Virus record (IMG/VR): IMGVR_UViG_3300044631_000905
Coordinates: 1-64,000 of that record
Direction: 5' to 3' (one strand)
DNA from: a virus
DNA length: 64,000 nt
The notes under the pieces are model-generated. The model saw nothing but the letters and a program-made list of their open reading frames with translations. It was not told where the DNA came from and searched no databases. Made by a program: the position numbers and the translations under genes. Below are positions 1 to 64,000 of the stretch, piece by piece; the first letter of the stretch is position 1; every line of letters begins with the position of its first letter.

Positions 1-1
1 C

Positions 2-1672
2 TTTAACTCAAGCGGAAATAATATCACATATGATGTAAGACTTCAAGCTACTGGTGGTAATTCATCCAATGGCAATGGAGAACTCAATGTTATTGTTGCG
101 AATACAAACTCACTTAAGGTTAATAATAATATTGTTTGGAATGCTGGAAATGTAACATTTAATTCTGGTCTAAGTTCTGGAGCATATAATACTGCTGCCA
201 ATGGAACAGCTGTACTGAGAGATTCCACTGGCAATTTTGCTGCTAATTTTATAACAGCTTCGCTCATTGGTGCCGCTTCTCTAAACGTTCTCAAGACTGG
301 TGACACAATGAGTGGCGATCTGACTGTTGGATCGGTTACTAGATCATCCAGTTCTTTTGTACGTGTATTGAGTAACGATTCAAATAGTGCTGGATTTGAA
401 GCGTATGGGAACAACCAGGGAACTGGATACCTATACATTGGTCAGTCTAATGCTTATGGTGGTGGATTGTCATATAACGGTGATGGATCTCCAGCATATG
501 CTACTGGAGAAATAGCAGATAACATTGCTTTCTATAGAACAGATAATGGCACAAGAACTGTTGTTTTCCAATATCCATATAACTCAAATACCGTAACTTT
601 TGCTGGTGCTATTACAACTGGAGAAGCAATATTTAATGGTGGAACAAATAGTAATGGAAATGATGCCACAGTTTACATAACAGCAACTAACAACAACGAT
701 TGGGGACTTATTGTTGACAAATACAATGGTTCCGCAACAGAATACGGAATTATGGTTGATGTTGGTTCTTCTGCTACTTATGCTTTAAGAGTTAGAGGAA
801 ATGACAGTGAAACCTTTAGAGTTGGTGGTAATGGTAATATTGTCGGTACTGGACTTGCTCTAGGAACTACTGGAGATATTACATCGGTAAGAACTATTAC
901 TTTATCGGGTAATATTTCACTAACCGCAAACTCAACAAGAATTCAACAAACTTCAACTTCTTCTTGGAGTGGTGACGCTGGAACAGGATTTGGTAAACTT
1001 GAATACCACTCAAACAGATGGTATATCAATGCTGGTTCTGATAGCACAGAAATTCTAAGAATTAGAAGAGGCGGAACTGATCAGGTAGTTATTGATAACA
1101 GTGGTAATACTTCTTTTGGTAATACTTCAACTGCTACAATTACAGCTGGTCTACTTCGCTTGGGATCTGGAGCATCAGATGGTATCCAAATTACTGGTTC
1201 GGCACCAACAATCTCATTTAGAGACACGGATCATAGAACTGCTTATGTTCATGTTAATAGTAACATATTCTATGTTTTAGGTGGTGGGGTTAACGCAAAT
1301 CCTGGAGCATGGTCACAAGTTGCTAATAGCAGATGGCCTCTACAAATTGATCTTACAAATAACAATGCTCAATTTGGAGGTGATATTGATGCCAATACTG
1401 GTAACGTTTTTGCTAGAAGTTTCAGAACACCAGGAGCATCATTTGGTAGTGGTTCTGTTGGAAGTGATGCTAATAACAATAATTATGTTTTATACGCCAA
1501 TGGAGATAGACAATGGTTGGATTCATTTGGGGTTGTCAAAGCAAATAGACAATCAATTGGAGAGAATTTAACAATACCAACAACACTCAATGCTTGTAGT
1601 TATGGACCAATCACGATTAATAATGGCGTTACTGTCTACATTGGAAACGGTGGGACGTGGACAATTGTTTAA
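2..1672 (+). CDS. Tail fibre/adhesin-like protein, 5' end cut by window
   Basis: The frame is open from base 2 through a methionine at 308 to the TAA at 1672, so the gene starts outside the window. The protein is rich in Gly, Asn, Ser and Thr with short beta-strand-like repeats. It contains a LKTGDTMSGDL segment (around base 290-320), a motif that recurs in phage tail-fibre and collar proteins. No enzymatic motif is visible. Its place directly before three small paralogous proteins and two oxygenases suggests the variable host-recognition end of the tail. The role in receptor binding is inferred from composition and position. AT-rich codon use (AGA, ATA, NNA) contrasts with the core genes downstream. 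Confidence 0.75.
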   Translation, partial: FNSSGNNITYDVRLQATGGNSSNGNGELNVIVANTNSLKVNNNIVWNAGNVTFNSGLSSGAYNTAANGTAVLRDSTGNFAANFITASLIGAASLNVLKTGDTMSGDLTVGSVTRSSSSFVRVLSNDSNSAGFEAYGNNQGTGYLYIGQSNAYGGGLSYNGDGSPAYATGEIADNIAFYRTDNGTRTVVFQYPYNSNTVTFAGAITTGEAIFNGGTNSNGNDATVYITATNNNDWGLIVDKYNGSATEYGIMVDVGSSATYALRVRGNDSETFRVGGNGNIVGTGLALGTTGDITSVRTITLSGNISLTANSTRIQQTSTSSWSGDAGTGFGKLEYHSNRWYINAGSDSTEILRIRRGGTDQVVIDNSGNTSFGNTSTATITAGLLRLGSGASDGIQITGSAPTISFRDTDHRTAYVHVNSNIFYVLGGGVNANPGAWSQVANSRWPLQIDLTNNNAQFGGDIDANTGNVFARSFRTPGASFGSGSVGSDANNNNYVLYANGDRQWLDSFGVVKANRQSIGENLTIPTTLNACSYGPITINNGVTVYIGNGGTWTIV

Positions 1673-1678
1673 TAAATA
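1672..1678 (+). promoter_or_regulatory. Late promoter motif ATAAATA
   Basis: ATAAATA overlaps the stop of the fibre gene and lies 24 nt before the start at 1703. It matches the T4-type late element recognised by gp55 (TATAAATA in T4, CTAAATA/ATAAATA-like in cyanophages). Confidence 0.55.
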
Positions 1679-1702
1679 AAGTATACAGAATTAAAAAATC
1701 CA

Positions 1703-2260
1703 ATGAGCACTGTAATAACTAATAATGTATTTTCTGTAGATGGAAGACCTCTTCTTTTTTCATCTGGATCAATAGTTCAATGTACAGTTGTTCGCATGGA
1801 TACGAGGACTGGAATATCTTGTTCAAATAGTGGAAATGGAACTGAAATTACTGGTCTACGATTATTCATCACACCAAGGAGTGCTTCCAATAGAATTATT
1901 TGTAAATGGATGATGAATGGCGAATTTAGCAATGAAAACTGTGTTGTTACTATTTTCAGAAATGGTGGATTAATTACAGATGGTGGCGCACAGGGATACA
2001 ATGCTCAAGGCGGAAATACTAGGTGGTCTGGAGTATCTACATCAGTTTATGATCAGAATAATGACTCAACTGGTCAAAATACCATAGTAACTTGGTCTGG
2101 AATAGCAAACACAACTTCTTCATTATTTTTTGCTCCTGCTGTAAGAAGTTCTAATAGTGGAAACTACACGTTTTTTATTAATAGAACTGTTGCGTCAAAT
2201 GGACAAAATGCTTATGAAACACCGTATTCAACTGGAGTGTGTTGGGAGGTAGCAGTATGA
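1703..2260 (+). CDS. Putative tail-associated protein, paralogue 1 of 3
   Basis: A 185-residue protein of unknown function. It shares its plan with the next two genes: a short N-terminal block ending in a GxIVQ-type motif, a TDxRxG segment, an IxPRSxxN segment, and a C-terminal block with NYTFFINRT and xGQxxYE. The repeated pattern marks three tandem duplicates. The genes are linked by an ATGA overlap or a short gap, so they are probably cotranscribed. A beta-rich virion or adhesin component is likely from location beside the fibre, but no known domain was recognised. Confidence 0.7.
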   Translation: MSTVITNNVFSVDGRPLLFSSGSIVQCTVVRMDTRTGISCSNSGNGTEITGLRLFITPRSASNRIICKWMMNGEFSNENCVVTIFRNGGLITDGGAQGYNAQGGNTRWSGVSTSVYDQNNDSTGQNTIVTWSGIANTTSSLFFAPAVRSSNSGNYTFFINRTVASNGQNAYETPYSTGVCWEVAV

Positions 2261-2823
2261 GTAATTTAAAAGTTAACAGTATTACAAATACAAGTGGTAA
2301 AAGATTATTGGATAGTACTGGAAATATAGTTCAAACAGTATATGTTAGAACTGATAGTAGAAGTGGTTGGTCTTCCAATAACAGATATCAATTTACTCCA
2401 ATCACAGATTTAACACTTGAAATCACACCAAGAAATCCAGATAATATAATTGTCGTTCAATGTAAATTATTTGCTGAAATACACCATGATAATTTAATGA
2501 CAATTCTGGCAGATTATGGTTCTGGTACATTGCCATATGGTGCTGTAGAAGGATATTCAATGGCAAACTTTAACCCAAGATACATTGGTATGATCGCAGG
2601 AGATTATACAGGTGCTGATAATAGTTCAACCTCCAGAGATTTCTTTATGCAGGGAATTTGGAGAGCAAATGGTACTAGTGCGATTAGGTTTATGCCAGGT
2701 TGTAAAGGTTCTGGGGGTGCTGATTATACACTCTTTCTCAATCGGACACAATCATCAACTGGTCAAGATTCATTTGAAGCTGGGATTTCTGATATGATTG
2801 CTTTTGAAGTTTCACAGAGGTAA
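2257..2823 (+). CDS. Putative tail-associated protein, paralogue 2 of 3
   Basis: The start is ATG 2257, which overlaps the upstream TGA as ATGA and has GGGAGG just upstream. An in-frame GTG at 2239 is less likely. The 188-residue product aligns by eye with its neighbours: SxGNIVQTVYVRTDSRSGW near the N-terminus, LEITPRNPDN in the middle and YTLFLNRTQSSTGQ near the C-terminus. It is the most diverged of the three, with a different central part (residues about 75-140). Function is unknown; a tail adhesin or decoration role is inferred from context. Confidence 0.7.
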   Translation: MSNLKVNSITNTSGKRLLDSTGNIVQTVYVRTDSRSGWSSNNRYQFTPITDLTLEITPRNPDNIIVVQCKLFAEIHHDNLMTILADYGSGTLPYGAVEGYSMANFNPRYIGMIAGDYTGADNSSTSRDFFMQGIWRANGTSAIRFMPGCKGSGGADYTLFLNRTQSSTGQDSFEAGISDMIAFEVSQR

Positions 2824-2828
2824 AATTT

Positions 2829-3386
2829 ATGTCAATACTAAGAGTAAACACCGTTCAGACTACTGCTGGACGAAATATATTAACCAATGACGGTCCAGTT
2901 ATTCAGGTTAATACGAAAATGACCGATAAAAGAATTGACATATCATCTCCAAATGGTGGAAATGGAACACCAATATATGAACTTGGGGTTGGCATTACAC
3001 CAACATCTTCATCCAGTAGATTAATCATAGAGTGGATGATAATGGGTGAATTACACCAAGATAATGTCTTTACAATTTATAGAAATGGTGGTTTAGCAAC
3101 AACATCATTTGAAGAAGGATTCAATAGAGATGTAGGAAATCAAAGATGGTCTGGCATTGCTTCTGCTTGGTATGATAGGGATGAAAATTCCACACCTTCA
3201 TGTTGGTATCTATTGTACCATTGTATTGCCAACACAACTTCATATACTTATTTTTATCCAGCTGTCAGGAGTTCTTCCACAGGAAACTATAATTTCTATT
3301 TAAATAGAACTCAAGGTTCATGGGGTCAAGAAAACTATGAGGTTGGTATTTCATCTGTTACAATTTACGAATCAATCAGACCATAA
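2829..3386 (+). CDS. Putative tail-associated protein, paralogue 3 of 3
   Basis: 185 residues, closer to paralogue 1 than to paralogue 2: GPVIQVNTKMTDKRIDI, SPNGGNGTPIYELGVGITP, then a FTIYRNGG block and NYNFYLNRTQGSWGQENYE at the C-terminal end. It sits 5 nt after paralogue 2. The NRT-GQ-YE ending is shared by all three and could be a trimerisation or attachment region. That is inference, as no family was recognised. Confidence 0.7.
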   Translation: MSILRVNTVQTTAGRNILTNDGPVIQVNTKMTDKRIDISSPNGGNGTPIYELGVGITPTSSSSRLIIEWMIMGELHQDNVFTIYRNGGLATTSFEEGFNRDVGNQRWSGIASAWYDRDENSTPSCWYLLYHCIANTTSYTYFYPAVRSSSTGNYNFYLNRTQGSWGQENYEVGISSVTIYESIRP

Positions 3387-3389
3387 ATA
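3383..3389 (+). promoter_or_regulatory. Late promoter motif ATAAATA
   Basis: ATAAATA overlaps the stop of the upstream gene and lies 29 nt before the ATG at 3419. Spacing is like the other late motifs in the window. Confidence 0.5.
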
Positions 3390-3418
3390 AAGTAAGTTAT
3401 CGTATTTAAAGAATTATC

Positions 3419-3742
3419 ATGCGTAGAAGAATGCCAGGTGCTCCAGATATTACGGATGCCTTACATGCTCTATATCCAGAGGGTGCTTATTGGTCCGTTG
3501 ATCAGGATGGAAATATTGAATGGATGGATTTGAATGAAAAACCGAAACCAGAGATTTCTGTAGTTCAAGCAAAATTAGATGAACTTACAGAAATTTATAA
3601 TAGAGAGCAATTATACCAAAATCAAAGAGTTTCTGAATATCCAGAATATCACGAACAATTGGATATGCTATTCAATCTTGGATATGATGGATGGAAAGCA
3701 GAGATTCAAAAAATTAAAGATAAGTACCCCAGACCAGAATAA
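3419..3742 (+). CDS. Tail assembly chaperone-like protein
   Basis: A 107-residue protein. Residues about 1-45 resemble the short N-terminal part of tail-fibre accessory proteins. The C-terminal half (REQ..Q..R..EYPEYHEQLDMLF...GYDGWKAEIQKIKDKYP) fits a pattern seen in phage tail assembly chaperone-type proteins, where a YPxxxxQLDxL segment precedes Wxxx(I/V)xxIKxKYP. It lies immediately after the putative tail proteins, as expected for an assembly helper. The family assignment is from memory of the pattern and is moderate. Confidence 0.6.
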   Translation: MRRRMPGAPDITDALHALYPEGAYWSVDQDGNIEWMDLNEKPKPEISVVQAKLDELTEIYNREQLYQNQRVSEYPEYHEQLDMLFNLGYDGWKAEIQKIKDKYPRPE

Positions 3743-3756
3743 TTCCGACTTTTATT

Positions 3757-4446
3757 ATGATAGTGATTGATAATTGGTACGAAAATCCAGATGATATTAG
3801 AAATCTAGCTTTAAGTAAATTCAAAGATAGTGGTAAAGTAATATCTGGAAAATCAATAAAAAAAGATAATGGATTTGAAATGTACCCTGGCAATCGGGTT
3901 TTTTCTGATTTATCAAATTTAATAGAGAATAAAAAAATAATTGAAGAAAAATCTGGATTGAAAATTGACCCAAAGAAATGGATTTTTACCGCGTCATGTA
4001 ACTGGCAAGAGCAAATCAATTTGCTAGAATTTGATATTGAAAATTTATCTATGAAAATTATTGGAACAGATTTGTATTTAAATAATTTTTTAACTTTGGC
4101 AAATGGAAATTTTCAATATTGTCCCAAAGATTCCACACGCTGGATTCACACAGATAAAAAAAATACTCACGCAGCTGTAGTTTATTTACATCCAAATCCA
4201 GTTATTGGTTCTGGCACTGGTTTCTTTAAGCACAAAGAAACTGAAAAATATTACGAAGATGGAGAAATATTTTCTTTTGAAGAATCTTCAGATTTTGATA
4301 AATGGAATATGATAGAATACGTAGAAAATCAATATAATAGATGTATTATTTTTGACGCAAAACGTTGTCATTCTGCCACAAAATATTTTGGAGATACCCC
4401 AGAAAATTCTAGATTGACACAAGTATTCTTTTTTGACATTTTATGA
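3757..4446 (+). CDS. 2OG-Fe(II) oxygenase-like protein (DUF6445-like)
   Basis: A 229-residue protein with a plausible iron/2-oxoglutarate triad. WIHTD gives the HxD pair, RCHSATKYFG gives the distal histidine, and NSRLTQVFFF gives the arginine that would bind 2-oxoglutarate. Such proteins are frequent next to tail-fibre genes in cyanomyoviruses. The substrate is unknown. Modification of a fibre protein, host surface component or nucleic acid are all possible. It overlaps the next oxygenase by 4 nt (ATGA). Very AT-rich. Confidence 0.7.
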   Translation: MIVIDNWYENPDDIRNLALSKFKDSGKVISGKSIKKDNGFEMYPGNRVFSDLSNLIENKKIIEEKSGLKIDPKKWIFTASCNWQEQINLLEFDIENLSMKIIGTDLYLNNFLTLANGNFQYCPKDSTRWIHTDKKNTHAAVVYLHPNPVIGSGTGFFKHKETEKYYEDGEIFSFEESSDFDKWNMIEYVENQYNRCIIFDAKRCHSATKYFGDTPENSRLTQVFFFDIL

Positions 4447-5030
4447 TTGAAAATATTTTTAAAATTCCTATAGGTAAATACTCAATAGATGACTGGGAAA
4501 ATTTGAATAAGACTTATGCTCTAAGTCAATATGCCAATTCATTTATTGAAGAAATAAACAAGGAAAATATCTCGGAAGGAGATAATTTGTATACTGATTT
4601 TATGACCAACTCTAAAAATAATAGAGTTCCTCAGTATATTAATAATATGCTTGGTCTATTTACAAAACCAGCTCAGAATTTTTTCAATGATATTTCTTCA
4701 ATTTCTCCTCAAATTGGTTTATACAATTGGAGAGTAACATCAGCTTGGTTTGAAAAATTGACCAGCAATCAAATCCATGGTGCTCATAATCATGGAGCAA
4801 TTGGATTTAGCGCAGTTTTATACATAGATTTTGATTTGGAATTTCATAGAGCAACAACCTTTCTGTCTCCATATGGAGATTTTATTGGTGGTGTTACTCA
4901 AATGTATACTCCCCCAGATATTAAATCTGGAGATGTAATATTTTTTCCGAGTTTCTTAAATCATTATGCTCCCAAAAACAATTCAGAAAAAGAAAGGATA
5001 ATTTTTTCTTGTAATTTTTCTCCATTTTAA
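4443..5030 (+). CDS. 2OG-Fe(II) oxygenase-like protein
   Basis: 195 residues. The C-terminal half carries GAHNHGAIGFSAVLYIDF (first His ligands), a later NHYAPKN (distal His) and ERIIFSCNF (2OG-binding Arg). This is the layout of the putative 2OG-Fe(II) oxygenases common in marine T4-like phages. The ATGA overlap with a second, different oxygenase suggests the pair act together or on the same substrate; that is inference. Confidence 0.72.
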   Translation: MIENIFKIPIGKYSIDDWENLNKTYALSQYANSFIEEINKENISEGDNLYTDFMTNSKNNRVPQYINNMLGLFTKPAQNFFNDISSISPQIGLYNWRVTSAWFEKLTSNQIHGAHNHGAIGFSAVLYIDFDLEFHRATTFLSPYGDFIGGVTQMYTPPDIKSGDVIFFPSFLNHYAPKNNSEKERIIFSCNFSPF

Positions 5031-5035
5031 TGAAA

Positions 5036-5042
5036 CTAAATA
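5036..5042 (+). promoter_or_regulatory. Late promoter motif CTAAATA
   Basis: CTAAATA lies 28 nt before the ATG at 5071, right after the oxygenase stop codon. Confidence 0.5.
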
Positions 5043-5070
5043 ACAATACACACCATTACTAGTGATAACT

Positions 5071-5262
5071 ATGGATACCGCACAACTCAAAAAGAATTTT
5101 GAAGAGCAACTTGCTACTACAGATAAGCAGATTGCCGAACTAGAAGAAAACCTCACTAAAGCAAAAGAATACAAGCTTAAGTTACAGGGTGGTCTAGAAA
5201 CTCTAAGTCTTCTAGAAGAACCAGCAGCAGAAGAAGCACCTGCTGAAGTAGTAGCAGAATAA
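5071..5262 (+). CDS. Small coiled-coil protein with acidic tail
   Basis: The start is ATG 5071; an in-frame GTG nine bases earlier is less likely. The 63-residue product has a heptad-like helix (residues about 3-50, rich in Lys, Glu, Gln and Leu) followed by an Ala/Glu/Pro tail. No family recognised. It is set between its own late motif and a strong terminator, so it may be expressed as a separate short late transcript. It could be a structural or chaperone peptide. Confidence 0.7.
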   Translation: MDTAQLKKNFEEQLATTDKQIAELEENLTKAKEYKLKLQGGLETLSLLEEPAAEEAPAEVVAE

Positions 5263-5268
5263 TCCCAG

Positions 5269-5305
5269 ATCCCTTCTTACTAAATATGTAAGAAGGGATT
5301 TTTTG
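5269..5305 (+). terminator. Rho-independent terminator, 12-bp perfect stem, before gp13
   Basis: The stem is ATCCCTTCTTAC (5269-5280) paired with GTAAGAAGGGAT (5288-5299), followed by a T run. The loop region holds TAAATAT. The gp13 ATG lies only 12 nt after the stem, so the 3' arm also supplies the purine-rich AAGAAGGG upstream of gp13. Confidence 0.85.
5280..5287 (+). promoter_or_regulatory. Late promoter motif CTAAATAT inside terminator loop
   Basis: CTAAATAT occupies the loop plus the last base of the 5' arm of the 5269-5305 terminator, 25 nt before the gp13 ATG. Initiation some 5-6 nt downstream would give an RNA lacking the 5' arm. Confidence 0.5.
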
Positions 5306-5311
5306 TGTCTA

Positions 5312-6112
5312 ATGGCATCTCCAAATAGTAGAGCCTCTCTTATCACATATTGTAAAAGACAACTGGGAGAACCAGTTCTTCAAATCAATATTGATGATGA
5401 GCAGGTAAGCAACGTTATTGACGATACTATTCAGTTCTTTCAAGAGAACTGCTATAACGGTATGGAGCGTTGCTATCTGCGTCACGAGATTACTTCTGCC
5501 GATAAGACAAGATTAGATGATAAAGTTACAACCACAAATGGAACTACAAACTGGGAGGAAGCAACGAATTATATTCCAATCCCAGATCATATTGTGGGTG
5601 TTAGTAAAGTATTTGGAGTGGTTGGAAATAGCATTCGCAGCAATTTATTTGGTATCGAATATCAGATCTTCCTTAATGACCTCTACGCTTTCGGATCTCT
5701 TGATATTCTCAATTACTTCATGACTAAGCAATATCTAGAAACTCTAGATATGATTTTAAATAACGGATCATTCCAACAGTTTAGATATACGATGCGCCGT
5801 GATCGTCTGTATCTAGATGTTGACAAGGACTTTCTACAAGAGGGTCAGTGGCTATTGATTGAGGCGCACCGTCTCGTCAATCCAAATGACGCAACAGAAA
5901 TGTATAATGATATGTTTGTGAAACGTTATGCCACTGCTCTCATGAAGAAGCAATGGGGACAAAATCTCATCAAATACAATAACGTTCAATTGCCTGGTGG
6001 TATCTCACTCAACGGCAGACAGTTGTATGAGGATGCGATTGGTGAGATTGAGAAGATTGAAAGTGAAGTCCTCAGTAAGTATGCCGAACCACCTATGGAT
6101 ATGATCGGATAA
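5312..6112 (+). CDS. gp13: Neck protein gp13
   Basis: A 266-residue T4 gp13-type neck protein. The N-terminal segment SRASLITYCKRQLGEPVLQI and the following DDEQVSNVIDDTIQFFQE are typical of cyanophage gp13. In T4, gp13 and gp14 form the collar that closes the filled head and joins it to the tail. The start was chosen as ATG 5312, not the TTG at 5303 that lies in the terminator T run. It is followed 1 nt later by gp14. Confidence 0.9.
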   Translation: MASPNSRASLITYCKRQLGEPVLQINIDDEQVSNVIDDTIQFFQENCYNGMERCYLRHEITSADKTRLDDKVTTTNGTTNWEEATNYIPIPDHIVGVSKVFGVVGNSIRSNLFGIEYQIFLNDLYAFGSLDILNYFMTKQYLETLDMILNNGSFQQFRYTMRRDRLYLDVDKDFLQEGQWLLIEAHRLVNPNDATEMYNDMFVKRYATALMKKQWGQNLIKYNNVQLPGGISLNGRQLYEDAIGEIEKIESEVLSKYAEPPMDMIG

Positions 6113-6113
6113 G

Positions 6114-7244
6114 ATGCCTACCAGTCCTTATTTTCCTACCTACTACCAAGGTCATCCTGGTGAGCAAAACCTCGCTCAGGATCTTGCTGACGAACAGATC
6201 AAACTGTTTGGAACAGATATCTATTATCTTCCAAGAACAATCTTGAAAGATAATACACTAGATGATATTATCTATTCTAAGTATCAAGAGCAATTCCAGA
6301 TTGAGATGCTTCTACAGAACGTGGAAGGTTTTGGTGAGCAGTCAGAATTTATCAGTAAATTTGGTGTCAAGATTACTGACGAAGTGAAGTTTATTGTTTC
6401 ATCTAGAAGATGGGATCAAGCAGAAGCACAGTACAATCCAACCCTCACTGTTCCTGGAAGACCAAATGATGGAGATCTATTATACTTCCCACTCACTACA
6501 GATATCTACGAAATCAAATTTGTAGAAAGAGAAACTCCATTCTACCAGTTTGGTAAAATTCAATTCTTTATTCTAACTGCTGAAATCTATGATGTCGGCA
6601 ACGACAACCTTGAAACTGGAGTTCCAGAGATTGATGAGATTGAACAACTCTTCTCTAGTGCGTTCAAGCTTGTCATGGATCCTGGCGGTATTGGTAACTT
6701 TACAGTTGGAGAAGAGATCGTTGGAGATGAGTTCCTAGCAAAGGCAACATCATCAATTACTGGTGGTACTATAAGTGGAACAATAATCAGCGATGGTGGA
6801 GCATTCTACAATCCAGCAATTCCTCCAACTGTCACATTCTCGGCACCTCCAACAGGTGGTACTAGAGCTACTGGAACTGCCACGGTATCTTCAAATGGTA
6901 TCGTGACTGGTATTTTCGTTACCAATCCTGGAAGTGGTTATACGTCTGCTCCTACAGTAACGATTGACTACTCACCAAAAGATAACAGAGCAGAAGTCAA
7001 GTCCTGGAACCCAGCAACTCGCACTCTTGAAGTCATCAACAGAACTGGCACATTCACAACTGCTGAGACAATTACTGGTATCACATCTGGCGCTAAGTGG
7101 AGTCCATTCACTTTTGACACTCTAAATAATACCAACAGCGCCTACGATCAAAATAGAGAGATTGAGGATACCGCTGACGATATTGTGGATTGGACTGAAA
7201 GAAACCCATTCGGTGAATTTGGAAATTATACAGGTAGCATCTGA
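6114..7244 (+). CDS. gp14: Neck protein gp14 with inserted GSGY module
   Basis: A 376-residue gp14-type neck protein. The N-terminal part (PYFPTYYQGHPGEQNL, then YYLPRT and FGEQSEFISKFG) is the conserved core. Residues about 202-292 form a Gly/Thr/Pro-rich segment with NPGSGYTSAPTVTI-type repeats. It looks like an insertion absent from the minimal family, and similar GSGY modules occur in gp18 and in the Ig-like protein at 51825. The C-terminal NPFGEFGNY returns to the conserved sequence. Acts with gp13 in head completion. Its stop overlaps the gp15 start (TGATG). Confidence 0.9.
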   Translation: MPTSPYFPTYYQGHPGEQNLAQDLADEQIKLFGTDIYYLPRTILKDNTLDDIIYSKYQEQFQIEMLLQNVEGFGEQSEFISKFGVKITDEVKFIVSSRRWDQAEAQYNPTLTVPGRPNDGDLLYFPLTTDIYEIKFVERETPFYQFGKIQFFILTAEIYDVGNDNLETGVPEIDEIEQLFSSAFKLVMDPGGIGNFTVGEEIVGDEFLAKATSSITGGTISGTIISDGGAFYNPAIPPTVTFSAPPTGGTRATGTATVSSNGIVTGIFVTNPGSGYTSAPTVTIDYSPKDNRAEVKSWNPATRTLEVINRTGTFTTAETITGITSGAKWSPFTFDTLNNTNSAYDQNREIEDTADDIVDWTERNPFGEFGNYTGSI

Positions 7245-8047
7245 TGTTAGGATCACATTTTTATAACGAAATTACTCGCAAAAATATTATTGCTTTTGGT
7301 ACACTCTTCAACAACATTACGTTGAGAAAGAAAGATCCAAATACAGGTGCTGTATTGGAAGAAGAGAAGGTCCAACTAGCATACGGTCCTAAGCAAAAGT
7401 TTCTTGCTCGCCTAGAACAAAACCCAGATGTTGGTAGAAAGGTTGGCATTACTTTGCCACGTATTTACTTTGAGATGACTGGAATTGATTACGATCCTAC
7501 CCGTAAAACATCACCAATTCAAAAATACAAAACGATCATTGCTGATAATGGTAATGAAGTCAGAGTTCAGTATGTTCCTGTTCCTTATAATATGAGTTTT
7601 GAATTGGGGATCATATCAAAATCACAAGATGATGCTCTACAAATTATTGAGCAGATCCTACCATACTTCCAACCATCATTCTCAATCACTCTGAATATGA
7701 TCCCAGAGATGGATGAGAAGAAGGATGTTGCGATTGTTCTTAACGATATCAATTATGAAGATGAATGGGAAGATGACTATATGCAGCGCAGATACGTTGT
7801 CTATACTCTAAGATTTACTGCCAAGACTTACTTCTACGGTCCTTACAGTCAGTCCGATATCATCAAGAAAGCAATTGTCTATGAAACTCTTGGAGATGCT
7901 GCTGTCAACAGAAGAACGGTCAAGAGAACATACACTCCAGTTGCTATTCAAGATCAAGATGGAGATAATGATGTAGATGCGGCAGATACGGCAATTCTAA
8001 CTGCTGATGATAATTTTGGTTTTAACGAAGGTATAGAATTCTATTGA
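7244..8047 (+). CDS. gp15: Proximal tail sheath stabiliser gp15
   Basis: 267 residues. MLGSHFYNEITRKNIIAFGTLF and the later GITLPRIYFEM-GIDYDPTRK are hallmark gp15 sequences. The protein caps the sheath and tube and docks the tail to the neck. The C-terminus carries DQDGDNDVDAADTAIL (around residue 238), which looks like an EF-hand or dockerin-type calcium loop. Close packing with gp14 and gp16 gives the usual gp13-14-15-16-17 order. Confidence 0.9.
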   Translation: MLGSHFYNEITRKNIIAFGTLFNNITLRKKDPNTGAVLEEEKVQLAYGPKQKFLARLEQNPDVGRKVGITLPRIYFEMTGIDYDPTRKTSPIQKYKTIIADNGNEVRVQYVPVPYNMSFELGIISKSQDDALQIIEQILPYFQPSFSITLNMIPEMDEKKDVAIVLNDINYEDEWEDDYMQRRYVVYTLRFTAKTYFYGPYSQSDIIKKAIVYETLGDAAVNRRTVKRTYTPVAIQDQDGDNDVDAADTAILTADDNFGFNEGIEFY

Positions 8048-8048
8048 T

Positions 8049-8456
8049 ATGAGCTTAGAAGAGAACATGGAAGAACTACTCAATATTGAGGCAGAGGTTA
8101 TTGATGAACCGAAGCCTGTGAAGGTTGAACGTGAAGGTGACAAGGAAGACAAGATCAAAGACTACGAATATACACGAGGGGAATTATACAACCTCATCAG
8201 CAAGGGTCAGGAGGCGGTACAAGGCGCCTTAGAGGTCGCACAGGAGAGCGGACACCCTAGAGCGTATGAAGTCGCTGTGAACGCCATGAAGCAGGTAGCA
8301 GACATGACTGACAAGCTTGTAGATCTTCAGAAGAAGATGAAGGATTTAGATGCCGAGAATAAGAAAGTTACAAACGTTACAAATAATGCCATGTTTGTAG
8401 GCAGCACAACTGAGCTTCAGAAGATGCTGAAGCAGATGGGAGGAGGCAAAAGATAA
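8049..8456 (+). CDS. gp16: Terminase small subunit gp16
   Basis: 135 residues. The central helix-rich block RGELYNLISKGQEAVQGALE and PRAYEVAVNAMKQVADMTDKL is the conserved gp16 core. The acidic N-terminal part and the Gly/Lys-rich end are flexible. It recognises or regulates DNA entry for packaging together with gp17. The central coding part is visibly more GC-rich than neighbouring sequence. A late motif overlaps its stop. Confidence 0.88.
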   Translation: MSLEENMEELLNIEAEVIDEPKPVKVEREGDKEDKIKDYEYTRGELYNLISKGQEAVQGALEVAQESGHPRAYEVAVNAMKQVADMTDKLVDLQKKMKDLDAENKKVTNVTNNAMFVGSTTELQKMLKQMGGGKR

Positions 8457-8459
8457 ATA
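8453..8459 (+). promoter_or_regulatory. Late promoter motif ATAAATA
   Basis: ATAAATA overlaps the gp16 stop and lies 24 nt before the ATG at 8484. Confidence 0.5.
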
Positions 8460-8483
8460 TTTTGTTGTCTCCATATTCAAGCG

Positions 8484-8585
8484 ATGGCAAAGTCACCTAA
8501 TAAGAAGGGCAAAAACGGTTCTTCAAAGCAAAATCAAGGTAATGCTACTGCGAAGAAAGCAAAGAATGGGGGCAAGAAAAAATGA
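8484..8585 (+). CDS. Small lysine-rich basic peptide
   Basis: A 33-codon open frame (MAKSPNKKGKNG... to GGKKK) preceded by a late motif and ending in an ATGA overlap with the next gene. About a third of residues are Lys, with Asn, Gly and Ser filling the rest; there is no hydrophobic core. It could bind DNA or coat acidic surfaces, but no function is recognised. The start is supported only by spacing and overlap. Confidence 0.6.
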   Translation: MAKSPNKKGKNGSSKQNQGNATAKKAKNGGKKK

Positions 8586-8770
8586 CGCTCATAGCATTCG
8601 CAATCATGGGAATTGTTGAGGTAGCACCAAACGTCTGCCAAATTGATTACATGAGATATGTGGATGTTGCGAGTGTTAAACTTCCTTGCGACGTTGTGAA
8701 ACTAAATATTATTGATACGAAGTCGGAAGATGCCAGTTCCAGCAACCAACCTAAATTACATCAGAAATGA
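8582..8770 (+). CDS. Small protein of unknown function, hydrophobic N-terminus
   Basis: 62 residues. The N-terminus (MTLIAFAIMGIVEVAP) is hydrophobic and could be a short signal or membrane segment. Two cysteines (residues about 19 and 36) follow. It is coupled to the upstream peptide by ATGA and overlaps the start of the next gene by about 41 nt. No family recognised. Confidence 0.55.
   Translation: MTLIAFAIMGIVEVAPNVCQIDYMRYVDVASVKLPCDVVKLNIIDTKSEDASSSNQPKLHQK
8702..8708 (+). promoter_or_regulatory. Late promoter motif CTAAATA
   Basis: CTAAATA lies inside the end of the upstream small gene, 21 nt before the ATG at 8730. Confidence 0.5.
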
Positions 8771-9008
8771 TGCGAACTGTGATCCACTAGCGACACAACC
8801 TGCTTCTACTACTGTAAATGTATTCAACGGAACAGAAGGTTGGACGGCATTTCAATACAAGGACTTCAACGGTGATTATGTTCCAAGAAATTCCAACAAT
8901 ACTGTAAGAACTCCTGGAACATTTCAAGCAAGGAACTACGACAATACTACTAGAACTCCTGCTGATTATCAACGTTATGACACAACAAATAATCCAGTAT
9001 TAGCATAA
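8730..9008 (+). CDS. Small virion-region protein of unknown function
   Basis: The start is ATG 8730 with GTCGGAAG just before it, rather than the TTG at 8712. The 92-residue product is rich in Asn, Thr, Arg and Tyr. It contains a near-repeat of NNTVRTPGTFQARNY and NTTRTPADYQRYD, i.e. an (N)TxRTPxxxQ unit twice. Its stop overlaps the following structural gene (TAATG). Probably an accessory of the next protein; function unknown. Confidence 0.65.
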   Translation: MPVPATNLNYIRNDANCDPLATQPASTTVNVFNGTEGWTAFQYKDFNGDYVPRNSNNTVRTPGTFQARNYDNTTRTPADYQRYDTTNNPVLA

Positions 9009-10393
9009 TGGCACAGTATAGCAAACACTACGAGGATTTCCTACCACAGGAAAAAACAAACTTTGAGGTAGTCATGATTGCCGACGCAAACGGCAATGTT
9101 GGGCCTGGTAGTTCTGGTTCTTCTGTATCTTTTAGTGAAACAGCAGTAGATGCTTTTGGTCGTCTCAAAGTTACCGAACCATTCACTCTTGGTGATTACA
9201 AGCACCTTTATGCTATTGACCCAAACTTTTTAGATAACCTAACTAATGGTGGCACAGCAACATATAATATCAATAAGGCTTGTGCTACTTTAGCAACCAC
9301 ATCAAACACCACTTCTCGTGCTGTTCATCAAACTAAATTTTATCATCATTACCAGCCTGGTAAGTCACAGATGATTTACAGTTCGGTATGTTTTGGTTAT
9401 GCTCAACAGAATGTAACCAAAAGAACTGGATACTTCGATGATAGAGATGGTATCTACTTTGAGCAAGTTGGTGGTGCTACTGCCAACGGAACAACCAATG
9501 GCACTCTAAACTTTGTTGTTCGTTCTTATGTTAGCGGCACTGCTAGCGAAGCAACATTAGGAACTTACAAAAGAAGAGTTCCACAATCAGAATGGAACAT
9601 TGATAAGTGTGATGGAACTGGTGTTTCTGGTTTCAACATCAATACTTCAAAAACACAACTAGTTTATATTGACTTCCAATGGTTGGGAGTTGGTAGAGTT
9701 CGTTGTGGTTTTGTTCATAATGGGCAACTTATTCTAGCACACCAATATTATTGTTCTAATGAACTTGATGAAGTTTATATCGCAAATCCTAATCTACCAG
9801 TAAGATGTGAGATACTAAACACAGGTACAACATCTGGTGGTTCATTTGATCAGATTTGTTCCACTGTTATGTCAGAAGGTGGATATGTTGAAAGTGGTAT
9901 TGACTTCATGTATATGATGACAGCATCTAGGTCAGTTGCTGGTGGTGCTACTCTACCTGTTTTGGCAATTCGTTTGAAGAATACATTTCAAACTTACCCC
10001 AACAGAATTTCGGTTAGGTTAAATAATATTGCTTTGTATCCTTCTGGAGAAACATTTTCATTCCAAATTGTTAAATTACCAAGTCAATCAAACTTGACTG
10101 GCACACTTAATTGGACCGATGTTGATACCAATAGTGGCGTTCAATATTCAGTTGGTGCTACTGGTTATACGGCAGGAAGTGGCGATGCTTTATTTGGTGG
10201 TTTTGTAACTGCTGGTTCGTCACAGAACTCTTTGTCGTCTGCTTCGACAGGTTCTATTTCTGCTGCCAAGAAAAACATTATTGTTCAAAATTTTGACTCT
10301 ACTTCATCAGAAGTATATGTTGTGTTAGCAACAAATATTGGTAATAACTCTGGAACAATTAGAGCAGCACTTCAATGGAGGGAAATCTACTAA
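9008..10393 (+). CDS. Virion structural protein
   Basis: 461 residues. Resembles a structural protein widespread in marine T4-like phages: AVDAFGRLKVTEPFTLGDYKH near residue 45, then an HQTKFYHHYQPGKSQ block, a VRCGFVHNGQLILAHQ segment and a long beta-rich C-terminal half. Its position inside the late head/neck operon supports a virion role. The exact location in the particle is not known. The stop overlaps the next start (TAATG). Confidence 0.75.
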   Translation: MAQYSKHYEDFLPQEKTNFEVVMIADANGNVGPGSSGSSVSFSETAVDAFGRLKVTEPFTLGDYKHLYAIDPNFLDNLTNGGTATYNINKACATLATTSNTTSRAVHQTKFYHHYQPGKSQMIYSSVCFGYAQQNVTKRTGYFDDRDGIYFEQVGGATANGTTNGTLNFVVRSYVSGTASEATLGTYKRRVPQSEWNIDKCDGTGVSGFNINTSKTQLVYIDFQWLGVGRVRCGFVHNGQLILAHQYYCSNELDEVYIANPNLPVRCEILNTGTTSGGSFDQICSTVMSEGGYVESGIDFMYMMTASRSVAGGATLPVLAIRLKNTFQTYPNRISVRLNNIALYPSGETFSFQIVKLPSQSNLTGTLNWTDVDTNSGVQYSVGATGYTAGSGDALFGGFVTAGSSQNSLSSASTGSISAAKKNIIVQNFDSTSSEVYVVLATNIGNNSGTIRAALQWREIY

Positions 10394-10824
10394 TGAAAAA
10401 CTATAAAGAAATCAAACATCTTGCTGAAGAAGCAAAGAAAAAAGAGAAAGAAGAAAAGCGTTTCTGTAAGCTCTGCCAAAAACCAGAGACAAGAAAAGAA
10501 TGTTCCTATGGCGAGAAAGCATGGGATCGTTTCGCAGTTCCAGTTCAATCTATCAAAAGAGAAGAAGTAGAACTAGACGAAGCTGCTTGGACTAAAAAGG
10601 AGGGACAGAATAAGAATGGCGGTCTCAACGAAAAAGGTAGAAAGTCATACGAAAGAGCTAATCCTGGAAGCGACCTTAAGGCACCTTCAAAGAAAGTTGG
10701 AAATCCCCGCAGGGCGTCATTTTGTGCCAGAATGAAAGGACTAAAAAGTAAATTGACAAGTAAAAAAACAGCAAGGGATCCCGACAGCAGAGTAAATAAA
10801 AGCTTGAGGGCTTGGAACTGTTAG
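10393..10824 (+). CDS. DUF6321-like basic protein
   Basis: The start is ATG 10393, coupled to the upstream stop and preceded by GGAGGG; an in-frame ATG at 10375 is upstream but lacks such a site. The 143-residue product has a charged coiled N-terminus, CKLCQKPETRKEC (zinc-like), and a C-terminal domain (WTKKEGQNKNGGLNEKG, YERANPGSDLKAP, NPRRASFCARMKG). That domain matches the DUF6321-type family common in aquatic phages. It ends in RAWNC. Basic and probably nucleic-acid-binding; no activity is established. Confidence 0.72.
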   Translation: MKNYKEIKHLAEEAKKKEKEEKRFCKLCQKPETRKECSYGEKAWDRFAVPVQSIKREEVELDEAAWTKKEGQNKNGGLNEKGRKSYERANPGSDLKAPSKKVGNPRRASFCARMKGLKSKLTSKKTARDPDSRVNKSLRAWNC

Positions 10825-10828
10825 ATTT

Positions 10829-10871
10829 CATACCTTTTCATTCTTATAAATAGTAGTAATGAAAAGGTATG
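10829..10871 (+). promoter_or_regulatory. 14-bp hairpin with late promoter TATAAATA in the loop; 3' arm holds the RBS
   Basis: CATACCTTTTCATT (10829-10842) is perfectly complementary to AATGAAAAGGTATG (10858-10871). The 15-nt loop contains TATAAATA (10845-10852), an exact T4 late promoter element. The AAGG of the 3' arm is placed to serve ATG 10875. Transcripts from upstream would sequester the ribosome site, while transcripts starting about 10857-10859 would lack the 5' arm. The known T4 gene 49 (endonuclease VII) uses the same logic. Confidence 0.8.
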
Positions 10872-10874
10872 AAA

Positions 10875-11285
10875 ATGTCAGAGAAAATTTGTACTAGGTG
10901 TAAGAATTCAAAACCAAGAACACCAGAATATTTCCCACTTCACAATAAATGTAAAGATGGTTTAGATAGTTGGTGTAGAGCTTGTAGAGCGTCTTATCGT
11001 AGTGAAATAAACAGAGGAAAATTTAGAGGACAACTTACTGATGATGAGGTAAGAAAACTGAAGCAACAAATCACATGTGATATATGTGGTAAAGAAGATA
11101 CTGGTGGATCCAAGAACAATAAACATCTAGGCAAAGTAAAATCTTTGGTTATGGATCATGACCACCACACTGGAAAATTTAGAGGAATGTTATGTAACCA
11201 CTGTAATAGAGGATTGGGCAACTTTTTTGATAATGTAAATACTTTGGAAAATGCCATTTTGTACCTAAAAAAGTGGAATTGCTGA
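10875..11285 (+). CDS. Recombination endonuclease VII-like protein
   Basis: 136 residues from ATG 10875 (alternative ATG 10869). The N-terminal zinc-ribbon CTRCKNSKP...CRACR is followed by CDICGKED and by MDHDHHTGKFRGMLCNHCNRGLG, the catalytic and zinc-binding signature of T4 endonuclease VII (gp49) and free-standing HNH relatives. The expected reaction is cleavage of branched DNA or mismatches. It may be a resolvase aiding packaging or a mobile homing-type nuclease; placement between structural genes fits either. Late-only translation is suggested by the upstream hairpin. It ends in KKWNC. Confidence 0.82.
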   Translation: MSEKICTRCKNSKPRTPEYFPLHNKCKDGLDSWCRACRASYRSEINRGKFRGQLTDDEVRKLKQQITCDICGKEDTGGSKNNKHLGKVKSLVMDHDHHTGKFRGMLCNHCNRGLGNFFDNVNTLENAILYLKKWNC

Positions 11286-11339
11286 CAAAAACCTGCCAAA
11301 AAATTTGTTGTTATTATAATTAGTTTTGAGGTTTCCATT

Positions 11340-11495
11340 ATGATAATGAGACTGAAAGAAGAAGATATCACACGACTTATTCTTGCTTGCGAACTTTACA
11401 AGAACTCAACTGGATCAGAGTATATCTGGGATCAGTATGAAGAACTTATAAAGACACTTAAAACTTACCTTGAACAATACTCTACCGATGACTAA
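11340..11495 (+). CDS. Small protein of unknown function (51 aa)
   Basis: The frame starts at ATG 11340 with GAGG nine bases upstream and ends at TAA 11495. The product is a charged, helix-forming peptide (MIMRLKEEDITRLILACELY...) with no membrane segment. It is the first member of a chain of five overlapping genes leading into the thermonuclease. A TATAAT sequence at 11315-11320 could be a -10 element but has no good -35. Confidence 0.55.
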   Translation: MIMRLKEEDITRLILACELYKNSTGSEYIWDQYEELIKTLKTYLEQYSTDD

Positions 11496-11577
11496 TACAC
11501 TTATAAGTGCTGTGCTAATTTTTTCAAGCATAGCACTTTTCATTTATTGGGGGTTGAATAATGCTTACCCTAGTTGA
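11488..11577 (+). CDS. Micro membrane protein (29 aa)
   Basis: A 29-codon frame overlapping the upstream gene by 8 nt. The product is one hydrophobic helix (LISAVLIFSSIALFIYW) with a short polar tail, so it is a candidate single-span inner-membrane peptide. The support is the overlap chain and composition; function unknown. Confidence 0.4.
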   Translation: MTNTLISAVLIFSSIALFIYWGLNNAYPS

Positions 11578-11674
11578 ACACTTAGCATCAAGTCCAATTT
11601 GGTTAGGACTTTGTGGATTTGGTATTATTGTCCTACCTATTATAGGAATACAATACATACACAAAGATAAATGA
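11561..11674 (+). CDS. Micro membrane protein (37 aa)
   Basis: A 37-codon frame overlapping the upstream micro-gene by 17 nt and the next by ATGA. One membrane segment (WLGLCGFGIIVLPIIGIQY) is followed by a basic tail YIHKDK. Function unknown; candidate for effects on the host membrane. Confidence 0.45.
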   Translation: MLTLVEHLASSPIWLGLCGFGIIVLPIIGIQYIHKDK

Positions 11675-11796
11675 TACATGATTTTCCTTGGGGAGTAATC
11701 ACAATACTAGGTTGTGGTCTTTTATTTACTTTGTATGTCATCTACTACATATTACGGATGGCAAACGAGGAAATGAAAGACCATGGCAGACACTAA
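11671..11796 (+). CDS. Micro membrane protein (41 aa)
   Basis: A 41-codon frame, ATGA-coupled to the previous one and overlapping the thermonuclease start by 14 nt. One membrane segment (GVITILGCGLLFTLYVIYYI) is followed by a charged tail. Unknown function. Confidence 0.45.
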   Translation: MIHDFPWGVITILGCGLLFTLYVIYYILRMANEEMKDHGRH

Positions 11797-12220
11797 AGAT
11801 CCATATATCTACCGCATCAAATCAGTTGGTAAGGTTGTAGATGGAGACACTATTGACGCTGATATTGATTTGGGTTTTGATATTAGCCTCACTAAACGAA
11901 TTCGCTTGGCGGGTATTGATACACCAGAAAGCCGCACGGCAGATCCATACGAAAAGAAACTCGGACTTCAAGCAAAAGATTGGTTGAAGAGCAGATTAGA
12001 ATTTGCTAAGGATATTATCATCAAGACTGAACTTCCAGACAGCACAGAGAAGTATGGTCGCATCATCGGACACCTGTATATTAACGGAGAAGAAGTCTCT
12101 GTCAATAACCAGATGATCGCTGAAGGTCATGCCTGGGGGTATGATGGCGGCACTAAAGCTAAGGATTTTAACATCCTAAAGGAAATCCGAATTGCTAAAG
12201 GAACCTGGAAAGAAGTATAA
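11783..12220 (+). CDS. Thermonuclease (staphylococcal nuclease homologue)
   Basis: 145 residues matching the SNase fold. KVVDGDTIDADID gives the metal-binding aspartates, RIRLAGIDTPES gives the catalytic arginine and glutamate region, and EKYGRIIGHLYI gives the second arginine. The full catalytic set is present, so activity is likely. No signal peptide is visible, so action would be in the cytoplasm or in the virion. Possible roles are host DNA degradation or packaging clean-up. It is translationally coupled to micro membrane genes upstream. Confidence 0.88.
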   Translation: MADTKDPYIYRIKSVGKVVDGDTIDADIDLGFDISLTKRIRLAGIDTPESRTADPYEKKLGLQAKDWLKSRLEFAKDIIIKTELPDSTEKYGRIIGHLYINGEEVSVNNQMIAEGHAWGYDGGTKAKDFNILKEIRIAKGTWKEV

Positions 12221-12275
12221 TTTATAAGCATGTAAAGATATACTTATTAAATCGTAACATATTGTAACACTTTTT

Positions 12276-12307
12276 TCTGCTACATAGCTTATAATAAATG
12301 TAGCAGA
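12276..12307 (+). promoter_or_regulatory. 10-bp hairpin with TATAAT in the loop ahead of 12317
   Basis: TCTGCTACAT (12276-12285) pairs perfectly with ATGTAGCAGA (12298-12307). The loop contains TATAATAA, with TATAAT at 12290-12295. The 3' arm is followed by GAGAG and then ATG 12317. Initiation about 7 nt after TATAAT would yield RNA without the 5' arm. No convincing -35 at 16-18 nt was found, so the promoter reading is tentative. Confidence 0.45.
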
Positions 12308-12316
12308 GAGTTACAT

Positions 12317-12529
12317 ATGTACGGGACTTATTTTATTGTTGTGTTCTTTGCGATCCTGATAGCATATGCTGGGGTCGAAGAAACTATGAAACTCTTTGTC
12401 TATGCTGATCTCCAATTACGCTATGCGTTTGTAAGAGTTCAGATGAAATGGATGGGTTGGAAACTCAAGAGGCAACTTGTAAGAGATACAACCGATTTCA
12501 AAAAGTTTCTCAAGGAGTATGACAAATGA
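12317..12529 (+). CDS. Small membrane-anchored protein
   Basis: 70 residues: an N-terminal membrane segment (YFIVVFFAILIAYAG, residues about 4-19) followed by a basic, amphipathic cytoplasmic part (KWMGWKLKRQLVRDTTDFKKFLKEYD). It overlaps the next gene by ATGA and precedes the terminase gene. Similar short proteins are common in cyanomyoviruses at this place. Function unknown. Confidence 0.65.
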   Translation: MYGTYFIVVFFAILIAYAGVEETMKLFVYADLQLRYAFVRVQMKWMGWKLKRQLVRDTTDFKKFLKEYDK

Positions 12530-12738
12530 ACACAAAGACTTGTCCTAAGTGTGGTGCTAATTGGATTGACGGACAGCACTACTGGACTGGAACAAATAAA
12601 CCTGGGAATGAACTAGACCTCGCAGGATTAGTTTGTAATAAACTAGGTGATGATACTTGTATCAATCCCTGCCGTGGTAAAGAAGGTGGTGTTACCTGGG
12701 AGAAGAGATTGAAGGAGTTGGAAGAAGACCACCCCTAA
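12526..12738 (+). CDS. Small zinc-ribbon-like protein
   Basis: 70 residues with CPKCGANWID at the N-terminus and later C..K.GDDTCINPCRGKEGG, giving paired cysteines for a metal site. It resembles a conserved cyanophage protein beside gp17. Possible adaptor to the packaging machinery; that is inference from position. Confidence 0.65.
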   Translation: MNTKTCPKCGANWIDGQHYWTGTNKPGNELDLAGLVCNKLGDDTCINPCRGKEGGVTWEKRLKELEEDHP

Positions 12739-12741
12739 ATA
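12735..12741 (+). promoter_or_regulatory. Late promoter motif CTAAATA
   Basis: CTAAATA overlaps the end of the upstream gene and lies 22 nt before the gp17 GTG start. Confidence 0.5.
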
Positions 12742-12763
12742 CCAGTAGTGACTAGGTTTTATT

Positions 12764-14416
12764 GTGGCAGCTGGTACTGATGTATATTTGGGTAATCCTA
12801 ATCTAAAGAAAGCGGGAACCCAAATATCATTTACAAAAAAACAAATCAACGAATGGATCAAGTGTAAAAATGATCCAGTCTATTTTGCTGAAAATTATAT
12901 TAAGATTATCTCACTAGACGAAGGTTTGGTGCCATTTGAGATGTATGATTTCCAGAAGAAGATTTTACAAGACTTCCATGAAAACAGATTTAACATCGCA
13001 AAGCTCCCAAGACAAACTGGAAAATCCACTACGGTTGTTGCTTATCTGCTTTATTACGCAATATTCTTTGATAGCGTTAATATTGGTATTCTCGCTAACA
13101 AAGCTTCAACATCTAGGGAACTCCTAAGCAGACTTCAACTAGCATATGAAAATCTACCAAAGTGGATGCAGCATGGTGTAGTTGTTTGGAACAAAGGTAA
13201 TGTCGAACTTGAAAACGGATCAAAAATTCTGGCATCTTCTACATCTGCGTCTGCTGTCAGAGGCATGTCGTTTAATATCCTCTTCCTCGACGAATTCGCT
13301 TTCGTTCCAAACCATGTTGCAGAGCAATTCTTTGCCTCTGTTTATCCTACTATTACTTCTGGTAAGAGCACGAAAGTCATAATCATCTCAACACCAAATG
13401 GTATGAACCACTTCTACAAGATGTGGATTGATGCCAAGAACGGCAAGAATGGTTATGTAATGAATGAGGTTCATTGGTCTCAGGTTCCTGGTAGAGATGC
13501 GAAGTGGAAAGAAGAGACCCTTAAGAATACTTCTGCCAGACAGTTCGCACAAGAATTTGAATGTGACTTTCTTGGTTCTGCTGATACCCTAATCAGTCCA
13601 GCAAAACTTCAAAATATACCATTTACTGACCCAATTACATCCAATGCAGGACTTGATATCCACGAAAGAGTACAAAAAGATCACGAATACATTATTACTG
13701 TTGATGTTGCCAGAGGAATTGGTGGCGACTATAGTGCTTTCGTCGTGTTTGATATCACCACACTGCCGTATAAGATCGTGGCAAAGTACAGAAATAATGA
13801 AATTAAACCTGTACTGTTTCCCTCGGTAATTTTACAGGTAGCGAAAGAATATAATTTACCATATATCCTAGTAGAAGTCAACGATATTGGTGATAGTATT
13901 GCCGCCACTTTGAACTATGATCTAGAATATCCTAACGTATTAATGTGTGCGATGCGTGGCAGAGCAGGGCAAATTGTTGGTACAGGTTTCTCTGGAATGA
14001 AAACTCAACTTGGTGTCAAGATGAGTGTGACGGTTAAGAAATTGGGTTGCGCTAATCTCAAAGCAATTATCGAAGAAGATAAACTAACTTTTGGTGACTT
14101 CGAAATTCTACAAGAGCTCACCACGTTCATTCAGAAAAAGATGGCATGGGAAGCTGACGAGGGATATCATGATGACCTTGTGATGTGTTTGGTTCTCTTT
14201 GCATGGTTAGTCATGCAAGAATACTTCAAAGAGATGACAGATCAGGATGTTCGTCGTCGCATCTACGAAGAACAAAGAAATCAAATCGAACAAGATATGG
14301 CGCCATTTGGTTTTGTTGACGATGGACTTGGCGATGATAGTTTTATAGATGCCGATGGATCTTTATGGGAGTATGGAAATACTCAAGAAGAAGTAAGTTA
14401 TATGTGGAATTACTAA
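12764..14416 (+). CDS. gp17: Terminase large subunit gp17
   Basis: 550 residues from a GTG start; no earlier ATG gives the conserved AAGTDVYLGN N-terminus. ATPase: Walker A RQTGKST (residues 83-89) and Walker B NILFLDEFAF (171-180). C-terminal RNase H-like nuclease: DVARGIGGDYSAF (around 314) and HDDLVMC near 470. It translocates DNA into the prohead and cuts concatemers. The gene is uninterrupted, with no intein or intron. Its stop overlaps the next gene (TAATG). Confidence 0.95.
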   Translation: MAAGTDVYLGNPNLKKAGTQISFTKKQINEWIKCKNDPVYFAENYIKIISLDEGLVPFEMYDFQKKILQDFHENRFNIAKLPRQTGKSTTVVAYLLYYAIFFDSVNIGILANKASTSRELLSRLQLAYENLPKWMQHGVVVWNKGNVELENGSKILASSTSASAVRGMSFNILFLDEFAFVPNHVAEQFFASVYPTITSGKSTKVIIISTPNGMNHFYKMWIDAKNGKNGYVMNEVHWSQVPGRDAKWKEETLKNTSARQFAQEFECDFLGSADTLISPAKLQNIPFTDPITSNAGLDIHERVQKDHEYIITVDVARGIGGDYSAFVVFDITTLPYKIVAKYRNNEIKPVLFPSVILQVAKEYNLPYILVEVNDIGDSIAATLNYDLEYPNVLMCAMRGRAGQIVGTGFSGMKTQLGVKMSVTVKKLGCANLKAIIEEDKLTFGDFEILQELTTFIQKKMAWEADEGYHDDLVMCLVLFAWLVMQEYFKEMTDQDVRRRIYEEQRNQIEQDMAPFGFVDDGLGDDSFIDADGSLWEYGNTQEEVSYMWNY

Positions 14417-14640
14417 TGGACTTAGAAGATCAGTTTTCTTTAGAACATCTTATCTTTAAAGAGAGAAAGTGTAGAACTTGTCACAAAGAAAAAGACCTTC
14501 TTACAGATTTCTATTTGATTAGAAAAAACAAAAGACCATTTCCGTCAGCATATTCATACGAATGTAAAGCATGTACGGTCAAAAGAATTATCGAAGCAAG
14601 AAAAAAAGATCATACAAATTGGTCATATCCAGATTGGTAG
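14416..14640 (+). CDS. Small zinc-finger protein
   Basis: The start is ATG 14416, coupled to the gp17 stop. The 74-residue product has CRTCHKEKDLLTDFYLIRKN and YECKACTVKRI, two CxxC knuckles. The layout resembles the N-terminal zinc ribbon of HNH/endonuclease VII-type phage proteins but without a catalytic HNH part. It may bind DNA or protein near the terminase; function unknown. Confidence 0.7.
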   Translation: MDLEDQFSLEHLIFKERKCRTCHKEKDLLTDFYLIRKNKRPFPSAYSYECKACTVKRIIEARKKDHTNWSYPDW

Positions 14641-14681
14641 TATGTTCATGCATTGTTTCCCCCTCTGAACATCACTAATTT

Positions 14682-14688
14682 CTAAATA
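14682..14688 (+). promoter_or_regulatory. Late promoter motif CTAAATA before gp18
   Basis: CTAAATA lies 35 nt before the gp18 ATG, in an 83-nt gap. AAGAGG precedes the ATG as ribosome site. Confidence 0.55.
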
Positions 14689-14723
14689 GATTTAGATAAA
14701 TTTGATATCTAAGAGGTAAACAA

Positions 14724-16907
14724 ATGGCAAGTCAAGTCTCGCCTGGTGTTGTTATTAAGGAGCGTGATTTATCCAATGCTGTAGTAACTGGAGCACTCGC
14801 TATTCGCGCTGCTTTTGCCACTACATTTCGCACTGGACCAGTAGGCAAAGTAATTAACGTCAATTCTGAAAGAGAATTAATTGACACCTTCGGAACACCA
14901 GCTGAGGCAAATGCTTCCGATTGGTTAGTGGGAGCAGAATTCCTACGTTACGGTGGACAATTAGCAGTTCTCCGCGCAGAAACAACCGTAAAGAACGCAA
15001 CTAAGAGTGGCACTGGAGTTCTAATCGCTGATAAAGAAGCTTTTGATGCTGGTGTTACAACAGAAAAATTCGCTGCTCGTTACGCAGGAACCGAAGGTAA
15101 TTACTATCGTGTAGTTATCGTTGATCGTGGTGCTGATTACAAAGTAGCAAAAGTAGGTCACGGTCTCTCGGTTGGTGGTACTTTCACAGATAACGCTGGT
15201 GTTACTCACGAAGTTTATGACGTTGTTGATAACGACAACTTCACAATCGTAAAGGGAAGCGCAGTACCAACATCAATTCCAACAGGAAAAATCCTAACAA
15301 CCAATTCGGTTAGCGGAACTGCTGCCACTGGATCTGCTTCATATACTAGCGTTGCTTACACAACTAACAGTGCTGCTGGAACAGGAGCAACATTCAATGT
15401 TTCTCGTGCTGGTGGAACTTACACAGTTACAGTTTCTGGTGGTGGATCTGGTTATGTTGCTGGAGATACTTTCACAATTCTTGGAACTGCTTTAGGTGGA
15501 ACTTCCCCAACAAACGACTTAACATTCAATGCTGCTACCGTTGTTACCGTAGCATCAACGGTTTCCGCATACACCAACTCAGATTGGAACGCAGAACTAA
15601 TTGGATCAACTGGTCTATCATTCAAGGCAATTGGTCCTCGTCCTGGTACTTCACCTTGGGCAGCAGAGCGTTATCTTTCATATGATGAAGTTCATGTTGC
15701 TGTAATTGACGAAAGAGATAATACTGTTGTTGAGCGTTTCCCATATCTTTCAAAGATCTCTGATGCTAAGTCACCAGAAGGAAATTCAACATACTGGAAG
15801 TCAGCAATCAATGAGTTTTCAAACTACATCTATGCTGGTCAAGAATTGACTTCTGCTGAAATCACAACTGCTGGTGAAAATCCTGGTGGAACTGCTGCTT
15901 CATACGCAGCAACTTCAGGTGCTCCAAAAGAATTGTCAAGAATTCTTCAAACTGCTGGCGGAACTCTATCAGGTGGTCTTGATGATTATGCTTACACTGC
16001 TGGAGAAATTCAAGCAGCATATGATACTTTCCTTGATACAGAAGAAACCCAAATTGACTTTGTTCTAATGGGTGGTTCAATGAGTAATGAAGTTGATACA
16101 ATTGCTAAGGCACAAGCAGTTGCTGCTGTCGCAAATAGCAGAAAAGATTGTGTCGCTTTCCTCTCACCATATGTTGGTAATCAGGTAGCTACTTCTGGAG
16201 GTGCTGCTATTACAGCATCTACCCAACTTTCAAATACCATCGCTTTCTTTGACAACATTGCTTCTAGCTCCTATGTTGTTTTAGATAGTGGTATCAAATA
16301 CACCTATGATCGTTTCAACGATAAGTATCGTTACATCGGTTGTAACGGTGATGTTGCTGGACTTTGTGTTTCAACCTCGGCAATTCTAGATGACTGGTTC
16401 TCACCAGCTGGTCTAAATCGTGGGGGTGTTCAAAATGTTGTGAAGCTTGCTTTCAATCCAAACAAAGCAGCAAGAGATGATCTCTACAGCAACAGAATTA
16501 ACCCAATCGTTTCACTTCCTGGTTCTGGTCCTGTTCTCTTTGGAGACAAGACTGGTCTTGCTTCACCTTCCGCATTTGATAGAATTAACGTTCGTCGTTT
16601 GTTCCTCAATGTTGAGAAGAGAGCAAAAGCACTTGCTGAAGGAGTACTCTTTGAGCAAAACGATAGCACCACTCGTTCAAACTTCACCGCTTCAATTTCT
16701 TCTTACTTAGCAGAAGTTCAAGCACGTAGAGGTGTCACTGACTTCCTTGTTGTTTGCGATGAAACAAACAATACCCCAGAAGTCATTGATAGAAATGAGT
16801 TTGTGGCTGAACTCTACCTCAAGCCAACCCGCTCAATCAACTATGTAACGGTTACCGTAACGGCAACCAGAACGGGCGTTTCCTTCTCGGAAGTCGTTGG
16901 TAGATAA
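14724..16907 (+). CDS. gp18: Tail sheath protein gp18 with inserted GSGY module
   Basis: 727 residues. The N-terminus ASQVSPGVVIKERDLSN and the C-terminal block (FDRINVRRLFLNVEKR, then NNTPEVIDRNEFVAELYLKP) are classic contractile sheath sequences. Residues about 194-280 form a Gly/Thr/Ser-rich segment (AGGTYTVTVSGGGSGY, TILGTALGG). It is closely similar to part of the protein encoded at 51825 and is probably a surface-exposed insertion. The sheath polymerises around the gp19 tube and contracts at infection. Confidence 0.94.
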   Translation: MASQVSPGVVIKERDLSNAVVTGALAIRAAFATTFRTGPVGKVINVNSERELIDTFGTPAEANASDWLVGAEFLRYGGQLAVLRAETTVKNATKSGTGVLIADKEAFDAGVTTEKFAARYAGTEGNYYRVVIVDRGADYKVAKVGHGLSVGGTFTDNAGVTHEVYDVVDNDNFTIVKGSAVPTSIPTGKILTTNSVSGTAATGSASYTSVAYTTNSAAGTGATFNVSRAGGTYTVTVSGGGSGYVAGDTFTILGTALGGTSPTNDLTFNAATVVTVASTVSAYTNSDWNAELIGSTGLSFKAIGPRPGTSPWAAERYLSYDEVHVAVIDERDNTVVERFPYLSKISDAKSPEGNSTYWKSAINEFSNYIYAGQELTSAEITTAGENPGGTAASYAATSGAPKELSRILQTAGGTLSGGLDDYAYTAGEIQAAYDTFLDTEETQIDFVLMGGSMSNEVDTIAKAQAVAAVANSRKDCVAFLSPYVGNQVATSGGAAITASTQLSNTIAFFDNIASSSYVVLDSGIKYTYDRFNDKYRYIGCNGDVAGLCVSTSAILDDWFSPAGLNRGGVQNVVKLAFNPNKAARDDLYSNRINPIVSLPGSGPVLFGDKTGLASPSAFDRINVRRLFLNVEKRAKALAEGVLFEQNDSTTRSNFTASISSYLAEVQARRGVTDFLVVCDETNNTPEVIDRNEFVAELYLKPTRSINYVTVTVTATRTGVSFSEVVGR

Positions 16908-16944
16908 TTAGTAGTATAAGAAAAAATCACAGAGGTAACCACTA

Positions 16945-17532
16945 ATGGCATCGTCAAACGTAAGTCAGTTCCTACAAACTATCGGTCAGGGCGTGAAGCC
17001 CAACATGTTCCTGATTGATGTTCAGTTTCCTGCCACGCTATCAAAGCAGTCAGAAGATCAAAATCTTACAAATCTACTTTGTAAGTCAGCAGCACTCCCA
17101 GGTTCAAACCTAGGTGTTATCGAAGTTCCTTTCCGTGGAAGAACAGTTAAGATCGCAGGTGATCGCACCTTTGATACTTGGACTGCCACCTTCTTCAACG
17201 ATAAGGACTTCAAACTACGCTCATTCTTTGAGCAGTGGGCAAATAGCATCAACACTCACGAGGGCAACACTGCTCCTCTCTTTACTCCAAACAATTCGTC
17301 TGGTTATATGGCTGACCTTGGAGTTAAGCAACTAGAGAAAGATGCTAGCGAAGAAGGTGCTATCTTGAGAACATACTCACTCAAGTATTGCTTCCCAACC
17401 AATGTTTCTCAAATTGATGTTGCTTATGATAGCAATGATCAAATTGAAGAATTCACAGTTGAGTTCCAATATTCGTACTTCACTGCCGAGGCAGGAACCA
17501 GACAGGGCGTATCTTCACTCCCAGTAGTCTGA
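16945..17532 (+). CDS. gp19: Tail tube protein gp19
   Basis: 195 residues. VSQFLQTIGQGVKPNMFLIDV, KSAALPGSNLGVIEVPFRGR and DRTFDTWTATFFND are conserved tube-protein motifs. It forms the inner tail tube through which DNA passes. It follows gp18 by 37 nt without its own late motif, so it is probably on the gp18 transcript, and AGAGG upstream serves as ribosome site. Confidence 0.94.
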   Translation: MASSNVSQFLQTIGQGVKPNMFLIDVQFPATLSKQSEDQNLTNLLCKSAALPGSNLGVIEVPFRGRTVKIAGDRTFDTWTATFFNDKDFKLRSFFEQWANSINTHEGNTAPLFTPNNSSGYMADLGVKQLEKDASEEGAILRTYSLKYCFPTNVSQIDVAYDSNDQIEEFTVEFQYSYFTAEAGTRQGVSSLPVV

Positions 17533-17538
17533 TAAATA
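17532..17538 (+). promoter_or_regulatory. Late promoter motif ATAAATA before gp20
   Basis: ATAAATA starts at the last base of the gp19 stop codon and lies 29 nt before the gp20 ATG. Confidence 0.55.
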
Positions 17539-17567
17539 GTTGGAAGCAGTAATTTGAATATCTAATC

Positions 17568-19277
17568 ATGAGTCAACTATTTGGCTTCCAAATTAATCGA
17601 AAGGAGGCACAGAAGGGTCAGTCCCCTGTGCCTCCTTCTGCTGACGAACCGATTGCGGTTGCGGCAGGTGGTTATTATGGAACATATGTAGAAACGGATA
17701 ATGCTTCTCAAGCTCGTAATGAGTTTGAGTTGATCCGTCGTTATCGTGACATGGCACTTCACCCAGAAGTTGATAGTGCTATTGATGAAGTTGTGAATGA
17801 ATTTGTAGTAAGTGATGCTAACGATAGTCCAGTAGAAATCAACTTAGATAATCTAGATGTTGGATCTGGAGTAAAAAATAAAATTAGAAATGAATTTGAT
17901 TATATCAAAAGACTTTTAAATTTTGATAATCGCGCACATGAGATTGTGCGTAACTGGTATATTGATGGTAGAGTATTCTACCACAAAGTAATTGATCTAG
18001 ACAACCCAAAGAAAGGTATTACGGAACTTCGTTATATTGATCCGATGAAGATCAAGAAGGTTCGTCAAAAGATTGATGATAAACCAAAAGATTCTCTTGC
18101 TCGTGCTGCCATCAAAGGAACAGCACTTGAGTATGAGTACGGAACATTTGTAGATTATTATTTGTTCAATCCAAAAGGTTTCTATCAAGGTGGTGTCCTA
18201 GGACCAATTGGTGACATGTCACTTTCACAAGGAGTGAAGATGGCAGTTGATAGCGTCACCTTTATTCCTTCTGGACTACAAGATCTCAATAAGCGTATGA
18301 CGCTGAGCTTCCTCCATAAGGCAATCAAATCTCTCAATCAGCTGAGAATGATTGAAGATAGTTTGGTAATCTACAGATTGTCACGCGCACCAGAACGTAG
18401 AATTTTTTATATTGATGTAGGCAATCTTCCAAAGGTAAAAGCAGAGCAATACCTCCGCGATGTAATGTCTCGTTACAGAAATAAACTTGTATATGATTCT
18501 TCAACTGGAGAGATGCGTGATGATAAAAAGCATATGTCTATGCTTGAAGATTTCTGGTTACCTCGTCGTGAAGGCGGTAGAGGAACTGAGATCACTACAC
18601 TCCCAGGCGGTCAAAACCTTGGCGAACTCAAGGACGTTGAGTATTTCAAAAAGAAACTTTACAACTCACTAAACCTACCACCTTCCCGCCTTACGGATGA
18701 CAACAAAGGGTTTAATCTTGGTAAGACCACAGAGGTTCTCAGGGATGAACTCAAATTTGCTAAGTTCATCGGTCGTCTCCGCAAGCGTTTCAGCGAACTA
18801 TTCCAGGATATTCTCAAGACACAACTAATTCTCAAGGGTATCATCTCACCAGAAGATTGGGATGATATGAAAGAGCATATCCAATACGACTTCTTATTTG
18901 ATAATCATTTCAACGAACTGAAAGAAATTGAAATGATGACACAGCGTATTGCTATTGTCACACAGATGGATCCTTTTGCTGGCAAATACTTCTCTGTTGA
19001 ATATATCCGTAAGCATATCCTCAATCAAACTGAAAAAGAATTCAAGGAAATTGATAAGCAGATGAAGGGAGAGATCGCATCTGGTCTTGCGATTGATCCA
19101 GCACAGACAAATATGCTGGATACTATGTCACAGCAAAACACAGCATTTAGTCCAGAAATTTCAAATATTCAGGCACAAGATAGTGCTGCTAGAGAGCAAG
19201 AAGCTGCGGACGCAAATCTAGATCGAGAGATGGAAAAGATGAAGGCGCAACCTAAACCTACGCCAAAGTCTAAATAA
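17568..19277 (+). CDS. gp20: Portal protein gp20
   Basis: 569 residues. Contains conserved portal sequences: NEFELIRRYRDMALHPEVDSAIDE, RYIDPMKIKKVRQ, LEDFWLPRREGGRGTEI and LPPSRLTDDNKGFNLGKTTEV. The dodecameric portal sits at the capsid vertex, nucleates prohead assembly and binds the terminase. The C-terminal tail is Gln/Glu/Lys-rich and probably disordered. A late motif for the next gene overlaps its end. Confidence 0.95.
   Translation: MSQLFGFQINRKEAQKGQSPVPPSADEPIAVAAGGYYGTYVETDNASQARNEFELIRRYRDMALHPEVDSAIDEVVNEFVVSDANDSPVEINLDNLDVGSGVKNKIRNEFDYIKRLLNFDNRAHEIVRNWYIDGRVFYHKVIDLDNPKKGITELRYIDPMKIKKVRQKIDDKPKDSLARAAIKGTALEYEYGTFVDYYLFNPKGFYQGGVLGPIGDMSLSQGVKMAVDSVTFIPSGLQDLNKRMTLSFLHKAIKSLNQLRMIEDSLVIYRLSRAPERRIFYIDVGNLPKVKAEQYLRDVMSRYRNKLVYDSSTGEMRDDKKHMSMLEDFWLPRREGGRGTEITTLPGGQNLGELKDVEYFKKKLYNSLNLPPSRLTDDNKGFNLGKTTEVLRDELKFAKFIGRLRKRFSELFQDILKTQLILKGIISPEDWDDMKEHIQYDFLFDNHFNELKEIEMMTQRIAIVTQMDPFAGKYFSVEYIRKHILNQTEKEFKEIDKQMKGEIASGLAIDPAQTNMLDTMSQQNTAFSPEISNIQAQDSAAREQEAADANLDREMEKMKAQPKPTPKSK
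19270..19276 (+). promoter_or_regulatory. Late promoter motif CTAAATA
   Basis: CTAAATA overlaps the gp20 stop and lies 20 nt before the ATG at 19297. Confidence 0.5.
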
Positions 19278-19296
19278 AATATATTGTTATCTTATC

Positions 19297-19506
19297 ATGA
19301 CTGAAACTAATAACGAAATGGGTGCCGTTGATATTGTTGGCAAGATCAGCGATAACGACAGAGCATCTGCGATTGACGCAATCCACGACATGCTATTTGC
19401 TAAAGCATCTGATGCTATGGCGCAATATAAGCAAGTAGTGGCAAACACATTCTTTGACGAACCAACCGAAACCGAAACCGATGAAACTGATAACGGAACA
19501 GATTGA
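19297..19506 (+). CDS. Small acidic prohead core-type protein
   Basis: 69 residues, acidic, with an amphipathic helix (DRASAIDAIHDMLFAKASDAMAQ) and a Thr/Glu/Asp tail. It sits between the portal and the prohead protease, where T4 has gp67/gp68, so a prohead core role is inferred from position and charge rather than from clear similarity. It overlaps gp21 by 26 nt. Confidence 0.62.
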   Translation: MTETNNEMGAVDIVGKISDNDRASAIDAIHDMLFAKASDAMAQYKQVVANTFFDEPTETETDETDNGTD

Positions 19507-20125
19507 GGACGTAAAAGTTCTCACAGAAGAAAAGAACGGAAAGAAACTTCTTTATATTGAAGGAGTTTTTCTTCAGTCTGAACTCAAGAACCGCAACGGT
19601 CGTATGTATCCTTTCGATGTTCTCAACCGCGAGGTTCAGAGATACAACGAAGAATATGTAAAGTCAAAGAGAGCTCTTGGAGAACTAGGACACCCAGACG
19701 GTCCTACTATCAATCTTGATAGAGTGTCACATAGAATTGTTGAACTCCGCGCAGAAGGACACAACTTCTATGGCAAGGCACAAATTCTAGATACTCCCAT
19801 GGGACAGATTGCTAAGTCACTTCTTGGTGAAGGAGTACAACTTGGTGTTTCTTCTCGTGGCATGGGAAGTATTGACAAGAGAGAGGATATCTCGATTGTC
19901 CGCGATGACTTCTTCCTAACCACCGCTGCTGATATTGTAGCAGATCCTTCCGCACCAGATGCTTTTGTAAATGGCATCATGGAAGGAAAAGAGTGGATTT
20001 GGGACAACGGAATTCTAAAGGAAGCGAAAGTAGATAAATATCGCAAGTATATTGATGAGGCAACTCGTCAAAATATGGAAGCGAGAACGCTCAAAGTGTT
20101 TGAGCATTTTCTCTCAAATCTTTGA
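19481..20125 (+). CDS. gp21: Prohead maturation protease gp21
   Basis: The start is ATG 19481; the upstream in-frame ATG at 19454 lies in the acidic tail of the previous gene and is unlikely. The 214-residue product has GVFLQSELKNRNGRMYP, the histidine region LGELGHPDGPTINLDRVSH and the serine region GVSSRGMGSI, as in herpesvirus-type assemblin fold proteases. It cleaves scaffold and capsid precursors during maturation. Confidence 0.93.
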   Translation: MKLITEQIEDVKVLTEEKNGKKLLYIEGVFLQSELKNRNGRMYPFDVLNREVQRYNEEYVKSKRALGELGHPDGPTINLDRVSHRIVELRAEGHNFYGKAQILDTPMGQIAKSLLGEGVQLGVSSRGMGSIDKREDISIVRDDFFLTTAADIVADPSAPDAFVNGIMEGKEWIWDNGILKEAKVDKYRKYIDEATRQNMEARTLKVFEHFLSNL

Positions 20126-20129
20126 TTTC

Positions 20130-20136
20130 ATAAATA
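20130..20136 (+). promoter_or_regulatory. Late promoter motif ATAAATA before gp22
   Basis: ATAAATA lies 40 nt before the gp22 ATG, just after the gp21 stop. Confidence 0.5.
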
Positions 20137-20176
20137 AACTTAGAATAATTATACGGAAATTACGAGGTAAACTCAA

Positions 20177-21337
20177 ATGTCAGATATGCTAAACGAAAAG
20201 TTTGAAGAGTTCGTTACCGAGCAAAAGGTGATTCTTGAAGCTGGCGATCCTATGCCAACTGTTCAAGCTTCTGTAATTCCTGGCTCTGGAAGCGACCCTT
20301 CACAGGTTTCTGACGTTCAGACTGCGAAGGCTGGCGGCAAAGATCCTGCTCCTACCGTCCAACCTTCTGTTGCGATCGGTCAATCAGCTCCTGCTGATCT
20401 AGGCGGTTCAACCTCCGCGCCTCTTCATTCTAATGACGAAGATGGTGAAGAGAACCCAGGTGCGAAAGCAGCAGCACCTATCTCGCAAATTTCTGGTGAT
20501 CCTCAGTTCGCAGCAAAGAAAGATGCTGGCGATCAAGGAACTCAACCAACAGTAAATGTTGCCGCAGCATACGGCATCACTAAGATGGGCGGAAATGTCA
20601 CTTATCCAATTAAAGCTGGATTTGAAATTGACATGACCGACGACGTAAATGCTCTCCTTGAGGGCACCGAACTCTCAGAAGAGTTTGCTGAGAAAGCAAA
20701 GACAATCTTTGAAGCAGCAGTAACAGCAAAACTCAACTCAGAGTATGACAAGCTTGTAGAGCACTTTGCCAACGAACTAGATAAGCAAGTTGAAGCAATC
20801 AAGAACGAACTTGCTGAAGAAGTTAATGGCACCGTGACCTACGCCATCGGTCAATGGATGGAAGAGAACCAAGTAGCTATTGACCGTGGTATCAGAAATG
20901 AGATTACCGAAGACTTCATCGCAGGTCTTAAGGGTCTCTTTGAAGAGCACTACATTTCGATCCCCGACGACAAGGTTGATGTGGTCGAAGGTATGGCTGA
21001 ATCAATTCGTGAAATGGAAGAGCGCCTCGACGAACAGGTTAAGGCTAATGTGAAACTACAAAATCGTCTGAATGAGACTGCCAAAATCAACATTCTGAAC
21101 ACTGTTTCGGAAGGACTAGCAGATACTCAGAAAGAAAAACTAGCAGCACTTGCTGAAGGTCTAGAGTTTGTCTCAGAAGAGTCATTCGCCGCGAAGGTAA
21201 AAACCATCAAGGAGTCTTACTTTAAAGAGTCAATCGCTACCCCAGTAGAGACTGTAGATGAAACTCCAGTAGAGGGTCAGGAAGTATCACCAGCAATGGC
21301 AGCATACCTCCAAGCACTCAACCGCTGGGGTAACTGA
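20177..21337 (+). CDS. gp22: Prohead core scaffold gp22
   Basis: 386 residues. The N-terminal third is Ala/Pro/Ser/Gly-rich and probably disordered, followed by a long charged helical part (EFAEKAKTIFEAAV..., EEVNGTVTYAIGQWMEENQVAID, IREMEERLDEQV). This architecture and the gp21-gp22-gp23 order identify the scaffold. It is degraded by gp21 after assembly. It ends 38 nt before gp23. Confidence 0.9.
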   Translation: MSDMLNEKFEEFVTEQKVILEAGDPMPTVQASVIPGSGSDPSQVSDVQTAKAGGKDPAPTVQPSVAIGQSAPADLGGSTSAPLHSNDEDGEENPGAKAAAPISQISGDPQFAAKKDAGDQGTQPTVNVAAAYGITKMGGNVTYPIKAGFEIDMTDDVNALLEGTELSEEFAEKAKTIFEAAVTAKLNSEYDKLVEHFANELDKQVEAIKNELAEEVNGTVTYAIGQWMEENQVAIDRGIRNEITEDFIAGLKGLFEEHYISIPDDKVDVVEGMAESIREMEERLDEQVKANVKLQNRLNETAKINILNTVSEGLADTQKEKLAALAEGLEFVSEESFAAKVKTIKESYFKESIATPVETVDETPVEGQEVSPAMAAYLQALNRWGN

Positions 21338-21375
21338 TAATTCGTTAACACCTATTTTTCAAACGGAGCAAACAA

Positions 21376-22803
21376 ATGTTTAACGCACAAGCTCTAACCG
21401 AAAAGTGGTCACCTGTTCTAGGTCATGAAGGCGCTGGCGCTATCAAGGACAATTATAGAAAGGCTGTTACCGCTGTTCTGTTAGAAAACACAGAAAAGGC
21501 ACTACGCGAAGAGCGTGGTATGATCAACGAAGCATCCAACACAGTTGGTGCTATTGGTTCCAACGCACTTTCGGGTAGCGCACTAGGAACCCAAACTGGT
21601 GGTCTCGCAGGTTTCGATCCTGTTATGATCTCCCTAATCCGCAGAGCAATGCCTAACCTCGTTGCTTATGACATCTGCGGTGTTCAACCAATGAGCGGTC
21701 CTACTGGACTAATCTTTGCGATGAAGTATCACTATCAAGAAAATGGTTCAGCTCTTCGTGCTGGTCCAGAAGCTCTCTACAACGAGCCTGATAGCAACTT
21801 CTCTGCTTCTTCAACTGGTGCTGGTGTATATAACCAGACCAACGCTGCTGGTGGCGATGACACCCACCCAAGAGGCGATGGTGGCACTACTGATGCTAAC
21901 CCTGGTCTCCTAAATGACAGCGGCACTTATGAGCGCGGTTCAACTGCTATTCCTCGTGAGACTGCTGAAATTCTAGGTTCAGGCGCTGGTGCTCTCTTCA
22001 ACGAAATGAGCTTCAGCATCGAGAAGACTTCGGTACAAGCACGTACCAGAGCACTCAAGGCTGAGTACACTCTAGAACTCGCACAAGACCTTAAGGCAAT
22101 CCACGGTCTTGATGCTGAGCAGGAACTTGCTAACCTACTCTCCAGCGAAATCCTTGCTGAGATCAACCGTGAAGTTGTAAGAACCGTTTATACCGTTGCT
22201 AAGCCTGGTGCTCAGAACAACGTTGCTAACGCTGGTATCTTCGACCTCGACGTTGACTCAAACGGTCGCTGGTCAGTTGAGAAGTTCAAGGGTCTCATGT
22301 TCCAAGTTGAGCGCGATGCTAACGCTATTGCTCAGCAAACCCGTCGTGGTAAGGGCAACTTCATCATCACTTCTGCTGATGTTGCTTCTGCTCTCGCTAT
22401 GAGCGGCACCCTTGATTATTCTTCAGGTCTATCAGGCGCTGGTGGTCCTTCCATCGGTGAAGTTGATGACACTGGCAACCTCCTAGTAGGAACCATGAAC
22501 GGTCGTATCAAGGTCTATGTTGATCCTTATTCGGCAAACGTTTCCAGCAACCACTACTACGTTGTTGGTTATAAGGGTTCTTCACCATATGACGCAGGAC
22601 TATTCTACTGCCCATATGTTCCCCTCCAGATGCTACGCAGCATTGATCCTAACACCTTCCAACCTAAGATTGGCTTTAAGACCCGTTACGGAATGGTTGC
22701 TAACCCATTTGTCACCCAGTCAAATGGAACCCCAGATGCTGAGACCCTCACAGCAAACCGCAACCAGTACTACAGAAGAGTACTTGTTAAGAACCTCATG
22801 TGA
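21376..22803 (+). CDS. gp23: Major capsid protein gp23
   Basis: 475 residues, HK97-fold T4 type. The N-terminus (NAQALTEKWSPVLGHEGAGAI) is the conserved delta-domain start. Later blocks include MPNLVAYDICGVQPMSGPTGL, KAEYTLELAQDLKAIHGLDAE and the C-terminal FQPKIGFKTRYGMVANPF. gp21 would remove the N-terminal part. Codon use is optimised (GCT, AAC, CTC) as expected for the most abundant protein. A strong terminator follows. Confidence 0.96.
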   Translation: MFNAQALTEKWSPVLGHEGAGAIKDNYRKAVTAVLLENTEKALREERGMINEASNTVGAIGSNALSGSALGTQTGGLAGFDPVMISLIRRAMPNLVAYDICGVQPMSGPTGLIFAMKYHYQENGSALRAGPEALYNEPDSNFSASSTGAGVYNQTNAAGGDDTHPRGDGGTTDANPGLLNDSGTYERGSTAIPRETAEILGSGAGALFNEMSFSIEKTSVQARTRALKAEYTLELAQDLKAIHGLDAEQELANLLSSEILAEINREVVRTVYTVAKPGAQNNVANAGIFDLDVDSNGRWSVEKFKGLMFQVERDANAIAQQTRRGKGNFIITSADVASALAMSGTLDYSSGLSGAGGPSIGEVDDTGNLLVGTMNGRIKVYVDPYSANVSSNHYYVVGYKGSSPYDAGLFYCPYVPLQMLRSIDPNTFQPKIGFKTRYGMVANPFVTQSNGTPDAETLTANRNQYYRRVLVKNLM

Positions 22804-22824
22804 TCCATTCACAATTCAACACAC

Positions 22825-22851
22825 AGGGGACCCGAAAGGGTCCTTTTTTTT
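22825..22851 (+). terminator. Terminator after gp23
   Basis: GGACCC, GAAA tetraloop, GGGTCC (22828-22843) followed by a run of T. The stem can be extended by G-T and A-T pairs. Confidence 0.9.
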
Positions 22852-22865
22852 GTAAATAGTAAATA
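22852..22865 (+). promoter_or_regulatory. Tandem late promoter motifs GTAAATA x2
   Basis: Two GTAAATA copies (22852-22858 and 22859-22865) follow the gp23 terminator directly and precede ATG 22882 by 16-23 nt. They could restart late transcription for the small-gene chain. Confidence 0.45.
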
Positions 22866-22881
22866 GCATTTTTGTTACGTT

Positions 22882-23046
22882 ATGCCAAGAGGAATGATGA
22901 GTAAGGTTGACATGCTCGCAAGAGTATATAAAATGAAGACAGCATTACATGATGGTATTTTTGCTGATAGAGGTAAGGATTGGAATGATGGTGCTAATTA
23001 CACTTTAGATAGAATTTTAGACATTCTAAACGAATATCACAAATGA
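22882..23046 (+). CDS. Small conserved cyanophage protein (54 aa)
   Basis: 54 codons, MPRGMMSKVDMLARVYKMKT..., with a helical basic N-terminal half and an acidic C-terminal half (NYTLDRILDILNEYHK). Similar short proteins occur after gp23 in cyanomyoviruses. It is coupled to the next gene by ATGA. Function unknown. Confidence 0.65.
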   Translation: MPRGMMSKVDMLARVYKMKTALHDGIFADRGKDWNDGANYTLDRILDILNEYHK

Positions 23047-23228
23047 ATCAATCTTCTATTATATTACTATTATGCTTGTCACCGTTAGCGGTGATCTTTT
23101 TAGTTATGAAGGTAGCACTTTGGATAGGAGAAACAGCATCATTTGCGGCAAAAACTAAAGAGTTAGAAAAAATGCAGCATGGTCCATATATTGTCTGGGA
23201 TGAAGAGGAGGAAGATGAATGGTCTTAG
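23043..23228 (+). CDS. Small membrane protein with acidic tail
   Basis: 61 residues. The membrane segment (SIILLLCLSPLAVIFLVMKVALWI, residues about 4-28) is followed by a cytoplasmic tail ending in WDEEEEDEWS. ATGA coupling upstream and a 10-nt overlap downstream. Function unknown. Confidence 0.6.
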   Translation: MNQSSIILLLCLSPLAVIFLVMKVALWIGETASFAAKTKELEKMQHGPYIVWDEEEEDEWS

Positions 23229-23389
23229 ATGATTTGTATAGAAGAGTAGCAAGAGCAAAAATAAACATCTTGATGGAAGAACCATGCCCAATGTATGAAC
23301 CAGAATGGGAAAACAATTATGGCACATCGTATGAAAAAATTATCACCAGAAAAACTAGTAACACAGAAAGAATGTCAGGAGATGATTGA
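23219..23389 (+). CDS. Small protein of unknown function (56 aa)
   Basis: A 56-codon frame from ATG 23219 to TGA 23389. The N-terminus (MVLDDLYRRVARAKINILMEEPCPMYEPEWENNYG) resembles a short helical peptide. The last third is read in an alternative frame to the next gene, so only the first part may be under selection. The overlap chain on both sides is the main support. Confidence 0.5.
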   Translation: MVLDDLYRRVARAKINILMEEPCPMYEPEWENNYGTSYEKIITRKTSNTERMSGDD

Positions 23390-23537
23390 TGCTGCTATAC
23401 GACAGCACAATCGAAATGCTTCCATTATTTCTATGTGCGTTGGTTGGGTGGTTCTTGCTTTATTTGCTGAAGGACTTCTAAGACTTATTGGCGTCATTCC
23501 CCCACTACTACCATGGCTCAACATTACCCTGAAATAA
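23319..23537 (+). CDS. Small membrane protein
   Basis: 72 residues from ATG 23319 (alternatives 23295 and 23331). Lys/Glu-rich N-terminal part (HRMKKLSPEKLVTQKECQEMIDAAIRQ), then one membrane segment (SIISMCVGWVVLALFAEGLL). It overlaps the previous frame by 71 nt, an unusually long overlap. Function unknown. Confidence 0.6.
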   Translation: MAHRMKKLSPEKLVTQKECQEMIDAAIRQHNRNASIISMCVGWVVLALFAEGLLRLIGVIPPLLPWLNITLK

Positions 23538-23692
23538 TAGGAATAGTTTTGTTGTTAGTGTTTGCTTCAACTATGTTCTATCAAGGAACATGTATCCTCA
23601 AAGGAAAACGCGGATATTCTTTGAGAGATTATATGAAGCAGGAAAGCACTAACATGCGTCACAGAATAGAAGAACTACTCAAGGATAAATAA
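23513..23692 (+). CDS. Small membrane protein (59 aa)
   Basis: 59 codons: one membrane segment (EIIGIVLLLVFASTMFYQG) followed by a basic tail (KGKRGYSLRDYMKQE...). It overlaps the previous gene by 25 nt and carries a late motif at its end. Function unknown. Confidence 0.6.
   Translation: MAQHYPEIIGIVLLLVFASTMFYQGTCILKGKRGYSLRDYMKQESTNMRHRIEELLKDK
23685..23691 (+). promoter_or_regulatory. Late promoter motif ATAAATA before gp3
   Basis: ATAAATA overlaps the upstream stop and lies 22 nt before the ATG at 23714. Confidence 0.5.
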
Positions 23693-23713
23693 CTAGTAGC
23701 TTGGGAAGTTGAC

Positions 23714-24232
23714 ATGACCGCTGAGTGGTACAAGGATCAACCAAGGAATAGGAATTTTCTAAATCCAGTTGGTTATCTTTTGAAATTAGATAAATTTGAA
23801 GGAACGGATTTCTTTTGTCAAAGAGCAAACGTTCCTGATATCACTATGCCAACAACAGAGTTTGCGACAAGATTTCGCAACCTACCTATTATCCCTGGAG
23901 GTGGTGTCACCTTTGGGGATTTTACTGTTCAATTTATTGTTGATGAAGATCTAAAGAATTATTATTCAATTCATAAGTGGATGCGTCAGAATGGCAGAGC
24001 AGATGATGATGCCGATACTCCACCAAAAGAAGAATATAGTAATGCTCAACTACACATTGTAACTTCATCATACAATCCCGCATTTATTGTATCGTTTGAG
24101 AATATTTTTCCAGTGTCATTGTCTGGTCTAGAATTCAATGCTACAATGACAGATGTAGAATATATTACTGCTGAAGTTACATTTAAGCATCAGCGATTTT
24201 TTATCCTTGACAAAAATATGAAACCCCTATGA
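23714..24232 (+). CDS. gp3: Tail completion and sheath stabiliser protein gp3
   Basis: 172 residues, a tail-tube-like fold by sequence character: FLNPVGYLLKLDKFEGTDFFCQRANVPDITMP, LPIIPGGGVTFGDFTVQFIVDEDL, and a C-terminal VEYITAEVTFKHQRFFI. The product and its place before uvsY match gp3 of cyanomyoviruses, which terminates the tail tube. It overlaps uvsY by ATGA, linking a virion gene to the recombination operon. Confidence 0.82.
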   Translation: MTAEWYKDQPRNRNFLNPVGYLLKLDKFEGTDFFCQRANVPDITMPTTEFATRFRNLPIIPGGGVTFGDFTVQFIVDEDLKNYYSIHKWMRQNGRADDDADTPPKEEYSNAQLHIVTSSYNPAFIVSFENIFPVSLSGLEFNATMTDVEYITAEVTFKHQRFFILDKNMKPL

Positions 24233-24702
24233 ATTTTGAAACTCTTCGTAATAAATTTGATCAACTACGTGAAGAATGGGCAGAAGATAGCGCGGTAGAT
24301 TTCCAGTTCAAGAACAAACAGTATACCACAGATCTTGGACAACTTGCGTTAGACATCCCTTTCCAACACAATAAATACTTAAACCATTACACTGATATCT
24401 CACAGATCAAAACTTCTCTGGAGTTTGAAATCAGAAAACTTGTAAAAGAAAAACGCGAATACTACAGCGGTGAAGCTGATGCTCGTGTTTACGCAGAAAA
24501 ACCTTTTGGCGGAAGAATTCAAACTTCCGAAAAAATGAAGACTTACCTAGAGAGTGATGATGAGATTATCAATCTTGAGGCGAAGATCAAGTATCTAGAC
24601 CAGATGTTGTACTGGTTGGATCAGGTTATGCGACAGATTTCAAATAGAGGGTTTCAGATCAAGAGTGCCATTGAATGGGAGAAATTTATTAATGGACAAT
24701 AA
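24229..24702 (+). CDS. uvsY: Recombination mediator UvsY
   Basis: 157 residues, helical and charged: LREEWAEDSAVDFQFKNKQYTTDL and the later EIINLEAKIKYLDQMLYWLDQVMRQISNRGFQI are typical of UvsY. It helps load UvsX on single-stranded DNA coated with gp32. It lies directly upstream of uvsW with a TAATG overlap, as in other T4-like phages. Confidence 0.9.
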   Translation: MNFETLRNKFDQLREEWAEDSAVDFQFKNKQYTTDLGQLALDIPFQHNKYLNHYTDISQIKTSLEFEIRKLVKEKREYYSGEADARVYAEKPFGGRIQTSEKMKTYLESDDEIINLEAKIKYLDQMLYWLDQVMRQISNRGFQIKSAIEWEKFINGQ

Positions 24703-26171
24703 TGACACTCCTTTCTGTTAAAAAGAAAAACGAAGTATACGTCACCATTCAGTCCGCAGAGCCCCATGTTCATATGGAGCTTTCGGACTATTTTACTTTT
24801 GAGGTTCCAGAAGCAAAGTTCTTAAAGAAAAATCCTCGTTACAAATACTGGGATGGAACTATTCGTCTGTATTCTCCTGGTACTGGCGAACTGTATGGTG
24901 GTTTAATGAAACACCTTGAGGTGTGGGCAGCGGAGCGTCAGTACACAATACAATACGAAAAGAATGATTGGTATGGCGATGTTCAAGAAACTAACGACTT
25001 TGTTTCTCCTGCTGGTATCAAAACATTTATGGACAAAATCACCAGAGAAGGAATTACTCCAAGAGAGTATCAATACCGTGCTGTCTACGAAGCAATAAAG
25101 AATAATCGCAAATTACTTCTTTCTCCTACGGGGTCGGGGAAATCTCTGATGATCTATTCCCTCGTCAGATACTATACTGCTACCAACAAGCAAACGTTGA
25201 TCATCGTCCCTACTACGTCCCTGGTAGAACAGATGGTTAATGACTTTAAAGATTACGGGTGGAATGCTGATGAGCATGTTCATAAAATTTACTCTGGTAA
25301 AGATAAGAATACTGATAAACCGATCATCATTTCCACCTGGCAATCAATCTATAAGTTTCCCAAGAGATACTTTGATGATTTTGATTGCGTGATTGGTGAT
25401 GAAGCACACCTGTTTAAGTCTAAATCACTTACTGGTATTATGACAAAGCTTCATAATGCGAAGTATAGATTTGGTTTTACTGGAACCCTTGATGGTAGTA
25501 AGACACACAAGTGGGTATTAGAAGGTTTGTTTGGTGATTGTGAGCGTGTAACAAAAACTGATGATCTTATTCGTGAAGGACATCTATCTAAATTTAGGAT
25601 CAAAGTTTTACTTTGTAAACATGCTCCACAATATTTTGATACATATCATGATGAAATTGATTATCTTGTCAATCATAAAGGAAGAAATAATTTAATCAAA
25701 AATCTTGTTAAAGATATTGATGGCAATACACTCGTGTTATTCAACTATGTGGAGAAGCATGGAGAACCACTTTTTGATCTAATAAATAACACAATAGATC
25801 CCACAAGAAAAATATTCTTTGTTCATGGTGGGACTGACGTTGAAGACAGAGAAGAAGTACGACAAATTACCGAGAGTGAAAACAATGCTGTGATCATTGC
25901 TTCATACGGTACTTTCTCAACTGGCATCAACATCAAAAGATTACACAATATTATTTTTGCTTCACCCAGTAAGTCACGTATACGTAATTTACAGTCCATC
26001 GGAAGGGTCCTACGTAAAGGTGAAGGAAAGGACATCGCAACCTTATATGATATTGCTGATGATATAGGTGGTCAAAATTATACACTAAAACATCTGAATG
26101 AAAGGGTTAATATTTACAACGAAGAAAACTTTAAGTATGAGGTTATTAAAGTAAATTTACGCGCAAGTTAA
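24702..26171 (+). CDS. uvsW: Helicase UvsW
   Basis: 489 residues, a superfamily 2 helicase. Motif I SPTGSGKSLM (around residue 140), motif II GDEAHLF (around 233), motif III FTGTLDG, and the C-terminal motif VI region QSIGRVLRKGEG. In T4, UvsW unwinds R-loops and branched DNA and drives the switch from origin- to recombination-dependent replication. The full set of motifs implies activity. Confidence 0.94.
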   Translation: MTLLSVKKKNEVYVTIQSAEPHVHMELSDYFTFEVPEAKFLKKNPRYKYWDGTIRLYSPGTGELYGGLMKHLEVWAAERQYTIQYEKNDWYGDVQETNDFVSPAGIKTFMDKITREGITPREYQYRAVYEAIKNNRKLLLSPTGSGKSLMIYSLVRYYTATNKQTLIIVPTTSLVEQMVNDFKDYGWNADEHVHKIYSGKDKNTDKPIIISTWQSIYKFPKRYFDDFDCVIGDEAHLFKSKSLTGIMTKLHNAKYRFGFTGTLDGSKTHKWVLEGLFGDCERVTKTDDLIREGHLSKFRIKVLLCKHAPQYFDTYHDEIDYLVNHKGRNNLIKNLVKDIDGNTLVLFNYVEKHGEPLFDLINNTIDPTRKIFFVHGGTDVEDREEVRQITESENNAVIIASYGTFSTGINIKRLHNIIFASPSKSRIRNLQSIGRVLRKGEGKDIATLYDIADDIGGQNYTLKHLNERVNIYNEENFKYEVIKVNLRAS

Positions 26172-26172
26172 T

Positions 26173-26571
26173 ATGGAAGAAGAATTTTATGCGACACTAA
26201 AATTAGTTTCTGGGGAAGAGATAGTAGCAAGGGTTTGCTATCTTCCAGATGAAGACAAACTTATGTTGGATAAACCATTAGCAGTTGAAACAGCAAAACA
26301 AAAAAAGGGTCACATGGAAGTGACTGGGTTTACTTTAAAAGAATGGATCTCAGCTACATTTGATGATATGTTTATTATCAAACGAGATCACATTCTTACG
26401 ATGACAGAATTGGATGAAACAATTGAAGAGTTCTATATAAAAACAGTTCAAAAAATTGAAAGCGCCAAAACGCTAATCGGTAGAGGAAACAAACTTCCCA
26501 GAAGAGCTGGTTATCTCGGGTCTATTAAGGAAGTGAAAAAATCTTTAGAAGATATCTATAAGAAAAGTTAA
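26173..26571 (+). CDS. Sm-like small protein, relative of 40302-41248 genes
   Basis: 132 residues. YATLKLVSGEEIVARVCYLPDEDKLMLDKPLAVE fits the beta-strand pattern of Sm-like folds (a strand with GxxI(V)ARV, then an LxxPL strand). The same pattern appears in three proteins at 40302-41248. The C-terminal part is a charged helix (VKKSLEDIYKK). Possibly RNA-binding; that is inference. Confidence 0.6.
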   Translation: MEEEFYATLKLVSGEEIVARVCYLPDEDKLMLDKPLAVETAKQKKGHMEVTGFTLKEWISATFDDMFIIKRDHILTMTELDETIEEFYIKTVQKIESAKTLIGRGNKLPRRAGYLGSIKEVKKSLEDIYKKS

Positions 26572-26639
26572 GAGCTCTATTTCCCTTGAACCCCTGACAG
26601 AGTTATTGTACTGGGTTTCTGAGGTCATGTCAAGCCCCC

Positions 26640-26668
26640 TTTACAATTGAACGATACGATGCTATACT
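26640..26668 (+). promoter_or_regulatory. Sigma70-type promoter before gp55
   Basis: TTTACA (26640-26645), a 17-nt spacer and TATACT (26663-26668) lie in the 136-nt gap before gp55. This is a host-type early/middle promoter, fitting the need to make the late sigma factor before late transcription. Confidence 0.75.
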
Positions 26669-26707
26669 TGATACAAATCATGTGAGACAACCGTGACATT
26701 CGCAGTA

Positions 26708-27202
26708 ATGACAAGAAAAAAACAGACAGAAAATTACGTCAATAACAAAGAGTTTCTTGCTGCGATCAGTGAGTACCGATCTAAGGTTATTGCTGCGAAG
26801 GAAGCTGGTAAACCTCGCCCCCGAGTAACAAACTACTTGGGGGAATGCTTCCTAAAAATTGCCACACATCTTTCTTACAAACCAAACTTTGTCAACTACA
26901 TGTTCCGTGAGGACATGATTTGTGACGGTATTGAAAACTGCTTACAGTATATTGATAACTTTGATCCAGAGAAATCAACTAACCCGTTTGCCTATTTCAC
27001 TCAAATTATCTACTACGCTTTTCTCCGCCGTATACAAAAGGAAAAGAAACAGCTTGAAATTAAAGGAAAAATTCTTGAACGATCAGGATATGACGAAGTG
27101 ATGCACACAGACACATTTGATGGTACAATGTCTGGTATGAACGCTTCCTATTCTGACATGGGAACTATCAAAGAAAGTATTGAAACCCGAATGAACCGAT
27201 GA
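26708..27202 (+). CDS. gp55: Late transcription sigma factor gp55
   Basis: 164 residues from ATG 26708; a GTG at 26693 would add five residues and neither start has a clear Shine-Dalgarno site. RKKQTENYVNNKEFLAAISEYR, a PNFVNYMFREDMICDGIENCLQYIDNFDP region-2-like core and FAYFTQIIYYAFLRRIQKEKKQ (promoter -10 recognition) are diagnostic. Together with the clamp gp45 it directs host RNA polymerase to the (C/A)TAAATA motifs found across the window. Confidence 0.92.
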   Translation: MTRKKQTENYVNNKEFLAAISEYRSKVIAAKEAGKPRPRVTNYLGECFLKIATHLSYKPNFVNYMFREDMICDGIENCLQYIDNFDPEKSTNPFAYFTQIIYYAFLRRIQKEKKQLEIKGKILERSGYDEVMHTDTFDGTMSGMNASYSDMGTIKESIETRMNR

Positions 27203-27411
27203 ATGATTATGAGTGGATTGATGAATGTTTCCGTGTCGAACAGAAACGCTTTGGAACTTGGTCTAGCTACGATAAAGAAGGTAAGGGCATCCTCACCACA
27301 CTTAGTAAGGAACACCTTATCGCTTCGACCCGTTGGTATCTACGAGCAAAACAAGAAGGGTTCTCTGAACCAACTATTCAATACGATGGAACTGTTGGAG
27401 GTAAACTATGA
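27199..27411 (+). CDS. Conserved small protein between gp55 and gp47
   Basis: 70 residues (WIDECFRVEQKRFGTWSSYDKEGKGILTTLSKEHLIASTRWYLRAKQEGF). A protein with this WxxYDKEGxG...TRxxLxxxQEG pattern is common in cyanomyoviruses. It is ATGA-coupled to gp55 and overlaps gp47, so it might be a transcription or recombination accessory. No function is established. Confidence 0.65.
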   Translation: MNDYEWIDECFRVEQKRFGTWSSYDKEGKGILTTLSKEHLIASTRWYLRAKQEGFSEPTIQYDGTVGGKL

Positions 27412-28448
27412 AGATCGCTCTAATTACTGACCAGCATCTTGATGGACGCAAAGGATCTCTGGCATTCTGGAATTACTTTCAGAAGTTTTATGATGAAGTA
27501 TTTTTTCCTATACTAGAAAAGAAAAAAGTTACTCACATTATTGACCTTGGAGATACATTTGACAATCGTAAGTCAATGGACTTCAATACATTTCATCGTG
27601 TGAAGGAGCATTACTTTGACAAACTACAAGGTTACAAAGTTCATATGCTTCTTGGTAATCATTGTACTTATTACAAAAATACCAACCGTATCAACTCACC
27701 TGAACTCTTACTGGAACAGTATTCAAACATCCGCATTTATTCTTCACCAGAGCATCTTACAATAGGTAGTAAGAAGTTCCTGATGTTGCCTTGGATCAAC
27801 GCAGAGAACCGTGATGATGTCTTAAAGCTACTTGAAACTTCTGATGCTGATATTTGTTGCGGTCACCTTGAACTTACTGGATTTGAAGTTACGCCTGGTA
27901 TGATGATGGATCATGGTATGGATCCAAAACTATTCCATCGTTTCAACCGTGTCTGGTCTGGACATTTTCATCATCGTTCAAAGAAAGGGAATATTCAGTA
28001 TCTTGGCAATCCTTATCAAATGTATTGGAATGATTACAAGGACACCCGTGGATTTCATATTTACGATACTCAAAGTGATAAACTTGAGTTTATCCCTAAC
28101 CCGTTCGAGATCTTCGAAAAGATTATCTACGACGACACAAAGGCAGACTACAACAAACAAGATGTGTCTGATTATAAAGACAAGTACATCAAGATCGTCG
28201 TTGATGAAAAGAAAGACTACCAAATGTTTGAAACGTTGGTTGATCGTCTTTACAACGTAGGAGTTCATGATGTAAAGATTATTGAAAATCTTGTTGGCGA
28301 AGACAGCAAAACCGACATCGAAATGTCCGCAAAAGATACATTAACACTTCTGAATGAGTATATTGATGAAGTAGAAATGACCGTCAGTAAATCAGATCTT
28401 AAGACACTTATGAGATCTCTATATATTGAGAGCTGTAACGTTGTCTAA
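27408..28448 (+). CDS. gp47: Recombination nuclease subunit gp47 (Mre11/SbcD type)
   Basis: 346 residues. Metallophosphoesterase motifs in order: ITDQHLD, DLGDTFDNRK, LGNHCTYY and a C-terminal GHFHHR. It forms the gp46/gp47 nuclease complex that resects ends for recombination-dependent replication and degrades host DNA. A DUF3110 gene separates it from gp46. Confidence 0.94.
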   Translation: MKIALITDQHLDGRKGSLAFWNYFQKFYDEVFFPILEKKKVTHIIDLGDTFDNRKSMDFNTFHRVKEHYFDKLQGYKVHMLLGNHCTYYKNTNRINSPELLLEQYSNIRIYSSPEHLTIGSKKFLMLPWINAENRDDVLKLLETSDADICCGHLELTGFEVTPGMMMDHGMDPKLFHRFNRVWSGHFHHRSKKGNIQYLGNPYQMYWNDYKDTRGFHIYDTQSDKLEFIPNPFEIFEKIIYDDTKADYNKQDVSDYKDKYIKIVVDEKKDYQMFETLVDRLYNVGVHDVKIIENLVGEDSKTDIEMSAKDTLTLLNEYIDEVEMTVSKSDLKTLMRSLYIESCNVV

Positions 28449-28449
28449 T

Positions 28450-28713
28450 ATGTACATCGTAACTTTGGAAGATCACCCAGATGGCGTATACTCTGTCTTT
28501 GATGAACAAGAAGACAGAGTAATTCCTATCTTTCAAGAAGAAGATGATGCTGACCGTTACCTTATGATGTTAGAAGAAGACCCAGACTATCCACCAATGC
28601 AGATAGTTGAGGTTGACGACCATGTTATAATAGGAGCATGTCAAGAGAGAGGACATAGGTTCTCAATCATAACTCCTGATGACTTTTTGATCCCACCCGA
28701 TGATTTAGAATGA
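28450..28713 (+). CDS. DUF3110-type protein
   Basis: The start is ATG 28450, just after the gp47 stop. The 87-residue acidic product, YIVTLEDHPDGVYSVFDEQEDRVIPIFQEEDDADRYLMML, resembles DUF3110, a small family of cyanobacteria and cyanophages. Function is unknown. Its steady presence between gp47 and gp46 suggests a link to recombination or only coupling. It overlaps gp46 by ATGA. Confidence 0.75.
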   Translation: MYIVTLEDHPDGVYSVFDEQEDRVIPIFQEEDDADRYLMMLEEDPDYPPMQIVEVDDHVIIGACQERGHRFSIITPDDFLIPPDDLE

Positions 28714-30440
28714 TTATTTTTAAAAAGATCCGATGGAAAAACTTTCTCTCTACTGGGAATGTTTTTAGTGAAGTTGATTTACAAGCAGCAAAAACAAATC
28801 TGATCATCGGTTCCAACGGAGCTGGTAAGAGTACCATTTTGGATGCTCTTACTTTTTCTTTGTTTGGCAAACCATTTCGTAAGATCAACAAGCCTCTGCT
28901 GGTTAATAGTATCAACGAAAAAGACTGTCTTACCGAAATTGAATTTAGCATCGGCAAGAATGATTACAAAGTGGTTCGTGGGATCAAACCAAACAAATTT
29001 GAGATCTATTGTAACGATCAGTTGTGGAACCAAGAAAGCACGGTTGTAGATCAGCAAAAGAACTTCGAACAAAACGTTCTCAAACTGAACTACAAATCAT
29101 TCACTCAGATTGTAGTGCTTGGTTCTTCAACTTTCGTTCCATTTATGCGTTTGCCTCTGGCACAACGCAGAGAGATCATCGAAGATATCCTTGATATTCA
29201 AGTATTCTCTACGATGAATATTCTTCTCAAAGATAAAGTCCGAGAGAATAATGAAGAGATCAAGAACCTTGACTATGAACTTCACCTCCTGGGAGAGAAG
29301 ATTGATATTCAGAAGAAGTATATGCTTGAACTGGAGAAAAAGACAAAGGAAGAGATTGACCGTAAGCAAAATAAAATTGCTGTATTGTTAGAAGATGAAA
29401 ACACACAGCATCATGAGATTGCGCGTCTGACTTCTGAAGTCGAAAAACATTCTAAAGAAATGGAAGCACTCTCAAATTCTTCTTCTAAGTTAAAGAAGTT
29501 AAACACCTTTCTCTTTAAAATCCAATCAAAACTTTCATCATGTCAAAAAGAACACCAGTTCTTTACTGACAATCATGTGTGTCCTACCTGTACTCAAGAC
29601 CTGAGTGAAGATTTTAGACAGAGTAAGATTGCTGAGGGAGAGGGTGAATTAAATAATCTCCAGACTGGTATTGAAGATCTGCTAGATGCCATCGCAAAAG
29701 AAGAGGAGCGAGAAAATGAATTCGCAAGACTATCAAAAATTATACTTGGCTTCAACTCTTCTATTACTCAAGCGAATTATCAGATTACTTCCATACGAAA
29801 AACAATCGGTGATATAGAAACCGAGATTAAAGAACTGGAAGAAACTAACCCAGACAAGAAAGCAGAGTTTGTCAAACTTGAAGGACTTGTTACGAATAAA
29901 AAAGATTTGGGCAAGACCTTTGCCGAATACAAGAAAGATCGTGATACACTATTGGTGGCATCGCAGTTGTTGAAAGACAACGGGATCAAGACCAGGATTA
30001 TCAAAACCTATCTCCCAGCGATGAACCAACTGATCAATCAATATCTTCAGCGTATGGATTTCTATGTGAATTTTACGTTGAATGAGAACTTTGAAGAGAT
30101 CATCAAATCCAGATATCGTGATGTGTTTTCTTATGATAGTTTCAGCGAAGGAGAGAAAGCTAGGATTGATATTGCTTTGTTGCTTACTTGGAGAGCTATT
30201 GCTAAGCTCAAGAATAGCGTGGATACTAACCTCCTTATTCTAGATGAGATCTTTGATAGTTCTTTGGATCAGCAAGGTGGCAGCGATCTCGGTTGGATCC
30301 TAAGAAACTTTGATGATAATACAAATGTATATGTCATCAGTCATCGAGAACAACTAGAAGGAAAGTTTGATAGAACAATTACAGCGGTGAAGGAAAAGAA
30401 TTTCTCCGTCATCCAGCAGACAGTTTCTGAACTGGACTAG
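28710..30440 (+). CDS. gp46: Recombination nuclease ATPase gp46 (Rad50/SbcC type)
   Basis: 576 residues. Walker A IGSNGAGKST (residues about 31-40), two coiled-coil arms flanking a zinc-hook VCPTCTQD (around 290), an ABC signature FSEGEKARIDIAL near 480, and Walker B NLLILDEIFDSSLD. It is the ATPase partner of gp47. The complete motif set implies function. Confidence 0.94.
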   Translation: MIIFKKIRWKNFLSTGNVFSEVDLQAAKTNLIIGSNGAGKSTILDALTFSLFGKPFRKINKPLLVNSINEKDCLTEIEFSIGKNDYKVVRGIKPNKFEIYCNDQLWNQESTVVDQQKNFEQNVLKLNYKSFTQIVVLGSSTFVPFMRLPLAQRREIIEDILDIQVFSTMNILLKDKVRENNEEIKNLDYELHLLGEKIDIQKKYMLELEKKTKEEIDRKQNKIAVLLEDENTQHHEIARLTSEVEKHSKEMEALSNSSSKLKKLNTFLFKIQSKLSSCQKEHQFFTDNHVCPTCTQDLSEDFRQSKIAEGEGELNNLQTGIEDLLDAIAKEEERENEFARLSKIILGFNSSITQANYQITSIRKTIGDIETEIKELEETNPDKKAEFVKLEGLVTNKKDLGKTFAEYKKDRDTLLVASQLLKDNGIKTRIIKTYLPAMNQLINQYLQRMDFYVNFTLNENFEEIIKSRYRDVFSYDSFSEGEKARIDIALLLTWRAIAKLKNSVDTNLLILDEIFDSSLDQQGGSDLGWILRNFDDNTNVYVISHREQLEGKFDRTITAVKEKNFSVIQQTVSELD

Positions 30441-30467
30441 GGGTGCCTCTAAGGGGGTGCCCCTTTT
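30439..30467 (+). terminator. Probable terminator after gp46
   Basis: AGGGG (30439-30443) pairs with CCCCT (30460-30464), with an inner CCTC/GGGG pairing, followed by TTTT. The stem is imperfect. A TGCTATGCT extended -10-like sequence (30467-30475) follows at once and may start the next operon. Confidence 0.6.
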
Positions 30468-30496
30468 GCTATGCTTACCACATCAGCAAAAAACCC

Positions 30497-32656
30497 ATGA
30501 CCCGCCAAGAAATCAAGGGCAACCTCGCCCGCCTACTCGCTACTGAGAACCTCGTTGTAGAGCACCGTAACTGCCCTACAGCGTGCTTCAACGTTGAGAC
30601 CCGTGTACTGACCCTCCCGAACTGGGACCGTGCTTCCAGCACCGTATACGATATGCTGGTGGGTCATGAAGTGGGACACGCTCTCTTTACTCCCAACGAA
30701 GACTGGACTGCCAAGGTAGATTGCCCCAAAGACTTCATCAACGTGATTGAGGATGCGCGTATCGAGAAGCTGATGAAGCGTAAGTATCCTGGTCTGCGTA
30801 AGTCTTTTGCTGGTGGGTATCAAGAACTGAATGCCCAAGATTTCTTTGGCATCAAAGGTGATGATCTGAATACTTATAGTTTGATTGACCGTATCAATCT
30901 TCACTTCAAGGTTGGTGCTGGTGCCTTCATTCCTTTCTCTGTTGATGAGCAAGTGTTTGTTGCTCGTACTGAGGAAGCAGAAAGCTTTGATGAAGTGCTC
31001 CAGATTGCTGTTGATGTTTATAACTTCAGCAAGCAAGAGAAAGAACTTGAGCAAGTTGATGCTAATGTTAATATTGACCAGACTACTCAAGGTGGGGGTG
31101 GTTCCACTCAATTTGGGGGTGATAATGAACCAGAAGAAGGTGATGCTGATGAAGATCAACCTTCTGGTGGCGCTGATCAGCAAGGTCAGCAAACTGGTGG
31201 TGCCACTCAACCGAAAGGTGAAGATGCTGATGCTGCTGGTGATGAAGGTGATGAAGAGAGTTCTAAAACTCAAGATGCGTTTGATCGTGCTTCTGAGCGC
31301 CTGACTAATACTTTCTCTGGTGGTAATACTTACTATGTTGAGATCCCAGACAGTGTGGTTCTTGATGAGTATGTTGCTGACTGGACTGAAGTCCATGACT
31401 GGATTGATGAGCAGCGTGAAGGTCTTAATGATATTCTGCTTGAGACTGCTTACGACGGTGTTGATGCTGACTATCAATCTTTCCGTAAGCAATCTCAGAA
31501 AGAAGTAAATTATCTGGTAAAAGAGTTTGAGTGTCGCAAATCTGCTGATGCTTATGCTCGTGCTGGTCAATCCAAGACTGGTGTGCTTGACACTACCAAG
31601 ATTCACACGTATCTTTACAACGAAGATATCTTCAAGAAAGTTACTGTTCTTCCTGACGGTAAGAACCATGGTCTGCTGTTCCTTCTGGACTGGTCTGGTT
31701 CGATGCAGCGTGAGATCTTTGCTACTGTCAAACAGCTTCTGAACCTTACTGCCTTCTGTAAGAAAGTTCAGATCCCGTTTGAGGTGTATGCTTTCACGAA
31801 CGATTACTTCCCTGTTCGTCGTGCCAAGGAAGGTAAATCTCCGTATGTTTCTAATGATGAATACTTTGCCGCTAATGGTTGCCATGATGGCAAAGTGTAT
31901 CTCCAGAAAGGTATGTTCCATCTGGTGAATTTTGTTTCTTCTCGTTCTAACGGCAAAGACTATGAGCGTATGTGCCGTAATCTTTTCCGAGAAGCATACA
32001 CCTATACCTACCACACTTACTATGGTGCCACTACTGGTCTTGGTTTGTCTGGCACTCCTCTGAACGAGGGTATCGTGATGCTCAACTACATCATTCCTCA
32101 GTTCAAGAAACAGAACGATCTTCAGAAAGTAAATGTCTGTATTCTTTCTGATGGTGAAGCTTGCCAGACTTCCTATGGTCGTAAGTTGTATGATGAATAC
32201 CGTGATAGGAACTATGTTCGTCCTCGCCGTCTAGACAACAGCACTTGTTTGCGTGATCGTCAAACTGGTCGTGTCTACAAACCGTTTGAAGGTTGGGATG
32301 GTAACACCAATACGTTCATTCAACAACTGCGTGACCGTAATCCTGGCGTGAATGTGTTGGGTTTCCGTATTCTTTCTGGTTCCCAACTCTCCAACTTCGT
32401 CTGCTCCTATGCTGACATTGATTATTATGGAGAAGTTCAGAAGCAGTGGAAGAAAGAGAAGTCTGCTATCATCCCGCATCCCAAAGCATTCACCGCTTTG
32501 TATGCCATCAGTAACAGTTCTCTTGACGAGAGTTCTGTGTTTGATGTAGAGTCTGGTGCCAACAAGGGTGACATTACCAAAGCATTCAAAAAGATGCTGA
32601 ATTCTAAAACCACCAACAAAAAACTTCTTAATTCTTTCGTGGAGTATGTCGCATGA
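30497..32656 (+). CDS. CobT-like VWA protein with HExxH motif
   Basis: 719 residues from ATG 30497. The N-terminal domain has GHEVGHALF (H57, E58, H61), a zinc metallopeptidase-like motif. Residues about 190-265 are a Gly/Gln/Asp/Glu-rich linker. The C-terminal VWA domain has the MIDAS DWSGSMQ (around residue 398). This plan recalls CobT, the partner of the AAA ATPase CobS in cobalt chelatase, and a CobS-like gene lies two genes downstream. Cyanophage copies are often named peptidase. The real substrate is unknown; metal insertion or an AAA/VWA chaperone are both possible. Codon use is CGT/CTG/GGT-rich, unlike the tail genes. Confidence 0.8.
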   Translation: MTRQEIKGNLARLLATENLVVEHRNCPTACFNVETRVLTLPNWDRASSTVYDMLVGHEVGHALFTPNEDWTAKVDCPKDFINVIEDARIEKLMKRKYPGLRKSFAGGYQELNAQDFFGIKGDDLNTYSLIDRINLHFKVGAGAFIPFSVDEQVFVARTEEAESFDEVLQIAVDVYNFSKQEKELEQVDANVNIDQTTQGGGGSTQFGGDNEPEEGDADEDQPSGGADQQGQQTGGATQPKGEDADAAGDEGDEESSKTQDAFDRASERLTNTFSGGNTYYVEIPDSVVLDEYVADWTEVHDWIDEQREGLNDILLETAYDGVDADYQSFRKQSQKEVNYLVKEFECRKSADAYARAGQSKTGVLDTTKIHTYLYNEDIFKKVTVLPDGKNHGLLFLLDWSGSMQREIFATVKQLLNLTAFCKKVQIPFEVYAFTNDYFPVRRAKEGKSPYVSNDEYFAANGCHDGKVYLQKGMFHLVNFVSSRSNGKDYERMCRNLFREAYTYTYHTYYGATTGLGLSGTPLNEGIVMLNYIIPQFKKQNDLQKVNVCILSDGEACQTSYGRKLYDEYRDRNYVRPRRLDNSTCLRDRQTGRVYKPFEGWDGNTNTFIQQLRDRNPGVNVLGFRILSGSQLSNFVCSYADIDYYGEVQKQWKKEKSAIIPHPKAFTALYAISNSSLDESSVFDVESGANKGDITKAFKKMLNSKTTNKKLLNSFVEYVA

Positions 32657-33162
32657 ACATTTTTGTCACCTCGCCATTTCCTGCCGAGAGTGCCATTTGT
32701 TTGCCAGATAAACATATCGTAAAGATGCCACTTGAGTGTTGCCAGATGTTATCCATCGTGGCATCCAAGTGGTATCATAATTATGGTCCTATTCATAAAG
32801 CAGATGGTATCGCATATCGCACAGAAAAGGGTGCGTTTCGCAATCACCCATGTACTAAGTGGGCATCTGAAACTATTGATAATGCCTATTGGTTGATTAA
32901 GTGGGGCATGAACTTGTGTGATGAATACTCTGTTCGTTATGGTAAGTTTCATTCTTGCTACAACACTTTGCTGGAAGCATATTATCTTTTCCCCAAAGGT
33001 AAGATCACAGAGGTGACACCATTTGCTCGTGCGATGCCTGATGAATATAAATTAGACACCAGTATTGACACCTTCACGGCATACAAAATGTATATTGCCA
33101 GCAAGCCATGGGTGGCATCCAACTACCTGCGTATGCCACTTCGCAAACCGTCCTGGGTCTGA
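32653..33162 (+). CDS. Conserved phage/bacterial protein, pyrimidine-dimer-glycosylase-like
   Basis: 169 residues. The pattern PDKHIVKMPLECCQMLS, FRNHPCTKWASETIDNAYWLIKWGMNLCDEYSVRYGK and a C-terminal YLRMPLRKPSW matches a conserved family seen in marine phages and bacteria. As I recall, some members are annotated as pyrimidine dimer DNA glycosylases. The name is uncertain. It overlaps the VWA gene by ATGA and separates it from the CobS-like gene. Confidence 0.6.
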   Translation: MNIFVTSPFPAESAICLPDKHIVKMPLECCQMLSIVASKWYHNYGPIHKADGIAYRTEKGAFRNHPCTKWASETIDNAYWLIKWGMNLCDEYSVRYGKFHSCYNTLLEAYYLFPKGKITEVTPFARAMPDEYKLDTSIDTFTAYKMYIASKPWVASNYLRMPLRKPSWV

Positions 33163-33205
33163 CGCCAAACCGCCCTGCCTGCCCTATACTAAGTACATCA
33201 ACGAA

Positions 33206-34345
33206 ATGACCCAAATGCCTGCCAAATCTGACGTTACTACCGAGCAACTGACTTCTTATCTGTCCAACAACTTTGGCAACGATATCAACGCCGCTCAGGT
33301 TCAGGATGCTTGTGGTGTCTTTGGTATCACTTATGCTACTGCTACCAAGCGACTGCGTGATTTCTATGTGAAGCGTGGCACTTGGAACCTGACTGTTCAG
33401 GAGCGACTTGAGCAAACCTATCAAGCTCCTGCTGCTGCTCCTGCTGTTGGTGTTACCGTTCGGGAAGAACAGAACCTTATTCCTACCAAAGATCGTAATT
33501 ATGTCCCGTTCGGGAACTTCTCGGATGTGAAAAAGATTATCCAATCTGGTCTGTTCTACCCTACTTTCATTACTGGTCTGTCTGGTAACGGTAAGACTTT
33601 CTCTGTTGAACAAGCATGTGCTCAACTCAAGCGTGAATTGATCCGTGTGAACATCACTATTGAGACTGACGAGGATGACCTGATCGGTGGTTTCCGTCTT
33701 GTCAACGGTGAGACTGTGTGGCATAACGGTCCTGTGATCGAAGCTCTTGAGCGTGGCGCTATTCTTCTTCTTGATGAGGTTGACCTCGCTAGCAATAAGA
33801 TCCTGTGCCTCCAATCTATCCTTGAAGGCAAAGGTGTCTTCCTGAAGAAGATTGGTAAGTTTGTTCAACCTGCTGCTGGTTTCAACATCTTCGCTACTGC
33901 CAATACCAAAGGTAAGGGTTCTGAAGATGGACGCTTCATCGGCACCAACGTTCTGAACGAAGCTTTCCTTGAGCGTTTTGCTCTGACCTTTGAGCAAGAC
34001 TATCCTACGGTGACTGTTGAGACCAATATTCTCAAGAAAGCAGCTGCTTCTTTGAATATTGATGACGAAGAGTTTTGTGTAAATCTTGCCAACTGGGCAG
34101 ATATCATCCGTAAAACTTTCAAGGATGGTGGTATTGACGAGGTGATTTCCACCCGCCGTCTGGTTCATATCATCCGTGCCTATGCTATCTGGCAGGATCG
34201 TATGAAGTCTATTAAGGTCTGTGTCAATCGTTTTGATGATGAGACCAAGCAATCTTTCATCGAACTGTATGATAAGATTGATGCTAAGGTAGAAACCAAG
34301 GAAGAAACTAAGGAGGAAGGTATCCATGTCGAATACGAACTTTGA
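33206..34345 (+). CDS. cobS: CobS-like MoxR-type AAA ATPase
   Basis: 379 residues from ATG 33206; an upstream in-frame extension to 33065 reads through the preceding gene and is rejected. Walker A GLSGNGKTF (around 124), Walker B AILLLDEVDLAS (around 186), FATANTKGKGSEDGRF (sensor region) and an arginine-finger region LNEAFLERF. Cyanophages carry this gene as cobS. In bacteria CobS and CobT power cobalt insertion in cobalamin synthesis; the phage role is not proven. The VWA partner is encoded just upstream. A TATACT at 33185-33190 could be a -10 element, without a clear -35. Confidence 0.85.
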   Translation: MTQMPAKSDVTTEQLTSYLSNNFGNDINAAQVQDACGVFGITYATATKRLRDFYVKRGTWNLTVQERLEQTYQAPAAAPAVGVTVREEQNLIPTKDRNYVPFGNFSDVKKIIQSGLFYPTFITGLSGNGKTFSVEQACAQLKRELIRVNITIETDEDDLIGGFRLVNGETVWHNGPVIEALERGAILLLDEVDLASNKILCLQSILEGKGVFLKKIGKFVQPAAGFNIFATANTKGKGSEDGRFIGTNVLNEAFLERFALTFEQDYPTVTVETNILKKAAASLNIDDEEFCVNLANWADIIRKTFKDGGIDEVISTRRLVHIIRAYAIWQDRMKSIKVCVNRFDDETKQSFIELYDKIDAKVETKEETKEEGIHVEYEL

Positions 34346-34502
34346 TAAGTTCCACGGGTATGTAAATCATCTTGCCGTCCTTGATGGCGGCAAGACCGTG
34401 AAGATCCTAGGTGGCGAGGGTCTGAAGTTATTTGTCAAAGACCTTGACGGCAACGTTCAAGAATGCTACCATAGTAATATTCAAATGATCTGGAACAAGT
34501 GA
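34326..34502 (+). CDS. Small protein of unknown function (58 aa)
   Basis: A 58-codon frame overlapping the end of the CobS-like gene by 20 nt, with GAAGG as ribosome site. MSNTNFDKFHGYVNHLAVLDGGKTVKILGG... looks beta-rich and compact. No family recognised. It is 1 nt before the next gene, so part of the same operon. Confidence 0.6.
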   Translation: MSNTNFDKFHGYVNHLAVLDGGKTVKILGGEGLKLFVKDLDGNVQECYHSNIQMIWNK

Positions 34503-34503
34503 A

Positions 34504-34791
34504 ATGAATTTCAAATATAATGAAGACGCAATCATTAGTGAGTTGCGTGACTACATCGTGAATACCTACAAACAACATTACTCTGCTGGTGATGACAAAA
34601 TCCAAACGCTGGATCTGATTGAAGCATGTGGTGATGGTGAAGCTTTCTGTCGTAGCAACATCCTGAAGTATGCTTCTCGCTACGATAAGAAAGGTAGTGC
34701 TCGCATGGACATCATGAAAGTGCTACACTATGCCGTGCTTCTAATGCATTTCAACGATAAAAACGCTACCCGTGAAGATTACAACCGATGA
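34504..34791 (+). CDS. DUF3310-like protein
   Basis: 95 residues. The segment DLIEACGDGEAFCRSNILKYASRYDKKGSARMDIMKVLHYAVLL follows the pattern of DUF3310 proteins, which are small helical phage proteins sometimes linked to nucleotide metabolism. It overlaps gp45 by ATGA. Function inferred only from family resemblance. Confidence 0.7.
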   Translation: MNFKYNEDAIISELRDYIVNTYKQHYSAGDDKIQTLDLIEACGDGEAFCRSNILKYASRYDKKGSARMDIMKVLHYAVLLMHFNDKNATREDYNR

Positions 34792-35453
34792 GTAAAGTAA
34801 CCCTATCTAAAAAGACTTTTGATGTCCTCAAAAATTTCTCCAGTATCAATTCCTCCATCGTATTCCGACAGGGAAGCACAGTACGCACTATTAGCAATGC
34901 GGAGAACATCCTGGCAGCGTTCTCTAGTGAAGAAGTATTCCCTATGGACTTCGCAATTTATGATCTCAGTCAGTTTCTTTCTGGGATCTCTCTGTTTAAC
35001 AATCCTGAACTGGAGTTTTCATCTAGCGATTTTGTCAGCATCCGTGGCGGTGGTAAGTCTGCTCGCTACTATTTTTCTGATCCTGAAATCACCCTTAAGT
35101 CTGCGCCAGAAAAGAATGTAAAGTTTCCTGGTGCTGATATTCAGTTCAACATTACTGGTGAAGATCTGCTTTCACTTCAAAAAGCATCTGCTGTTTATAG
35201 TCTTCCTGATCTGACTTTCCAGAGCGAAGACAACCAAATCAAACTCATCCTTCGTGACAAAGAGAATGATACCAGCAATACTTACGAGCAATCCATTTCT
35301 GGTGATTGTACTGGCGACTATTCACTGGATGTTAAAATTGAAAACATCCGTCTGTTCCCTGGTGATTATGTTGTCAAAGTATCTAAACATCTGATTTCGG
35401 AATGGACAAATCAAAATCTTGACCTTAAATACTACATCGCTTTGGAGCCGTAA
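34788..35453 (+). CDS. gp45: Sliding clamp gp45
   Basis: 221 residues with conserved gp45 features: MSKVTLSKKTFDVLKNFSSINSSIVF, MDFAIYDLSQFLSGISLF, and the C-terminal IEN-IRLFPGDYVVKVSKHLISEW. The trimeric clamp tethers DNA polymerase and also activates late transcription with gp55. It is followed 3 nt later by speD. Confidence 0.94.
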   Translation: MSKVTLSKKTFDVLKNFSSINSSIVFRQGSTVRTISNAENILAAFSSEEVFPMDFAIYDLSQFLSGISLFNNPELEFSSSDFVSIRGGGKSARYYFSDPEITLKSAPEKNVKFPGADIQFNITGEDLLSLQKASAVYSLPDLTFQSEDNQIKLILRDKENDTSNTYEQSISGDCTGDYSLDVKIENIRLFPGDYVVKVSKHLISEWTNQNLDLKYYIALEP

Positions 35454-35456
35454 CTA

Positions 35457-35792
35457 TTGAAACACATTCTTTTTACCCTGAAGGGGTGTGCCGCTGATGA
35501 TCTAGATGATGAAGGTTTTATCAGAGATATTCTTTATCAAGCATCTATCTGGTGTAAATCTACTTTACTAAGTTTGAAATCACATAAATTTGAACCTCAA
35601 GGTGTTACAGCTGTTGCTCTGCTTGCTGAAAGTCATATCAGCATTCACACTTGGCCAGAGAATGGCACAGCAGTTTGTGACATCTTTACTTGTGGAGATC
35701 ACACTAGACCAGAAGACGGTGTAGAATACATGCGGGCAGAATTAAATGCCACTGATATTGTGAAACAAACTATTTTGAGAGAGTTGGAATGA
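35457..35792 (+). CDS. speD: S-adenosylmethionine decarboxylase SpeD
   Basis: 111 residues from a TTG start right after the gp45 stop; no ATG is available upstream in this frame. The pyruvoyl autocleavage site AESHISIHTWPE (cleavage before the Ser) and CDIFTCGDHTRPEDG are diagnostic of prokaryotic SpeD. It makes decarboxylated SAM for spermidine synthesis. A known auxiliary gene of cyanophages, placed inside the clamp/clamp loader operon. It overlaps gp44 by ATGA. Confidence 0.9.
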   Translation: MKHILFTLKGCAADDLDDEGFIRDILYQASIWCKSTLLSLKSHKFEPQGVTAVALLAESHISIHTWPENGTAVCDIFTCGDHTRPEDGVEYMRAELNATDIVKQTILRELE

Positions 35793-36733
35793 GTAAAGAG
35801 TTTTTGTGGGTTGAGAAGTATCGTCCTTCCATCGTGGAGGATTGTATCCTTCCAGAAAATATCAAAGACGTATTCAAAGGATTTGTCGCACAAGAAGAGA
35901 TCCCTAACCTTTTACTTACTGGCACTGCTGGTGTCGGAAAGACCACAATTGCCAAAGCATTGTGTAATGAGATCGGGGCATCCTATATTGTCATTAACGG
36001 TTCGGACGAGGGGCGCTTCCTCGATACGGTCCGCAACCGTGTCAGGCAATTCGCCACAACTGTCTCATTGACCTCTGGTGCCTCCCACAAGGTCGTCATA
36101 ATTGACGAGGCAGACAACACCACCAACGACGTTCAACTGTCCCTCAGGACCGCCGTGGAGGAGTTCCATGGCAACTGCCGCTTCATCTTCACTTGTAACT
36201 TCATCAACAAGATTATTGAACCTCTCCATTCCCGCTGTACGGTCGTGGATTTCAGGATCAAACCAGACCAGGCAGTTCAACTTCAAGGTGAGTTCTTCAC
36301 TCGCCTGAAAACTATTCTGACCCACGAACAGGTACAGTATGAAGATAAAGTCCTCGCAAAACTTGTCAAGCGATACTATCCAGACTGGCGCCGACTTATC
36401 AACGAATGTCAGCGTTATGCTGCGACTGGCGCTATCAGTTCCGCTATTCTTGTTGATGTCGCTGATGTCAATTTGGATGCTCTACTCACTTCGCTGAAGA
36501 AGAAAGAATTTACTACTGTGAAGAACTGGGTTGTTCAGCATCTTGATAATGACCCCAGCATGATGATGCGTAAGGTTTATGACAGTCTGTATGATGTTCT
36601 TAAACCAGCTTCTATTCCCGAGGCAGTATTAATCATCGCAAAATATATGCGTGACATCACAATTGTCCCAGATCAGGAAGTAAATATGTTAGCGTGTCTA
36701 ACAGAACTGATGATGAGTTGTGAATTCAAATGA
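35789..36733 (+). CDS. gp44: Clamp loader large subunit gp44
   Basis: 314 residues. FLWVEKYRPS start, Walker A GTAGVGKT (45-52), DEAD box (106-109), SRC motif HSRCTVV and a C-terminal helical collar. AAA+ ATPase that loads gp45 with gp62. The central part (about 36000-36290) has clearly higher GC and C-ending codons than the rest of the gene, suggesting a recombinant patch. Confidence 0.94.
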   Translation: MSKEFLWVEKYRPSIVEDCILPENIKDVFKGFVAQEEIPNLLLTGTAGVGKTTIAKALCNEIGASYIVINGSDEGRFLDTVRNRVRQFATTVSLTSGASHKVVIIDEADNTTNDVQLSLRTAVEEFHGNCRFIFTCNFINKIIEPLHSRCTVVDFRIKPDQAVQLQGEFFTRLKTILTHEQVQYEDKVLAKLVKRYYPDWRRLINECQRYAATGAISSAILVDVADVNLDALLTSLKKKEFTTVKNWVVQHLDNDPSMMMRKVYDSLYDVLKPASIPEAVLIIAKYMRDITIVPDQEVNMLACLTELMMSCEFK

Positions 36734-37620
36734 AAACTTGGATGCTAGCAAATCGTAAAACAAAAGAAGTTTACGAAAGAGATAGATTTTTAGAAGAAGC
36801 AGAACAACTTGGAATTGATTTCAAGATTGTCTATGCTGATGAAATTGACCTTATTGTTTCTCGTGATGACAGAAAATCAATCCGTTACCAAAATGAGATC
36901 GTTAGCCTCCCAGATGTTCTACTCGCTAGGACAGGCTCTGCTACTGGTAACTATAACTTGTCCGTCTTGCGGCAGTTCGAAAGACTGAATGTTCCTACTT
37001 TGCCAAACTCTGATGCGATCATCGCAGCAAAAGATAAGATGTATGCCAATCAGATTTTGGCACAGGCAGGACTTCCTATTCCCAAAACCATGCTTACTCG
37101 CTTTCCAAGTGATTGTGATTTAGTTGAAAAACAAGTAGGTTTTCCTTGTGTAGTCAAAGTGATTACTGGATCACATGGAGCTGGGGTCTATCTCTGTGAG
37201 AATAAAAAACAATTTGCTGACTTGTCAGAATTGATTTCTGCCCTAGACTTTAAGAACAGTATGATCGTCCAAGAATATGTACAATATACAGAGGGACGTG
37301 ATCTTCGTGTTATCGTTATTGGTGGCAGGGTCGTTGGTGCTATGCTTCGCCAAAGTACCGATGGATCCTTTAAAGCAAACATATCCCGTGGAGGTAAAGG
37401 AGTAGCTTATGATGTTGATGAAAAAATGGAACTACTTGCCATTCAAACAGCAAAAGTTCTTGATCTTGACATCGCTGGTGTTGATCTTCTTTTCCACGAA
37501 GATGGATACAGGATCTGTGAAGCAAATTCCTCGCCAGGATTTTACGGTTTCGAGAACGCTTTGGGTATAAACATCCCAGGAAAAATATTTGAATATGCTA
37601 AAATGCGTTGTGGTGAATAA
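36730..37620 (+). CDS. RimK-like ATP-grasp ligase
   Basis: 296 residues with ATP-grasp features: TKEVYERDRFLEEAEQLG, KDKMYANQILAQAGLPIPKT, FPCVVKVITGSHGAGVYL (ATP-binding lysine and Gly-rich loop), VQEYVQYTEGRDLRVIVIGG and EANSSPGFYGFE (metal ligands). Relatives such as RimK add glutamate to ribosomal protein S6 or other acceptors. The phage could modify a host or phage protein or peptide. Coupled to gp44 by ATGA and to the next gene by TAATG. An unusual cargo inside the clamp loader block. Confidence 0.82.
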   Translation: MKTWMLANRKTKEVYERDRFLEEAEQLGIDFKIVYADEIDLIVSRDDRKSIRYQNEIVSLPDVLLARTGSATGNYNLSVLRQFERLNVPTLPNSDAIIAAKDKMYANQILAQAGLPIPKTMLTRFPSDCDLVEKQVGFPCVVKVITGSHGAGVYLCENKKQFADLSELISALDFKNSMIVQEYVQYTEGRDLRVIVIGGRVVGAMLRQSTDGSFKANISRGGKGVAYDVDEKMELLAIQTAKVLDLDIAGVDLLFHEDGYRICEANSSPGFYGFENALGINIPGKIFEYAKMRCGE

Positions 37621-37859
37621 TGTTTCCAAAAATTAATAAGTGGGACCTATATGATGTCCCAGTAAAGACAACTCCTGATAATGTGAGAGAGGCAAACGAA
37701 GCTCTCTTTCGTGCTAGAATGACCCTACCTGCTGCTGCCAAACACTGTGGTATGGCGCAGAAGGAAATGAAACTAACGTTCTTTGAGTATCTTAAATATC
37801 ATGCCCCAGACTATGAAATCCCTGAAAACTCCATTACGTTACCCAGGGGGGAAGAGTAG
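37620..37859 (+). CDS. Conserved small cyanophage protein
   Basis: 79 residues (MFPKINKWDLYDVPVKTTPDNVREANEALFRARMTLPAAAKHCGMAQKEMKLTFFEYLKYH). The central part is a plausible helix-turn-helix (PAAAKHCGMAQKEMKLTFFEYL), so DNA binding is possible. It overlaps dam by 47 nt. Function unknown. Confidence 0.65.
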   Translation: MFPKINKWDLYDVPVKTTPDNVREANEALFRARMTLPAAAKHCGMAQKEMKLTFFEYLKYHAPDYEIPENSITLPRGEE

Positions 37860-38640
37860 AGCACTTCCTAAGATCTTTCAATACATGCCTAACCTGAAGA
37901 ACTTTCATGAGTTTCGGGAACCTTTTATTGGTGGTGGATCTGTAGCACTTGAAGTGACTAAGCGGTATCCTGGCATTCAAATCTGGGTGAATGATCTGTA
38001 CAATCCTCTATACACTTTCTGGTCTATCCTTCGTGATGAACCAGAAGAATTACATCGTTGTATCAAAGGTTATAAAGAAGATTACGACACTCCAGAACTT
38101 GCTCGACAACTCTTCAATGAGATGAAGATTCAACTTAATCATCCTGAAGCAGAAGACTTCTACCGTGCTGTTGCTTTCTACATTATCAATAAGTGTTCTT
38201 TCTCTGGTCTGACTGAAAGCTCTTCTTTCTCAGCACAAGCAAGTGTTAGTAACTTCTCTATGAATGGTATCGAGAAGATCCCTGAGTATGGTAAGTTGAT
38301 CAAAGACTGGTACATCACTAACTGGTCATACGAAGATATGCTGACCGATCAGAAAAATGTATTTGTTTATCTTGATCCTCCTTATGACATTAAGGACAAC
38401 CTCTATGGGCGTAAGGGATCAATGCACAAAGGATTTGATCACGATAAGTTTGCTGCTGATTGTGATCGCCATCTTTGTCCTCAACTAGTTTCATACAACA
38501 ATTCCAACCTCGTCAAGGAGCGGTTCCAGGGGTGGACAGTTGGAGAATTTGCACATACCTACACCATGCGGTCGGTTGGGTCGTATACAATAGATCAAGC
38601 AGAACGCAAGGAACTCGTCCTTTACAACTATGAAAATTAA
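37813..38640 (+). CDS. dam: DNA adenine N6-methyltransferase (Dam type)
   Basis: The start is ATG 37813 (MKSLKTPLRYPGGKSR); the upstream frame to 37783 lies in the previous gene. The 275-residue product has the SAM-binding motif RYPGGKSRALP, EPFIGGGSVALE and the catalytic motif IV LDPPYDI. It is a D12-class methylase expected to act on GATC or a related site. It could protect phage DNA from restriction or mark it for packaging or regulation. Confidence 0.9.
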   Translation: MKSLKTPLRYPGGKSRALPKIFQYMPNLKNFHEFREPFIGGGSVALEVTKRYPGIQIWVNDLYNPLYTFWSILRDEPEELHRCIKGYKEDYDTPELARQLFNEMKIQLNHPEAEDFYRAVAFYIINKCSFSGLTESSSFSAQASVSNFSMNGIEKIPEYGKLIKDWYITNWSYEDMLTDQKNVFVYLDPPYDIKDNLYGRKGSMHKGFDHDKFAADCDRHLCPQLVSYNNSNLVKERFQGWTVGEFAHTYTMRSVGSYTIDQAERKELVLYNYEN

Positions 38641-38773
38641 AGTTCAACTCTACGTTGCTGGTCGTCTCTTTGATGAGATTGTTGAGGCAGCAAACTACCA
38701 GGATGCTCGCCAGACTGCCCTTGCTCGCAATCCTACTGCTAAAGTCGTAAATGTTACTGCTGTATTCAAATAA
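38630..38773 (+). CDS. Small conserved cyanophage protein (47 aa)
   Basis: 47 codons (MKIKVQLYVAGRLFDEIVEAANYQDARQTALARNPTAKVVNVTAVFK), a compact beta-alpha-beta pattern seen repeatedly in cyanomyoviruses near gp62. It overlaps dam by 11 nt and the next gene by TAATG. Function unknown. Confidence 0.75.
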   Translation: MKIKVQLYVAGRLFDEIVEAANYQDARQTALARNPTAKVVNVTAVFK

Positions 38774-38982
38774 TGTGGCGTCTATGGTGTAAAGCACTCG
38801 GGGAAAAAGCATCCGATGATAAACGAGAAGCAGACAACATTGCTCATATACGGACTATTATATTCTGTACTTATTTCATTACTAATTTATTCATTATCGC
38901 GGGGGTCGTAAGACACTGGAATGACATACCAACTGAAAGATTACCTATACAGCATCAATCAGTCCAAGAAAAATATTCTTGA
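38773..38982 (+). CDS. Small membrane protein upstream of gp62
   Basis: 69 residues: MWRLWCKALGEKASDDKREADN then one membrane segment (TIIFCTYFITNLFIIAGVV). Short proteins with this WxxWxKALGEKA start are common at this place in cyanomyoviruses. It overlaps gp62 by 62 nt in another frame. Function unknown. Confidence 0.7.
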   Translation: MWRLWCKALGEKASDDKREADNIAHIRTIIFCTYFITNLFIIAGVVRHWNDIPTERLPIQHQSVQEKYS

Positions 38983-39307
38983 AGATGATGTTGATGCTGA
39001 GAAAGCATATCCACCTTATATTATTAATCGCTGCCTGAGTTCATTCACAGATACAATCTTGTTTGTGAACGAGATGAACAAGAATTGTCATCTTCCAAAA
39101 AAGCTTCAATATGATTTTCTTCTAAATAGTATCAAACCAAGGAAAAGATTTTCTCCTTGGGCGAAAAAAGATTCTATTGATTATCTTGAAGTAGTCAAAG
39201 AGTATTATGGTTATAATGACGATAAAGCACTCCAGGCACTCAGGGTTCTCACCAAGGATCAGTTAGATCATATTACAAAGGTACTGAATAAAGGTGGAAG
39301 AAAATGA
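38921..39307 (+). CDS. gp62: Clamp loader small subunit gp62
   Basis: 128 residues. YPPYIINRCLSSFTDTILFVNEMN and LPKKLQYDFLLNSIKPRKRFSPW are the conserved gp62 motifs. It forms the clamp loader with gp44 (four gp44, one gp62 in T4). It is separated from gp44 here by about 2.2 kb of cargo (RimK-like, dam and small genes). It overlaps regA by ATGA. Confidence 0.9.
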   Translation: MTYQLKDYLYSINQSKKNILEDDVDAEKAYPPYIINRCLSSFTDTILFVNEMNKNCHLPKKLQYDFLLNSIKPRKRFSPWAKKDSIDYLEVVKEYYGYNDDKALQALRVLTKDQLDHITKVLNKGGRK

Positions 39308-39726
39308 GTGTTGAAACTGAAATCCAGTGGAAGCAAGCTGACATGGTAGAAGTCATTCTGAACGAACCAGATGACTTCTTAAAAGTGAGGGAAACCCTGA
39401 CAAGAATTGGTGTAGCTTCTCGTAAAGAAAAGAAGATCTATCAATCTTGTCACATTCTGCATAAGCAGGGTAAGTACTATATTGTTCATTTCAAGGAGTT
39501 GTTTGCTCTTGATGGAAAGAACACCAATCTTTCACTGAATGATGTACAACGCCGCAATCGTATTATTCAACTGTTGAGTGACTGGGGATTAATTACGATC
39601 GTAACTCCAGAAAAGATTGCTGATCTTGCTCCACTAAATCAAATCAAGGTGCTTGCTTTCAAAGAAAAAGATGAATGGACTTTGGAAAGCAAATATAATA
39701 TTGGAAGAAAAAAATCGGTTGAGTAA
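39304..39726 (+). CDS. regA: Translational repressor RegA
   Basis: 140 residues. METEIQWKQADMVEVIL-type start, DFLKVRETLTRIGVASRKEKKIYQSCHILHKQGKYYIVHFKELF and LNDVQRRNRIIQLLSDWGLI are hallmarks of RegA. It binds mRNA start regions and represses early genes. A strong terminator follows. Confidence 0.92.
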   Translation: MSVETEIQWKQADMVEVILNEPDDFLKVRETLTRIGVASRKEKKIYQSCHILHKQGKYYIVHFKELFALDGKNTNLSLNDVQRRNRIIQLLSDWGLITIVTPEKIADLAPLNQIKVLAFKEKDEWTLESKYNIGRKKSVE

Positions 39727-39738
39727 ACCGTAGTATTC

Positions 39739-39766
39739 ATGGGGGTTTTCATCACCCCCATTTTTT
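39739..39766 (+). terminator. Terminator after regA
   Basis: ATGGGGGT (39739-39746) pairs with ACCCCCAT (39754-39761), followed by six T. Closes the clamp-regA operon. A TATAAT at 39777-39782 may serve hsp20 but no -35 is evident. Confidence 0.9.
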
Positions 39767-39832
39767 ATGCGAAGTGTATAATTATTATTGTGATGCCTTA
39801 CGGGTCACATGTAAACGTCGCTTTTTAGGACA

Positions 39833-40237
39833 ATGGTAACATTTAATTTAGAAACATATACCCCCTATTCAATTGGTTTTGATGAAACATTCAGAAGACT
39901 GGAAGCTATTGCAGGAAATGGATCTAGTTATCCTCCGTACAATGTGGTTAACGGAGACGATGGCAGAACCATACTTGAGGTCGCTCTGGCTGGATTTACA
40001 AGTGAAGATATTGAAGTCACGACTGAACGACATCTTCTGACGGTATCAGCAAATAAATCAAAAGAAGATAAAGAACGCAAATATCAGCACAAGGGAATTT
40101 CTCAAAGATCATTTACTCGCAACTGGGAAATGTCAGAAGACGTTGAAGTAGAGAGTGTTGAATTTAAAGATGGTTTATTGAGTATTGTGTTGAGGAAAGA
40201 ACTTCCAGAGAAACAGAAAAGGAAGAAGTGGTTCTAA
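39833..40237 (+). CDS. hsp20: Small heat shock protein Hsp20
   Basis: 134 residues with an alpha-crystallin domain: TILEVALAGFTSEDIEVTTERHLLTVSANK, FTRNWEMSEDVEVESVEFKDGLLSIVL. The C-terminal basic tail ends in KRKKWF. A common cyanophage cargo gene, a chaperone that may protect host or phage proteins such as photosystem components. Its stop overlaps a CTAAATA motif. Confidence 0.92.
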   Translation: MVTFNLETYTPYSIGFDETFRRLEAIAGNGSSYPPYNVVNGDDGRTILEVALAGFTSEDIEVTTERHLLTVSANKSKEDKERKYQHKGISQRSFTRNWEMSEDVEVESVEFKDGLLSIVLRKELPEKQKRKKWF

Positions 40238-40240
40238 ATA
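40234..40240 (+). promoter_or_regulatory. CTAAATA motif at hsp20 stop
   Basis: CTAAATA sits at the hsp20 stop, 61 nt before the ATG at 40302 and just before a terminator stem. The spacing is longer than for other late motifs, so function is uncertain. Confidence 0.3.
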
Positions 40241-40243
40241 TTC

Positions 40244-40268
40244 GGGGCACTTGACGGTGCCCCTTTTT
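40244..40268 (+). terminator. Terminator after hsp20
   Basis: GGGGCAC (40244-40250) pairs with GTGCCCC (40257-40263), loop TTGACG, followed by five T. The loop doubles as a -35 element for the next operon. Confidence 0.88.
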
Positions 40269-40279
40269 GATGCTAAACT
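40251..40279 (+). promoter_or_regulatory. Sigma70-type promoter with -35 in the terminator loop
   Basis: TTGACG (40251-40256), a 17-nt spacer and TAAACT (40274-40279) with a TGC extension upstream of the -10. It drives the Sm-like genes and DNA polymerase. The -35 is exactly the loop of the hsp20 terminator. Confidence 0.75.
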
Positions 40280-40301
40280 AATATCAAACATATAATATCC
40301 T

Positions 40302-40649
40302 ATGGCAGTATCAATCGTTACACTAAAGACGGGTGATCGTGTCATCACTGAACTTAAAGAAGTCTTCGATGGTGAAGATGATAATAAAAAAGGTATTTGT
40401 CTTTTGATGGAAGAACCTTATGTTTTAAGTCTTGATGGCGCCACCCCACAATTTCTAACAGAAGCACATGGTATGGAATATCAGGTTCGCTTTAGTAAGT
40501 GGAATCCATATTCTCCAGATACAATGTTTAAAATTCCGTATGATTGTATTATGACAATCAGTAGTCCAGAACCTGGATTACAAAAAGCCTATGAAAATAA
40601 AATTACTCAAAAGAGGGAACTAGGAAATGGATCTGAAAACCAATCATAA
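40302..40649 (+). CDS. Sm-like protein, paralogue A
   Basis: 115 residues. IVTLKTGDRVITELKEVFDGE (strand pair with GDxVI), ICLLMEEPYVLSL, a VRFSKWNPYSPDTMFKIPYDCIMTISSPEPGL block. The same blocks recur in the next two genes and in the gene at 26173. The pattern suits an Sm/Hfq-like fold with an added C-terminal motif (WNPYSPD, IMTISSPE). RNA binding is inferred, not shown. Confidence 0.68.
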   Translation: MAVSIVTLKTGDRVITELKEVFDGEDDNKKGICLLMEEPYVLSLDGATPQFLTEAHGMEYQVRFSKWNPYSPDTMFKIPYDCIMTISSPEPGLQKAYENKITQKRELGNGSENQS

Positions 40650-41013
40650 TATTCGTATTGTTACACTAGTAACATCTGAACGCATTCTATGTTTGTTTGG
40701 AGAAGTTCGCAGTGAAGAAGATAAAGTGATTGGATACAAATTGGTATATCCTTTTGTTCTAACTCTTTCTGATCCAAATGAAGATGGAACCATTCCAATT
40801 TCTTACAAACGTTGGTGTCCATATAGTCCCATCGAAGAACATCGTATTAGCGGAGATCATATTATTAGCGTTGTTTATCCAGATAATAATATCCTTGATA
40901 ACTATATCAACAAATTATCAGAAGCTGGAATTACAGAAGATCAATTATTTTATGAAGTAAAGGAAGAACAACCAAATGGAGATAGCAGCGAACCTACTGA
41001 AGCTGGCGAATGA
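40627..41013 (+). CDS. Sm-like protein, paralogue B
   Basis: 128 residues: IRIVTLVTSERILCLFGEVRSEEDKVIGYKLVYPFVLTL, then YKRWCPYSPIEEHRISGDHIISVVYPDNNILDNYIN. It parallels paralogue A block by block (PxVLxL, KWxPYSP, I-x-VxxP). The C-terminal tail is acidic. It overlaps paralogue A by 23 nt and paralogue C by 38 nt. Confidence 0.68.
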   Translation: MDLKTNHNIRIVTLVTSERILCLFGEVRSEEDKVIGYKLVYPFVLTLSDPNEDGTIPISYKRWCPYSPIEEHRISGDHIISVVYPDNNILDNYINKLSEAGITEDQLFYEVKEEQPNGDSSEPTEAGE

Positions 41014-41248
41014 GTGGATCATCGCGCAGGTCGAAGAGATTGAGGGTGCCACTTCGATAGGTGACCCCGATTGTGTCCTACGCGATCCATACGTGGTAGA
41101 ATGTGATGGGGAGATCAACCAATGGCCTCCCCATTCAAATGATCGTGAGGTGATCGTTAGGTCTTCTGACATCACCACACTTGTCAATCCAAGCACCAAA
41201 CTTCTTGCTGCTTATCTACTTAAAGTTGATCCGCCAAAATCTGAATGA
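40976..41248 (+). CDS. Sm-like protein, paralogue C
   Basis: 90 residues: WIIAQVEEIEGATSIGDPDCVLRDPYVVECDGEINQWPPHSNDREVIVRSSDITTLVNPSTKLLAAYL. Short version of the same plan. It overlaps the DNA polymerase start by ATGA, so all three paralogues are translationally tied to gp43. GC content rises in the middle part. Confidence 0.68.
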   Translation: MEIAANLLKLANEWIIAQVEEIEGATSIGDPDCVLRDPYVVECDGEINQWPPHSNDREVIVRSSDITTLVNPSTKLLAAYLLKVDPPKSE

Positions 41249-43734
41249 AGTTTTATACTAATGTTGAACAAGCTGGCAACCGTTTGCTAGTCCGTGGTTA
41301 TGAAAATGGCAATCGCTACAGCGTGAAGGTTCCCTTCAACCCCACGCTGTACTTGCCTACAAAGAACTATTCTGAATGGCGCACTCTTGAGGGAGATTGT
41401 GTGGAACCACATAAGTTTGGTTCTATTACTGAGGCACGAGATTTTGTAAAGCAATACAAAGAAGTAGAAGACTTTGAGATCTATGGCAATACTAGATTTC
41501 TTTATCAATACATTGCTGAAGAACACCCAGAGGAAGAAGTCAAGTTTGACAGCAGTAAGATCCGTGTATTTACGATTGACATTGAAACCGCTGCCGAAAA
41601 CGGTTTCCCTGACATTGAAACTGCCGATCAGGAGATCCTTGCCATCTCTATCAAAGACAGCTTCACTGGTCGAATTACTGTGTTCGGGGCACGACCATTC
41701 AATAACAAAGATCCCATGGTGGACTACATGCATTTCCGCCATGAAGAAAGCATGTTGGGAGCATTCCTCGAATTCTGGCAAGCAAACTTTCCAGATGTGA
41801 TTACTGGTTGGAACGTACAGTTGTTTGACATGCCGTACATCCACAATCGCATTGATCGTATCCTCGGGGAAAAATTTACAAAGGTTCTTTCTCCATGGAA
41901 ACTTGTATCAAAGCGTGAGATCTTCATCAAAGGTCGCAAGCAGTTTGCGATTGATACTCTTGGCATCTCCACGCTAGACTATCTTGAGTTGTATAAGAAA
42001 TTTACTTATACAAATCAGGAGAGTTACCGTTTGGATCATATCTGTAACGTAGAACTTGGTGCCAAGAAACTGGATCACAGTGAGTTTGATACCTTCAAAG
42101 AGTTCTATGAGAATGACTGGCAGAAGTTTATTGAATATAACATTCATGACGTTCGCCTGGTGGATCAACTAGACGACAAGATGAAGTTGCTCGAACTTGC
42201 GTTCACTATGGCATATGACGCCAAGGTGAATTATGAAGATGTGTTTAGTCAAGTTCGGATGTGGGATAACTACATATATGTGGAGCTATTGAAACGTAAA
42301 GTCGCTATTCCTCCCAAGAAAGAAGCAACTAAAACGGAGAAGTATGCGGGGGCATATGTTAAGGAACCGATACCTGGGTTTTACAATTGGGTGGTCAGTT
42401 TTGATCTCAATAGTCTGTATCCTCATCTTATTATGCAGTACAACATCTCGCCAGAGACACTCACCGAACGGCGCCATCCCAGCGCAAATGTTGAAGGGTT
42501 CCTGAATAAAGAGATTGAACTGGATACTGAGTATTGTGTTGCCGCTAACGGCGCACAGTATCGTAAAGACATTCATGGTTTCCTGCCTCAGATGATGCAG
42601 AAAATGTATGATGGTCGTGTCATCTACAAGAAGAAAATGCTTGCTGCCAAACAGCAGTATGAGAAGACACCTACCGTGGAACTCATGAAGGATATTGCCA
42701 GATACAATAACATTCAGATGGCAAAGAAGATTTCTCTGAACTCTGCTTATGGTGCTATTGGTAACGAGCACTTCCGTTATTACAAGTTGGCAAATGCTGA
42801 AGCGATCACTTTGTCTGGTCAGCTCTCTATCCGTTGGATTGAGAACAAAATGAACCAGTATCTAAATAAGGTGTTGAAGACTGGTGACGTTGATTATGTG
42901 ATTGCTTCTGATACTGATAGCATCTATCTGTGTCTTGATGCTCTTGTTCAAAATGTCTTTGGTGATAAATTGCCAGAGAAAGCAAAGATTGTTTCTTTTC
43001 TGGATAAAGCATGTCAGTCACAGATTGAACCTTTTATTGAAAAGTCCTATCAAGAACTGGCAGATTATGTGAATGCTTATGATCAGAAGATGCAGATGAA
43101 ACGGGAGAATATTGCCGACCGTGGCATCTGGACAGCAAAGAAGCGTTACATTTTGAATGTATGGGATAGCGAAGGTGTGCGATATGCCGATCCCAAGATG
43201 AAAATTATGGGACTTGAAACTGCTAGGTCTTCTACACCAGCATATTTCCGAGACAAATTATATGAAGCCTTCAAAATCATTATCGGCAAAACAAATGATG
43301 AACTCATCAGTTTCATCAATGATGTCCGCAATGAAACCAGAAAGCGACCCTACAACGAAGTTGCTTTCCCCAGAGGCGTCAACAATTTGGCAAAGTATAG
43401 ACACCCCCACGAAATCTACCAGAAGGCAACCCCCATTCATGTAAGGGGAGCACTACTCTATAATCATTACATCAAGAAGTACAATATTGAGAACAAACAT
43501 CCTCTTATTCAAGAGGGTGAGAAAATCAAGTTCATGTATTTGAAAACTCCTAATCCAATTCATGAGAACTGTATTAGTTTCTTTGGTGACCTTCCCCAGG
43601 AGTTTGGACTGGAGAAGTACGTGGATTATCAGACACAATTTGAAAAGTCGTTCCTCGAACCTCTCAAAAATGTGCTACAATGTATTGGATGGACACACGA
43701 GAAAAAAATTTCTATCGGGAGTTTCTTTGAATGA
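41245..43734 (+). CDS. gp43: DNA polymerase gp43 (family B)
   Basis: 829 residues. Exonuclease motifs FTIDIET and GWNVQLFDMPYI; polymerase motif A SFDLNSLYPHLIMQYN, motif B KISLNSAYGAIGNE and motif C ASDTDSIYL. Uninterrupted, with no intein, intron or split. Replicative polymerase acting with gp45, gp44/62 and gp41. Its stop overlaps the next ATG (ATGA). Confidence 0.96.
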   Translation: MKFYTNVEQAGNRLLVRGYENGNRYSVKVPFNPTLYLPTKNYSEWRTLEGDCVEPHKFGSITEARDFVKQYKEVEDFEIYGNTRFLYQYIAEEHPEEEVKFDSSKIRVFTIDIETAAENGFPDIETADQEILAISIKDSFTGRITVFGARPFNNKDPMVDYMHFRHEESMLGAFLEFWQANFPDVITGWNVQLFDMPYIHNRIDRILGEKFTKVLSPWKLVSKREIFIKGRKQFAIDTLGISTLDYLELYKKFTYTNQESYRLDHICNVELGAKKLDHSEFDTFKEFYENDWQKFIEYNIHDVRLVDQLDDKMKLLELAFTMAYDAKVNYEDVFSQVRMWDNYIYVELLKRKVAIPPKKEATKTEKYAGAYVKEPIPGFYNWVVSFDLNSLYPHLIMQYNISPETLTERRHPSANVEGFLNKEIELDTEYCVAANGAQYRKDIHGFLPQMMQKMYDGRVIYKKKMLAAKQQYEKTPTVELMKDIARYNNIQMAKKISLNSAYGAIGNEHFRYYKLANAEAITLSGQLSIRWIENKMNQYLNKVLKTGDVDYVIASDTDSIYLCLDALVQNVFGDKLPEKAKIVSFLDKACQSQIEPFIEKSYQELADYVNAYDQKMQMKRENIADRGIWTAKKRYILNVWDSEGVRYADPKMKIMGLETARSSTPAYFRDKLYEAFKIIIGKTNDELISFINDVRNETRKRPYNEVAFPRGVNNLAKYRHPHEIYQKATPIHVRGALLYNHYIKKYNIENKHPLIQEGEKIKFMYLKTPNPIHENCISFFGDLPQEFGLEKYVDYQTQFEKSFLEPLKNVLQCIGWTHEKKISIGSFFE

Positions 43735-43901
43735 ATGTCTGGGTTGTGAGTTGGACCAATCATGTTGTAGGGCAGATTGGTCCAGATAACATCAAATGTT
43801 TTGACGAGTATGAGACCGCCAGGGCATTTGCTAAACTGATGAGTAACAATTACTCGTATGTAAACATGTATGAAGATGAGGTAAAACAATGGGATTCCTA
43901 G
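43731..43901 (+). CDS. Small protein between gp43 and uvsX (56 aa)
   Basis: 56 codons: [51 protein letters not shown]. It starts in an ATGA overlap with gp43 and ends 13 nt inside uvsX. A compact alpha/beta pattern is visible. Unknown function; kept because of tight coupling on both sides. Confidence 0.65.
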
Positions 43902-44902
43902 ATACTATAGTCAAAGAAAGCGGTAATGAGTTTGCTGGTTTTGTTAGCGACGGGGTTGCTGCTGGCGACATTACATCTTACGTTGATACTGGCTCTTATA
44001 TTTTTAACGCCCTCGTTAGTGGTTCGTTGTTTGGAGGTCTTCCTTCCAACAAGGTTACTGCCCTGGCAGGAGAATCAAGCACGGGAAAGACTTTCTTTGC
44101 TCTTTCTGTCGTTCGTAATTTCCTTGCTGCTAATCCTACTGGTGGCGTCATTTACTTTGAAAGTGAATCAGCAATTTCTCGTGACATGATTGAAAGTCGT
44201 GGGATTGATTCTAGACGCATGATCATCATGCCTGTGGGAACGATTGAAGAATTCAGGACACAAGCTTGTCGTATCCTCGACAAGTATATGAAAGAACCAA
44301 AGGATGAGCGTGTGCCCATGCTATTTGTTCTGGATAGTCTTGGTATGCTTTCCACCAGCAAAGAGATGGAAGATGTTGCCAACGACAAGCAAGTTCGTGA
44401 CATGACTAAATCGCAACTGATCAAAGGTGCCTTCCGAGTGCTTACCCTGAAACTGGGTCAGGCAAATGTTCCTATGATCGTAACCAACCACACTTATGAT
44501 GTGATTGGATCCTATGTTCCAACTAAAGAAATGGGTGGTGGAACTGGACTGAAGTATGCCGCTTCCACGATCATCTATCTTGGTAAAAAGAAAGAGAAGG
44601 ATGGAACGGAAGTTGTTGGTAATATCATCAAGTGTGAAGCTAAAAAATCCCGTCTAACGAAGGAAGGTAGTAAAGTTGAAACCAGACTCTATTTTGATGA
44701 ACGTGGATTGGATCGCTATTACGGACTACTGGAACTGGGTGAGGAGCACGGAGTATTCACTCGCAAGGGCAATCGTATCGTTGTTGGTGAATCCTCTGTT
44801 TATCCTTCCGTTATTCTTGCTGATCCCGAGAAGTACTTTACCGAAGAAGTAATGGCACAACTTGAAGAAGCAGCACGTAAAGAATTCTCCTATGGCAATT
44901 GA
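43889..44902 (+). CDS. uvsX: Recombinase UvsX
   Basis: 337 residues, RecA/RAD51 family. Walker A GESSTGKT (61-68), Walker [11 protein letters not shown], and [33 protein letters not shown] (DNA-binding loop region). Catalyses strand exchange for repair and recombination-dependent replication with UvsY. It overlaps gp41 by 11 nt. Confidence 0.95.
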
Positions 44903-46280
44903 ACGTATCGAAGAAACTATCTTGCGTAATCTTCTCTTCAACGAGGAGTATTACCGCAAGGTAGTTCCCTTTCTAAAAGCAGATTATTTCAACGAATATC
45001 ATGAACGCATCTTATTTGAAGAGGTTGCTGACTTCGCCAGTAAGTATGACAAAGTACCTACTCAAGAAGTTCTCTCAATCAACCTCCAATCTAGAAACGA
45101 TCTTACAGAAGACACATTCCAGAGTTCGTTATCTACCCTCAAGTCCCTTGGAGACGAGTGGGTTGATTTCAACTGGCTCCTCGATGCCACAGAAAAGTGG
45201 TGTCAAGACAGAGCAATCTATCTCGCTCTCATGCGGTCCATCAAGATCGCAGATGGAGGTGATAAAAAACTATCAAAGGATGCGATCCCCAGTATCTTAC
45301 AAGAGGCCCTGGCAGTATCGTTTGACGAACACATAGGACACGACTATATTGAACAAGCAGAAGACCGCTATGATTTCTACCACCGCAAAGAAGAAAAGAT
45401 CCCGTTTGACCTTGATAAATTTAACTTCATTACGAAAGGTGGTCTCCCTAACAAAACTCTCAACATCGCTCTTGCTGGTACGGGCGTCGGGAAGTCTCTA
45501 TTCATGTGCCATGTGGCTGCTGCCGCCCTCACTCAGAACTACAACGTTCTCTACATTACATGTGAAATGGCAGAGGAGAAAATTGCTGAGCGAATTGACG
45601 CAAACCTATTGAATGTAAATGTCAAAGATATTGCTGAACTGCCTGAAGTTCTCTTTACTTCTAAGGTACAAGAGATCGCTAGAAAAACTAGAGGCAAACT
45701 TATCATCAAAGAGTACCCAACAGCGTCTGCTCACGTCGGACACTTCAAGGCATTACTCTCAGATCTTTCCTTGAAAAAAGATTTCAAACCTGATATAATC
45801 TTTGTGGATTATCTAAACATTTGTGCGAGCGCGAGGTATAAGGGTGCGATTGTTAATTCTTACACGTATGTCAAAGCGATTGCTGAAGAGCTGCGCGGTC
45901 TTGCTGTGGAACATAATGTACCAATTGTCTCTGCTACTCAAACTACTCGTAGTGGTTACGGTAATAGTGACCCTGACCTTACCGATACTTCTGAGTCTTT
46001 TGGTCTTCCTGCCACTGCTGACTTTATGTTTGCCCTTATCTCTACTGAGGAGCTTGAACAACAAGGTCGCCTCATGGTCAAACAACTTAAAAACCGATAC
46101 AACGACCCAACTGCCTCTAGAAAATTCATGGTGGGAATTGACAGAGCGAAGATGAAGCTGTATGATGTAGCAGACGATGCTTCCGCTATCAGCATTGATA
46201 GTGAAGACCCTGGCGAAGAGTTCGCCCAATTTGCCCAAACCCAAAACCGTTTATCTAAATTTGCTGAGTGGAATGTATGA
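44892..46280 (+). CDS. gp41: Replicative helicase gp41 (DnaB type)
   Basis: The start is ATG 44892 ([15 protein letters not shown]); the frame to 44862 lies within the uvsX end. The 462-residue product has Walker A AGTGVGKS (195-202), Walker [12 protein letters not shown], the glutamine-containing motif [10 protein letters not shown] and an arginine finger region KQLKNRYND. It unwinds DNA at the fork with primase gp61. Coupled to mazG by ATGA. Confidence 0.94.
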
Positions 46281-46681
46281 CTATTGATTTTGCCCGTTAT
46301 GAAAAGTTTGTGGATGCTGTTACTTCAGACGCTTCTACAGACTTTGTTGCCCTTTCTGATCGTCTCGTTGAGCTGGATCGTAAGGGTGCCAATATTGAAC
46401 GACTGCTTACTGCTGGCGTCGGTATTAATGCTGAAGGTGGTGAGTTTCTTGAGATCATTAAGAAAATGATTTTCCAGGGCAAACCTTTCAACGAAGATAA
46501 CCGAGAGCATATGATTATTGAACTTGGTGATCTCCTGTGGTATGTTGCTCAAGCAACTCAAGCACTTGGAGTTTCTTTTGAAGAGGTGCTCGAACGAAAT
46601 GTTAAGAAGCTTGAAAAGCGATATCCTGGTGGTCAGTTTGATATCTACTATAGTGAAAACCGAGAAGAGGGTGACCTCTGA
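46277..46681 (+). CDS. mazG: Nucleotide pyrophosphohydrolase MazG
   Basis: The start is ATG 46277 ([12 protein letters not shown]). The 134-residue product has the MazG core: GGEFLEIIKKMIFQGK, then ELGDLLWYVAQATQALG (metal-binding ExxD helix) and LERNVKKLEKRYP. A single-domain phage MazG that hydrolyses nucleoside triphosphates. Common cyanophage cargo. A terminator with a late motif follows. Confidence 0.93.
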   Translation: MTIDFARYEKFVDAVTSDASTDFVALSDRLVELDRKGANIERLLTAGVGINAEGGEFLEIIKKMIFQGKPFNEDNREHMIIELGDLLWYVAQATQALGVSFEEVLERNVKKLEKRYPGGQFDIYYSENREEGDL

Positions 46682-46686
46682 TTATC

Positions 46687-46720
46687 AACCTCCCTCTAAA
46701 TACTAGCAGGGAGGTTTTTT
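46687..46720 (+). terminator. Terminator after mazG; 3' arm is the RBS of 46724
   Basis: AACCTCCCT (46687-46695) pairs with AGGGAGGTT (46708-46716), followed by T. The loop holds CTAAATA. The AGGGAGG of the 3' arm lies 9-10 nt before ATG 46724 and is the only Shine-Dalgarno candidate for that gene. Confidence 0.88.
46696..46702 (+). promoter_or_regulatory. Late promoter motif CTAAATA in terminator loop
   Basis: CTAAATA is at the start of the loop of the mazG terminator, 21 nt before ATG 46724. RNA begun about 46708 would start with the free AGGGAGG. Confidence 0.6.
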
Positions 46721-46723
46721 CTT

Positions 46724-48223
46724 ATGACTAAACAATTAGATTTATCTGGATTTGGTGCTGAATATAAAAAAGCAATTCGTGATATTATGGATACTTTGGG
46801 AGATGAAAATTTCTCTTTCTATAATTTTGACGTAACAAAAATTGCCGACCCTACAGGCAGATCAAAAATTTTCTTTGCTCTTAAAGTAATTGTTCCGAGA
46901 GCAAAGAGAACAAAAGCAGCATCTATGATCGCGCAAAATGTTGCTAGTAAGGGTTATAGTGCTGTTGATACCAAAGGAACTGGCAACCAATTAGATATTG
47001 CTGTTGGCAGTAAAACTTTAAGAATTGATATTAAACCAGAAGGTGGTGGATCAGGAGGAGGAGCTGCTGAAACAGCAAGAAATGAAGCGGCACAATGTCT
47101 TTATGCTGCCCTTGCTTTCAATGTATACAGAGGAGAAATAGATGAAGATCATCCCATTTCTTTGAGTGATTTTGAGAAAGCATCAAGAACAATTGATGTT
47201 GATGTGCCTTTTGAGCAATTGCTCCCAGATGAATTATCAAGAGAATGGCAAATATCTTCCATCAGAGGAGCAAACAAATTGTGGCAAACCTTTCATAATT
47301 CTGGTAAGAATTATATTTTTTGTAGAGGTGGTGGACCAGACGATAAAGAAATTAAAAAAGCATATCAACGGGCTAGAAGAAGCATGATGAAAGATCCCAA
47401 TGTTAGGGTAATCTTTTCTTCCGAAGATAAATGGAATCCAGCAGATATCTGGATGGTATCATCTACATTCAATCCCAGTGATTTGGATAAGCATAAAACT
47501 GTTGACACAATAAACGAATTTATAAAAGAAAAATATGAACAAAGAGAACTAATTGGTGTTTCTCTGAAAAAAATAAAAGGGCCAGCAAAACTAAAAGTTT
47601 TGAACTATGATCCAAATGATAAGATGAAAGAACTGGAGGATGTTAAGTGGGGACAATATTGGGTAAAGTTCAAAGATACTAGATTAGTTGGTGGTGAAGA
47701 TGCTTTCCCGATGGATGTCTATCTTTATTGGAAAAAAGGTGGCGGAGACGCAGATAGATTTCAATCAAGAAATTTTGGTGGGGCATCATCTCCTTCTTGG
47801 CAGATAGAAAAGAAAGGAGCATCTGCGGCGCAGGGTCGTTGTGGTGGTGGAAGTATTGTTGAAATTTTAAAATCTCTCGATGTATCTTATACTGGTATTA
47901 CAACTGGTTGGAACAATAGAACATTTTGGGCTGATTGTAAACCAACAAATAAATCCAAGAAGGATCGTATTAATGATGAACTAGTTGAATTACTTGGTAA
48001 ATATTGTGGCACAAATACAAAAACAGGATATCCTGGAGATGTACAAGCAAGAGCTGAAGTTGCTAATCAAACTCAATCTTACAGATATAGTAAATTGATG
48101 GGTCTTCGGTTATTGGATTGTATTTTAACTTCTGGAAAAGCAGATGAAATTATGAAAGCACTATATTGCTATGCTGGATCTCAAACTGACAAATCATCAG
48201 TTCATGTAAAACTTATGGACTGA
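46724..48223 (+). CDS. Unknown large protein with nuclease-like N-terminal core
   Basis: 499 residues. The N-terminal part reads DENFSFYNFDVTKIADPTGR, then GTGNQLDIAVGSKTLRIDIK (a D...DxK spacing like PD-(D/E)xK nucleases), PEGGGSGGGAA (Gly-rich loop) and later EDKWNPADIWMVSS. A WNPADIW-type motif occurs in several phage proteins of unknown role. The C-terminal half has QRKKG-poor, Cys/Gly-rich segments and no known domain. Candidate nuclease or capsid-associated protein; unresolved. Flanked by terminator-like hairpins, so it forms its own transcription unit under a late motif. Confidence 0.65.
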   Translation: MTKQLDLSGFGAEYKKAIRDIMDTLGDENFSFYNFDVTKIADPTGRSKIFFALKVIVPRAKRTKAASMIAQNVASKGYSAVDTKGTGNQLDIAVGSKTLRIDIKPEGGGSGGGAAETARNEAAQCLYAALAFNVYRGEIDEDHPISLSDFEKASRTIDVDVPFEQLLPDELSREWQISSIRGANKLWQTFHNSGKNYIFCRGGGPDDKEIKKAYQRARRSMMKDPNVRVIFSSEDKWNPADIWMVSSTFNPSDLDKHKTVDTINEFIKEKYEQRELIGVSLKKIKGPAKLKVLNYDPNDKMKELEDVKWGQYWVKFKDTRLVGGEDAFPMDVYLYWKKGGGDADRFQSRNFGGASSPSWQIEKKGASAAQGRCGGGSIVEILKSLDVSYTGITTGWNNRTFWADCKPTNKSKKDRINDELVELLGKYCGTNTKTGYPGDVQARAEVANQTQSYRYSKLMGLRLLDCILTSGKADEIMKALYCYAGSQTDKSSVHVKLMD

Positions 48224-48224
48224 T

Positions 48225-48244
48225 GGACAGTTTTGGAACTGTCC
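48225..48244 (+). terminator. Hairpin after 46724 gene
   Basis: GGACAGTT (48225-48232) pairs with AACTGTCC (48237-48244), loop TTGG. No T run follows, so it may be an RNA-stability or processing element rather than a true terminator. Confidence 0.5.
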
Positions 48245-48286
48245 TGTGCTTCCTCCTAACCAACCAAAATTGTGTATTATAGATAG

Positions 48287-49492
48287 ATGGCAAACATCAA
48301 GCAACTCAAGCACTTAGAACACCTTGAAGACGAGATGCTCAACTATGGGGTTGAGGGTTGTGAGGCAGCTGTATCTTTCCTTAAGGAATTGAGAAAGATG
48401 TTAGGACAGCAAGAGAGCACTGGGTTTATGCAGACCAAATGGGATGGAGCTCCTTCTGTTGTGTGTGGTGTGGATCCTTTATCTGGAGTATTTTTTGTTG
48501 GTACTAAATCAGTATTTAATAAAACTGAACCAAAACTGTGCGCTACAGAAAAAGCAGTTGATTCTTATTATGAAGGTGATCTCGCAGAGAAACTGAAATA
48601 CTCTTTACGTTATTTCAGTAAGTTGGGCATTAAAGGTGTCATCCAAGGTGACTTACTTTTTACGGATTCTACTAGGCACACGGAGACGGTAGATGGAGAA
48701 CAACTCTATACATTTAGACCAAACACTATTACTTATGGCATCCCTACTGACCACGATATTGGTAAAGAAGTTGGTAGAGCAAAAATTGGTGTAGTATTTC
48801 ATACTCACTACACTGGAGATTCGCTCGCAGAAATGCAAGCACGAGCTGGTGCTCCTATCAATACGTTCAACAAAGTTCCTGAAGTAGCGGTGATTGCCAA
48901 TGATACTCCAATGAATAGAGTGGGGTTTTCTAGGTCAGAAATGGCGCGGTTTGATAGGTATGTTGCTAAGATTGAACGTATGTCTCAGTTATGTGGAGAC
49001 TTCTTGGACGATCTTGTTAGTAACTTTGGAACTACAGGAGATGCTAAGTTTCACATCTCTTCTTATCTAAAACAGTTCTTCAACAGTGAGATCAAGAATG
49101 CTCGTAGTATCAGTAACATTGATGAGACTATCAACGAGTTAGTAAATTTCTATCATGATAAGATGAGTAAAGAACTTGCCAAGATCAAGACAGTTGATAA
49201 CTTGACAAAGAAACGTAATCTTGTTTACAAGAGTGAGAACTATCTTCTTGATAATGTTTATAAATTCAAGACCATGATTGCTCTATACAAAGAACTACAA
49301 GCAGTCAAACAAATGGTTATAGATAAGTTAGACCATCTTGAAGAGTTTAGAACTTTTGTTCAGACCGAGAAAGGATATAAGGTCACAACTCCTGAAGGAT
49401 ATGTTCTTCATAAAGACGGTAGTATGATTAAGTTTGTCAATCGTCTGGAGTTTGCTTACAACAACTTCACTCTACAAAAGCAATGGCGATAG
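48287..49492 (+). CDS. DUF6267-like protein with ligase-type KxDG motif
   Basis: 401 residues. FMQTKWDGAPSVVCG (K51-W-D-G) resembles motif I of nucleotidyltransferase-superfamily ligases, and GIKGVIQGDLLF fits a later motif. These are followed by a long helical C-terminal part. Similar proteins in marine T4-like phages are assigned to DUF6267. An adenylate-forming nucleic-acid ligase or end-modifying enzyme is plausible but not shown. It overlaps the adenylyltransferase-like gene by 10 nt, implying joint function. Confidence 0.7.
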   Translation: MANIKQLKHLEHLEDEMLNYGVEGCEAAVSFLKELRKMLGQQESTGFMQTKWDGAPSVVCGVDPLSGVFFVGTKSVFNKTEPKLCATEKAVDSYYEGDLAEKLKYSLRYFSKLGIKGVIQGDLLFTDSTRHTETVDGEQLYTFRPNTITYGIPTDHDIGKEVGRAKIGVVFHTHYTGDSLAEMQARAGAPINTFNKVPEVAVIANDTPMNRVGFSRSEMARFDRYVAKIERMSQLCGDFLDDLVSNFGTTGDAKFHISSYLKQFFNSEIKNARSISNIDETINELVNFYHDKMSKELAKIKTVDNLTKKRNLVYKSENYLLDNVYKFKTMIALYKELQAVKQMVIDKLDHLEEFRTFVQTEKGYKVTTPEGYVLHKDGSMIKFVNRLEFAYNNFTLQKQWR

Positions 49493-50043
49493 GAAAGACT
49501 TGCTACTTTACGTTTGGTAGGTTCCAACCACCAACGACTGGACACAAAGAAAACTTTGATGGTGTAAAGCAAGCAGCTGGCCAGCATGACTATCGCATCT
49601 ACATCTCACAAACTGTAGATACGAAAGGCACTAATCCTTTGCCACCAGATGTGAAGCTTAGTTACATGAACAAGATGTTTCCAGAACATAAAGGTAAAAT
49701 ACATTCTGGTCCTAAACAACCAGTCGAAATTTTACAAGACCTAATGCTAGCAGGATATGATGAAGTGGTATTTCTTGTGGGGTCTGATCGGGTCAGCGCC
49801 ATGCAATTCCTCCATAAATACAACGGAAAAGACTTTTCTTTCAGAAACATTGAGATCCAATCTTCTGGAAGTAGAGATGCTGACGGTGATACATTCGCCA
49901 TCTCAGGGACAAAAATGAGGAGAGCAGCATTTGCTGGCGACTTCAAAACATTTCGTTCTGGTATTCCTAGAGCTTTGAACGATAAAGAATGTATGAATTT
50001 GATGAACGAAATCAAGAGTAGGTTACCAAAAACATTTAAATGA
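49483..50043 (+). CDS. NMN adenylyltransferase-like protein
   Basis: 186 residues with GRFQPPTTGH (residues 12-21), the HxGH-type nucleotide-binding motif, VFLVGSDR in the middle and DTFAISGTKMRRAAFAGD near the end (ISxTxxR motif). These are signatures of the NadM/NadR-type cytidylyltransferase-like family that makes NAD from NMN and ATP. The phage protein may salvage NAD or adenylylate another substrate. Coupled to the KxDG protein upstream and the next gene by ATGA. Confidence 0.8.
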   Translation: MAIGKTCYFTFGRFQPPTTGHKENFDGVKQAAGQHDYRIYISQTVDTKGTNPLPPDVKLSYMNKMFPEHKGKIHSGPKQPVEILQDLMLAGYDEVVFLVGSDRVSAMQFLHKYNGKDFSFRNIEIQSSGSRDADGDTFAISGTKMRRAAFAGDFKTFRSGIPRALNDKECMNLMNEIKSRLPKTFK

Positions 50044-50267
50044 AAGACTTTAAGAAACTACGTGAAGAAGCCCTGCGTCAACAGCAAAGACAGCAGGAAG
50101 TTTTCAAAGAAGGTGATACTGTAATGTCTTCACGCAACGGTGAGAAAGGAACCATTCATCGTGTTGGTGGAAACTATGCCATCATCATTACAGAAGATGG
50201 TGAGATGTTCCGAGAGTGGATCAAGAATATCAGGACTATAAATAATACGAGAAGAACTTTACCATAA
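50040..50267 (+). CDS. Small SH3/KOW-like protein
   Basis: 75 residues. A charged coiled start (DFKKLREEALRQQQRQQEVF) is followed by EGDTVMSSRNGEKGTIHRVGGNYAIIITEDGEMFREWI, a beta-barrel-like pattern common to small cyanophage proteins. Possibly nucleic-acid-binding; function unknown. It follows the adenylyltransferase by ATGA. Confidence 0.65.
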   Translation: MKDFKKLREEALRQQQRQQEVFKEGDTVMSSRNGEKGTIHRVGGNYAIIITEDGEMFREWIKNIRTINNTRRTLP

Positions 50268-50269
50268 AG

Positions 50270-51013
50270 ATGAAGTACCAGAAACCAATTAATTCAATTC
50301 AAAACAGCGACGAGTTTTCATCTAATTTGATGGAAGCATACGGCAGGTGGATGGGAGGTGATTGCTTCCAGAATACTCAACCAGTAGATCTTCACCTTGT
50401 TGAAGCATTTGATGGTATGGATCCTCAATCACACGGCGCAGAGATTGAGCACACTACCACCAAGAAAAAGACTGCCAAGAAAGAAAGTCCAAAGGCACAG
50501 TTGGCAACCAAGGAAGAGTATGAGGTTCTAGAAACTGAAGAGTACGAAATTGATGGTGTCATCTATGTTCTTGAGAAAGTCAAGATGGATGGCAAAGATG
50601 ACAACGGTTTCAAAACTTGCTGGAAAGGATATAAGAAGCAAGGTACTAAGGTAAAGGGTGATAAGGAAGTCAATAACTGCGTCAAGGCTGGTCTTGAGTA
50701 TGAAGGTGAGGAAGACCTTGCTGAGGTTGCCCCTCCTGGTGCTAAGTCGGAGCGTATGGTCAAGCACATCAAGAAATCATATTCTAAAGATGGTGAGCTA
50801 ACCGATAAAGAAAAGTCAATTGCTTATGCTACTGCTTGGAAGCATAAGAACAAGATGAAGAAGGAAGAAGTTGAACTTTCTGAGAAGATGGATCCTGTCG
50901 GCAAGGAAGATGGAGATATTGATAACGACGGTGATAAGGATAAGTCAGATAAGTACCTACATGCTCGTCGTAAGAAGATCAGCAAAATCATGGCGATGAA
51001 GAAAAAGTCATGA
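50270..51013 (+). CDS. Conserved cyanophage protein with Ca-binding-like motif
   Basis: 247 residues. A variable Lys-rich middle is followed by YKKQGTKVKGDKEVNNCVK, APPGAKSERMVKHIKKSYSK and a C-terminal DGDIDNDGDKDKSDKYLHAR. The last segment has the DxDxDG spacing of calcium-binding loops. Frequent in cyanomyoviruses; likely structural or internal head protein, inferred from charge and neighbours. Confidence 0.65.
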   Translation: MKYQKPINSIQNSDEFSSNLMEAYGRWMGGDCFQNTQPVDLHLVEAFDGMDPQSHGAEIEHTTTKKKTAKKESPKAQLATKEEYEVLETEEYEIDGVIYVLEKVKMDGKDDNGFKTCWKGYKKQGTKVKGDKEVNNCVKAGLEYEGEEDLAEVAPPGAKSERMVKHIKKSYSKDGELTDKEKSIAYATAWKHKNKMKKEEVELSEKMDPVGKEDGDIDNDGDKDKSDKYLHARRKKISKIMAMKKKS

Positions 51014-51402
51014 AATCCTTTAGACAGTTCTGCGAAGAGTGCGGTTGCGAAAAGAAAGAACGTAAAGGTAAGAAGAAAGCAACTGTTGAAGTGATGCCAA
51101 CTGTTAAGGATGGTGTCAAGGGTATGACCACAAAAGTTACCAACGAAAACTTTGCTGGTAACTATCCTGGACCACTCTATGCTCCTCACCCAGATATCAA
51201 AAGAGAAAACTATGATAAGGGTGAGTATGATTATGAAGGAGATATGGCAAAGACCCAACTAAAAGGTATTGCTAGAAATGCTCAAGAACTTCATGATATG
51301 CTACAACCTGCTGACAATCTACCAGAGTGGGTACAATCCAAGATAACCCTTGCGGCGGATTACATCCAGACGGCAAACGATTACATGAAGAGTAAGGGTT
51401 GA
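51010..51402 (+). CDS. Conserved small cyanophage protein
   Basis: 130 residues: MKSFRQFCEECGCEKKERKGKKK (Cys-rich basic start), then EYDYEGDMAKTQLKGIARNAQELHDMLQPADNLPEWVQSKITLAADYIQTANDYM. The C-terminal block (GxMAxTQL...WVQxKITLAADYI) is strongly typical of cyanophages. Likely a virion-associated or scaffold-like protein; unproven. ATGA overlap with the previous gene. Confidence 0.7.
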   Translation: MKSFRQFCEECGCEKKERKGKKKATVEVMPTVKDGVKGMTTKVTNENFAGNYPGPLYAPHPDIKRENYDKGEYDYEGDMAKTQLKGIARNAQELHDMLQPADNLPEWVQSKITLAADYIQTANDYMKSKG

Positions 51403-51408
51403 TAAATA
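51402..51408 (+). promoter_or_regulatory. Late promoter motif ATAAATA
   Basis: ATAAATA starts at the last base of the upstream stop and lies 25 nt before ATG 51434. Confidence 0.5.
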
Positions 51409-51433
51409 GCTCTGTTCCATTCAGAGTAGAACC

Positions 51434-51607
51434 ATGGGCGCAGTAGTAGCGGTTGTAAAACCAATTCTTCTTCAGATTGCTACACATCCAGCAGTAAAGA
51501 ACCTTGTTCTTGAACTTCTTGGTAAGTATGTAAAATCAACGGACAACAGTATTGATGATGTAGTTTATGAATTAGTTAAAGATAAACTTTTTAAACCACA
51601 GGCATGA
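51434..51607 (+). CDS. Small amphipathic protein (57 aa)
   Basis: 57 codons (MGAVVAVVKPILLQIATHPAVKNLVLELLGKYVKSTDNSIDDVVYELVKDKLFKP). An amphipathic helical protein that may associate with membranes. It is ATGA-coupled to a membrane peptide, so the two probably act as a pair. Function unknown. Confidence 0.65.
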   Translation: MGAVVAVVKPILLQIATHPAVKNLVLELLGKYVKSTDNSIDDVVYELVKDKLFKPQA

Positions 51608-51768
51608 TTACCTGCTTAGTAACTAACTGGGGTGTAACCATAGTCCTAGGTCTTCTGCTAACTGCTTCTGAGTGGTTGGCAAAAACAAAAAGATTTGAGG
51701 AAAATGGATTGCTAGATTTAATTACAAATTTCTTAAAAATTCTATTGCGTAAGGGAGACCATAAATAG
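51604..51768 (+). CDS. Small membrane protein (54 aa)
   Basis: 54 codons: one membrane segment (NWGVTIVLGLLLTASEWLA), then a basic amphipathic tail (LDLITNFLKILLRKGDHK). Its last codons and stop are embedded in the following terminator stem and loop. A holin-like or lysis-timing role is possible but unproven. Confidence 0.6.
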   Translation: MITCLVTNWGVTIVLGLLLTASEWLAKTKRFEENGLLDLITNFLKILLRKGDHK

Positions 51769-51782
51769 GGTCTCCCTTTTTT
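51751..51782 (+). terminator. Terminator with ATAAATA in its loop
   Basis: AAGGGAGACC (51751-51760) pairs with GGTCTCCCTT (51769-51778), followed by T. The loop is ATAAATAG, which also contains the upstream stop codon TAG. Confidence 0.9.
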
Positions 51783-51789
51783 ATAAATA
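51761..51789 (+). promoter_or_regulatory. Two late promoter motifs, ATAAATA and TATAAATA
   Basis: ATAAATA (51761-51767) is the terminator loop and TATAAATA (51782-51789) follows the T run, 35 nt before ATG 51825. Either could start the Ig-like virion gene. Confidence 0.55.
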
Positions 51790-51824
51790 AATTTTAGAAA
51801 TCGGTAAATATTTGGAGTGTATCC

Positions 51825-52739
51825 ATGACCCTGTATAGTCGCGCTGAAACAAACGCACAAAGCTTGACAGTCCTAAACACCACAGAGAAGAACTCTGTTG
51901 ATAAGTATGACTGGGATAATACCCTGATTGTTGATGGTGACAGCACAGTTGCTGGTGCTCAGGGTTATGCTACTGCTGCTCGCAGAACTGTTTATATTGA
52001 TGACGTAGAAGCAACCCTTGCTGAAAACAGAGAGCGTGGTTTAACTGCTCCTGGTTGGTGGGAGTATATGACTTATGTTGATTCTGATGGTAAGACCCGC
52101 CACAAAGCACAGCACCTAGTAGCATTCAAAGATGCTCCTGTTAATACTGCTGACCTTGATGACGTTGTTGCTGCTGACGTAGCATCTGCTATCACTATCT
52201 CGGTACAACCTGCTAACCAGTCAACACAAACACCTGCTGGTGGAATTCTTACTGTTACTCGCGCAGGAACAGCAGCATCTGGTACAGCTTCATACACGGG
52301 AGTAACTGGTACGGCTTCTGGTTCTGGAACTAACGCTACATTTACTGTAGCAAGAGCTGGTGGAGTTTACACTGTAACAGTAACCGCCGCTGGTTCTGGT
52401 TATGCTGCTTCTGAAACTATCACTATTCTTGGTAGTGCTCTGGGTGGTGTTGATACAACCAACGATCTTACAATTACAGTTGCTACTGTTGCTACTGCTG
52501 CTGCTACATTCTCGGTTACTGCTGCTGCTTCAACTGGTTCTCTTACTTACCAATGGCAGCGTAAGACAAGCAGCACCGCTCGCTGGACAAATGTTTCTGG
52601 TGCTACGAGTTCTTCACTCGCTCTCACTGGACTTACCACAGCAGCTAATGGTTATGAGTATCGTGTCAAACTTACATCATCTGCTGGTGCCGAAGAAGTT
52701 ATCTCTGACGCAGCAACACTAACAGTAACTGCGGCATGA
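51825..52739 (+). CDS. Virion protein with GSGY module and Ig-like C-terminal domain
   Basis: 304 residues. The N-terminal part (LYSRAETNAQSLTVLN, PGWWEYMTYVDSDGKTRHKAQHLVAF) is conserved in cyanophage structural proteins. Residues about 144-230 are a Gly/Thr/Ala module (ARAGGVYTVTVTAAGSGY, TILGSALGG) nearly matching the gp18 insertion. Residues about 232-304 look like an Ig-like domain (SLTYQWQRKTSS...VSGATSSSLALTGL...GYEYRVKLTSSAG). Probably decorates the particle and touches the host surface or mucus; inference from Ig-like phage domains. Confidence 0.75.
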   Translation: MTLYSRAETNAQSLTVLNTTEKNSVDKYDWDNTLIVDGDSTVAGAQGYATAARRTVYIDDVEATLAENRERGLTAPGWWEYMTYVDSDGKTRHKAQHLVAFKDAPVNTADLDDVVAADVASAITISVQPANQSTQTPAGGILTVTRAGTAASGTASYTGVTGTASGSGTNATFTVARAGGVYTVTVTAAGSGYAASETITILGSALGGVDTTNDLTITVATVATAAATFSVTAAASTGSLTYQWQRKTSSTARWTNVSGATSSSLALTGLTTAANGYEYRVKLTSSAGAEEVISDAATLTVTAA

Positions 52740-52744
52740 TCTAA

Positions 52745-53101
52745 ATGAACATTAGTGAATTGAACCATGAGAATTGGTTATTCTTTGCCATTCAAAACTA
52801 CAACAACCCGTCGTCAGTAACTTATAGTGATTTTGAAGAAGACTTAAAACGCTTCAAATATATTAAAAGATTACTCAAGAGATACGAAACGACGGGTGAA
52901 TTGAAAACCCATCTCATTCTAAATCATGTGATTGTACTTTATAATGTGTTTGATGACGCAGCAACACCGCTGCTTTTTTATAAAACTGAAGCAACTTACT
53001 GGCCTCAAATCAAGGCATTCATGTTGTTTCTAAATAGATTACCATCTTCTCTTACTAAGGATTTTGACCAGGAATGTCTGAAAAGTCTGAACCTAATATG
53101 A
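52745..53101 (+). CDS. Conserved cyanophage protein
   Basis: 118 residues (NISELNHENWLFFAIQNYNNPSSVTYSDFEEDLKRFKYIKRLLKRYETTGELKTHLILNHVIVLYNVF). An all-helical protein conserved at this place in cyanomyoviruses, resembling DUF7207-type proteins. Function unknown. It overlaps the next gene by 28 nt. Confidence 0.7.
   Translation: MNISELNHENWLFFAIQNYNNPSSVTYSDFEEDLKRFKYIKRLLKRYETTGELKTHLILNHVIVLYNVFDDAATPLLFYKTEATYWPQIKAFMLFLNRLPSSLTKDFDQECLKSLNLI
53030..53036 (+). promoter_or_regulatory. Late promoter motif CTAAATA
   Basis: CTAAATA lies inside the end of the upstream gene, 37 nt before ATG 53074. Confidence 0.4.
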
Positions 53102-53781
53102 ATGAAATGATGAATGTTGCTGGATCTGGTGAAGGTCTAGCACTACCACCCGCTTTTGTTATGGTAAATCCAAGACAAAATCGTAAGTATAAAAAATCTG
53201 AGAAAGTAGATGGTCGCACCAAAGGTGCTCGTGCTCTTTTCAATCGTATCCAACGCAGAAAAATGAAAGAAGAATTAGAAACACAAATTGATGAGGCGCT
53301 TGTGTCCGATACTGAAAGGGCGCAGAAGCAAATCCAGCAACAGAAAAAACTCAATCGCTCAAAAGATCTTCAGAAGAAGCGCAAGGAAGCGAAAGAGAAG
53401 ATGATGAACAAGACAAGAGAGATGGACACTCTCATGAAAGCTCGTCTCTCTGACTTCAAAAAGAAGGCATCAGAGCAGCAGAAAAAAGTTCAAAAAAACT
53501 CAGTTGAATTTGAAGGTAATGTTATGATGGAAGGACAAGATGTAATCCAAGTTGCTCTCGATGTAGCAACTTCTGAACTCAACCCAAGCGGCGAAGCATC
53601 ATTCGCAAAGATCCAATTTGCTGACGGCGGTGTTCAGAACCTAGACAATTTCTCAGCAAAGCGCATCGCTGCTTGTTATGCTCAACTTGATGATGAGCAC
53701 AAGCAACAGTTCCAGTATCTGCTAAACAAAGATGCGTCATCTTATCAGGCAGCACTGAACTTCGCAGTTCGTAACGTCTGA
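53074..53781 (+). CDS. Coiled-coil structural-type protein
   Basis: 235 residues. An N-terminal disordered part is followed by a long Lys/Glu/Gln-rich coiled coil (residues about 40-140). The C-terminal globular part (DVIQVALDVATSELNPSGEASFAKIQFADGGVQNLDNFSAKRIAACYAQLDDEHK) resembles a conserved cyanophage virion-region protein. The role is unknown; the coiled coil suggests a scaffold or tail-associated rod. Confidence 0.68.
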   Translation: MSEKSEPNMNEMMNVAGSGEGLALPPAFVMVNPRQNRKYKKSEKVDGRTKGARALFNRIQRRKMKEELETQIDEALVSDTERAQKQIQQQKKLNRSKDLQKKRKEAKEKMMNKTREMDTLMKARLSDFKKKASEQQKKVQKNSVEFEGNVMMEGQDVIQVALDVATSELNPSGEASFAKIQFADGGVQNLDNFSAKRIAACYAQLDDEHKQQFQYLLNKDASSYQAALNFAVRNV

Positions 53782-53792
53782 TAGAGGAAGTC

Positions 53793-54188
53793 ATGTTCGG
53801 ATTTGGCAGAGATCTAGAAATATTAGAAGCAAAATTTCAAATATATGAAGATCTCTCCAAAGAGATGCTTGACAAACTTGAAAGAGCAGTAGATAAAATT
53901 AGTGAGAGCAACCAGAACGTTGCTCTTATCCTAGAGCGTCATGAGAATAGACTAGAACAGAATGACCGAAATGATAATGCGATCATGGAACTAATCAGAG
54001 ATATCAAAGATCGTATTGAGAAAGTAGAAAACAGAGTAAATGATCTTGCCACGTTTAGGTGGATCTCTGTTGGTATTGGCACCGCAGCAGTCTTTATTAT
54101 TGGTTCTGCCACGTTCTTCGGAAACATCTTGACAGTCGGGAACAACGGTGCTACCATAGGTGGAGGTACGCCAGCACAAACTAAGTGA
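53793..54188 (+). CDS. Coiled-coil membrane protein (XhlA/holin-like)
   Basis: 131 residues: an N-terminal coiled coil (about 7-87, with repeated RxxRxExND-type heptads), one membrane segment (ISVGIGTAAVFIIGSATFFG, about 91-110) and a Gly/Thr-rich tail. The plan resembles small hemolysin XhlA-type or holin-associated proteins. Which leaflet or pore it forms is not clear. It overlaps the primase start (GTGA). Confidence 0.6.
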   Translation: MFGFGRDLEILEAKFQIYEDLSKEMLDKLERAVDKISESNQNVALILERHENRLEQNDRNDNAIMELIRDIKDRIEKVENRVNDLATFRWISVGIGTAAVFIIGSATFFGNILTVGNNGATIGGGTPAQTK

Positions 54189-55186
54189 GTTCTTTTATTG
54201 ATGTAAAATATATCCAACTAGTGTCTTCGCGCCTAGTTCTCTTTGCCCGCAAGAAGGCAGACCTGTATAACTTCAGGTGCCCATATTGTGGAGATAGTCA
54301 GAAGCGTAGGAACAAAGCACGAGGATATCTCTTCAAGGTAAAGAATGACTTTGTGTTTAAGTGTCACAACTGTGGCATGGGTAGAACCCTGGCGAACTTC
54401 ATCAAGGACCAAGATACTTTCCTTCATGATCAATATGTCATGGAGAAATTTAAAGATGGTAAAACTGGCAAAGGGACTACAGTTCCAAACCCAGTCTTCA
54501 ATTTTCAGGAACCAAAGTTTTTCAGCAAACCTGAAAATTCCATTGGTCTTAAAAAAGTATCAGACCTAAATATTTCTCACCCAGCGAGAGAATATCTTGA
54601 GCAACGAGGCATCAAAGATCTAGATTACTTTTATTACTGTCCAAAGTTCAAAGAATGGACAAACAACCAAAAGAAAATCTTTGATAATCTTAAACAAGAT
54701 AGTCCCAGGATTATCATTCCATTCAAAGACAAAGAAGGCAACCTTTTCGGATACCAAGGCAGATCGCTAGCCCCAAAGGCAAAGATTAGATACATTACGA
54801 TCATGCTGGACGAGGAACAACCCAAGATCTTTGGATTAGACAGAATTAATACAACCGAACCAGTTTATATTGTAGAGGGACCATTTGATGCGACGTTCAT
54901 TAAAAACTCTGTTGCTATGGCTGGGTCCGATGCTGATATTAGGACGTTTGGTTGGAGCAATTATATTTGGATTTTTGATAATGAACCACGTAACAGAGAG
55001 ATCGTCGCCAGGATCTCCAAAGTCATTGACCGAGGAGACAAGGTAGTATTGTGGCCAAGTAAAATCAAAGAGAAAGATATTAACGACATGTTCCTTGCTG
55101 GACATGATGTTCAAAGTCTGGTAGAATGTAATGTCTACAGTGGTTTAGAAGCAAAACTTAAATTTAACGATTGGAAGAAAGTATGA
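54185..55186 (+). CDS. gp61: DNA primase gp61
   Basis: 333 residues from a GTG start that overlaps the upstream stop. The zinc-binding motif CPYCGDSQKR...KCHNCGMG (residues about 32-65) and TOPRIM-type motifs VYIVEGPFDA and SDADIRT identify the primase. It makes RNA primers with helicase gp41. Coupled by ATGA to nrdA. Confidence 0.92.
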   Translation: MSSFIDVKYIQLVSSRLVLFARKKADLYNFRCPYCGDSQKRRNKARGYLFKVKNDFVFKCHNCGMGRTLANFIKDQDTFLHDQYVMEKFKDGKTGKGTTVPNPVFNFQEPKFFSKPENSIGLKKVSDLNISHPAREYLEQRGIKDLDYFYYCPKFKEWTNNQKKIFDNLKQDSPRIIIPFKDKEGNLFGYQGRSLAPKAKIRYITIMLDEEQPKIFGLDRINTTEPVYIVEGPFDATFIKNSVAMAGSDADIRTFGWSNYIWIFDNEPRNREIVARISKVIDRGDKVVLWPSKIKEKDINDMFLAGHDVQSLVECNVYSGLEAKLKFNDWKKV

Positions 55187-57495
55187 CAAACGGACATGGT
55201 ATCAAAGTTCGCAAGCGCAGCGGGTCTGTGGAACCCCTCAACCTCGATAAGATCCACAAGATGGTGGAGGAGGCTTGCGAGGGTCTAGGGAGCGGTGTGA
55301 GCGCCTCTCAGGTGGAGATGAACTCGGGTCTCCAGTTCTTTGACGGGATCGAGACGAAGGACATCCAGGAGATCCTGGTGCGCTCTGCGAGCGACCTTAT
55401 CAGCCTGGAGAACCCCAACTATCAATTCGTTGCTGCTCGCCTGCTGCTGTTCGGACTTCGCAAGCAGGTGTTTGGATCTGATTGGGTGAATGGGCATCCT
55501 ACTGTTCTGGACCATGCTTTTAAGTGTGCCACGAACGGTGTCTATGACAAAGAAGTTCTTGGTAAATATACTAAGGAAGAGTGGGACAAGATTGACAGCT
55601 TTATTGATCATGACCGTGATTTTCTATTCACTTATGCTGGTCTTCGTCAGATCGTTGATAAGTACCTAGTACAAGATAGGAGCACAGGTGCGGTTTATGA
55701 AACCCCACAATACATGTACATGATGATTGCTGCGACCTTGTTCCAAAACTATACAAAGGATCGTCTAGAATATGTCAGGAGATACTACAACGCAATCTCA
55801 AAGCACAAAATCAACATCCCAACGCCAATCATGGCAGGAGTGCGAACACCACTTAGACAATTTGCTAGTTGTGTTCTTGTTGATGTTGATGACACCCTCG
55901 ATAGTATCTTTAGCTCTGATATGGCTATTGGCAGATATGTCTCACAGAGGGCGGGTATCGGCATCAACGCAGGTCGCATCCGTGGCATCAACAGTAAAAT
56001 CAGAGGGGGAGAAGTTACGCATACTGGCGTTATACCGTTTCTCAAAAAGTTTGAAGCGACTGTCAGATGTTGTACGCAAAATGGCATACGAGGTGGATCC
56101 GCGACAGTACATTTCCCAATCTGGCACAGAGAAATAGAAGATATCCTAGTACTAAAGAATAATAAAGGAACTGAAGATAACCGTGTTCGTAAGTTAGACT
56201 ACTCTATTCAAATTAGCAAACTGTTCTATGAACGTTTCATCCAAGACGCAGAAATCTCACTCTTCTCACCACACGACGTTCCTGGTCTGTATGATGCTTT
56301 TGGGACTGATAGATTTGACGATTTGTATGTGGATTACGAACGAGATACAACTGTTCCACGAAAAACTATTGGAGCTCAAGAACTCATTCTGGACCTCCTG
56401 AAGGAGCGAGCAGAGACTGGTCGTGTTTATATCATGAATATTGATCATTGTAACTCTCACTCTTCCTTCCTTGACAAAGTAAATATGTCAAACCTCTGTC
56501 AGGAGATCACACTTCCTACAGACCCTATCCAACATATTGATGGTGAAGGTGAGATTGCCCTGTGTATTCTTTCTGCTATCAACGTGGGTAAGATACATAA
56601 ACTGGATGACCTTGAAGAACTTTGTGATCTTGCTGTTCGTGGATTGGAAGAACTGATTGATTATCAGCAATATCCAGTAAAGGCAGCAAGACTTTCAACT
56701 CTCAATCGTCGTTCTTTGGGTATCGGTTATATCGGTCTAGCACATTATCTCGCAAAGCAAGGAGAACACTATGATGATCCACGAGCCTGGCAACTCGTCC
56801 ATGACCTTACTGAAGCTTTCCAGTACTATCTCCTCAAGTCTTCCAACGCAATCGCTAAGGAGAAGGGCGCCTGTGGATACTTCAATCGAACCAAGTATTC
56901 TCAAGGCATCTTGCCAATTGATACCTACAAGCGAGATGTTGATGAACTCTGCGACCCCACGTTGAAATATGATTGGGAAACTCTACGTTCCGAGATACAA
57001 ACATTTGGACTACGACATTCAACGTTGTCCGCACAAATGCCATCGGAAAGCAGTTCCGTTGTGTCAAACGCAACCAACGGAATTGAACCCCCTAGAGATT
57101 ACTTGTCCGTTAAGAAGTCGAAGAAGGGTCCTCTCAAGCAAGTTGTTCCCCAGTATCAAACTCTTAAGAACAACTATACGCTTCTTTGGGATATGCCTGA
57201 CAATACTGGTTATATCAATATTGTTGCTGTTATGCAAAAGTTCTTTGATCAAGCGATATCTGGAAACTGGTCGTATAATCCAGAAAATTATGCCGATAAT
57301 GAAGTTCCTGTGTCGGTGATGGCTCAAGACTTCCTCAATACTTACAAGTACGGATGGAAGACATCTTACTATCAGAATACATACGATATCAAACAAGACG
57401 AACCAATTACTCAAGAACAAAAGAAAAGCATAGAAGATTTACTCAACGATATTTTCAGCACGGAGGAAGAAGACTGTGACAGTTGTAAGATTTAG
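55183..57495 (+). CDS. nrdA: Ribonucleotide reductase large subunit NrdA
   Basis: The start is ATG 55183, coupled to gp61. The 770-residue product has an N-terminal ATP-cone-like part (GIKVRKRSGSVEPLNLDKIHKMVEEA), FASCVLVDVDDTLDSIF, NMSNLCQEITLP (substrate site N-x-C-x-E), and a C-terminal redox CDSCKI. Class Ia/b RNR alpha that reduces NDPs to dNDPs. The first 280 bases are strikingly GC-rich with codons unlike the rest, suggesting a recombinant 5' end. Confidence 0.94.
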   Translation: MTNGHGIKVRKRSGSVEPLNLDKIHKMVEEACEGLGSGVSASQVEMNSGLQFFDGIETKDIQEILVRSASDLISLENPNYQFVAARLLLFGLRKQVFGSDWVNGHPTVLDHAFKCATNGVYDKEVLGKYTKEEWDKIDSFIDHDRDFLFTYAGLRQIVDKYLVQDRSTGAVYETPQYMYMMIAATLFQNYTKDRLEYVRRYYNAISKHKINIPTPIMAGVRTPLRQFASCVLVDVDDTLDSIFSSDMAIGRYVSQRAGIGINAGRIRGINSKIRGGEVTHTGVIPFLKKFEATVRCCTQNGIRGGSATVHFPIWHREIEDILVLKNNKGTEDNRVRKLDYSIQISKLFYERFIQDAEISLFSPHDVPGLYDAFGTDRFDDLYVDYERDTTVPRKTIGAQELILDLLKERAETGRVYIMNIDHCNSHSSFLDKVNMSNLCQEITLPTDPIQHIDGEGEIALCILSAINVGKIHKLDDLEELCDLAVRGLEELIDYQQYPVKAARLSTLNRRSLGIGYIGLAHYLAKQGEHYDDPRAWQLVHDLTEAFQYYLLKSSNAIAKEKGACGYFNRTKYSQGILPIDTYKRDVDELCDPTLKYDWETLRSEIQTFGLRHSTLSAQMPSESSSVVSNATNGIEPPRDYLSVKKSKKGPLKQVVPQYQTLKNNYTLLWDMPDNTGYINIVAVMQKFFDQAISGNWSYNPENYADNEVPVSVMAQDFLNTYKYGWKTSYYQNTYDIKQDEPITQEQKKSIEDLLNDIFSTEEEDCDSCKI

Positions 57496-58657
57496 AACTA
57501 ACGATAATCACATGAACGTAGAAGGAATGACAGTATTCAATACTAACAAAGTAGATAATACTAAACAAAAAATGTTCTTTGGACCCCCTCTTGGGGTCCA
57601 ACGTTACGATAAGTTTAAGTATCCTGTGTTTGATAAACTGACACAGCAACAACTTGGATACTTTTGGAGACCTGAAGAGGTCTCCCTTCAGAAAGATCGT
57701 GCTGATTATCAAACTCTAAACGCAGCACAAAAGCACATCTTTACTTCTAATCTGAAGTATCAAATCCTTCTCGATAGTGTTCAGGGTCGTGGTCCTGGTA
57801 TGGCTTTCATGCCATACTGTTCCCTTCCTGAACTAGAAGGTGCTATGAATATCTGGCAGACTATGGAGATGGTCCATAGTCGTTCTTATACACATATTAT
57901 AAAAAATGTGTATGCTGATCCGTCTGAGGTGTTTGATACAATCCTTGAGGATGACAAGATCCTTCAACGTGCTCGTTCTGTAACTCGTTCATATGATGAA
58001 TTCCTCCAAGCAGCAACAGAATGGGGAGCAGGAAACCAGTGGCGGCATGAATTGGAAGGAACACCAGCAGCAAAAGAAACATTGTATGACCTCAAAAGAA
58101 AACTATATCGAGCGGTTGCTAACGTATATATCCTCGAAGGAATTCGGTTCTACGTATCGTTTGCCTGCTCTTTCGCTTTTGGTGAACTTAAACTCTTGGA
58201 AGGAAGTGCCAAAATCATCGGACTTATCGCAAGAGACGAAAGCCAACACATGACAATCACTCAGAACATTCTAAACAAATGGAAGGAGGGTGATGATCCT
58301 GACATGGTGGAAATTGCCAAGGAAGAAGAAGAGAACGTCTATCAGATGTTCCGTGATTGTGTTGATGAAGAGAAACTCTGGGCAGAATATCTGTTCAAGG
58401 ATGGATCTATCATCGGTCTAAATGATAAACTACTTGCTAAGTATGTTGAATGGACTGCTAATCGTCGTCTCAAGTCTATTGGTCTCAAGGCAATCTTTGA
58501 TACTCCTATTACAAACAATCCTCTGCCATGGACAGAACATTGGTTGTCTTCTAAGGGAATGCAAGTTGCTCCTCAAGAGACGGAGGTTGAGAGTTATTTA
58601 ATTGGGAGCATTAAACAAGATGTTAAGAAAGATACTTTCGCTGGTTTTAAACTGTGA
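57476..58657 (+). CDS. nrdB: Ribonucleotide reductase small subunit NrdB
   Basis: 393 residues from GTG 57476, which has GGAGG nine bases upstream; ATG 57527 (MTVFNTNK) is the alternative conserved start. SNLKYQILLDSVQGR holds the radical tyrosine (Tyr95 from the GTG start). WQTMEMVHSRSYTHI and LIARDESQHM hold iron ligands. Partner of NrdA. The 5' half contains four perfect hairpins. Confidence 0.92.
   Translation: MTVVRFRTNDNHMNVEGMTVFNTNKVDNTKQKMFFGPPLGVQRYDKFKYPVFDKLTQQQLGYFWRPEEVSLQKDRADYQTLNAAQKHIFTSNLKYQILLDSVQGRGPGMAFMPYCSLPELEGAMNIWQTMEMVHSRSYTHIIKNVYADPSEVFDTILEDDKILQRARSVTRSYDEFLQAATEWGAGNQWRHELEGTPAAKETLYDLKRKLYRAVANVYILEGIRFYVSFACSFAFGELKLLEGSAKIIGLIARDESQHMTITQNILNKWKEGDDPDMVEIAKEEEENVYQMFRDCVDEEKLWAEYLFKDGSIIGLNDKLLAKYVEWTANRRLKSIGLKAIFDTPITNNPLPWTEHWLSSKGMQVAPQETEVESYLIGSIKQDVKKDTFAGFKL
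57579..57913. repeat. Cluster of four perfect inverted repeats in nrdB
   Basis: TTGGACCCC/GGGGTCCAA (57579-57601), GGAGACCT/AGGTCTCC (57666-57685), CTATGGA/TCCATAG (57861-57879) and ATACACAT/ATGTGTAT (57888-57913). All lie in coding sequence and none is followed by a T run after the stem. They could be mRNA structures or sites affecting processing. Confidence 0.7.
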
Positions 58658-58776
58658 GAAAAAGAGAGATAGAAAAACTGGAGAAACTTCTAAAGGAGGG
58701 TCCGAAGAGTCTATCTCAAGCGTGGATACTCGCCGCCCTCAAGCGAAAATTCCAGACCCCTGGTACAACTGAATAG
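58654..58776 (+). CDS. Small protein of unknown function (40 aa)
   Basis: A 40-codon frame from GTG 58654 in a GTGA overlap with nrdB. The product is a charged helix (MRKREIEKLEKLLKEGPKSLSQAWILAALKRKFQ). Its stop touches the late motif at 58777. Support is coupling and coding character only. Confidence 0.45.
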   Translation: MRKREIEKLEKLLKEGPKSLSQAWILAALKRKFQTPGTTE

Positions 58777-58804
58777 ATAAATACCTCCGTGATGGAGGTT
58801 TTTT
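58777..58804 (+). promoter_or_regulatory. Composite late promoter, terminator stem and RBS before 58808
   Basis: ATAAATA (58777-58783) runs into the stem ACCTCC/GGAGGT (58783-58788 and 58794-58799), followed by six T. GGAGG of the 3' arm lies nine bases before ATG 58808. This is the same architecture as at 46687-46724. Confidence 0.65.
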
Positions 58805-58807
58805 ATT

Positions 58808-59146
58808 ATGAAGGTACAGTCAGCAAAAGCAAAAGGTCGTCGTCTCCAACAGTGGGTCAGAGAAAAACTGATTGAGATGCTTGAAGTTCATCCAGAAGAT
58901 ATTGAAAGTAGATCTATGGGTGCTGGTGGTGAGGATCTCATCATGGCTCGTGCTGCCAGATCAAAATTTCCACATAGTATTGAGTGTAAAAATGTGGAGA
59001 AGCTAAATATCTGGGATGCCTATGAGCAGGCATCGGCCAACTGCGGTGACTATGAACCTCTCGTTGTTATTAAAAAGAATGGTAAAAAACCATTGGCAGT
59101 TATAGACGCAGAGTATTTCATTAGTTTATTCGGAGACAGAAAATGA
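58808..59146 (+). CDS. PD-(D/E)xK-type endonuclease
   Basis: 112 residues. AKGRRLQQWVREKLIEML, GAGGEDLIMARAARSKFPHSIECKN gives the D...ExK catalytic set, then LNIWDAYEQASANCGDYEPLVVIKKNG. Matches the small endonuclease family common after nrdB in cyanomyoviruses. Possible Holliday junction or nick-processing nuclease. Coupled to the next gene by ATGA. Confidence 0.78.
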   Translation: MKVQSAKAKGRRLQQWVREKLIEMLEVHPEDIESRSMGAGGEDLIMARAARSKFPHSIECKNVEKLNIWDAYEQASANCGDYEPLVVIKKNGKKPLAVIDAEYFISLFGDRK

Positions 59147-59814
59147 CGTTAGATCTTCATAACTTTTTCAAGTATTATGATGATGGTAATTCAAACCATG
59201 TGGCAGCAGTTCAGTGGTTAGAAGATAACCTACCAGAACAGTTCATGGATGACGCAGAGACTGATTGGATTGGTATTTTTAGAACAAAACCACCCACTCC
59301 AGCAGTACTCGATGTTCCATACTTTAACCAAGTAGATAACTACAGAGATGCACATAGAACTTGTAACAGTTCATCGTGCGCTATGTGTCTTGCTTTCCTC
59401 AAGCCAGGCAGTATCAAGGGCGATGATGAATATGTCAAGAAAGTGTTTGCTATTGGTGACACAACTGACCATGCCGTACAGACGAAAGTTCTCGCAGGTT
59501 ATGGTATTAAGTCACACTTTAGCTATAATCTTTCTTTTGCTGACATTGATAAGAGCCTTGATAGAGGCAAACCCGTTGTTATTGGTATTCTCCACAGGGG
59601 TTCTTTATCTGCTCCTACTGGTGGGCACATGTGTGTAGTGATTGGTAAGACACCAGATGGCAAGGGATATTATGTTAATGATCCATATGGTTCTCTCAAC
59701 GATAACTATACTGGTCCAGTAACAAATGGTAAGAAGACCATTTACACCAAAGCAGTTCTCAAGCATCGCTGGTGCCCAGGTGGCAACGATGGTTGGGGTC
59801 GTATTTTTGACTGA
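59143..59814 (+). CDS. C39-like cysteine peptidase with shared N-terminal domain
   Basis: 223 residues. Residues 1-45 (LDLHNFFKYYDDGNSNHVAAVQWLEDNLP) match the N-terminus of the lysozyme gene that follows. Then VPYFNQVDNYRDAHRTCNSSSCAM (catalytic Cys region), GGHMCVVIG (His) and YYVNDPYGS (Asp) match C39-like papain-fold peptidases. It may cut cell-wall peptides or process phage proteins. No signal peptide. Confidence 0.8.
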   Translation: MTLDLHNFFKYYDDGNSNHVAAVQWLEDNLPEQFMDDAETDWIGIFRTKPPTPAVLDVPYFNQVDNYRDAHRTCNSSSCAMCLAFLKPGSIKGDDEYVKKVFAIGDTTDHAVQTKVLAGYGIKSHFSYNLSFADIDKSLDRGKPVVIGILHRGSLSAPTGGHMCVVIGKTPDGKGYYVNDPYGSLNDNYTGPVTNGKKTIYTKAVLKHRWCPGGNDGWGRIFD

Positions 59815-59832
59815 TAATAAAGGAGAACAACA

Positions 59833-60507
59833 ATGGCAAGAGTAGATTTACACAATTTCTTCAAATTCTATGATGAGAAGAACCCCAACCATGTGAAAGC
59901 AGTTCAGTGGTTGGAAGATAACCTCCCAGTCAAGTTCCTTGAGGACAATGTAGATTGGGCGGAAATTTACAGAGGAAAAAAGACTAGTGCTGGATCAGCC
60001 CCTGCTGCTCCAGCTGCTTCTGCTCCAGTAGCGGGCGGCGATGACATGCCTATGATGGGCATTAAGTTAATCAAAGAGTTTGAAGGATGCCATCTCAAGG
60101 CATATCCAGATCCTCTAACTGGTGGTCTGCCAATCACTATTGGTTGGGGATCTACCCGTAAGAAGGATGGTTCAGCATTCAAACTTGGTGATCAAATCAC
60201 TCAACAAGAAGCAGATGATCTGCTAATCAGTCAGTGTAAGAACCAGTTTCTTCCTGCCCTTCGTAAGATCCCACATTGGAATGAAATGTCAGATGGAAAA
60301 AGAGGCGCTCTGCTCAGCTTTGCTTATAATCTCGGCGCTGGTTTCTACGGTGGCGATAACTTTAATACTATTACTAAACGCCTGAAGAATAAAGAGTGGG
60401 ACCTAGTGCCCGATGCTCTCTATCTCTACAGAAATCCTGGATCTAATGTAGAAGCAGGACTTGCTCGTAGAAGAAAAGCAGAAGGTGATGCTTGGAAGAA
60501 GGGTTGA
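59833..60507 (+). CDS. Lysozyme (GH24, T4 gpe-like) with shared N-terminal domain
   Basis: 224 residues. Residues 1-48 repeat the DLHNFFKFYD...AVQWLEDNLP domain of the peptidase, followed by an Ala/Pro linker. The catalytic domain has KEFEGCHLKAYPDPLTGG and PITIGWGST with the Glu-8-Asp-Thr layout of GH24 lysozymes, then LLSFAYNLGAGF and LARRRKAEGD. It degrades peptidoglycan, either in lysis or in entry. Confidence 0.88.
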   Translation: MARVDLHNFFKFYDEKNPNHVKAVQWLEDNLPVKFLEDNVDWAEIYRGKKTSAGSAPAAPAASAPVAGGDDMPMMGIKLIKEFEGCHLKAYPDPLTGGLPITIGWGSTRKKDGSAFKLGDQITQQEADDLLISQCKNQFLPALRKIPHWNEMSDGKRGALLSFAYNLGAGFYGGDNFNTITKRLKNKEWDLVPDALYLYRNPGSNVEAGLARRRKAEGDAWKKG

Positions 60508-60514
60508 CACCCAG

Positions 60515-60521
60515 CTAAATA
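60515..60521 (+). promoter_or_regulatory. Late promoter motif CTAAATA before 60664 leader
   Basis: CTAAATA follows the lysozyme stop. If used, it starts a 140-nt leader before ATG 60664. Confidence 0.4.
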
Positions 60522-60534
60522 AGTGATATCATGA

Positions 60535-60661
60535 AGACCCACCCCTAAAAAGGTGGGTCTCACATTATGAGAAGGTGATGTGACAATTTGTGCCCAGGAG
60601 ATTGCCCCTTGAGAAAGGGGAAGTGCGCTTTCTCTATTGGGATGTAGAGTTCAATAACTAT
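60535..60661 (+). other. Structured 5' region before the 60664 gene
   Basis: No open frame longer than a few codons. A 9-bp stem AGACCCACC/GGTGGGTCT (60535-60560) is followed by a second region that can form CCCCTT/AAGGGG or, alternatively, GAGAAAG/CTTTCTC. These two pairings share bases and exclude each other. A regulatory leader is possible; no known riboswitch class was recognised. Confidence 0.4.
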
Positions 60662-60663
60662 TA

Positions 60664-61305
60664 ATGCCAAACACTTTTACACTTGTAGCCCTGCCCCTTT
60701 TGGCAACGGTTACAACCACCTCGGCAACACTGCCCGTGTTTCCACCTCCTCCTGTTCAGGGTCCTCCCCCATTTGCTATTATCAAGGAGTTTGAAACAAA
60801 GACAGCGACCAAAGCGGTTGCTCCCGAAAAACCAAAAGAGAAAAGGCTAATTTGTAAGGGGTGTTCTGACAACGAGAACATTGCTCTCAATTATTTCCAG
60901 GACGCTGGAATTAAAGACAGAAACGCCCTTGCTACTATTCTAGGTAATATTAGACAAGAATCTACATTCGTGCCTAATATTTGCGAAGGTGGTAGCAGGA
61001 CCAGTTATCATGGCTGCCGTTTAGGTGGTTATGGTCTGATCCAATGGACATCTGCCGATCGTTATCATGGATTGGGTGATTTTGCTAAGAGGTATGGTGG
61101 TTCTCCATCAACACTTCCTACGCAACTTCGTTATCTAACGACTGAGGTTCAATGGAAACGAATTGAAAACAGGATGAAAACTCCTGGTAAATCTATCAAT
61201 CGTTACATGGACTATGCGTATAGTTGGATTGGCTGGGGCATTCATGGTGCTCGTACATCATATGCCCATGATTATGCTTCCAGACTGATCACGGTAGAAG
61301 TTTGA
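60664..61305 (+). CDS. Exported phage tail lysozyme-like protein
   Basis: 213 residues. A hydrophobic N-terminus (residues about 5-23) followed by a Pro-rich stretch may be an export signal or linker. The C-terminal domain NYFQDAGIKDRNALATILGN, ICEGG, GCRLGGYGLIQWTSADRYHGL resembles the phage tail lysozyme (Phage_lysozyme2) fold. Third hydrolase in a row; the different N-terminus suggests another route to the wall. Confidence 0.75.
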   Translation: MPNTFTLVALPLLATVTTTSATLPVFPPPPVQGPPPFAIIKEFETKTATKAVAPEKPKEKRLICKGCSDNENIALNYFQDAGIKDRNALATILGNIRQESTFVPNICEGGSRTSYHGCRLGGYGLIQWTSADRYHGLGDFAKRYGGSPSTLPTQLRYLTTEVQWKRIENRMKTPGKSINRYMDYAYSWIGWGIHGARTSYAHDYASRLITVEV

Positions 61306-61313
61306 CAAACTGA

Positions 61314-61320
61314 ATAAATA
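61314..61320 (+). promoter_or_regulatory. Late promoter motif ATAAATA
   Basis: ATAAATA lies 30 nt before ATG 61351 and directly precedes a G-rich/C-rich hairpin. Confidence 0.45.
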
Positions 61321-61350
61321 GGGGGGTGCTGTCACACCCCCCCCCCCCCC
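61321..61350. repeat. G6/C14 hairpin and 14-base C homopolymer before ATG 61351
   Basis: GGGGGGTG pairs with CACCCCCC-type sequence (a CA dinucleotide intervenes), and 14 consecutive C (61337-61350) touch the ATG. No Shine-Dalgarno site can fit. Tract length could vary naturally or be a sequencing artefact. Confidence 0.8.
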
Positions 61351-61761
61351 ATGCCTCAGTTTAATTTCCAAATCGGAAAGAAAAAAACTAGCATGAAAGA
61401 TATGATGATAATATCTGGAGTGCTTCTTTTTGTTGTATCTGGAATAGCAGCATTCACAAATCTGCCAAAAGAAAAAGCGTGGTGTGCTGTAGATCAATTG
61501 ACAAGACCACTAAATATTGATATACTTGAAGATGTAAAACTTGAAATTGAAGAGATCCGTGCTTGCCGTGCCGAAAAAGCAGTTGGTGATGCTATAGAAA
61601 AATTTAAGAAAGAGACAGGATGGAAACCTGTGGAGATCTTACCTCCAAGATATTCCGAGAAACCAATAGACACTACGGTGTGCTATACTGATGATTGTAA
61701 ATCATTAGGTGGTGAAATGAGACTTTGTGCTCCATGGCTTGACGACTGCCTAAAGCAGTAG
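61351..61761 (+). CDS. Membrane-anchored protein with Cys-rich tail, spanin-like candidate
   Basis: 136 residues. A basic start (QIGKKKTSMKD), one membrane segment (MMIISGVLLFVVSGIAAF, about 18-35), a helical charged middle (DVKLEIEEIRACRAEKAV, AIEKFKKETG) and a C-terminal VCYTDDCKSLGG...CAPWLDDC. Coming right after the hydrolases, it could be a lysis accessory such as an inner-membrane spanin; that is inference. No family recognised. Confidence 0.6.
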   Translation: MPQFNFQIGKKKTSMKDMMIISGVLLFVVSGIAAFTNLPKEKAWCAVDQLTRPLNIDILEDVKLEIEEIRACRAEKAVGDAIEKFKKETGWKPVEILPPRYSEKPIDTTVCYTDDCKSLGGEMRLCAPWLDDCLKQ

Positions 61762-61767
61762 TATAAT
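61739..61767 (+). promoter_or_regulatory. Sigma70-type promoter for the tRNA cluster
   Basis: TTGACG (61739-61744), 17-nt spacer, TATAAT (61762-61767). The -35 overlaps the end of the upstream gene. Predicted start lies a few bases before tRNA-Arg. Confidence 0.82.
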
Positions 61768-61779
61768 ATCCACATACAT

Positions 61780-61853
61780 GCTTCAGTAACTCAGTGGACA
61801 AGAGTATCCGCCTTCTAAGCGGTTAGCCGTTGGTTCGAATCCAACCTGAAGCG
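61780..61853 (+). tRNA. tRNA-Arg (TCT)
   Basis: Acceptor GCTTCAG/CTGAAGC, anticodon loop with TCT in CCGCCTTCTAAGCGG, T-arm GGTTCGAATCC. No CCA encoded. Reads AGA codons. Confidence 0.93.
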
Positions 61854-61857
61854 CCTC

Positions 61858-61938
61858 GTCGGTGTGGCGGAATTGGTAGACGCGCTGGGTTTAGGTTCCA
61901 GTGACTAGTTCGTGGAGGTTCAAGTCCTCTCACCGACA
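61858..61938 (+). tRNA. tRNA-Leu (TAG)
   Basis: Acceptor GTCGGTG/CACCGAC, anticodon TAG in CTGGGTTTAGGTTCCAG, a long variable region and T-arm GGTTCAAGTCC. Reads CTA codons. Confidence 0.93.
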
Positions 61939-61940
61939 TC

Positions 61941-62012
61941 GGGAGATTAACTCAGCGGTAGAGTGGCTGCCTTACAAGCAGTAAGTCGTTGGTTCGAATC
62001 CGACATTTCCCA
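61941..62012 (+). tRNA. tRNA-Val (TAC)
   Basis: Acceptor GGGAGAT/ATTTCCC with one G-T pair, anticodon TAC in GCTGCCTTACAAGCAG, T-arm GGTTCGAATCC. Reads GTA codons. It starts only 2 nt after tRNA-Leu. Confidence 0.92.
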
Positions 62013-62040
62013 TTAACTTCTAGAGGTTAAATGAAAAACA

Positions 62041-62292
62041 ATGTTATCTGTAAGATGCCGCCTTTGTGGCAAGGAGCTAGAGGCTCACCCAGTCAAGACT
62101 AGATCATGTGGATGTCCAAATATGACATCCATAACTGGTGATAAAATTTCGGCATTAGACTTGTCTGAAGTTGTGTTGCTGAATTCTGAAAAGAATGTTA
62201 AGAAACAACCAATGTTGTCAAATGCTGACCTAAAATATCAAGAGGAGCGCCGCCAACGCAAAGTCCGAAAACTTGATTACGAGGTCCGTTAA
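62041..62292 (+). CDS. Conserved cyanophage zinc-ribbon-like protein
   Basis: 83 residues: MLSVRCRLCGKELEAHPVKTRSCGCPNMTSITGDKISALDLSEVVLLNS and a basic C-terminal YQEERRQRKVRKLDYEVR. The CRLC...CGC spacing fits a metal knuckle. Very typical of cyanomyoviruses; function unknown. It sits between tRNA genes and is TAATG-coupled to the next gene. Confidence 0.78.
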   Translation: MLSVRCRLCGKELEAHPVKTRSCGCPNMTSITGDKISALDLSEVVLLNSEKNVKKQPMLSNADLKYQEERRQRKVRKLDYEVR

Positions 62293-62492
62293 TGATCAAT
62301 CTTCACCAACGCTACAATCACTATCTACATACGAACAAAAAACATGATCGTGTGAACGAAAAAGTTATAGGGTATGGGTGGACAGATAATGGTTCAGAAT
62401 TGACTGGTTACTATGTCTTGACAGAACACCATAAGTTGTTCTATAATCTTCAAGAACAATTTGAATATATGGAAGGGTGGTCGAGTGGTTGA
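62292..62492 (+). CDS. Small protein overlapping tRNA-Ser
   Basis: 66 residues (MINLHQRYNHYLHTNKKHDRVNEKVIGYGWTDNGSELTGYYVLTEHHKLFYNLQEQFEYMEGWSSG). TAATG coupling to the upstream gene. Its last codons and stop are read inside tRNA-Ser (overlap 22 nt). No family recognised. The coding claim rests on coupling and length. Confidence 0.55.
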   Translation: MINLHQRYNHYLHTNKKHDRVNEKVIGYGWTDNGSELTGYYVLTEHHKLFYNLQEQFEYMEGWSSG

Positions 62493-62555
62493 TGGCTCTA
62501 GTCTTGAAAACTAGCGATGTGAGAGCATCCGTGGGTTCGAATCCCACCCCTTCCG
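62471..62555 (+). tRNA. tRNA-Ser (TGA)
   Basis: Acceptor GGAAGGG/CCCTTCC, anticodon TGA in CTAGTCTTGAAAACTAG, long variable arm, T-arm GGGTTCGAATCCC. Reads TCA codons. Separated from the other tRNAs by two small genes. Confidence 0.93.
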
Positions 62556-62570
62556 TTAACCTTCTCTTAG

Positions 62571-62599
62571 TTGACATAATCTAAAGAGAGTGTTAAAAT
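62571..62599 (+). promoter_or_regulatory. Strong sigma70-type promoter before the porin
   Basis: TTGACA (62571-62576), 17-nt spacer, TAAAAT (62594-62599). The -35 is a perfect consensus. It is followed by a leader with the stem ACCGTAC/GTACGGT (62612-62636). This suggests early expression by host polymerase. Confidence 0.85.
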
Positions 62600-62668
62600 C
62601 TGCCAGACGTGACCGTACCTCAATTAATTGTACGGTAACTCGTTATGTACTATAGAACAAAAACATTT

Positions 62669-64000
62669 ATGAAACTCAAACAACTGATGCTCGCACCTGT
62701 TGCTCTGGGAATGGTTGCTCCTGTTGCTGCGAATGCCGCAGATCTCAATATGGCAGCAGTCAATCAATACACTTCCTCAGAACAAGTCTCAAGCATCAAA
62801 CAACTTTCTGATGTCCAACCTACGGATTGGGCTTATCAGGCACTTAGCAATCTTGTTGAGCGTTATGGTTGCGTTGCTGGTTATGAAAACGGAACTTACC
62901 TTGGTGGTAAGGCAATGACCCGTTTTGAGGCAGCAGCACTTCTGAATGCTTGTCTGGATCGTGTGACTGAAGTGACCGATGAACTCTCTCGTCTGATGAA
63001 TGAGTTCCAGAATGAACTGACTGTTCTTCGTGGTCGTGTTGCTAAACTGGAGAAGCAAACCGCTGCTCTTCAGGCACAGCAGTTTTCCACTACTACCAAA
63101 CTGCGTGGTGAAGCAACTTTCGTTCTCGGTGGTGTAGAAGGTGCCCGTCTTGCCAACAATACTAACGTTGGTAACACCGCTTTCAACTATGATGTTCGCC
63201 TGAACTTTGACACCTCCTTCACTGGTAAGGATCTGTTGAAGACTCGTCTGCGTTCTGGCAACTTCTCTTCACAACCTTTCGGTTCTTCTTCTTCGCTGTT
63301 CAAACTTGATAAAGCAGAGAGTACTTCCAATCAAGTACAACTTGATCGTCTCTACTACAGCTTCCCTGCACTTTCTAAGGGCGTGACTCTGACTGCTGGT
63401 GCTCTGGTTCGTAACACAGAGATGGCATGGACTCCTTCTGCTTACAAGTCCGACATTCTGGACTTCTTCCAAGTTGCTGGCGCTCCTGGAGTTTATAACA
63501 AGGCAACTGGTTCTGGTTTTGGTATTCAGTATGCTCAACCTGGCAAGAAAGGTGGTATTGTTGCTGGTCTGAACTATGTTGCCCAGAACGGTTCGGATAG
63601 TTCCAAGGGTCAATTTGATGAGACTGGTGCTCTGAATACTCTGGCACAAATCGGTTATCGTGCTCCCCAGTACGGTATTGCTTTCGGTTATCGTTATGGT
63701 ACAGAAGGAACCCGTGTTCGTACCTTCAACGCTATCAACGGTGGTTCTGGTAACCTTGCTGCTGGTCAATCTTCTAACAGTTATGCCATCAACGCTTACT
63801 GGCAACCTAAGACTTCTGGTATCGTACCTTCGATCTCTGGTGCTTATGGTTGGAACGATGTTAGCCTGAATGCTGCTGGTCGTACCACTCCTACTGGTGC
63901 TACCAACTCCCAGACTTGGTTTGCTGGTCTTCAGTGGAGCGATGTATTCGCCAAGGGTAACGCTGCTGGTTTCGCCATCGGTGCTCCTGGCAACGCTGCT
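62669..64000 (+). CDS. Cyanobacterial-type SLH/OprB porin, 3' end cut by window
   Basis: Open for 444 codons from ATG 62669 to the window end. A signal peptide (about 1-23, ending ANA) is followed by an SLH-type domain (LSDVQPTDWAYQALSNLVER, then MTRFEAAALLNACLDR, residues about 46-98), a coiled coil (about 100-138) and the start of an OprB-type beta barrel with alternating strands (FNYDVRLNFDTSF, GVTLTAGALV, GYRAPQYGIAFGYRYG). This is the architecture of picocyanobacterial outer-membrane porins (SomA-like, iron-uptake porin type). It would insert in the host outer membrane. Roles could include nutrient uptake or blocking superinfection; inference. CGT/GGT/ACT-rich codons suggest high expression or host origin. 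Confidence 0.88.
   Translation, partial: MKLKQLMLAPVALGMVAPVAANAADLNMAAVNQYTSSEQVSSIKQLSDVQPTDWAYQALSNLVERYGCVAGYENGTYLGGKAMTRFEAAALLNACLDRVTEVTDELSRLMNEFQNELTVLRGRVAKLEKQTAALQAQQFSTTTKLRGEATFVLGGVEGARLANNTNVGNTAFNYDVRLNFDTSFTGKDLLKTRLRSGNFSSQPFGSSSSLFKLDKAESTSNQVQLDRLYYSFPALSKGVTLTAGALVRNTEMAWTPSAYKSDILDFFQVAGAPGVYNKATGSGFGIQYAQPGKKGGIVAGLNYVAQNGSDSSKGQFDETGALNTLAQIGYRAPQYGIAFGYRYGTEGTRVRTFNAINGGSGNLAAGQSSNSYAINAYWQPKTSGIVPSISGAYGWNDVSLNAAGRTTPTGATNSQTWFAGLQWSDVFAKGNAAGFAIGAPGNAA

Follow-up and report, generated by a model that had tools for sequence, protein, structure and literature searches.

A regulatory logic that joins a late promoter to a hairpin over the ribosome site has been established for I-TevI, segB, mobE, e, soc and 49 (PMC2988022, PMC3014915). 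Among these are homing endonuclease genes, namely I-TevI and segB of T4 and mobE of Aeh1, in which read-through RNA hides the ribosome site, whereas RNA that begins at a late promoter in the hairpin region leaves it free (PMC2988022). The leader of T4 gene 49, which encodes endonuclease VII (gp49), likewise places a late promoter and a ribosome-site hairpin (fold of -19.4 kcal/mol) before a gene with the Endo VII motif. Cyanophages have a free-standing Endo VII-motif nuclease of their own, F-CphI of S-PM2, on which the DHHRN family of homing endonucleases, defined by the residues D-H-H-R-N, was founded (PMC6083498), and the late motif reported for cyanophages is NATAAATA (PMC2984593). Here, we describe a DHHRN-type gene and its leader in a 64-kb stretch of viral DNA (hereafter the window), which is part of an 87,628-base IMG/VR record. 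We consider it likely that a free-standing homing-type endonuclease gene of this family was inserted with its own leader into the 3' end of a DUF6321 gene, and that read-through RNA leaves it silent, with its own late promoter as the sole source of expression.

Results

A late-promoter motif in the loop of a perfect hairpin

BLAST matches to Synechococcus and Prochlorococcus phages identify the window phage as a T4-like cyanophage, and its genes run in the order gp15-like, small terminase, virion protein, DUF6321 protein, nuclease, small genes, large terminase and tail sheath. In the cultured phage S-SRM01 (L188 28216-32177), the labels 'tail sheath' and 'terminase large subunit' seem to have been exchanged: it is at the gene called tail sheath that the match to the large terminase starts.

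The gap between the stop codon of the DUF6321 gene and the start of the nuclease gene is occupied by a hairpin (Table 1) with 17-nt arms that are 100% complementary and a 15-nt loop (10843-10857) that contains TATAAATA. The Shine-Dalgarno-like AAAAGG within the 3' arm lies 7 nt upstream of the start codon, and an alternative in-frame ATG falls within the same arm. The preliminary description of this DNA had reported a perfect 14-bp stem, which is real and perfect, except that its length is 17 bp and its position is shifted by three bases; the late promoter was correctly placed in the loop and the ribosome site in the 3' arm. RNA folding yielded a z-score of -4.2, with 0 of 200 shuffles equally stable. 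When loops of 3-40 were considered, the stem was the longest perfect one in the window, and the maximum among 20 Markov-randomised windows was 12 bp, with a stem of at least 14 bp in none.

Table 1. Coordinates of the features discussed (window positions unless a locus is named).
Feature	Position	Strand	Evidence
Target (host) gene with C-terminal DUF6321 domain	10393..10824	+	PF19846 E=1e-21; phrog_727, phrog_11180
Putative imported 3' tail of the DUF6321 gene (co-conversion tract), start approximate	10735..10824	+	DNA versus residue identity
Inserted segment: hairpin and endonuclease gene	10825..11273	+	Absent from empty-site relatives
5' arm of hairpin	10826..10842	+	Inverted repeat; non-coding arm conserved in homologues
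Candidate T4/cyanophage-type late promoter TATAAATA in loop	10845..10852	+	Motif match; conservation; NATAAATA late motif (PMC2984593)
Predicted late transcription start	10858	+	T4 spacing, from general knowledge
3' arm with AAAAGG (10862-10867) and alternative ATG (10869)	10858..10874	+	Inverted repeat, folding
DHHRN-type (Endo VII motif) endonuclease gene, 136 aa from ATG 10875	10875..11285	+	PF02945 E=1.2e-15
TGGAATTGCTGA: native DUF6321 end, now endonuclease C-terminus and stop (right junction)	11274..11285	+	Identity to empty sites
S-SRM01 promoter-in-loop hairpins	L188 42278-42306 (S-SRM01 142278); L190 7740-7773 (S-SRM01 207740)		Upstream of nuclease genes

The exact TATAAATA motif occurs 3 times in 64 kb against 3.0 expected by chance, so that strand bias, placement and conservation are what can serve as evidence for the promoter. 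The ATAAATA motif favours the + (coding) strand by 17:0 in the window and by 91:7 in S-SRM01, and these biases appear as expected for a working late promoter. In T4, TATAAATA lies at -13 to -6 relative to the transcription start. This spacing predicts that late RNA would begin at the first base of the 3' arm. The leader therefore resembles the late-promoter/RBS-hairpin class in two respects: folding predicts a stem that hides the ribosome site and start in read-through RNA, and motif and spacing suggest a promoter placement that would leave late RNA without the 5' arm.

The hairpin is conserved among homologues of the nuclease

We collected relatives of the nuclease from 33 IMG/VR loci and S-SRM01. 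Nearly all close relatives have TTCATACC-T(4/5)-CATTAC ... ATAAATA ... GTAATG-A(4/5)-GGTATGAA directly upstream of the gene, and the same hairpin with an ATAAATA-type loop was found upstream of 20 sampled homologues, which bears out the proposal on a point where it had been exposed beforehand, as a stem not conserved among relatives was to count against it. Among the 20 intact homologue leaders that were tabulated for co-variation, the length of the T/A run (arm length of 6 or 7) agrees between the arms in every case, and ATAAATA is exact in 17 and has a single mismatch in the other three. The best nuclease tree has four coordinated changes of arm length, with just one on strongly supported branches, and at the base of the L012 stem an A-U pair is replaced by G-C, a single compensatory change. 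The compensatory changes sought in homologues are thus present as matched arm lengths, whereas those of the substitution type are otherwise sparse. Folding predicts an openness of the start region of 0.05-0.26 in read-through RNA as opposed to 0.54-0.88 in the predicted late RNA.

Some members of the nuclease family do not have an intact hairpin. In L025-L027, the 5' arm has been lost while the promoter and gene are kept, and the start region is predicted to be open (0.63) even in the long RNA, and in L005, L006 and L032 the promoter and 3' arm have been lost together. In the S-SRM01-type majority of homologues, the start codon is within the stem and AAGG is merely 1 nt away from it, so that a hidden Shine-Dalgarno sequence describes the window better than it does all homologues. 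A separate scan located the arm pattern upstream of this nuclease gene only, besides unrelated chance palindromes, and on these grounds we rejected the idea of a general regulatory cassette that serves other genes.

Hairpin and gene form one insert at the DUF6321 3' end

The same gene order without the nuclease, i.e., an empty site, is present in L063-L065, L068 and L069, and the body of the DUF6321 gene in close empty-site relatives is 93-99% identical to that of the window. Alignment with L063-L065 shows 94-96% identity up to 10738, then a drop, and 92-93% again from 11272-11273, the position at which identity to the empty sites of L063-L065 and L068 restarts at the right junction. The sequence TGGAATTGCTGA ends DUF6321 in the empty site and ends the nuclease in the window, and in L025-L027 the displaced native DUF6321 end persists downstream of the nuclease. 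Because hairpin and gene constitute a single insert that is absent from empty-site relatives, the earlier suggestion of a travelling regulatory cassette is supported. The same nuclease and hairpin also occur in L012 and L041 behind another upstream protein end (..ANKVKW stop in L012).

Over its final 90 nt, the DUF6321 gene of the window matches nine empty-site relatives at 54-60 of 90 bases and 25-28 of 30 residues; for the empty L063-L065 group, the agreement is 54-57 bases although 27-28 residues agree. The 160 nt directly upstream of this tail are 93-99% identical to the closest relatives (L063-L069), and the tail itself matches that of the occupied locus L007 at 75 of 90 bases. This pattern indicates that the last 90 nt of the target gene arrived with the insert, as the apparent trace of flank co-conversion during homing. 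Sequence comparison therefore finds optional insertion, empty sites in close relatives and flank co-conversion together, as in the DHHRN family. A literature search on DUF6321 found nothing.

A different nuclease with the same motif (~31-34% identical) occupies the same DUF6321 3' site in L067, L145, L146 and L147. It has its own late-promoter hairpin with TATAAATA in the loop, which is unrelated in L067, L145 and L147 and fully paired in L147, and this nuclease and that of the window both end in YL(K/T)KWNC at the captured stop. A third DHHRN-type relative is found at the same site (~1944-2402) in L148 and L149, where stop and start overlap and the late promoter is absent. Past L149, the second nuclease family has further relatives (L150-L184), among which a late-promoter hairpin was not found. 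We tentatively suggest, as a possibility that falls short of the insertion itself in likelihood, that several DHHRN lineages have repeatedly used the DUF6321 3' end as a homing hot-spot, each introducing a tail with synonymous differences by which the occupied allele may escape cutting, and that promoter-in-hairpin leaders have arisen there independently to act as plug-in insulators against the late operon instead of early/late timers.

The nuclease is best placed with the DHHRN family

The residues D94, H95, H97, R103 and N111 are invariant in the family alignment, and pairwise dN/dS within the family is 0.04-0.11, which indicates that the protein is maintained. Among solved structures, the best sequence match is Hpy99I (E=5e-10, residues 4-134), which, unlike the window nuclease, is a bacterial restriction enzyme adjoining a methylase gene (PMC6083498). 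In the catalytic part, F-CphI is 57% identical across 47 residues; however, it targets psbA, unlike the window nuclease, and its late promoter comes after a terminator, whereas that of the window lies in the ribosome-site hairpin. The match to T4 endonuclease VII is weak (E=0.18), with 31-36 residues alone aligning with its chains. The window protein ends ~20 residues past the nuclease motif and so does not have the C-terminal region of gp49, which in turn is missing the N-terminal zinc-ribbon-like part of the window protein. PF02945 is missing from 7 of the 9 cyanomyovirus genomes searched, and S-SRM01 has a distinct 'endonuclease VII' close to the late sigma factor gene. The proximity to Hpy99I, the invariant DHHRN residues, the patchy occurrence of PF02945 and the separate 'endonuclease VII' of S-SRM01 point to a homing-type nuclease and not to gp49, and the protein is best filed, from its sequence, in the DHHRN (F-CphI) family, with putative cleavage activity.

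We rejected orthology with T4 gene 49, i.e., the gp49 resolvase, since the nuclease motif is the only part shared and since the gene lacks the constancy of such an orthologue, being absent from near-identical relatives. The idea of conserved regulation of an endonuclease VII homologue, raised in the preliminary description, is consequently not supported: the T4 gene 49 hairpin is unrelated in sequence to that of the window and has its promoter in the 5' arm, which suggests a resemblance of function, not of descent.

Promoters and hairpins at other sites

In S-SRM01, two other nuclease genes (142306 and 207752) are closely preceded by a hairpin that has TATAAATA in its loop, and a wider scan of that genome returned nine + strand hairpin matches, several of which are chance-like. 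An ATAAATA of its own lies upstream of each S-SRM01 nuclease gene checked except one, as opposed to 28 of 98 other genes sampled. In front of homing endonuclease genes in S-SRM01 (L190 9780-9850) and S-PM2 (L198, before F-CphI), the T-tract of a strong terminator runs into TATAAATA, which is a second way of insulating a gene from upstream RNA. The window also contains a terminator fused with late promoters (51751-51790), in which a perfect 10-bp hairpin has ATAAATA in its loop and a T-tract that runs into a second TATAAATA. At 58777-58803 and 61314-61345, ATAAATA stands immediately upstream of terminator-like hairpins, and RNA that originates there might start past the 5' arm and escape termination.

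Discussion

In the mechanism that we propose, a gene with the DHHRN (F-CphI/Endo VII) motif would have entered the DUF6321 3' end, between the genes for the small and large terminase, together with its own leader. Polycistronic read-through RNA would fold the 17-bp hairpin, which would hide the ribosome site and start codon, and RNA from the late promoter of the loop would begin at the 3' arm, could not fold the hairpin and would be translated. The endonuclease would in this way be made solely from its own late promoter and be uncoupled from the operon that received it.

The same hardware in T4 gene 49, e and I-TevI serves as an early/late timing switch, in which early or middle read-through RNA is kept silent, and such a role here is conceivable yet unlikely. 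Homologues of T4 late genes (gp15, TerS, TerL and sheath) surround the insert, with NATAAATA motifs upstream, and nearby sigma-70-like sites are no commoner than chance. Because these neighbours are of the T4 late type, the read-through RNA is probably the late operon RNA itself, which suggests that the hairpin may serve to insulate the gene from read-through in the operon and not to set early apart from late expression. What the gene gains may be freedom from a strong late operon instead of delay.

Translational coupling, by which a ribosome terminating at the DUF6321 stop opens the stem and the endonuclease is translated only with the upstream gene, stays a rival since such a ribosome could partly open the stem: in occupied loci, 0-3 nt separate the stop from the 5' arm, and in the eight loci tested the predicted openness of the start region, 0.05-0.25 otherwise, rises to 0.27-0.68 once the 15-18 nt from the stop onwards are blocked. 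Coupling would, however, leave the late promoter held in the loop unexplained, and L025-L027 retain the promoter without the stem, which makes this reading less probable still than a timing switch. We regard as improbable, to a greater degree again, that the palindrome acts at the DNA level, either as the operator of a dimeric repressor overlapping the late promoter or as a cruciform cut by the nuclease itself. Co-varying arms would be compatible with any palindrome, I-TevI acts as a repressor of its own late promoter (PMC2988022), and the nuclease motif is common to a junction resolvase; on the other hand, the spacer varies from ~11 to 22 nt among homologues, with the promoter invariably preceding the 3' arm, which suits a hairpin better than a protein site of fixed geometry, and furthermore the start codon position coincides with the 3' arm and the second nuclease has a different hairpin. 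An intrinsic terminator or RNase processing site, which a strong stem-loop between two genes might suggest, is scarcely credible, as the hairpin is not among the terminator-like sites of the window, the placement of promoter and start codon would go unexplained, and the U-tract expected after the stem is absent, for which we rejected a terminator.

Silence in read-through RNA and expression from its own late promoter, perhaps as insulation from the late operon, remain our preferred reading of the locus. Compared with I-TevI, segB and mobE, the window case, described here from its sequence, differs in nuclease family, in host phage group and in insertion site, and it sits inside a late gene cluster. 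The design is a known trick of the mobile genes of T4, and what is new is the insertion site and the nuclease family in which the switch is found. Our findings extend the T4/Aeh1 regulatory design to cyanophages and to another homing-endonuclease family, and they define a putative homing site with empty and occupied alleles in nearly identical phages. The evidence that the switch travels with its gene, as a component of the mobile unit, is unusually clean. Among the carriers is S-SRM01, a Synechococcus phage available in culture, which makes the predicted regulation and homing directly testable.
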